In this document: in pieces, positions 1-22,756 of the stretch
How the letters are laid out: every line of letters starts with the position of its first letter
Position numbering within the stretch: position 1 is the stretch's first letter
DNA from: a virus
Reading direction: 5' to 3' (one strand)
DNA length: 22,756 nucleotides
Virus record (IMG/VR): IMGVR_UViG_3300042010_000043
Location: 1 to 22,756 of that record
Made by a program: the position numbers and the translations under genes
Notes under the pieces: generated by a model
What the model was told of the DNA's origin: nothing
Seen by the model: only the letters and a program-made list of their open reading frames with translations
Database searches by the model: none

Positions 1-23
1 TCTTTCAAATTCAGGGATATCAT
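1..23 (-). CDS. Possible start of a leftward gene cut by the window edge
   Basis: An ATG at 23-21 opens a frame reading M-I-S-L-N-L-K before the window ends. A weak GAG lies five bases upstream of the ATG. It would continue the leftward gene string after the 72-residue gene at 45-263. Only seven codons are visible, so no function can be given and the start is uncertain. Confidence 0.25.
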
Positions 24-44
24 AGTATCTCAAGTAGTTCACCT

Positions 45-263
45 TTAGATATCATCATCACGGTCCCCTACCTGCGTTGGATCATAATCGTCAGAACACT
101 CTCGGAAATTATTTTTGAGATACCAGATGAGATTCTTACACTCGTCTATGTACACAATGACCCAATGACCTGAAACTTTAGTGGGATAAACCTTCTGTCC
201 CTTCTTTATCCACTTGTAGCCATCAGAAATACATTCCCAACAACCAAAATACTCTTGGCTCAT
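45..263 (-). CDS. 72-aa hypothetical protein with the shared DDDI C-terminal tail
   Basis: A soluble, Trp/Tyr/Cys-rich small protein of unknown function, with no signal peptide or membrane segment. The N-terminal half alternates hydrophobic and polar residues (GCWECISDGYKW, GHWVIVYID), which fits a small beta-barrel. The last residues, DYDPTQVGDRDDDI, nearly match the ends of the proteins at 1368-1634 and 3159-3482, whose bodies differ. The start is the ATG at 263, and its ribosome-binding site is weak. The gene lies downstream of a 325-base non-coding stretch, so it may have its own promoter or be reached by read-through. I see no catalytic motif. The role is unknown; takeover of host functions is only a guess from location. 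Confidence 0.75.
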   Translation of the reverse strand: MSQEYFGCWECISDGYKWIKKGQKVYPTKVSGHWVIVYIDECKNLIWYLKNNFRECSDDYDPTQVGDRDDDI

Positions 264-455
264 CGCGGCACCACTCTCTGTATCCTCACAATGTTCGGGA
301 TTTGGAAAACAAAAAATAATTTATCCAAGGTCTTGAAATTCGTTAACCGAGTACATATATTATACTCTTAGTATATTAACTATAGGAATAGTCCTTAAGG
401 AATTCTTTAAGTTCCTAAGTAATCTTATAAACATAAGGATAAACATAAGTAAGTT

Positions 456-491
456 CATCTGGTATATAAACAGCAGTTAATTAACCAGATG
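456..491. repeat. Inverted repeat, 8-bp arms
   Basis: CATCTGGT at 456-463 pairs perfectly with ACCAGATG at 484-491 across a 20-base AT-rich spacer. It could be an operator or an RNA hairpin. Neither side has the U-tract expected of an intrinsic terminator. Confidence 0.5.
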
Positions 492-528
492 TATTACATC
501 ATGTTATGTCCTGAAACTAATTACACAA

Positions 529-575
529 GGGGTGATCCAAAGGAATCCATTTGCCCTAGACCCAAGGATCACCCC
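529..575. repeat. Inverted repeat, 10-bp arms (GGGGTGATCC)
   Basis: GGGGTGATCC at 529-538 pairs perfectly with GGATCACCCC at 566-575 across 27 bases. It sits 14 bases past the stop of the leftward gene 589-765, where a terminator would be expected, but no U-tract follows on either strand. An operator or RNA-processing hairpin is as likely. Confidence 0.55.
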
Positions 576-588
576 ACCCGGTTATCCC

Positions 589-765
589 TTAGTCACCTGT
601 CTTCTTGATATCATCCGAACGTATTTCAACATACCGTTTGGATGCTATTGTTTCCAATGATCTTGCGATCTTATGGATGCTAGGACCAATGAAGAGGAGG
701 AAGTATACTGAGAAGATCGTCAGGACCCATCCAATTGAATTGATATGGCTTAGCAATTTGTCCAC
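589..765 (-). CDS. 58-aa single-pass membrane protein (GTG start)
   Basis: This short gene begins with GTG at 765, with an AGAAGGA ribosome-binding site eight bases upstream, and ends with TAA at 589-591. It starts four bases after the stop of the membrane-protein gene at 770-1141, so the two are probably translated together. Residues about 11-30 form one hydrophobic segment (GWVLTIFSVYFLLFIGPSI). A charged, probably cytoplasmic tail follows, rich in Lys, Arg and Asp. No known family is recognised. Pairing with a second membrane protein suggests a joint envelope function, but that is inference. Confidence 0.75.
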   Translation of the reverse strand: MDKLLSHINSIGWVLTIFSVYFLLFIGPSIHKIARSLETIASKRYVEIRSDDIKKTGD

Positions 766-769
766 TGAT

Positions 770-1141
770 TTAATCCTTCTTCAAATCTTTCAGTTGACTT
801 TGGATGACTTCCTTAATATCCATCATCAGTTCTCTTGCCTCAGGAGATTTGACGATCTCTTCACCGAACTCAGAACCTGCCATCAAGAGGATTGTCTGTT
901 TTCCAGGAATTAAACAAGAGGCACCAAACAATACGAAAACCAAGAGGACAATCCAACTCTTCTTGGCAATCCACCTTAAGATGTAGTCTTCGTGTGGACC
1001 ATAAGTCTCAAATTTTTGGCACAACCCACAGAGTACTGCGATCGCCGTAGCAATAATAAACAATATTGAGGATATCCTCAGGAAAGTTACCAGAGAGGGT
1101 AATACATCCGAAAGGTAGATTACCAGAGTGAGGGAGTTCAT
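770..1141 (-). CDS. 123-aa two-pass membrane protein
   Basis: An inner-membrane protein with two hydrophobic helices at about residues 22-41 and 63-79, joined by a polar loop. After the second helix comes PGKQTILLMAGSEFGEE (residues 79-95) and then an amphipathic, charged C-terminal helix. I recall similar membrane proteins with a conserved 'MAGSE' stretch in many phage genomes, all of unknown function; this is memory, not a search. The start is the ATG at 1141, with AAAGG upstream. It overlaps no gene and is followed at once by the membrane gene at 589-765. A holin-like role is possible but not supported, because the lysis genes seem to lie on the other strand. Confidence 0.85.
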   Translation of the reverse strand: MNSLTLVIYLSDVLPSLVTFLRISSILFIIATAIAVLCGLCQKFETYGPHEDYILRWIAKKSWIVLLVFVLFGASCLIPGKQTILLMAGSEFGEEIVKSPEARELMMDIKEVIQSQLKDLKKD

Positions 1142-1188
1142 ATCAGAATGCCTTTCTTTGACACACAGAGCCTCACAGAGAGGATTTC

Positions 1189-1368
1189 TCAGTGGATTTG
1201 ATAGATGACACCAGAGGAAGCCTCAATCGTTTGTATGAGCTTCTCTGTGGATTTCTTTTGTTTTACCACCCGACGGAGTAGACCAATGCTATTAGCCCTA
1301 CATTCCACAATGGCATGAAACCTTTTGTCGAATTCCTCTTCAGAGAGGTTGTCATCGAGTTTGTACAT
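1189..1368 (-). CDS. 59-aa hypothetical protein
   Basis: A small, soluble, basic protein of unknown function. The ATG at 1368 shares one base with the TGA of the gene upstream (TGATG), and a good AGAGAGGATG ribosome-binding region lies just before it, within the coding sequence of that gene. The N-terminus is acidic (KLDDNLSEEEF), and the middle is a probable helix rich in Arg and Lys (SIGLLRRVVKQKKSTEKL). It is clearly part of the leftward operon. No motif suggests an activity. Confidence 0.75.
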   Translation of the reverse strand: MYKLDDNLSEEEFDKRFHAIVECRANSIGLLRRVVKQKKSTEKLIQTIEASSGVIYQIH

Positions 1369-1634
1369 CAGATATCATCCTCTCTATCCCCTTGTTGACT
1401 TGGATCATAGGGGACTTCTTTGTATGGACGAAACAGAGTGTAGGAAGGTCCAAGAAATTCATTCCCTTGCCATCGCATGTATACGCTAAATTCTTCATCA
1501 CTACCAGTCGGACGATGAAGGGTAGGAAATTCTCTACCCCCGTTTAACGATACGACTTTCCATTCAAAATTCCTAGATCTGATTATATCTCCAATTTGGA
1601 TATCATCTGGACCAAAAGTATCGATCTTTATCAT
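1368..1634 (-). CDS. 88-aa small SH3-like protein with the shared DDDI tail
   Basis: A small soluble protein whose opening (DDIQIGDIIRSRNFEWKVVS) resembles the first strands of an SH3/KOW-like barrel: a Gly-Asp turn, a short strand, then an aromatic-rich strand. Its end, YDPSQQGDREDDI, is the tail shared with the proteins at 45-263 and 3159-3482. The gene overlaps the end of the cyclotransferase-like gene by 32 bases and the start of the next gene by one. The tail codons also carry the ribosome-binding site of the downstream gene. Function is unknown, and the barrel fold is inferred from sequence pattern only. Confidence 0.8.
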   Translation of the reverse strand: MIKIDTFGPDDIQIGDIIRSRNFEWKVVSLNGGREFPTLHRPTGSDEEFSVYMRWQGNEFLGPSYTLFRPYKEVPYDPSQQGDREDDI

Positions 1635-2013
1635 CTTTCTTTATTTCCCTCATACTCTTGAAGTCACTCCAGAACTTCGGATTACCGATGTAAGTCTGAC
1701 ACTCGTATGTCTGTTCATCATCACCGAAGATAGTCACAGTTTTACGATGATACATGGAGATATCAGGTGCTTCTTGGACATATCCCTCAAGGCCATCCAA
1801 TGACCTAAGAACCGACGCCTCTTTGTCTTCATCAATCAGGAAGACTTCCCCACAAACACTATCCCATCCGCTTGGGGCAGAAACAGGAAAGCCACTATCA
1901 TATAGTTTGTAACCTTGGAGAGTCCCTGTGGTAACCAGGGTAGAACGACCAGAAAGCAAACGCTCACCATTACCATAACCCTGCTTGAGGGTTCCATAGC
2001 AAAATACATACAT
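1603..2013 (-). CDS. Gamma-glutamylcyclotransferase-like (AIG2/GGCT fold) protein
   Basis: A 136-residue member of the gamma-glutamylcyclotransferase superfamily, whose enzymes release 5-oxoproline from gamma-glutamyl amines or peptides. Visible hallmarks are the N-terminal nucleotide-like loop YGTLK (residues 6-10), the GFPVSAP and CGEVF strands, and LDGLEGY (72-78), whose Glu76 matches the catalytic general acid/base. Length and order of motifs match a single complete domain. The start ATG is at 2013. It lies three bases after the repressor-like gene and overlaps the next gene by 32 bases. Phage members are known but their substrates are not; altering host gamma-glutamyl metabolites or phage-made modified polyamines is conjecture. 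Confidence 0.88.
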   Translation of the reverse strand: MYVFCYGTLKQGYGNGERLLSGRSTLVTTGTLQGYKLYDSGFPVSAPSGWDSVCGEVFLIDEDKEASVLRSLDGLEGYVQEAPDISMYHRKTVTIFGDDEQTYECQTYIGNPKFWSDFKSMREIKKDDKDRYFWSR

Positions 2014-2016
2014 TAA

Positions 2017-2241
2017 TCAGCGATCCTTGAGAACTAATTCAAGACCCAACGCATCGGCTAGGCCCATGATGACAAAAATTGATGGAGTGTGACGACCTGC
2101 CCGCCAATCAGTTATTTGATTTGGGTAAACATCCATCTTATCACACAAGGATGCAAGAGAGACACCCTTCTGGTCTGCAATATCAAACATCTGTTTCATG
2201 ATGGGCACAGAGGTACGAGCAGGAACCTTATGCCTTCCCAT
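2017..2241 (-). CDS. Cro/CI-type helix-turn-helix DNA-binding protein
   Basis: A 74-residue protein consisting essentially of one XRE-family helix-turn-helix domain. The DNA-reading part spans about residues 28-50 (VSLASLCDKMDVYPNQITDW), followed by the typical packing helices ending in LADALGLELVLKDR. It has no oligomerisation or protease-sensitive domain, so it resembles Cro or a short antirepressor more than a full CI. It starts at an ATG sharing one base with the stop of the preceding gene (TAATG). It may act on inverted repeats in this window, but no operator can be assigned from sequence alone. Confidence 0.85.
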   Translation of the reverse strand: MGRHKVPARTSVPIMKQMFDIADQKGVSLASLCDKMDVYPNQITDWRAGRHTPSIFVIMGLADALGLELVLKDR

Positions 2242-2627
2242 TACTTCGTAAATCTCACACCACCAGGGTCGTATGAAGGAACTACCTCAAAGTGAGTTTC
2301 CACTGTTGTGTCAGAGTGGTGAGTAACTGTCAGAACACCATAACGTTCAGGGAATGAATACTGAGTTGTCTGCCTATTGCGCTCTTCAATATTAGCACGT
2401 TCTCTTGAAAGAAACGGACCCTTATAATACGTCCCGTTATCCGGTGTTTTATAGGCGTTGAAATATTCCTTACGGGGTTCAACGTATTCTTCCCACCACT
2501 TATCCCACTCCCATGTGGAACGGGTGTCAACCTTGTTGTTCATCCAACCTTCTGTGCCATAGACACAAAGACACTCGAACACATCATCAATACCCTTCCT
2601 CTTATACTTCTTCCCAACTTCAAACAT
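2241..2627 (-). CDS. 128-aa hypothetical protein
   Basis: A soluble protein of unknown function, rich in Trp, Tyr, Glu and Arg, with a cluster WEWDKWWEEYVEP near the middle. The N-terminus FEVGKKYKRKG fits the first strand of a small barrel like its neighbours, and the end SYDPGGVRFTK weakly recalls the YDP tail of other proteins in this operon. The start at 2627 is firm: AGGGGG lies five bases upstream. Its stop overlaps the start of the repressor-like gene by one base, so they are probably co-translated. No catalytic residues stand out. Confidence 0.8.
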   Translation of the reverse strand: MFEVGKKYKRKGIDDVFECLCVYGTEGWMNNKVDTRSTWEWDKWWEEYVEPRKEYFNAYKTPDNGTYYKGPFLSRERANIEERNRQTTQYSFPERYGVLTVTHHSDTTVETHFEVVPSYDPGGVRFTK

Positions 2628-2636
2628 GATTGCCCC

Positions 2637-2798
2637 CTATAGGCGAAATGAATTCTTCAGTTCCCAAGCATCTCGGTTCACCTTTTGGTGAAGCTCTCTA
2701 CCATGAGGTTTAGGAACATTGGTTGTTTCTGTCTTCCTCATGTCCGGCGCTGTCTGTATTCTGTCCACAATTGTCCAGAGGTTCGGTTTGTATTTCAT
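2637..2798 (-). CDS. 53-aa basic hypothetical protein
   Basis: This short gene starts at an ATG (2798) that shares one base with the stop of its upstream neighbour (TGATG) and ends at TAG (2637-2639), nine bases before the next start. The product is soluble and Lys/Arg-rich (RIQTAPDMRKTETTNVPKP, then a probable helix RELHQKVNRDAWELKNSF). There is no known family. Exact junctions on both sides make it a credible gene despite its length. Confidence 0.75.
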   Translation of the reverse strand: MKYKPNLWTIVDRIQTAPDMRKTETTNVPKPHGRELHQKVNRDAWELKNSFRL

Positions 2799-3172
2799 CA
2801 CACAGGTTCCCACGTTTTCTTATAGTCGAACTTGTCTGGAACAATGACACTCTTGGGACGCTTCAAGAGACACGTCAAGGACTCAGGTAGGGGTTTTGTG
2901 ACGAGTGGCCGAAAACGAAAGATACCAAAAGAGGTTTCGTATTTCTCACCTCGGAAGAGTGCGACCTTATTAGAAATTTCATTAAGTCTCACACAGACAT
3001 TGTTTGGATACTTTGGATGAATAATCCCAACATCTCTAATAGAGTATATTTGCCCCTCCACGGGACCTACATCATCCTTAAAAGGTGAAGTCCCATCGTC
3101 ACGCATGTTATTTATCCAAGTGTTGATACAGACAACCTTAACCCCAGGTTTTGCCCAATCATATATCGTCAT
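2798..3172 (-). CDS. 124-aa SH3-like hypothetical protein
   Basis: A small soluble protein with the pattern of a phage/alphaproteobacterial barrel family: PGVKVVCINTW at the start, GQIYSIRDVGI (strand after a Gly turn) in the middle, and FRFRPLV near the end. From memory, proteins ending in an 'xRFRPL' strand are common in rhizobial genomes, usually unannotated. I chose ATG 3172 (MTIYDW) over a more distant in-frame ATG because the longer version would overlap the preceding gene much more. Even so it overlaps it by 14 bases. Its C-terminus is Lys- and Pro-rich. Function is unknown. Confidence 0.75.
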   Translation of the reverse strand: MTIYDWAKPGVKVVCINTWINNMRDDGTSPFKDDVGPVEGQIYSIRDVGIIHPKYPNNVCVRLNEISNKVALFRGEKYETSFGIFRFRPLVTKPLPESLTCLLKRPKSVIVPDKFDYKKTWEPV

Positions 3173-3482
3173 CTTTGTCACCCATCTGTGTAGGATCATA
3201 GTCATTCATACTGTAACCCTTCTCTTCAAGAGAGAACCTAAGGTGACAGTAAGGTCCACGAATTGTAGTTTCATCGTATCTACCGCGAGCGGCTCTAGCA
3301 GTGGACTTCGATCTTGGGACATATCTAACCCAAAGTGATTGGGAGCCATCAGGCCAATTCTTCACTCTTGATACTTCGAACCTTTGGGAAAACATCAGAC
3401 CGTTTATATTTTGCCTATTGATCCGCCCCGGTTGATCCGATCTACTCTCAATACAACGAACAATATCCCCAACATGAAACAT
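3159..3482 (-). CDS. 107-aa SH3-like protein with the shared DDDI tail
   Basis: Begins MFHVGDIVRCIES, a barrel-like start similar to the proteins at 1368-1634 and 2798-3172. The middle is Arg-rich (SKSTARAARGRYDETT), and the end DYDPTQMGDKDDDI is the tail shared by three proteins of this strand. I place the start at the ATG at 3482, six bases after a GGGA ribosome-binding site and one base after the stop of the tiny membrane gene upstream. A TTG four codons earlier is possible. The basic middle with the acidic tail could bind nucleic acid or mimic DNA, but that is conjecture. Confidence 0.78.
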   Translation of the reverse strand: MFHVGDIVRCIESRSDQPGRINRQNINGLMFSQRFEVSRVKNWPDGSQSLWVRYVPRSKSTARAARGRYDETTIRGPYCHLRFSLEEKGYSMNDYDPTQMGDKDDDI

Positions 3483-3483
3483 T

Positions 3484-3570
3484 TCAAATCCCAATCAAAT
3501 AAGCAACGATAAATCCAACAGATACCCAGAAGAGGATAACCGCAACGTCGAAAGGACAACGGAAGTTCAT
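3484..3570 (-). CDS. 28-aa single-pass membrane peptide
   Basis: A very short gene: ATG at 3570, TGA at 3484-3486. It overlaps the end of the upstream membrane gene by four bases and stops one base before the next ATG. A TTAGGA ribosome-binding site lies just before it. The product is almost one hydrophobic helix (FDVAVILFWVSVGFIVAY, about residues 7-24). The exact fit between two genes supports translation. Function is unknown; such peptides often bind larger membrane proteins. Confidence 0.6.
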   Translation of the reverse strand: MNFRCPFDVAVILFWVSVGFIVAYLIGI

Positions 3571-3734
3571 TTGATCCTAACCCATCCAATAGCAATGGAA
3601 ATAAAGAACGTAATGACCAAAGAGACTGTCATGACAAAGGTTATCCCAAAGAGGGGATTGATACCACAGACAATGGAGATGACATAAAGAAACACCATCA
3701 CCCAGAACATAATCCAAGTCATAACCACGCCCAT
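3567..3734 (-). CDS. 55-aa two-pass membrane protein
   Basis: Two hydrophobic helices, at about residues 3-23 (TWIMFWVMVFLYVISIVCG) and 28-50 (FGITFVMTVSLVITFFISIA), end in a short basic tail WVRIK. I chose the ATG at 3734 because a strong GGGAGG sits five bases upstream; earlier GTG/TTG starts would overlap the previous gene. It is followed by another membrane peptide overlapping by four bases. No known family is recognised. Confidence 0.75.
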   Translation of the reverse strand: MGVVMTWIMFWVMVFLYVISIVCGINPLFGITFVMTVSLVITFFISIAIGWVRIK

Positions 3735-3748
3735 ATCATCCTCCCATG

Positions 3749-3964
3749 TCACCAACAGTAATCGGCTATTCGTTCCCCTGACTTGTCATAATCATGAATA
3801 GCGGTCACGACAATACCTTCGGAGCAACGTTTAATTAAGATATCAGCTTCTTCGATTGTGGAACACTTTGCCACATTTTCCCAAGGTTTGTACCATCTCT
3901 TTTTGGACTGGATTTCAATCCAACTGTACATGCCCTTACGCTTACAGACAGCACGGTATTTCAT
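3749..3964 (-). CDS. 71-aa basic hypothetical protein
   Basis: A soluble protein with a Lys/Arg/Trp-rich first half (YRAVCKRKGMYSWIEIQSKK) and an amphipathic helix in the second (STIEEADILIKRCSEG). The arrangement, two or three strands followed by a helix, is that of a small alpha/beta domain, but I recognise no family. The start at 3964 shares one base with the TGA of the upstream secreted protein (TGATG). It has no signal peptide. Confidence 0.78.
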   Translation of the reverse strand: MKYRAVCKRKGMYSWIEIQSKKRWYKPWENVAKCSTIEEADILIKRCSEGIVVTAIHDYDKSGERIADYCW

Positions 3965-4191
3965 CAATCGAATTCCTTTGGCATTGATTGAGTATTGGTG
4001 TATCCACTGTCAACCTTACCTTTAGGCTTAGGGACACAAAAACCATAAATCCCAACGTAGTTTTCTTTTGTGTCCTGGCTTTCAGCCACAGCCAATGCTT
4101 TCAGACAGTCTGCTTGTGACACATAAGGGCCAATCTGTTGTGACGTCGCCCCACTGGAATAAGTCAACATAAGAACAAGAACCCAATTCAT
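3964..4191 (-). CDS. 75-aa small exported or membrane-anchored protein
   Basis: The first 15 or so residues (MNWVLVLMLTYSSGATS) form a short hydrophobic segment resembling a signal peptide or anchor, though it lacks a basic start. The remainder is polar and carries two cysteines (ADCLKAL and YGFCVPKPKG) that could form a disulfide outside the cytoplasm. Start ATG 4191 has AAAGG eight bases upstream. The gene is the first of a run of eight or more leftward genes and lies directly after the terminator-like hairpin at 4211-4245. The role is unknown. Confidence 0.75.
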   Translation of the reverse strand: MNWVLVLMLTYSSGATSQQIGPYVSQADCLKALAVAESQDTKENYVGIYGFCVPKPKGKVDSGYTNTQSMPKEFD

Positions 4192-4210
4192 TTCATTACC
4201 TTTCTACGGC

Positions 4211-4245
4211 AAAAAGAAAAGCCTACCTGTTCCAACTCAAGTAAG
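4211..4245 (-). terminator. Intrinsic terminator (leftward)
   Basis: Read leftward, CTTACTTG (4245-4238) pairs with CAGGTAGG (4229-4222), eight pairs including three G-U, closing an eight-base loop. CTTTTCTTTTT follows at once. It would end the transcript of the secreted-protein gene at 4504-4935, with read-through needed to express the genes from 4191 onward. Confidence 0.6.
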
Positions 4246-4411
4246 CTTCTATTTCTGTCATTCCATCTAGACAGACTTTGGACTAGGGGTTGTTCGTGGG
4301 GTATTCCCTAATCCCTGGCGTCTAGCCAATCTAGCGATTAGCGACCCTACGGACAGGTCACAATATCTGTCTATTTTACGTTACAAGACCATTGCGGCTG
4401 AAGATAAGAGT

Positions 4412-4435
4412 TTACGGACCGTCGCGAATGTACAT
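4412..4435 (-). CDS. Seven-codon leader ORF (MYIRDGP)
   Basis: ATG at 4435 follows AGGAGG with five bases between, the best ribosome-binding site in the neighbourhood, yet the frame stops after seven codons. It may be a regulatory leader peptide or the relic of a lost gene. No longer frame fits. Confidence 0.3.
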   Translation of the reverse strand: MYIRDGP

Positions 4436-4503
4436 AGGAAACCTCCTATTGTTGCAACATCGATCACTATAGGCCGATCCTCATTATGATCTAGTTGTGC
4501 TTG

Positions 4504-4935
4504 TCAGTAGCTACGGGAACCCCGCTCACCACCGTTGCCTTTTGTCCCATGATTTCCACCACCTTGTCCAGGATTGGAATCGTCATCATGGTCATCATCG
4601 TTGCCATGCCCATTGTCGTCATGGTCGCACTTTCCCTTACAACCTGGGTCCGTAGGGTCTACGGGATCAACTGGATCAGCAGGGTCCGTGTCTACGGGTT
4701 CAGTGGGAGTTGTGGTGGGTGCAGGAGAGGGGGACTGTGATGAATGGCTGGCTGGACTTCGTTCCGGCCTTGATTGATCTTCATTGCATCGTGAGGAACC
4801 AAATCCCCAAATGTCAGTCGTATTGTTCCCGCATGAATAGTCCTTTGCATCGGCAGGATAGACAAAGAACAAGGTCATCATGACCAAAGCCATAGCCGTG
4901 AGAAGGTAGGCAAAGAAACTCGTATTGCTACGCAT
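4504..4935 (-). CDS. 143-aa secreted Asp/His/Gly-rich protein
   Basis: An exported protein of unknown function. Residues 1-30 are a signal peptide with a basic start, a hydrophobic core and a likely cut after PADA. The mature part has four cysteines (35, 50, 99, 103). A Ser/Pro/Thr linker with repeated PVDP units (about 60-97) leads to an Asp/His-rich stretch (CDHDDNGHGNDDDHDDD, 103-119) likely to bind divalent metal, and a Gly-rich end GSRSY. I chose ATG 4935, with GGGG six bases upstream and a matching promoter at 5039-5067; the open frame upstream to 5067 would start inside the promoter. It could act in the periplasm or be displayed outside the cell. Confidence 0.8.
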   Translation of the reverse strand: MRSNTSFFAYLLTAMALVMMTLFFVYPADAKDYSCGNNTTDIWGFGSSRCNEDQSRPERSPASHSSQSPSPAPTTTPTEPVDTDPADPVDPVDPTDPGCKGKCDHDDNGHGNDDDHDDDSNPGQGGGNHGTKGNGGERGSRSY

Positions 4936-5038
4936 AGTAAGCCCCATTTGTTGTTGTTGTGAAAGAGAAGGTCCTCCCCGACAAGGATTTGCTAAGACAC
5001 AGTTATACAGATGTAGTCCTAGCGGCATTCGGGGAGGT

Positions 5039-5067
5039 ATTATAGGCAAAATTATGCCTCTAGCCAA
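5039..5067 (-). promoter_or_regulatory. Leftward sigma-70 promoter for the secreted-protein gene
   Basis: On the - strand, TTGGCT (5067-5062), exactly 17 bases, then TATAAT (5044-5039). The -10 is perfect and the -35 matches four of six. Transcription would start near 5032, about 100 bases before the ATG at 4935. It partly overlaps the stem-loop at 5056-5087. Confidence 0.6.
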
Positions 5068-5087
5068 TCGTTAAACTGACTAGAGGC
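5056..5087 (-). terminator. Stem-loop after the 86-aa gene, weak terminator or operator
   Basis: GCCTCTAG (5056-5063) pairs perfectly with CTAGAGGC (5080-5087) around a 16-base loop. Read leftward it is followed by ATAATTTT, a poor U-tract. It lies after the stop at 5115 and overlaps the -35 of the next promoter, so it could end one transcript or control the next. Confidence 0.4.
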
Positions 5088-5114
5088 TAAATTTCTGTCC
5101 GTTTCAGGACTTCA

Positions 5115-5375
5115 TCAGTTGCCTACGATAACGAAACGCCGCGCACTGAAGCAAGAACCTTCAGAACAACGGCTTGATTTCATAGTCTTACCTATACCTT
5201 TGAGGGTATAAGCAACTTCATTGAGATGAAATCCCTTGAATTTCCCTTTTCCAATACACCATGATACAGGTTCATAAATCTCTCCCGCTTTAATCAAGCC
5301 AAGGTCCAGACCTGTATCATCGATGCAAAGAAGTTTCTCCCCTATCTTGGGAATACGGACTGTAGGAGGTAGCAT
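5115..5375 (-). CDS. 86-aa SH3-like hypothetical protein
   Basis: Contains the pattern seen in several neighbours: IGEKLLCIDDTG, then LIKAGEIYEPVSW, then FHLNEVAY, and a final strand FSARRFVIVGN. From memory this fits a small barrel family frequent in rhizobia and their phages (a 'G.xVxCIDD...L..G..Y.V' start and an 'RF.P/V' end). Start ATG 5375 has AGGAGA five bases upstream and shares one base with the stop of the gene before (TAATG). It has no export signal. Function is unknown; protein or nucleic-acid binding is common for such folds. Confidence 0.8.
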   Translation of the reverse strand: MLPPTVRIPKIGEKLLCIDDTGLDLGLIKAGEIYEPVSWCIGKGKFKGFHLNEVAYTLKGIGKTMKSSRCSEGSCFSARRFVIVGN

Positions 5376-5530
5376 TAAAGTCTCCTATATTCATCAGTAC
5401 GCAAAGTGAGAACGGGATAACGCTTTTGTTCCTCTACCTTTGCTTCAATAAGCCCACTGGAAAACAGACCTGCAAAGAAACCATTTGCAAGCCCTACGAC
5501 AAGACAAATTGCAGCAAGAAGCCACATCAT
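5375..5530 (-). CDS. 51-aa membrane-anchored protein
   Basis: Short gene from ATG 5530 (ATGATG) to TAA 5375-5377, with AGGGG seven bases before the start. Residues about 3-29 are hydrophobic with small residues (WLLAAICLVVGLANGFFAGL), and the tail is charged (EAKVEEQKRYPVLTLRTDEY). This is a bitopic membrane protein with a cytoplasmic tail. The 1-nt overlap with the following gene and the good ribosome site support it. No family is recognised. Confidence 0.75.
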   Translation of the reverse strand: MMWLLAAICLVVGLANGFFAGLFSSGLIEAKVEEQKRYPVLTLRTDEYRRL

Positions 5531-5656
5531 TACAGAACCCCTCTATTAGATAGCCTCTAAATCGACCACACAAGGCCACACAAGCGATTTCAGAGGTAAG
5601 ACGGGGCAAGCCCCTACAACCACTAGAACGCTTCTCTACGGGCTTGTGTTAGATTA
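5531..5656 (-). promoter_or_regulatory. Structured non-coding leader with repeated 9-mer
   Basis: No gene. An 11-bp stem with one bulge (CCTCT-AAATCG at 5554-5564 with CGATTT-c-AGAGG at 5585-5596) holds two copies of CCACACAAG in its loop, and GGGG-CAAG-CCCC (5603-5614) forms a second hairpin. It lies between the terminator at 5657-5691 and the gene at 5375-5530, so it is probably the 5' leader of that gene. No clear promoter is seen. Confidence 0.45.
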
Positions 5657-5691
5657 ATATAAAAATCCCCTAACAGTTACGGAAGGGGACT
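5657..5691 (-). terminator. Intrinsic terminator (leftward)
   Basis: Read leftward, AGTCCCCT (5691-5684) pairs with AGGGGATT (5671-5664), eight pairs, with a 12-base loop, followed by TTTTTAT. It lies 20 bases past the stop of the 34-aa membrane gene and is the best intrinsic terminator in the leftward block. Confidence 0.75.
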
Positions 5692-5710
5692 CTTATACAA
5701 ATCGCATGGT

Positions 5711-5815
5711 TCATCCTCTGAATGACATTCCTGCAAGGAATATAAAGGTTAATATCCAAAGCAGGGGGCAAGAGAACCCTCCTATGAATGTCAGTAGTGT
5801 AAGAAACCCTAACAT
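5711..5815 (-). CDS. 34-aa membrane peptide with two hydrophobic segments
   Basis: ATG at 5815 lies inside the last codons of the preceding gene (7-nt overlap), nine bases after AGGAG. The stop is TGA at 5711-5713. The product is nearly all hydrophobic: residues 3-15 (GFLTLLTFIGGFS) and 17-30 (PLLWILTFIFLAGM), separated by Cys-Pro, with a basic end SFRG. It could be a short hairpin or one long helix. The terminator directly downstream marks it as the last gene of its transcript. Confidence 0.6.
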   Translation of the reverse strand: MLGFLTLLTFIGGFSCPLLWILTFIFLAGMSFRG

Positions 5816-6042
5816 CTCTTTATGCTCCTCACGTTTGAGTTAGAGTTGGCAGGAGGAGGAGACTTTTCGGGATAGCTGTAAGGGATACCACAACGGGTAA
5901 GCTCCCTACGACTATATCTGTCAGTTTCCACTAGGACGTGATCTAATCCGACATAGCGAAGGACCACGTATTGAGCAACCCGGCAAGCAGTACCGAAGTC
6001 ATGCTTATAGAGCCGGATTGTATCAATCTGTAGGCAGCACAT
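5809..6042 (-). CDS. 77-aa hypothetical protein
   Basis: A soluble basic protein with paired cysteines at its N-terminus (MCCLQ) and one near each of residues 20, 51 and 77. The core (ACRVAQYVVLRYVGLDHVLV) looks like two beta strands. The C-terminal part (PEKSPPPANSNSN) is disordered. Start ATG 6042 follows AAAGGGGTTCTA, the same leader used by neighbours, and shares one base with the stop of the gene before. No family or catalytic motif is recognised. Confidence 0.72.
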   Translation of the reverse strand: MCCLQIDTIRLYKHDFGTACRVAQYVVLRYVGLDHVLVETDRYSRRELTRCGIPYSYPEKSPPPANSNSNVRSIKRC

Positions 6043-6167
6043 TAGAACCCCTTTCTTTTCCTTTCTCCCTTTTCAACTTGTTGGCAGAACGAAAGCACAA
6101 TGCCAGCAACGATAACGAAAAGGACCATTACGATTAGCGAATAGTCGGCGGCGTGATGGATAGACAT
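6042..6167 (-). CDS. 41-aa single-pass membrane protein
   Basis: ATG 6167 has AAGGGG upstream (leader AGGGGTTCTGTA); TAA at 6042-6044 overlaps the next ATG. One helix spans about residues 9-28 (YSLIVMVLFVIVAGIVLSFC), followed by a strongly basic tail (EKGERKRKGF), so the C-terminus should face the cytoplasm. The layout copies that of the 51-aa protein at 5375-5530: leader, one helix, charged tail. Unknown function. Confidence 0.72.
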   Translation of the reverse strand: MSIHHAADYSLIVMVLFVIVAGIVLSFCQQVEKGERKRKGF

Positions 6168-6183
6168 TACAGAACCCCTTCTG

Positions 6184-6426
6184 TTAACGGATTAGGCAGC
6201 CTTCGAAACGTATCATATACGCTTGTCTTGCAAGGAGATGACCGTTCCCGATATCTCTAGCGTTCATGACGAAATCAAGCCATAGGTCAAGACCGTCCAA
6301 TTCAGACACGCTCTTGAGGTTCATGACTTTGAGAGTTGGGAGGAAAATGAAATCAACTTGGTGGATTGTTCCACCTTTCCACCCAAAGGCTTGTATGAAG
6401 CAATCTAGATTGGTTTTCGACGACAT
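6184..6426 (-). CDS. 80-aa hypothetical protein
   Basis: A soluble small protein. The N-terminal helix region contains FGWKGGTIHQVD (residues 14-25), a stretch I recall from small phage proteins of several podoviruses, always uncharacterised. The rest alternates helix-like and strand-like parts and ends FEGCLIR. The start at 6426 is certain, with AGGAGG six bases upstream. It is an independent gene, not overlapping its neighbours, inside the leftward early-type block. No enzymatic motif is visible. Confidence 0.8.
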   Translation of the reverse strand: MSSKTNLDCFIQAFGWKGGTIHQVDFIFLPTLKVMNLKSVSELDGLDLWLDFVMNARDIGNGHLLARQAYMIRFEGCLIR

Positions 6427-6436
6427 GACAAACCTC

Positions 6437-6652
6437 CTATGAAACTATAAGGCCGTTTTCAGTCTTGAAAGAACCTGTTACTTCGAAGCTAACGGACTTC
6501 ACATTGAAGCCCAATTGGCGAGCCATACCAGTTGCCCACACTTCAGCATGATCATGTTCCGTATTGATATCGAAAAAGAACGACATTTGAGGCATGAGAG
6601 CCTCGTCAGTCCGAACGATTACCCAAAGAAAAACTTTATGTTCTTCACACAT
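6437..6652 (-). CDS. 71-aa hypothetical protein
   Basis: A soluble protein with mixed strands and one helix (HDHAEVWATGMARQLGF) and no known family. The open frame extends upstream to 6763, but that start lies inside the hairpin at 6734-6757. The ATG at 6652 instead has AAAGGGG six bases before it, matching the leader of neighbouring genes, so I use it. The gene ends 11 bases before the next start. An in-frame ATG at 6712 is a weaker alternative. Confidence 0.7.
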   Translation of the reverse strand: MCEEHKVFLWVIVRTDEALMPQMSFFFDINTEHDHAEVWATGMARQLGFNVKSVSFEVTGSFKTENGLIVS

Positions 6653-6810
6653 AGCAAACCCCTTTGCTTGAATAAGCCTTTTATAGACATGCTTAGGTCT
6701 TATGCCATGCATAGCTCTTAGGACATAGGAATACCCCCTCCAGTTTCCCAGAGGGGGCACCATCGGCTAGACTTAGGCGCTCGTTTAGCGGCGGAACGCC
6801 TTGGGGGCTA
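6653..6810 (-). other. Intergenic stretch after the 252-aa gene
   Basis: About 158 bases without a separate gene on either strand. It carries the strong hairpin at 6734-6757 and a small stem (CGCT/AGCG) just past the stop at 6811. It probably serves to reduce transcription or protect the 3' end of the mRNA of the promoter-proximal gene. Confidence 0.4.
6734..6757 (-). terminator. GC-rich hairpin, partial terminator or mRNA-end stabiliser
   Basis: Read leftward, CCCCCTC (6757-6751) pairs with GAGGGGG (6740-6734). The stem extends with U-G, G-U and G-C pairs to close a GAAA tetraloop. The U-tract is missing (TATTCCT follows), so efficient termination is doubtful. A role in dampening downstream expression fits its place after the first gene of the strand. 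Confidence 0.55.
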
Positions 6811-7569
6811 TCAAGCCGATTTCGCGACGGACTTGCGCGCCGTGGGCGTTTCAGCCTTCTTGGGCTCTTCATTGGTGTTGTCAGCGACCAAGTGAAGCAT
6901 CGGACGATATTCCTTGGGAACGTCCGTCACCTTGACGGAAGCCGGGATGATTTGGACAGCCGTAACAGGCTTGCCATCGACCATAACGCCATGCTTGAAG
7001 ACAAGTTCGGTAAGATCGTTCAGCAATTCACGGGAAATCTTGACATCCCCCTTGAGCGCGGTAGACCAGAAGGACTTGACGACACCCAGAAGCTTCTGGT
7101 CAGCATCGAACTGGACCGGTGCCCGTTCAGGCTGGAACTTGAACCAAGGTTGTTCTTCCGCTTTCGCGATGATCTTGGTCTGAAGCTCTTCCGGCTTCTT
7201 CTGGAACCGTTCCTTCTTGTTGACGGTGTAGTACCATGCGAAGACTTCTCCACTTTCATCCCGCCGGCCGAACTTGTTGTTGTCGTTCAGGGAACCATCG
7301 GCCTTGATTGCCGAATTGGCTTCCTTATTGAAGGTGACGTTGGCGAAAACCTGGATGAAATTGTGCATTGCGTTGATACGCGCACCCGTTCCCTTGACAC
7401 GGGAAAAGAACTGGTTGAGGCGAGTGGGATTGCGATGCAGTTCAATGTGAGCGACTTCCGAAAGGAGATAGATTGCAATCCGTTCATCCGTGTTACGAAT
7501 GTCGTTCGCAAGTTCCTTGCCGGTCTTAGCAAGTTCTGCTGCATCGGTGATAAGATTGTACTTAGCCAT
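6811..7569 (-). CDS. 252-aa conserved phage protein, first gene of the leftward transcript
   Basis: A soluble protein: a helical N-terminal half (TDAAELAKTGKELANDIR; IAIYLLSEVAHIELHRN), a middle with ARINAMHNFIQVFANVTFNK, an aromatic stretch PWFKFQPERAP, and a disordered basic tail (EEPKKAETPTARKSVAKSA). I recall related uncharacterised proteins (helix, 'NAL..W...FG...FNK', 'W..F.PE') widespread in podoviruses; no function is known. The start at 7569 has AGGAGA nine bases upstream. Codons end in C or G far more than in neighbouring genes, as in the capsid gene, which suggests high expression. It is the first coding gene after the leftward promoter at 9326-9354. Confidence 0.85.
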   Translation of the reverse strand: MAKYNLITDAAELAKTGKELANDIRNTDERIAIYLLSEVAHIELHRNPTRLNQFFSRVKGTGARINAMHNFIQVFANVTFNKEANSAIKADGSLNDNNKFGRRDESGEVFAWYYTVNKKERFQKKPEELQTKIIAKAEEQPWFKFQPERAPVQFDADQKLLGVVKSFWSTALKGDVKISRELLNDLTELVFKHGVMVDGKPVTAVQIIPASVKVTDVPKEYRPMLHLVADNTNEEPKKAETPTARKSVAKSA

Positions 7570-7619
7570 TTGGATTTTCTCCTATTGAGATACTACCTAC
7601 TAGGGTAACGTATCGAGAC

Positions 7620-7715
7620 GATGCACTATTGCATCAATAACCACTAGCTTACATCTTAAGGGATACTAGACGCTCGTAGCGTTGTTTCTCTAAAACCTTA
7701 AGGCGCTAGTGGTTA
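7620..7715 (-). repeat. Tandem stem-loops just upstream of the 252-aa gene
   Basis: GATGCA-ctat-TGCATC (7620-7635) is followed by a long composite hairpin: an outer 11-bp stem (7638-7648/7705-7715), a middle 7-bp stem CTTAAGG/CCTTAAG (7655-7661/7696-7702) and an inner ACGCT/AGCGT (7670-7682). No U-tract follows on the - strand, so it is probably part of the leader rather than a terminator. Confidence 0.6.
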
Positions 7716-7741
7716 GAATTACAATAGTCTTACCCAATAAC

Positions 7742-7768
7742 TACCGAACAACTTTGCCCTATTCGGTA
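7742..7768. repeat. Inverted repeat TACCGAA/TTCGGTA
   Basis: Seven-base perfect arms (7742-7748 and 7762-7768) with a 13-base spacer, beside a duplicated TATAAT-like sequence (7795-7809, + strand) that lacks a -35. It could be an operator or another hairpin of the leader. Confidence 0.4.
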
Positions 7769-9325
7769 ATTCACCATTTGCCCCACTATTTTGATATAAT
7801 CTCTATAATGGATAAATTTTATACTTTCTTCACAACGTTTAGTCACTTGCTGCTAGGTTTTGTCAGAACCCCACAAGTGCTAATCTCACAGTCAAGACTT
7901 CCGAAAACCACAAGTACCCTAGCGATAGGAAGACGCTTCAAGAACGCCGCTAGTTTCGACCGTAGCAGTTAGTTCTAACGCCTATTCTTCATTCCCCTTG
8001 GATTAGGAGATATCCTTTGGATACAGGAGGTTTGCATAATCAACACAATCCCTATGCTCTACGTGCATCCCTGAGAGGGAGAGAGGTAAGACTGACAAGG
8101 GCTGAATTGAGAACGCCTTGAGTTGTGTGTGTACGATGGATATTAGGACCGACAATTAGTAACTGTCATTTGCGACAAGGAACCCAGCCCATTAACACTG
8201 GACTTGATTTCTCTGGGGCCTATCGTTTCCGATTGTTACCCGTCCGCTTTTAACCCCTAGCTTGCTTTCGCTATCCATCCTAACACTCCCTTGGCAGAGA
8301 GGCGGATTAGCAGGTAGGACATATACCAGTCCTATTCGATGCATCGCCCGGAAAGGATATCGACCTTACTTAGCCCCTGTATGCCGGAAGAAACCCGAAT
8401 GGAGCATTTCAGATAGACAACCAATTGGGGCTATCACCTAGCACTTATTTGCCGTGTTCCCGTTGGGGACTAAATGGCCGGTTCTTTGAAAACCGTGGTT
8501 CACTTCTGAGCGGGAACCATTGCCCTATGCGCGGGGCTATTTCGCTCACATTACAACCCAAGAGAAATTCTTGGGGAACTTTAGAGCTAGAGAGAAAACC
8601 CTTGGCTAGCAATGGAACGAACCATTTGTCTCTCTAGCCCAATCCCTTGCGGGAAACTCAAGACCTTCCAAAAGGGGAAGGCAATTCTGTAGGGGAGATT
8701 TGAGCAATAGGAGCAACAAGTGCTACAACCATTGGAAAGGTTCACCCCTGAACCTAAAGAGTTGGCTAGCGTCCGATCACTGGGTAGACCGTCAACCATA
8801 CTAGCTAGCCACTAGCCCAACCTCCCGGCGTTGGCCCGTGTCGAAAGGTCAAACTGTCAGCTTGCCTATCTCTCTTGTCTTGCGCCTTCAGGTCCTGCCT
8901 TCCCGCGCTACCTTGGTTTTATTAGCCCCGGCATTCCGGCACCCTTACCAAGTTCAAGAGGCTTAAGGACGTTGCCCGTTTGCCTTTCGACAATGCCCAT
9001 TAACACCCAGAATAAGGCAGAATTAAGGCAGAATATGACCATTTTGTCTTTTTCTCCACAATCGAAATTCCCCAATGTTTTCTCGTGTAGCGCGGGTGCT
9101 GATATCCCCTTGGAAATCCCCATATCGCCACAAGGAAGGCCATACAGCGAGATTGCAGATTGTTCCAAGGCAATTCCCTAGCTCTAGCCGATCGGACTTC
9201 CTACGGTCTTCTGTTGTCTCCAGGTACATCAACAAAACTGACAACCTATGCACCATTAATGAATAATCCTTGGTCATATGCATTTACAACTCTAGTCTAG
9301 TTGCATTCCTCTCATTACAACCAAT

Positions 9326-9354
9326 AGTATACTACAAACCCTAGGTTGTGTCAA
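9326..9354 (-). promoter_or_regulatory. Strong leftward sigma-70 promoter
   Basis: On the - strand, TTGACA (9354-9349), exactly 17 bases, then TATACT (9331-9326): a perfect -35 and a five-of-six -10. Start of transcription is expected near 9319. It would drive the structured block and the leftward genes using host RNA polymerase. Confidence 0.8.
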
Positions 9355-9444
9355 CTAATCAGAAGTTGTAGGAAAGTATTCCTATCCTTGGGATTATATT
9401 CCTATGCCTGGAAGAAAAGAATCCTATCTCTTCCTTTTCTTTCC

Positions 9445-9768
9445 TTCAAGAATAGTTGTACTTCAATGTTGGTCCTTCAAGTACATACAAGTAGTATTAT
9501 ACTTCAAGTATAGTTCTCCAGGTATAAACAATACTCTATTCAAGTATTACTCAAGTATATCTATCTGGATGATTATCCCCTCATCTATCCAATACTTCAA
9601 GTATACTTCAAGGCCTGCCTTCAGTAGGGTCGGGCAGGCCCAGGGGAGGGGGTACCTATTGTTGTATACACTTTCGATATATTTTCCAATAGTTTAGCTG
9701 TAAAATTACCTTCAGTTTTCTTCAAGTAAATCTTCAAGTACTGTCAAAGTCATAGTACTTCAAGTATA
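9445..9768. repeat. Array of palindromic TACTTCAAGTA sites
   Basis: At least ten full or partial copies of TACTTCAAGTA, an odd-centred palindrome: 9445, 9459, 9473-9483, 9498-9512 (15-bp perfect TATACTTCAAGTATA), 9538-9547, 9548-9559 (one T missing), 9592-9604 overlapping 9602-9613, 9719-9728, 9731-9741 and 9756-9766. Further TTCAAG copies continue at 10036-10110 and inverted at 10170-10180. The array lies between two divergent promoters. Such clusters are typical of initiator iterons or of operators for a dimeric regulator. Confidence 0.8.
9612..9640. repeat. GC-rich stem-loop inside the palindrome array
   Basis: GGCCTGCC (9612-9619) pairs perfectly with GGCAGGCC (9633-9640) around 13 bases. 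It stands out in AT-rich DNA and is followed by a G-rich run, CAGGGGAGGGGG (9641-9652). There is no U-tract on either side. It could be an origin structure, a bidirectional barrier or an unusual terminator. Confidence 0.6.
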
Positions 9769-9870
9769 GGCCCGGAAGAACTATACTTACAGGATAGTAC
9801 TTTTGAGAGTAAAATTAGTAGAAAACTTAAGAATATTTCACTTTTATACTACTTTTCTTCCAATACCCTA

Positions 9871-9899
9871 TTGACAACACTTTAGAAAAATGGTATAAT
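9871..9899 (+). promoter_or_regulatory. Perfect-consensus rightward sigma-70 promoter
   Basis: TTGACA (9871-9876), 17 bases, TATAAT (9894-9899): both hexamers and the spacing are ideal. Transcription should begin near 9906 and run into the packaging and capsid genes after a leader of about 330 bases. Confidence 0.85.
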
Positions 9900-9905
9900 T
9901 AAATC

Positions 9906-10239
9906 AGTAGTAAAAGAAACAAGTAAAACTCTGTACTGCTTGAACTAACACCTACCTATGAGAACTAGGTTGACTGTGCTTGGTTCATTTGCAGTGTATC
10001 TCTGAACTACTTTGAGATTTTTGATTTAATTCTTGTTCAAGTGTCACTGAACACTGGTAAGTTCTTCAAGCTGAATGCTTCAAGCGTAACATACTGCTTT
10101 GATCTTCAAGTTCAGAAGTCGAAGTAGCTAATGTTCACGCTGTAGGAATTCAGCTACTTCTTCGCTTCGCTTGAAGTACTCCCGCTGAATAGGGACGTTA
10201 AGCTAAAATAATTTTTAATGAATAAATAGGTGTCAACTT
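9906..10239 (+). promoter_or_regulatory. Long 5' leader of the rightward operon
   Basis: No gene is visible in these 334 bases. They hold a 9-bp stem-loop, GAAGTAGCT (10121-10129) with AGCTACTTC (10152-10160), and further TTCAAG sites (10036, 10065, 10079, 10105; inverted at 10170). The leader ends with the ribosome site AGGTG seven bases before the ATG at 10240. It may host binding of the same regulator as the upstream array. Confidence 0.5.
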
Positions 10240-10671
10240 ATGTCAGACCTTAAAGAACAACTATTGGCTGAGGTAACTAATCAAGAGACAGGACTAACTC
10301 TTATGGAGGAAGCCTTCCTTGATAATCTCTTTGAATTCTGTAATGGGAATGTAAGAGAGGCTATGACTAAGGCTGGATATCCCAAGGATACTCCTGAGTC
10401 TCATGTCACCAAACCTCTTGGAAAATACATCCGAGAAAGAGCCAAAGAATATCTCACCTCTGCCTCTGCTCTTGCTTCCGTCTCTCTGGTAAACCTTCTG
10501 ATTGATCCCAATCAACCTGGTGCTAAGAATGTCGTATCTGCTGCCAAGGAGATTCTTGATCGTTCTGGTGTCTATAAGGAAGAAGGAACCAAAGTTACTG
10601 AGGTTAGGAATATGTTTATTCTTCCTCCCAAGAACTCTGATGAGGACTATAAGATTATCGAGCATGAGTGA
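10240..10671 (+). CDS. Terminase small subunit
   Basis: A 143-residue protein with the usual small-terminase layout: an N-terminal DNA-binding part with a helix-turn-helix of the 'GN..EA...AGY' type (FCNGNVREAMTKAGYP, residues 33-48), central helices for ring assembly (SASALASVSLVNLLIDPN; NVVSAAKEILDRSGV), and a polar tail. It recognises the phage DNA and loads the large subunit during packaging. Position directly upstream of the large terminase and length support the call. The start ATG follows AGGTG by seven bases. It is the first gene after the consensus promoter. Confidence 0.85.
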   Translation: MSDLKEQLLAEVTNQETGLTLMEEAFLDNLFEFCNGNVREAMTKAGYPKDTPESHVTKPLGKYIRERAKEYLTSASALASVSLVNLLIDPNQPGAKNVVSAAKEILDRSGVYKEEGTKVTEVRNMFILPPKNSDEDYKIIEHE

Positions 10672-10789
10672 TCTTCTTAAGTATTGTTTCACATATTGCG
10701 GCCCTGATAGATGTAACTGTCAGCCACCCAAAAGGATTTCCAATGACGAACATAGTAGAGCTAAAGACAAGGACAACGATAGTAAATGA
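10664..10789 (+). CDS. 41-aa Cys-rich protein, possible zinc binder
   Basis: The ATG at 10664 overlaps the end of the small-terminase gene by eight bases. The product begins MSDLLKYCFTYCGPDRCNCQ, with cysteines at 8, 12, 17 and 19 (C-x3-C-x4-C-x-C), and ends in a charged, Lys/Asp-rich tail. Four closely spaced cysteines in so short a protein suggest a metal knuckle. The ribosome site is weak, and the last 47 bases overlap the next gene, so a spurious frame cannot be excluded. Confidence 0.45.
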   Translation: MSDLLKYCFTYCGPDRCNCQPPKRISNDEHSRAKDKDNDSK

Positions 10790-10985
10790 ATCTTGTGTAG
10801 AACTCCTAGAAGAGTGGCTTGAAAGAGCCCGTTCTGGTGAGATCCATACAGTCGCTATCGCAGGACTTACCGATCAATCTTCTTCCGTTACACAGTGGTC
10901 TGAGATCGATCATGTCCAAGCCCTACTAGGTGCCTTGAGAATCCTTGAAGCCCGTGTCGTACGGCAGGTGGTTGATTTTGACTGA
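10743..10985 (+). CDS. 80-aa conserved hypothetical protein
   Basis: A small alpha/beta protein. A helix (CVELLEEWLERARSGEI) leads to a strand (HTVAIAGLT), a polar loop (DQSSSVTQWSEID) and a long helix (VQALLGALRILEARVVRQV). I recall this helix-strand-helix pattern ('ARSGEI..VAIAG' plus a final 'LLG.LR.LE') from uncharacterised proteins in many alphaproteobacterial phages. Start ATG 10743 has AAGGA six bases upstream; the open frame reaching back to 10668 lacks one. It overlaps the large terminase start by eight bases, implying coupled translation in the packaging module. Confidence 0.8.
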   Translation: MTNIVELKTRTTIVNESCVELLEEWLERARSGEIHTVAIAGLTDQSSSVTQWSEIDHVQALLGALRILEARVVRQVVDFD

Positions 10986-12921
10986 ATCTCCTCTTCTTCC
11001 CTTAGACCGATGGCTCCCTTGGAAAAGAAAGATCCCATACGGTAAGATCGGAGTAGGTTATTTAGTTGATCCCTCCGATCCTCTTAATATTATTCCAGAC
11101 CCAGAACAGATCGTTCATATCGAACAGGCTTTTGATTATCTAGACAAAGGTTCTTCTCTCCGGGAAACATCGGAGTGGTTGTCACAGAAGCTACTTAAAT
11201 CTGTTTCCCATCAAACTGTTTCCAATCTCTACAAGAAGCATCGTAAGCCCTTTCTCAATAGAATGACCAAACGGACTATCCTCAAGAAGGAAGTCAAAAG
11301 GTCTAAGGAATCTCTTGAGAAAGCAGAAGCCAAACGAAAGCTCACTAGAGCCAGAAAGAAATACGAAGAACTTCAAAAGAAACCACAAAGGAAGATTCCC
11401 GATGAGGAATTCCCAGAGGGCCCTACTCACAGGAAGGAACCCTATCGTGGTGGAACATTCAATCCTGAAGAAAGACAAACAAGTAAGCCTAAGAACCCTG
11501 ACATTGATTTTGTCTTTGTTCCGAACGAAGGTCCTCAAACGGACTTCCTTGCAGCCACTGAACTAGAAGTTCTCTATGGTGGTGCAGCAGGTGGTGGTAA
11601 GACTTACGCCATGATTGCAGACCCTATGCGATACTTCGATAATCCGAACTTCGTGGGTCTTCTTCTCCGTCGTACAAATGACGAACTCAGAGAAATCATC
11701 TGGGAAACAAACAAGCTCTACAAGAAACTCTGGCCTGATGCCAAATGGCAGGATCAGAAATCCATGTGGACCTTTCCTTCCGGTGCCAAGCTCTGGATCA
11801 CCTACTTGGATAGGGATGAAGACGTTCTCCGATATCAGGGACAGGCTTTCTGTTGGATCGGGATGGACGAATTGACTCAGTATCCTACCCCCTTTGCTTA
11901 TAACTATCTCCGCTCACGTCTTCGTACTGCTGATCCGAGTCTTAAGAAGTCTCTTTCGATGAGGTTCACAACCAACCCCGGTGGCCCAGGTCATCATTGG
12001 GTTAAGAAGATGTTCATCGACCCTGCTCCCTATAATGAAGCCTTTTGGGCCACTGATGTAGAGACCGGGGAAGTCCTAAAATATCCTGATAATCATCATG
12101 ACATCAGTAAGCGTGGCAAACCCATCTTTAAGAGACGCTTTATTCCTGCCAAACTACAGGATAACAAGTATCTCGCAGAAGACGGTATCTATGAAGCCAA
12201 TCTTCTGTCTCTTCCCGAAGATCAGAGAAGGAAGCTCCTTGAGGGTGATTGGTCCATTGTAGAAGGAGCCGCTTTTGCTGAATTTTCTCCCAAGTACCAC
12301 GTATGCAAGCCTTTCGATATACCACATGATTGGCGGCGTTTTAGAGCTGCTGACTATGGTTATTCTTCTCCAGCTTGTGTCCTTTGGTTTGCGATTGATC
12401 CGGCTTACGATACGCTATATGTCTATCGAGAACTCTACGGATCAGGAATGACCGGTGTGGATCTTGCCGAGAAGACTCTTAGATTAGAGCTTGGTGAGAA
12501 GGTTGCATATGGTATCCTAGACAGTTCCGTCTGGCATCAGAGGGGTCACTATGGTCCTTCCGTTGCTGAAGAGATGATCGCTGCAGGCTGCAAATGGAGA
12601 CCCTCTGATAGGGGTCCTGGTTCCCGTGTAGCAGGTAAGAACAGACTTCATGAACTTCTGAAGATTCGTGAAGACCGTCTTGGAGAGAAAAGAGCAGGTA
12701 TCGTCTTCTTTGATACTTGTAGACAGATTATTTCTGATCTTCCAGCTATCCCATCAGATCCCGATGGTACTGAAGACATCGATAGTCGTTATCCCCACGA
12801 TCACTCTTACGACGCCCTTCGTTACGGAATTATGTCCAGACCTAGAGCTTCTTCTCCGCTCGATTGGGGAACTAAACCTATGCACAAATATATCCCTGCA
12901 GATGATGTTTTCGGTTACTGA
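10978..12921 (+). CDS. Terminase large subunit (ATPase and nuclease) with N-terminal HTH extension
   Basis: The DNA-packaging motor, 647 residues from the TTG at 10978, chosen because AGGTGG lies six bases upstream and no ATG fits. Residues about 39-90 resemble the helical region of serine recombinases (PDPEQ...AFDYL..GSSLRETSEWL...VSHQTVSNLYKKHR), an added DNA-binding domain; a charged linker follows. The ATPase has GPQTDFL (185-191), Walker A GGAAGGGKT (201-209), Walker B CWIGMDE (292-298) and the coupling motif TTNPGG. The RNase H-like nuclease shows acidic residues D459 (AADYG), D515 (GILDSS) and D612 (HDHSYDALRY). It joins the small subunit and portal to cut and pump DNA. Confidence 0.95.
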   Translation: MTESPLLPLDRWLPWKRKIPYGKIGVGYLVDPSDPLNIIPDPEQIVHIEQAFDYLDKGSSLRETSEWLSQKLLKSVSHQTVSNLYKKHRKPFLNRMTKRTILKKEVKRSKESLEKAEAKRKLTRARKKYEELQKKPQRKIPDEEFPEGPTHRKEPYRGGTFNPEERQTSKPKNPDIDFVFVPNEGPQTDFLAATELEVLYGGAAGGGKTYAMIADPMRYFDNPNFVGLLLRRTNDELREIIWETNKLYKKLWPDAKWQDQKSMWTFPSGAKLWITYLDRDEDVLRYQGQAFCWIGMDELTQYPTPFAYNYLRSRLRTADPSLKKSLSMRFTTNPGGPGHHWVKKMFIDPAPYNEAFWATDVETGEVLKYPDNHHDISKRGKPIFKRRFIPAKLQDNKYLAEDGIYEANLLSLPEDQRRKLLEGDWSIVEGAAFAEFSPKYHVCKPFDIPHDWRRFRAADYGYSSPACVLWFAIDPAYDTLYVYRELYGSGMTGVDLAEKTLRLELGEKVAYGILDSSVWHQRGHYGPSVAEEMIAAGCKWRPSDRGPGSRVAGKNRLHELLKIREDRLGEKRAGIVFFDTCRQIISDLPAIPSDPDGTEDIDSRYPHDHSYDALRYGIMSRPRASSPLDWGTKPMHKYIPADDVFGY

Positions 12922-12926
12922 GGAAA

Positions 12927-13265
12927 ATGATGAAAAGAAATGGAAGACAATCTGATAACGTCATTGATATCAGAGATGCAAAAGAAAATGAAAAGTATCA
13001 AGCAACAGTCAAACAAGAAATGAAGGCAAGGAATTCACCCCGGCTTCTTTCCGATGAATCTGTTGCTTACAACACAGACAAGAGTCCATCTGACCTCATT
13101 GTCAATCGTTTGAAGAACCCAGGTAGAGCAACCAAAGCCAGAGCTACTCGTCAACACAACGACCCTGCTCCTGAGTCTTTGGATCAAACCTCTCGTTCTA
13201 ATTATGACGAGGTTCCTTTCTTCAAACACAAAGAAGTTCCTAACGTATATAAGGAAGAAAAGTAA
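12927..13265 (+). CDS. 112-aa charged, probably disordered protein
   Basis: A polar protein rich in Lys, Arg, Asn, Asp and Ser, with little hydrophobic content and no recognisable domain. A Pro/Asn/Arg stretch (VNRLKNPGRATKARATRQH) lies near the middle. It starts five bases after the terminase stop; a second ATG at 12930 has better spacing from GAGG and may be the true start. Its stop overlaps the next ATG by one base. Location suggests a packaging or assembly accessory, but no function can be assigned. Confidence 0.75.
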   Translation: MMKRNGRQSDNVIDIRDAKENEKYQATVKQEMKARNSPRLLSDESVAYNTDKSPSDLIVNRLKNPGRATKARATRQHNDPAPESLDQTSRSNYDEVPFFKHKEVPNVYKEEK

Positions 13266-13537
13266 TGGATAACGTCATCTCTTTCCCTGGCTCAGAAGTC
13301 CCTGATTACTACATTGATGATACTAAGGAACAACCTGGTGTCTCAGTGGAGAAAGTAATTGAGTCTCTTCAAGACAAGGAATTTGATGACATTATCGTTA
13401 TCGGAAGAATGCCAGATGGTAGGTTCTATTTTGCCACCACCTCTGGAAACGTACAAGAGGTCAATTGGGATCTCGATAAGGCAAAGTCCATATTGATGTC
13501 CACAATGATTATTGATCTAGGATCTGACGATGATTAA
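13265..13537 (+). CDS. 90-aa conserved phage hypothetical protein
   Basis: A small protein with a central beta hairpin FDDIIVIGRMPDGRFYFATT (residues 40-59) flanked by helices, ending in acidic residues GSDDD. The 'IGR.xDG.xYFA.S' pattern is, from memory, common in small phage proteins lying near packaging genes, none characterised. The start at 13265 has AAGGAAG seven bases upstream and shares one base with the preceding stop. The next gene starts inside its last codons. Confidence 0.8.
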   Translation: MDNVISFPGSEVPDYYIDDTKEQPGVSVEKVIESLQDKEFDDIIVIGRMPDGRFYFATTSGNVQEVNWDLDKAKSILMSTMIIDLGSDDD

Positions 13538-13619
13538 AAATTGTAAACCTACAGCTATTGCTAAGATGAAAGCAGTAAAAGTATCCATTCCTTCCAAGAA
13601 ACCAAAAGGTAAGAAATAA
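13530..13619 (+). CDS. 29-aa Lys-rich peptide
   Basis: ATG 13530 lies seven bases after AGGA and overlaps the previous gene by eight bases; TAA 13617-13619 overlaps the next ATG by one. Eleven of 29 residues are lysine (ending SIPSKKPKGKK), with one Cys. The neat fit between genes supports translation. Such a basic peptide could bind DNA or RNA, or be packaged, but this is only inferred from charge. Confidence 0.6.
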   Translation: MIKNCKPTAIAKMKAVKVSIPSKKPKGKK

Positions 13620-13804
13620 TGGCTGGTGAAACTACTAGAGCTAAGATCGCTGATACGCTAGCAAATCTTATCGCTCCTGGTGCTGATGGCGATGCTCTCG
13701 CAAATGCTCTTAGAAGTGGTACTAAAATCGTTGTTCTCACTCAGGCTGAGTATGACGCCCTTGCTGTTAAAGACGCGAATACGATTTACATGACTACCCC
13801 GTAA
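13619..13804 (+). CDS. 61-aa fibre-associated small protein
   Basis: Ends in VLTQAEYDALAVKDANTIYMTTP, the 'LTQ.EYDAL..KD..TIY' motif seen at the ends or joints of many phage head-fibre and tail-fibre proteins, where it forms a small beta module. The N-terminal half (TTRAKIADTLANLIAPGADGDALANALRS) is helical and Ala-rich. The gene directly precedes the large SGNH tail/fibre gene, so an attachment or chaperone role is plausible. AAAGG lies nine bases upstream of the ATG. Confidence 0.75.
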   Translation: MAGETTRAKIADTLANLIAPGADGDALANALRSGTKIVVLTQAEYDALAVKDANTIYMTTP

Positions 13805-13814
13805 GGAGGGCTTA

Positions 13815-15545
13815 ATGACACTCTATAAAGGCTCTTCTCAACTATCAAATATTTATCTCGGTTCGACTTCTCTCTCCAGTGTCTACTACGGAAGTTCTAC
13901 AGTAGGTGGTACTTGGTATAGTTCTAATGCCCTAGAAATTGACTTGATCAATAACCGAAGGGCGCTTCATGGTACAGAATACGCTGACGACACCGCCCTG
14001 TTTACTGCCCTCAAGGGTTCCGACAGCACGGCAACTGCATCGCTAACTTCTGGTCGATATACGATTGGTAACTATGTATCTTCTGGTATCACTGAAGAAC
14101 TCCTAGATGGAACTTTTGATACTGGTACTCCTTGGATTCCAAACCAGTCCTCTGGTGGTCCCGCAACTCTCGAAATCGCCCCTCCGACGGCAGCTCATAT
14201 CGTTGGTAACGGTGCTGTTAACCCTCGTATTGACCAGAAGATTAACCCTCTTAAGGGTAAAGCTTATCGCCTCACTGGAACGATTAGCCGGGGAACAAGT
14301 GGTCTAGGTGTTCAGTTCGGTATTGGTATGACCTCTGGCTTTGGTACTCCAATTGCACAGAGTCCACTCACGCCTTCGACCAACACCTACACGCATAACT
14401 TTTCGACAGCTACGACTGCAGAATCGCCAGACACGTACATTGGTATCAAATCTTCCGGTACAGTCGCAGGTACCAACTATACGACTGCTGATAACTTCTC
14501 CTGTAAGGAGTGCTGGCCCTATGAAGGATTCCAACAAGGCTTTGTTTCTGGTCGTATTCGTTTCCAAGCAGCGGCTTCAGCTTCGGGTACATTCTACCTT
14601 CTGGCTTTCGACAACAACGCACTAAACGGTACTACGGCTGTTGAACGAGCATTCATTCGTATCGCCCAAGTCAACGGTGTGATGCAACTTATCATCTCCT
14701 ATGAAGTCACTCCGGGTACTGCTACCACACAGGCGACACTGTCTCTCGGTTCTGTTACCCCTAGTACAAACCACTATATCGACTTTGGTGTAGCCCCTGG
14801 TTTTGTCGCTGCTTCTATGGATGGTGGTGCACCTCAGAATTCGGTCATCACTAGCATTCCTGGTATCTCTCACCTTCGTCTGCACTATGGACGTTCGACC
14901 AGTGCAAACCTCTGGGATAACACCAACACTTGGTTGACCCTTTATAACAGCTTGATCTATCCGGCTGGCGCTAACCCGGCTTACTTCGTTAACTATGGTG
15001 ACAGCTATGGTCGTGTCGGTGGTTACATTCGTGCTGCTACGAGCCTCATCCACAAGGATAAGTCTTCTGGTGGTCTGGAACTTCAGGCTATCTATGATCG
15101 TGTTCTAGCTAATCCGTCTGAATACGGTAAGCCAACTACGTTCTGGGATGGTAAGCCAAACGGAAATCCGAGTGGTACCCAAGACTACATCGATATGATC
15201 GAAGACATCGGTGATCTCATCGGTTGGGATAACTTCGTAATTGCTGGGCCATGTAAGACGATTATTGGTTCCGGTGAAAACGCAGGTATCGAAGCAAGAG
15301 CAGCCGGTATTCTGGCACTCTGCACAGCCAAGGGTGGTTACTACGTTGATGCTCAAGCAATCCTAGCCGCACATGGTGATGGTTCTGCTGGAGACAACGC
15401 CGCTATCGCTGCTGGTGTATGCCCTCCGTCGTTGCTTGAACCAGATGGTGTTCACGTAAATGCCGCAGGTAACACTTGGGTTGCAGGTGATGCCGTCACC
15501 ACAGGAACGTATGCATGGGCACTTAAACAAATGGGCGCATGGTAA
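13815..15545 (+). CDS. Tail/fibre protein with SGNH-hydrolase (esterase) domain
   Basis: A 576-residue virion surface protein. Residues 1-40 contain short repeats of the type 'IYLGSTxLSxVYYGS', a common fibre N-terminus used for attachment. About 93-235 resembles a jelly-roll carbohydrate-binding module (LLDGTFDTGTPW; PRIDQKINPLKGKAYRLTGT). About 238-385 is another beta-rich region (concanavalin-like pattern). The C-terminal part is an SGNH hydrolase: nucleophile GDSYG (Ser397), and D544-x-x-H547 in EPDGVHVNAAG; GKPNGN (447-452) may give the Asn block. Such domains deacetylate surface polysaccharide. AAGGAG precedes the ATG. Its place between terminase and portal is unusual. Confidence 0.82.
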   Translation: MTLYKGSSQLSNIYLGSTSLSSVYYGSSTVGGTWYSSNALEIDLINNRRALHGTEYADDTALFTALKGSDSTATASLTSGRYTIGNYVSSGITEELLDGTFDTGTPWIPNQSSGGPATLEIAPPTAAHIVGNGAVNPRIDQKINPLKGKAYRLTGTISRGTSGLGVQFGIGMTSGFGTPIAQSPLTPSTNTYTHNFSTATTAESPDTYIGIKSSGTVAGTNYTTADNFSCKECWPYEGFQQGFVSGRIRFQAAASASGTFYLLAFDNNALNGTTAVERAFIRIAQVNGVMQLIISYEVTPGTATTQATLSLGSVTPSTNHYIDFGVAPGFVAASMDGGAPQNSVITSIPGISHLRLHYGRSTSANLWDNTNTWLTLYNSLIYPAGANPAYFVNYGDSYGRVGGYIRAATSLIHKDKSSGGLELQAIYDRVLANPSEYGKPTTFWDGKPNGNPSGTQDYIDMIEDIGDLIGWDNFVIAGPCKTIIGSGENAGIEARAAGILALCTAKGGYYVDAQAILAAHGDGSAGDNAAIAAGVCPPSLLEPDGVHVNAAGNTWVAGDAVTTGTYAWALKQMGAW

Positions 15546-15565
15546 ATTTTAAATAAGGAGTTCTT

Positions 15566-17674
15566 ATGGCTTCATTTATGGATGATATGCCAATCAATAA
15601 TGATCTGACAGTGGAAACATCTGCTGATCCTTCTTCGGCAGTTTCTGTACCTGAAGCCTCCGATGTTCCTAACGATGATCGAAAGTATTCTAGGCTCGTA
15701 GAGACCATTCGAGAAGACTTTGCCAAATCTGAACGTAAAAGATACATTGACGAACAGAGGTGGCTTGAGTGTTTTCGTAATTATCGTGGTCTCTACGGTC
15801 CTACTACTCAATGGTCTAGTAATGAGAAGTCGAAAGCTTTCATTAAGATCACAAAAACGAAGGTTATGGCTGCCGTAGCCCAAATCGTTGATGTTCTTTT
15901 TGCAGGAAATAGGTTCCCTATTGGAATTCAGACCCCAAATATTCCCATTGGTATTGAAGACACGGTACATGTAGATCCAACTGGTCAATCTCAGATTAAA
16001 TCTGATAAAAATCCCCAGATGGCACCCCACATTGCCAAGCTTTTTGGTCCAAAACAGAAGGTTCTTGAGCCAGTCCAAGATAAAGTCCAGTCTGGTCCGG
16101 GAGTTTTGCCTACAGATATCACTTTTGAACCTGCAAGTGATGCAGCCAAGAGGATGGAAAAGCAAATCCTTGATCAATTGGACGAGGCAAATGCCTCTAA
16201 ATCTCTCAGATCCACTGTTTTTGAGATGGCCCTTTTCGGAACGGGTGTTTTCAAGGGTCCTTTTGCCATTGATAAGGAATATCCCCGGTGGGGTAAGGAC
16301 GGTTCGTATGACCCTGAGATAAGAACTATCCCATTTGTTGAATTTGTATCCATTTGGGACTCTTACCCCGATTGCGACGCCAGAAATATGGCGGAGTCGG
16401 AGAAGTTTATGCAAAGACATAGGCTCTCTCGTACAGAACTCCGTGCTTTGAAGCGTAGACCTTACTTCCGTGGTAAAAACATTGAAACTTTGATCGCAGA
16501 AGGCCCAAATTACACACAAAAGTATTGGGAAACAGCCCTAATTCAGCAAACTTCTAACCAAATGAACGTTGATGATAGGTGGGAAGTTATCGAATATTGG
16601 GGTGTAATTGACGCTGATATCGCCAAAGAAAACAACATTAAGATACCAAAAGAGTTCAGAAATCACGACCAAATTCAGGTAAATGCATGGATTTCAGGTG
16701 GTCATGTACTTCGATTGGTGTTCAATCCCTTCACTCCTGCTAGAATTCCTTATCATGTAGTTCCCTACGAAGTAAATCCCTATTCCTTCTTTGGTGTAGG
16801 TATCGCAGAGAACATGCTTGATACTCAGTTGCTTATGAATGGCTTTATGAGACTTGCTGTCGATAACGCAGCACTCTCTTCTAACGTCATTCTTGAAGTA
16901 AACGAAGACTATCTCGTTCCAGGGCAGTCGATGGAACTCTTTCCGGGTAAGATTTTTAGACGACAGGGTGGTCAAACCGGACAGGCAATCAATTCTGTTA
17001 AGATTGATAACCACACACAGGATGCACTCTTTGCCTTCGATAAGGCTAGACAGCTTTCTGATGAAGCAACTGGTATGCCCTCCTATGCACATGGTCAAAC
17101 AGGTGTAGCGGGTGGTACTGCTAGAACTGCCGCTGGTATGTCTATGCTTATGGGTGCTGCTGCTCAGAATATTAAGGCAGTCGTTCGTAACATCGATGAT
17201 TATCTTCTGACTCCATTGGGTAAAGCCCTTTTCGCATTCAACATGCAATTCAATTTTGATGAAGACTATGTTGGAAATCTGGAGGTAGTTGCCAAGGGTA
17301 CTGAGTCCCTGATGAGAAATGAAATTCGTTCTCAGAGACTTCTACAATTGGCACAGTTTGCTGCTCCTAATCCTTCAATGGCTCCGTTCATTAAGTGGGA
17401 TTATATTCTTCGTGAATATGCAGCCTCTCTTGATCTTGATGAAGACAAGGTTGTTAACGACCCTCGTGCTGCCGGTATCCAAGCGATGCTAATGAAGCAG
17501 ATGGCTGAACTCTCAGGCCAAGGACAAGAAACCCCAGAAGGGCAAGGTCCAAAGGGTGGAGTACCAAGTCCAGATGATCCAACCGGTAACGGTGGTGGAA
17601 ACATAGGTCCCGGTAATTCTCCTGCTCCTGGTGCTGAAGGCTTCTCTGCTCCGCCTCCGCAAGGTGTTCAGTAA
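15566..17674 (+). CDS. Portal (head-tail connector) protein
   Basis: A 702-residue protein with the length and position of a large podovirus-type portal, the dodecameric ring at one capsid vertex through which DNA enters and leaves. Visible features: an N-terminal helical region with a conserved-looking RWLECFRNYRGLY, a wing and clip region with aromatic and acidic strands (FVEFVSIWDSYPDCDARN), a long helical crown region (LQLAQFAAPNPSMAPFIKW), and a flexible Gly/Pro/Gln-rich end (about 640-702). AAGGAG lies five bases before the start. Its stop overlaps the next ATG (TAATG). It follows the terminase module and precedes scaffold and capsid genes, as expected. Confidence 0.9.
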   Translation: MASFMDDMPINNDLTVETSADPSSAVSVPEASDVPNDDRKYSRLVETIREDFAKSERKRYIDEQRWLECFRNYRGLYGPTTQWSSNEKSKAFIKITKTKVMAAVAQIVDVLFAGNRFPIGIQTPNIPIGIEDTVHVDPTGQSQIKSDKNPQMAPHIAKLFGPKQKVLEPVQDKVQSGPGVLPTDITFEPASDAAKRMEKQILDQLDEANASKSLRSTVFEMALFGTGVFKGPFAIDKEYPRWGKDGSYDPEIRTIPFVEFVSIWDSYPDCDARNMAESEKFMQRHRLSRTELRALKRRPYFRGKNIETLIAEGPNYTQKYWETALIQQTSNQMNVDDRWEVIEYWGVIDADIAKENNIKIPKEFRNHDQIQVNAWISGGHVLRLVFNPFTPARIPYHVVPYEVNPYSFFGVGIAENMLDTQLLMNGFMRLAVDNAALSSNVILEVNEDYLVPGQSMELFPGKIFRRQGGQTGQAINSVKIDNHTQDALFAFDKARQLSDEATGMPSYAHGQTGVAGGTARTAAGMSMLMGAAAQNIKAVVRNIDDYLLTPLGKALFAFNMQFNFDEDYVGNLEVVAKGTESLMRNEIRSQRLLQLAQFAAPNPSMAPFIKWDYILREYAASLDLDEDKVVNDPRAAGIQAMLMKQMAELSGQGQETPEGQGPKGGVPSPDDPTGNGGGNIGPGNSPAPGAEGFSAPPPQGVQ

Positions 17675-17889
17675 TGAATAAGAAACATGCAGAAAAACTC
17701 CTTGGGTTAGTTAATTCTAAATCGAACATGGATGCTCTGGCATTCTACACTGATCTACGAGTTGACTATCTCAAGGAACAACTAGTTAACGCTTCAACCA
17801 TAGAAGATGTAAGAAGGTTTCAAGGTGCTATCGAAGAACTCAAGAGGTTTAAAACTCTGAGAGAAGAAGTCAACAACCCGAGGGATTAA
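17674..17889 (+). CDS. 71-aa helical protein after the portal
   Basis: Almost wholly alpha-helical with a heptad pattern (FYTDLRVDYLKEQLVNAS and VRRFQGAIEELKRFKTLREE). From memory, a small helical protein of this kind ('L..Y...R...L...L..A...ED....QG.I..L') sits after the portal in many podoviruses. It is uncharacterised and may help portal or scaffold assembly. It starts within the portal stop codon and ends one base before the next ATG, so expression is coupled. Confidence 0.8.
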   Translation: MNKKHAEKLLGLVNSKSNMDALAFYTDLRVDYLKEQLVNASTIEDVRRFQGAIEELKRFKTLREEVNNPRD

Positions 17890-17890
17890 G

Positions 17891-19945
17891 ATGGCGAGAA
17901 CTGAAGAGGATGGTCTCCTCGAAATCCTACGTAAGTTAATCGGTGACAGAGGTGGTGACGCTAATGACTTCGATCAAGAATATGTTGAACCCACTGCTAA
18001 CGAAAACTATGGTTATGTAAATAAACCCGGTATCATGGGTGCTGCAGGATTTCTTCCTGGACCTATGGGAACTGTTGCTAAAGTAACCTCTGGTATGATT
18101 AACCAAGGTAACAATCAAGCAGCTCGTCGTGCTAGAGAAGCAATGGGACTTCCTAATGAGAAACCTAGCTTTCTGAAGGATGTAGTAAATGGTCCCAAGA
18201 ATGGTAAGGTTGCTGATGTTAATATCGCAGGTCAACAGTATCCTGTAGGGTTCGAAGCGCAAGACGCAGACAAGAAGACTACACTTACACCTAATGAGGC
18301 TCGTATGAGGGGTCTTATGGCTGGTGGTATGACTGAGACTAATGCTCCTTCTACCAAGAGAGAGCCCACTATGGTCGAAAGACTTGCCAAGAATGTCTTT
18401 GGTGACAAGGATGAAATGGAAGACGGAAAAGATCGTACAGTGGATAATCTCCATGCAGGACTTGGTCTAACTCAAACACCTGACGGTTTTAAAGCAATTG
18501 ATGATCCCGATCTACCTGCAAGAGATATGGCTAATGTCAATTATGATCTTGATGGTAAGGGTCGTTCTGAAATCCCTTCTTCCGGTATTGGTAATAAAGT
18601 CTCTGATGTCGTAACTGATGTACTCGGTTCTGGCTATTCAGTCGATGTAACCTCAGGTCAAGAACCTGAAGGTCGCTCTCCTGTAGGAAGCCAGTACAGA
18701 CATCCATTGGGCTTTGCTGCTGACCTTAAGATTACTGACCCACAAGGTCGTCCACTGTCTCTATCGAACCCACAGGATAAAGCTGCCCTACAAGACGTAG
18801 CTCATGGTATGGCTGCCAGATACAATGCCAACTTCGGTATGGGTCCTGAGTATATGGGTGATGAAACAATGCACATCGATACTATGGATCTCAACAAATA
18901 TCGTGGTGGTCCTCAGTGGGCTTCCGTTGGTAAAGAGTGGGCAGGAATGCTCGATGAGGCAAGAGCCACTGGTGTAATGCCTTCTCAGTATTACGATATC
19001 GATAATCCCCCTGTACCCGGTCAGCGTCCAGAGGAACCTTCTAATCTTATAGCAGAACAAGACGAACCTCAACAGACTCCTGCTGAACAAGCTATAGGCT
19101 TTATGGATCGATCTGCTCCACAAGAAAAACAGAAGGAAAGTCTCCCCACCTATGACTCACTGATGGGGACTCAACCTACTACTGTTAATCCAGATCGTTT
19201 CAAAGATATCACCGATGAAGAGAAGACCCTGATGGGTATGACCCTCGCTGGTGAACTCGACCCTTCTAAAACGGATATGTCTACTGAAGCCGGTCGAAGA
19301 GAAGCGATGGGTATCCTCTCTACTGTAGAGAATAGGGCACCTAAATATGGTGGTATCACTGAAGCTATTCAAGCACCCAAGCAGTACTCTACTTGGAACA
19401 ATGAAGCCGCTGCTAATACCGCTGCTAACAATTACTACGGAAATAAATCAACTTATGATACTCTCGTAAGTGATTACATTTCTAACCCCGAAAACAATCT
19501 GGGCTTTACTAGCTATCACGCAAATACAGTAAATCCTGGTTGGTCATCCAAAATGGCAAATCCTGAAACCATTGGTCCACATACTTTTGGTTTCATGAGT
19601 GAGTATACTCCGGAGAAATCTCCCGTAACACCTAGTACAGTATTTAATACGGCTGCTTCCTATGCCCCTAACATGACTGGCATGGTATCAGAAGTAAACG
19701 CAAACAAAGGTTTGGCATCTACTGCATCTAGCAAGCCACAGAGTATGACACAAACTTCCACACAGGAAACTAAAGGACCTTCAGGAGAATCCCGAGGCTT
19801 TAGTGGTGGTGGATCTGGAACTGGTGGATCATCTTCCATGTCTTCAGGCTCAAGAACTTCCGGAATGACTGGAACTTCTATGAATTCTGGTAAAGACAGA
19901 GACGATAAAACTTCATCAGGATTCAGTGGTGGAAGATCTTATTAA
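17891..19945 (+). CDS. Virion peptidoglycan hydrolase: M15-like peptidase plus SleB-like domain
   Basis: A 684-residue, Gly/Ser/Asn-rich protein with two wall-degrading domains. At 225-345 is an M15-type (D-Ala-D-Ala-peptidase-like) zinc site: QYRHPLGFAADLK gives H271 and D278, and MHID gives H328. At 440-570 is a SleB/hydrolase_2-type domain: TLAGE (E455), STVENR (477-482), YSTW (499-502) and IGPHTFGF. The N-terminal 220 residues are low in known motifs, and the last 80 form a flexible Ser/Gly tail ending GGRSY. In this place, between portal and scaffold, it is probably an internal or tail-tip protein that opens the wall on infection, not the endolysin. Confidence 0.85.
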   Translation: MARTEEDGLLEILRKLIGDRGGDANDFDQEYVEPTANENYGYVNKPGIMGAAGFLPGPMGTVAKVTSGMINQGNNQAARRAREAMGLPNEKPSFLKDVVNGPKNGKVADVNIAGQQYPVGFEAQDADKKTTLTPNEARMRGLMAGGMTETNAPSTKREPTMVERLAKNVFGDKDEMEDGKDRTVDNLHAGLGLTQTPDGFKAIDDPDLPARDMANVNYDLDGKGRSEIPSSGIGNKVSDVVTDVLGSGYSVDVTSGQEPEGRSPVGSQYRHPLGFAADLKITDPQGRPLSLSNPQDKAALQDVAHGMAARYNANFGMGPEYMGDETMHIDTMDLNKYRGGPQWASVGKEWAGMLDEARATGVMPSQYYDIDNPPVPGQRPEEPSNLIAEQDEPQQTPAEQAIGFMDRSAPQEKQKESLPTYDSLMGTQPTTVNPDRFKDITDEEKTLMGMTLAGELDPSKTDMSTEAGRREAMGILSTVENRAPKYGGITEAIQAPKQYSTWNNEAAANTAANNYYGNKSTYDTLVSDYISNPENNLGFTSYHANTVNPGWSSKMANPETIGPHTFGFMSEYTPEKSPVTPSTVFNTAASYAPNMTGMVSEVNANKGLASTASSKPQSMTQTSTQETKGPSGESRGFSGGGSGTGGSSSMSSGSRTSGMTGTSMNSGKDRDDKTSSGFSGGRSY

Positions 19946-20011
19946 CAATTAATGGCTACCCCAACCTTCCTCGATTTGTAAGGAACCACTTGTGGCCCCA
20001 AAGGAGAACTA
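19946..20011 (+). other. Short gap before the scaffold gene
   Basis: Sixty-six bases holding a nine-codon frame without a ribosome site and CCAC-tt-GTGG near 19987. The ribosome site AAAGGAG of the next gene lies at its end. Nothing else is seen. Confidence 0.3.
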
Positions 20012-20809
20012 ATGACTAAGTATCGTAACCCCAAGCATGAACAAGAAGCTCTGGAACTCGAACAGCTCGAACAGGAGCAGAATTTCATGGCAGAACCGGC
20101 ATCATCCGCAGAGGATGAAGTCTGGAAGAAGCGCTACGGGGATCTTCGGCGACATGCCGATCAGGTTCAGAATGAAACCAAGACACGTATGGCTGAACTT
20201 GAACAGAAACTAGAACAGGCTCTCCGGGGCCAACTTAAGGCACCTAAGTCTGATGAAGACGTTGAACTATGGATGCGTGAATATCCTGAATTCGCTGGTA
20301 TTCTAGAAACCATCGTACAGAAGCGCATCAGAGAAGCAACCTCTCAGACTGAGGCTAAAATCGCAAAGGTTGAGCTTAAGCAAAAAGAATTGGATGCCCA
20401 AGAGGCATTCATGCTTCTCAGAGAACTCCACCCCGATCTGAATGATCTTCTCGCGAAAGATTCTCATTTCAGGAAGTGGTTGGATAAACAACCTGAGAAG
20501 TACAAAAACAAGATGAATGGTCTCGATGTGGAAGAAGCTTCACTTGTTATTTCTAAGTACAAGGCCGAAAACAAGAAGTCAACTAAGTCGAAGGTCGATG
20601 AGGATGACTACAACGGAAAGGATGCAGCCAAGGTGGTGCGCAACCGTTCTACTGTTGAAGAGCCGGATGCAGATGCTGGTGACTATGAGTTTTCCGAGTC
20701 CCAGGTTCAGAAGAATGGAAATCGTTGGTACATTGCAAATGAAGATGCCATCGAATCCGCTATCCGCAGGGGTAAGTTCCTTTACGACATTTCGGGTGGT
20801 GCCCGCTAA
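20012..20809 (+). CDS. Capsid scaffolding protein
   Basis: A 265-residue, highly charged protein (Glu, Lys, Gln) with coiled-coil-like helices at about 48-72 and 95-133 and an acidic disordered region near 200-225, ending in a short folded piece (NRWYIANEDAIESAIRRGKF). This is the typical composition and place of a scaffold, directly before the major capsid gene; it guides procapsid assembly and then leaves. AAAGGAG sits before the ATG. No protease motif is seen, so it is probably not a protease-scaffold fusion. Confidence 0.82.
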   Translation: MTKYRNPKHEQEALELEQLEQEQNFMAEPASSAEDEVWKKRYGDLRRHADQVQNETKTRMAELEQKLEQALRGQLKAPKSDEDVELWMREYPEFAGILETIVQKRIREATSQTEAKIAKVELKQKELDAQEAFMLLRELHPDLNDLLAKDSHFRKWLDKQPEKYKNKMNGLDVEEASLVISKYKAENKKSTKSKVDEDDYNGKDAAKVVRNRSTVEEPDADAGDYEFSESQVQKNGNRWYIANEDAIESAIRRGKFLYDISGGAR

Positions 20810-20957
20810 TTAGTTCAGGATTACCTGACATAGATATACATAGAAGACTACCCATTTTGATTGACCCCCGTAAGGGATACTCAAGATACATGGCCTCCTC
20901 TTATGGAATTGATCTATTTAACCCAAATTAAATATTTTAATCTCATGGAGAATTTAA
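20810..20957 (+). other. 148-base gap upstream of the capsid gene
   Basis: Holds a small perfect hairpin TCAGG-ATTA-CCTGA (20815-20828), an AT-rich stretch before the capsid start and a 13-codon frame (ATG 20890) without a good ribosome site. TTGACC at 20861 lacks a convincing -10. A weak promoter or RNA-processing site boosting capsid expression is possible. Confidence 0.35.
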
Positions 20958-22004
20958 ATGGCATTTCAAAGTGCAACTGGTTATAATAACCTTCCTAATG
21001 GTAAATTTAGCCCGGTAATCTACTCGCAGAAGGTCCAGAAGCAATTCCGCAAGACCTCTGTCGTTCAGGACGTTACCAACTCTGACTACTTCGGTGAAAT
21101 CTCGAACTATGGTGACTCGGTTCAGATCATCAAAGAACCGGAAATCGCGATCTCTAAGTATGCCCGTGGCGCTCAGCTCACGTCGCAGGATCTCGAAGAC
21201 CAGGACTTCACCCTCATCGTTGACCGTGCGAACGCATTCCAGTTCCAGATCGACGACATTGAAAAGAAGCAGTCGCATGTAAACTGGATGGATCTGGCAA
21301 CGGATCGTGCAGCTTACAACCTGGCTCAGACCTATGACGCTGACATCCTCGGCTATCTGTCTGGTTTCGAGCAGCTCACCCTCGGTGGTGCATGGACGGC
21401 TCGTACGGCTCCGGTTGGTACGAAGTCTGAATCCACGGCTGACTCGGACGAACTGTTTGCGATCCACAAGCTGGCTCGTAACTCCTTCGTAACGGGTGGT
21501 TCTTCTTCGGACTCGATTGCTGTCGGTACGGCTGGTACTTACGACGTAACGCCTCTTCAGGTAGTTAACCGTATGAACCGTCTGCTCGATCAGCAGAACG
21601 TTCCGAAGGAAGGTCGCTGGCTCATTGTTGATCCGGTCTTCCTCGAAATCATCATGGACGAAAACTCGAAGTTCATGAACCAGTTCTATCAGGATTCGGA
21701 ACAGCTCTCCAACGGCAAGCTCTCGGCCAACACGGTCTATGGCTTCAAGTGGTACACCTCGAACAACCTGCCGTTCATCGGCTCGGGTCCGGCTGTCCTC
21801 GACAACAACGGTTCGTCCACCGACTATGGTGTCATCGTTGCTGGTCATGACTCTGCTGTTGCTACGGCTGAACAGATCAACAAGACGGAATCCTTCCGTT
21901 CTCCGTTCGGCTTCTCGGACATCGTTCGTGGTATGCATATGTACGGTCGTAAGATCCTGAAGCCTACCGGCCTCGTTCGTGCAATCTACAACAAGGCTAA
22001 CTAA
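20958..22004 (+). CDS. Major capsid protein
   Basis: A 348-residue protein, the usual size for a podovirus-type coat protein with the HK97 fold. The N-terminal arm (FQSATGYNNLPNGKFSPVIYSQKVQKQFRK... in part) is followed by strand-rich parts with YGDSVQII and a spine-helix-like segment near residues 115-135. GGAG lies seven bases before the ATG. Codons after the first twenty are strongly C/G-ending, unlike the portal and hydrolase genes, as expected for the most abundant virion protein. It is flanked by scaffold and a capsid-associated gene. Assignment rests on order, size and composition, not a catalytic motif. Confidence 0.88.
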   Translation: MAFQSATGYNNLPNGKFSPVIYSQKVQKQFRKTSVVQDVTNSDYFGEISNYGDSVQIIKEPEIAISKYARGAQLTSQDLEDQDFTLIVDRANAFQFQIDDIEKKQSHVNWMDLATDRAAYNLAQTYDADILGYLSGFEQLTLGGAWTARTAPVGTKSESTADSDELFAIHKLARNSFVTGGSSSDSIAVGTAGTYDVTPLQVVNRMNRLLDQQNVPKEGRWLIVDPVFLEIIMDENSKFMNQFYQDSEQLSNGKLSANTVYGFKWYTSNNLPFIGSGPAVLDNNGSSTDYGVIVAGHDSAVATAEQINKTESFRSPFGFSDIVRGMHMYGRKILKPTGLVRAIYNKAN

Positions 22005-22026
22005 TAGGTCATAAGGAGAAATATAA

Positions 22027-22533
22027 ATGGCTACTATTACTACTCTCTCCAATCCTACCTACGCTACGGCTAACCTTGCCCCGCGTACGATGGATAACGC
22101 TAACTTTGCCTATAAGGTATGGCGTGAAATCGACCTCGCTGCTGCTGTAACTGCCAAGGGTTCCGCTCTTGCACAGGCAGACGTTATCGAGGCTCTTCGT
22201 CTTCCGGCTGGTGTCCAGATTCTGGCTGCTGGTGCACAGAAGACTGCTGCCATGACTGGTACTTCTACGGACCTCACCTTCGACATTGGTATCACCGGTG
22301 TTGACGTTGACATCTACGTAGACGGTTGGGACTTTGACGCTGCTGCTGTTGGCTCCTATGCCACTCCGGCAGGTGTTCAGACCCCGGCTCTCGTACTCTC
22401 GGCCTCCGACACGATTGATATCCTGTTTGCTACGCAGACCGGTACTGTCCTGACGGGCAAGGTCATGGTTTGGGCTGTAATCGTTGACGTGACTGTTGAG
22501 TCCCGTGGCGTAATCGCTCAACCGAAGTCGTAA
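22027..22533 (+). CDS. Capsid-associated (decoration or minor head) protein
   Basis: A 168-residue Ala/Thr/Val-rich beta protein with a central segment of alternating strands (LTFDIGITGVDVDIYVDGWD; VGSYATPAG; DTIDILFATQTGTVLTGKV). This composition and the position directly after the capsid gene are typical of decoration proteins that stabilise the shell. It shares the C/G-ending codon use of the capsid gene, suggesting high copy number. AAGGAG precedes the start. An adaptor-type head-completion role is an alternative. Confidence 0.75.
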   Translation: MATITTLSNPTYATANLAPRTMDNANFAYKVWREIDLAAAVTAKGSALAQADVIEALRLPAGVQILAAGAQKTAAMTGTSTDLTFDIGITGVDVDIYVDGWDFDAAAVGSYATPAGVQTPALVLSASDTIDILFATQTGTVLTGKVMVWAVIVDVTVESRGVIAQPKS

Positions 22534-22547
22534 TTAATCTAACTATT

Positions 22548-22570
22548 GGTGGGGTCCTTGTGGCCCCATC
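22548..22570 (+). terminator. Terminator-like hairpin after the capsid genes
   Basis: GGTGGGG (22548-22554) pairs with CCCCATC (22564-22570), including one G-U, around a nine-base loop. ATTCTATAAT follows, a poor U-tract, so it may only partly stop transcription. Its place after the two most highly expressed genes fits a terminator that reduces downstream mRNA. Confidence 0.55.
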
Positions 22571-22591
22571 ATTCTATAATAGGGGTTAATT

Positions 22592-22756
22592 ATGGATAAC
22601 GAAGGATTGGATAAAAGAATATCCGTCCTTGAGCAGTGGAGAATTCTCGTTGATGTATCTTTGGGTAAACATGAAGTTAACTCAGAATACATGAAAAAAG
22701 AATTCGCTGAACTCAAGGATGAACTAAAAGACATCAAACGAACAGCTAAGAATCTT
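22592..22756 (+). CDS. Start of a coiled-coil, possibly holin-like protein (partial)
   Basis: An ATG at 22592, six bases after AGGGG, opens a frame still open at the window end (55 residues). It reads as one amphipathic, charged helix: LDKRISVLEQWRILVD, later EFAELKDELKDIKRTAKNL. This resembles the N-terminal part of XhlA-type holins or small phage membrane proteins, in which a coiled coil precedes a membrane helix. That helix would lie beyond the edge, so the holin call is tentative. Confidence 0.7.
   Translation, partial: MDNEGLDKRISVLEQWRILVDVSLGKHEVNSEYMKKEFAELKDELKDIKRTAKNL

Follow-up and report, generated by a model that had tools for sequence, protein, structure and literature searches.

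A predicted giant structured RNA conserved beside the terminase genes of phiM6-like soil phages

Genes and signals at the locus

The window analysed here, by which we mean the whole 22.8-kb virus record IMGVR_UViG_3300042010_000043 of IMG/VR, carries small leftward genes in its left part and rightward terS (10240), terL (10945), portal, and capsid genes. One of the leftward ORFs (4504-5067, minus strand, start coordinate uncertain) contains a TDPADPVDPVDPTDP stretch and a Gly/His/Asp-rich tail. According to TerL, the nearest annotated relatives are the Rhizobium phages RHph_N3_19, N3_13, and I3_11 (76-77% identical), which have Rhizobium phaseoli as their host. TerL of Sinorhizobium phage phiM6, a terrestrial phage of Sinorhizobium meliloti 1021 that belongs to the marine podovirus group HMO-2011 (PMC6256558), is 67% identical. 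TerL is uninterrupted in the window and in N3_19; in N3_13 and I3_11 it is split by a group I intron on the minus strand (RF00028, 60.7 bits; L007:3815-4032 and L008:4074-4291), and the deposited annotation lists the parts as separate ORFs.

Between the leftward gene for a 252-aa protein and terS, the window holds 2670 bases without a conserved gene. The same flanks, a leftward phrog_1448 gene and a rightward terS, enclose the block in the three Rhizobium phages, phiM6, and several IMG/VR contigs, and a syntenic ORF-less block of 2.3-3.4 kb is found in the window, N3_19, N3_13, I3_11, phiM6, and the loci L024, L005, L009, L010, L015, and L154, with a comparable gap of 2.3-2.9 kb in the last four. 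The block of phiM6 is only about 44% identical overall. A sequence-only reading of the window had described positions 7600-9320 as lacking a credible gene and as higher in GC than the AT-rich DNA on the right, and both descriptions are borne out. No reading frame of the block is conserved over its full length among the relatives; the tblastn matches are short and scattered over frames of both strands, and thus mirror DNA conservation. GC content is 0.42-0.52 across most of the block versus 0.35-0.36 at 9251-10000, to the right of the promoter, and the layout and the GC step recur in six relatives (N3_19, N3_13, I3_11, L024, phiM6, and L005).

The near-consensus leftward promoter that the same reading had placed at the right edge of the block matches the consensus at 11 of 12 positions, with a predicted start near 9319, and this claim holds because the promoter is kept in relatives. 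At least nine phages (the window, N3_19, N3_13, I3_11, L024, phiM6, L014, L009, and L154) have a TTGACA/TATAAT-like promoter with 17-18-nt spacing in the equivalent location, and L005 has a plausible counterpart. TACAAC motifs precede the -35 element of these promoters and often occur within the spacer as well. The distance from the predicted start to the ATG of the left gene is 1.4-1.9 kb in those relatives whose sequence covers both ends. Neither an intrinsic terminator nor a second strong promoter was found between the block and the leftward gene in the window, so a single transcript probably covers both.

The 252-aa protein of this left gene has a predicted structure (moderate confidence) that matched nothing in the PDB and contained no recognised RNA-binding fold. 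Fold comparison returned only uncharacterised proteins of other podoviruses (Pseudomonas tf, Ralstonia RSB3, Caulobacter Percy/Lullwater, and Rhizobium Paso), which marks it as a widespread podovirus protein, and a search of bacterial genomes returned zero relatives. The features of the locus are collected in Table 1.

Table 1. Features of the predicted RNA and its surroundings (window positions unless a locus is named)
Feature	Position	Strand	Description
Leftward promoter	9326..9354	-	-35 TTGACA 9354-9349, -10 TATACT 9331-9326, 17-nt spacer, 11/12 consensus
Predicted giant structured RNA	7620..9319	-	About 1.7 kb; syntenic, ORF-less, conserved; both ends predicted
Mosaic 5' part of the RNA	8848..9319	-	Poorly conserved, weak structural signal
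Inserted stem domain	8586..8638	-	Window-specific; gap in relatives' alignments
Covarying core	8244..8445	-	202 nt, 53 predicted pairs, 10 helices, invariant hairpin loop, AGC-GAAA-GC hairpin
Hairpin UAGGAC-UGGUAUAU-GUCCUA	8313..8332	-	Compensatory changes between the sisters N3_13 and I3_11
3'-terminal pseudoknot	7620..7728	-	PKa 7728-7723; P1 7715-7705 with 7648-7638; hairpin 7635-7620, loop pairs with PKa
GGUAGUAU element	7590..7597	-	Between pseudoknot and ribosome-binding site of left gene; kept in most relatives
First gene downstream of the RNA	6811..7569	-	252 aa, phrog_1448, function unassigned
Type B module	L002 ~6065-6130, L004 ~6075-6140, L015 ~3330-3390, L010 2663-2725		Upstream of left gene

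Conserved structure on the minus strand

Folding of single sequences is unremarkable at this locus. In 300-nt windows the minus strand of the block gives z-scores of -0.9 to -2.1, no better than neighbouring coding DNA, so the block does not stand out in energy, and the comparison with shuffled sequence that the sequence-only reading had named as grounds for rejection would have misled here. The alignment of five relatives behaves differently. Judged against column-shuffled alignments, RNAalifold on the minus strand reaches z-scores of -4.5 in the 3' domain and between -5.0 and -8.0 in windows of the core, and in most windows the minus-strand alignment folds more strongly than the plus-strand alignment. 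Folding energy alone would dismiss the block, and it is covariation among a few relatives that settles the question. The evidence base is five close sequences and a few distant ones, of which five to seven are informative and two are near-sisters.

The strongest signal comes from the covarying core. Across five phages, 26 of its 53 pairs show two-sided compensatory changes and 93.2% of cells are paired; shuffled alignments give 10.5 +/- 2.3 such pairs (none of 500 as high), and sliding the partner by one to three columns leaves 3-8. Covariation among relatives, which the sequence-only reading had proposed as a check, is thus present. Even the sisters N3_13 and I3_11 differ in compensatory fashion in one hairpin, GGAC..GUCC against GAAC..GUUC. 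Within the core structure, 30 cells are G.U and three are A.C, which fits a minus-strand RNA. When each strand is folded on its own, the ratio of G.U to A.C is 32:6 for the minus strand and 25:11 for the plus strand, with energies of -115 and -95, respectively; each such fold is biased toward its own strand, and the tendency toward G.U is nevertheless the same.

A covariance model of the core (R1) detects phiM6 at L089 1038-1261 with an E-value of 1.7e-4 over 347 kb, the next match having an E-value of 0.49 (these values are rough), and relative to the left gene the match sits where the core does in the other phages, on the same strand. With phiM6 added, 35 of the 53 pairs show two-sided change; since the model itself guided the alignment of the added sequence, this count is supportive rather than independent, whereas the detection itself is independent. 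phiM6 keeps the GAAA loop of the AGC-GAAA-GC hairpin on a different stem, AUA-GAAA-UAU, and L009 retains the UAAUCC..GGAUGGA motif together with a GNRA-capped hairpin, CCAUA-GUAA-UAUGG, where the others have GAAA. Neither the core model nor its updated version gave a convincing match in L005, L010, L011, L014, L015, or L154, which indicates that the core has diverged there beyond the reach of the model; a match in L011 (E 0.06) is not claimed. These contigs are linked to the window by the 3' pseudoknot (L005, L010, and L154) or by synteny and promoter only. A scan for the 11-nt GAAA-receptor motif gave nothing consistent. Scans of IMG/VR for the invariant motifs returned mostly unrelated contigs among the matches listed, of which only L110 (the contig of L024) and L180 (the contig of L005) carry the element; the matches in L198, L206, and L223 resemble coding sequence or chance.

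At its predicted 3' end the RNA would close with a pseudoknot, present in nine phages (the window, N3_19, N3_13, I3_11, L024, phiM6, L005, L010, and L154). Its order is PKa, GYA and a short joint, P1, UU or UA, and a hairpin whose AAUNN loop pairs with PKa. The joints AUUGYA and AU(U/A)GRUGYAAU are kept, while the sequence of the P1 helix is replaced in L024, phiM6, L005, L010, and L154, so that P1 starts with UAACCACUA, UAACCCUAG, UAAAUCCUG, UCUUGUCAC or UGAUUGCAU, each with a matching partner. The pseudoknot pairs also vary jointly: CUAUU/AAUAG, GAAUU/AAUUC, and, with one mismatch, GCAUU/AAUGG. In a manually built alignment of the helix segments, from which the loops had been taken out, 30 cells are changed on both sides versus 9.1 in shuffles. 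Because the helices were located via complementarity, the percentage paired is partly a product of construction; what counts in this sequence evidence is that joints and position are fixed and that the motif is rare in shuffled DNA, where a strict descriptor is matched 0.2 times per 22.7 kb. N3_19, I3_11, L010, and L154 lack the closing hairpin or have it in altered form. Upstream of the left gene, N3_19, I3_11, L010, and L015 carry a second pseudoknot module (type B), whose joints differ and whose layout is PKa, a short joint with ACU.U, a helix, and AGGGC AA.... GCCC. In N3_19 and I3_11, an ORF cassette and module B separate the first module (A, the end of the RNA) from the left gene.

Conservation is uneven along the RNA, which is predicted to measure 1.3-1.7 kb in the relatives. 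The well-conserved portion of the block spans about 7628-8847, and the alignable reach from the window extends to 8847 in N3_19, 8716 in N3_13, and 8562 in L024, with patches beyond. Within it, the middle region (7800-8240) is conserved with a less certain predicted structure. The right-hand 450 bp or so, where the RNA would start, are mosaic: some hairpins are common to two phages, others are unique to one, and the structural signal near the promoter is weak. These alignment limits and the weak 5' signal divide the RNA into two parts: its 3' two-thirds are conserved and its 5' third is mosaic. Many of the stems that the sequence-only reading had listed are genuine. The stem at 8371-8433 falls within the strongly covarying core and that at 8761-8821 is common to the window and N3_19, whereas the inserted stem domain of Table 1 is absent from the relatives and is thus a window-specific insertion; the energies of single sequences lend the stems no support.

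Known RNA families, DNA elements, and coding remnants

The setting of the block, an ORF-less stretch of phage DNA behind a strong promoter, resembles that of known large RNAs, and a diverged member of such a family or of a ribozyme class (GOLLD, ROOL, OLE, group I or II intron, or raiA) might share its conserved 3' and variable 5' parts, as described for GOLLD (PMC12286853). Yet Rfam at the gathering threshold gave zero matches in the window and in the loci of 11 relatives, except for a distant tRNA, although the same search recovers the group I intron in TerL of N3_13 and I3_11 and therefore works on such material. The covariance models of GOLLD, ROOL, and OLE remained unmatched in the window and relatives, as did the Intron_gpI and group II models, and the block sits between genes and interrupts none; at E<=5, only two meaningless microRNA matches appeared. 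GOLLD, ROOL, OLE, and introns are thus excluded at that sensitivity, in agreement with the sequence-only reading, which had recognised no conserved motif of the GOLLD or ROOL classes, and we consider a diverged member of a known family highly improbable. No tRNA genes were found in the window, phiM6 has none (PMC6256558), and the single tRNA of L154 lies several kb past the start of the left gene. A tRNA-like reading was considered and rejected.

In kind, the predicted RNA can be compared with several known RNAs. GOLLD is a giant RNA of phages and prophages, often >800 nt, whose 3' part is well conserved and 5' part less so, and ROOL is a large, ornate, pseudoknotted, phage-encoded RNA whose role is unsolved (PMC12286853). 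The predicted RNA resembles GOLLD in being a large, ORF-less phage RNA with extensive covarying stems and the same gradient of conservation, and differs from it in lacking an Rfam match and tRNA genes in the window, in its approximately twofold length, and in heading a leftward operon beside the terminase genes. With ROOL it shares size, ornate structure, phage origin, and a pseudoknot; the lack of an Rfam match, the different setting and length, and the window without tRNA genes set it apart. RNA-seq revealed an abundant ORF-less transcript of about 800 nt in phage ICP1 (PMC7567579) and abundant ORF-less lncRNAs in phage K (PMC9241854). In these virulent phages, too, about 1 kb is devoted to sequence without ORFs, there a dominant transcript; unlike theirs, transcription of our block is predicted, and the likeness is one of kind rather than a structural comparison. 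A search of the open literature found no description of such an RNA.

The block might instead be origin, packaging, or regulatory DNA whose inverted repeats mimic RNA stems. PhageTerm placed the pac cut of phiM6 at its position 1 (PMC6256558), about 600 bp before terS, where a conserved G-rich segment is found that corresponds to window positions of approximately 9620-9700, and the AT-rich stretch 9460-9770 holds many CTTCAAGTA repeats. The block itself contains none of these pac-like and repeat signals, which lie beyond the promoter on its right side, whereas inside the block the multi-branched helices covary individually, departures favour G.U over A.C, the minus strand folds more strongly, and the invariant parts are loops and joints; a DNA element is thus a very improbable, if slightly better placed, alternative to a known family. 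Least probable of all is a remnant of, or divergent, protein-coding DNA. Short ORFs of 40-116 aa occur on both strands of the block and small ORFs are occasionally annotated there in relatives, but the relatives show indels of every length and stops, and no frame is conserved through.

The DNA to the right of the promoter has features of its own. Eight CTTCAAGTA-type repeats (9475-9770 and 10104-10179) lie in the AT-rich region between the divergent promoters, with similar repeats in relatives; a regulator of the phage or an initiator of its replication might bind them. The rightward promoter at 9871 matches the consensus at 12 of 12 positions and lies outside the RNA. The G-rich segment GGGGAGGGGGTACC..GTTGTATACAC matches sequence just downstream of the predicted pac cut of phiM6, making it a candidate pac region.

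A free-standing RNA or a leader of the leftward operon

A block without a conserved gene whose RNA shape persists while its letters change points to a previously undescribed giant RNA and not to empty DNA. Judged from comparative sequence analysis, it is almost certain that the minus strand of the block specifies a real structured RNA that has been conserved. The suggestion of the sequence-only reading that a giant phage RNA, possibly of a new class, lies here is supported by the covarying structure, the conserved leftward promoter, and the absence from Rfam; the tools used cannot separate such an RNA from a long leader. As the best explanation, and a reasonably probable one, we propose a new class of giant phage RNA that would form the first 1.3-1.7 kb of the leftward transcript and act in its own right. 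Transcription would run leftward from the conserved promoter to the pseudoknot and would continue into the leftward operon, with the phrog_1448 gene first. The RNA part may be released or end near the pseudoknot. Produced in infected cells as a large folded molecule with its conserved 3' two-thirds and an exchangeable 5' third, it could then work in trans, and in kind it would be similar to GOLLD and ROOL as well as to the abundant transcripts without ORFs of ICP1 and phage K. We lean slightly toward action mainly in its own right because of the size, the domain complexity, the invariant unpaired joints, and the ORF cassette in two phages.

The main alternative is a giant cis-acting leader (5' UTR) that would control translation, stability, or transcription of the leftward operon, for example by antitermination. 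The leader of T4 gene 32 is an autogenous pseudoknot leader, and by analogy the pseudoknot just upstream of the ribosome-binding site of the left gene would be the control element. In both cases a phage gene is preceded, at a distance of a few tens of bases, by a pseudoknot; here, unlike in T4, the pseudoknot ends a structured RNA of 1.3-1.7 kb, and the protein encoded downstream is not recognised as one that binds single strands. The leader reading stays strong because no terminator intervenes and because ten phages have a pseudoknot ahead of the left gene, mostly no more than about 120 bases from its start, of type A (the window, N3_13, L024, phiM6, L154, and L005) or type B (N3_19, I3_11, L010, and L015). 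RNA and left gene are also co-directional, with no second strong promoter between them, and GGUAGUA stands directly before the ribosome-binding site in most phages. On the other hand, a length of 1.3-1.7 kb with many independent domains goes far beyond the needs of known leaders, the 252-aa protein lacks a recognised RNA-binding fold, and in N3_19 and I3_11 the left gene is separated from the RNA by an ORF cassette, which argues against dedicated control of that gene. We therefore consider a leader rather unlikely, while ranking it well above the DNA, coding, and known-family alternatives.

Returning to an RNA that acts in its own right, we suggest, more tentatively, that phiM6-like soil phages may produce, in the course of infection, a new class of RNA machine that stands alone, measures 1.3-1.7 kb, and combines a fixed 3' body and pseudoknot with an exchangeable 5' part, possibly as an RNA-only complex or a catalyst. 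To our knowledge, giant structured RNAs of bacteria and phages number no more than a handful and have unsolved roles, and two of these RNAs have recently been reported to form RNA cages. If the proposal is true, this would be an independent class of about twice the length of known giant RNAs, and the machine would be one of the longest structured non-coding RNAs yet known apart from those of ribosomes. Since the phages were isolated on tractable hosts, the transcript, its structure, and the phenotype of a deletion are directly testable.
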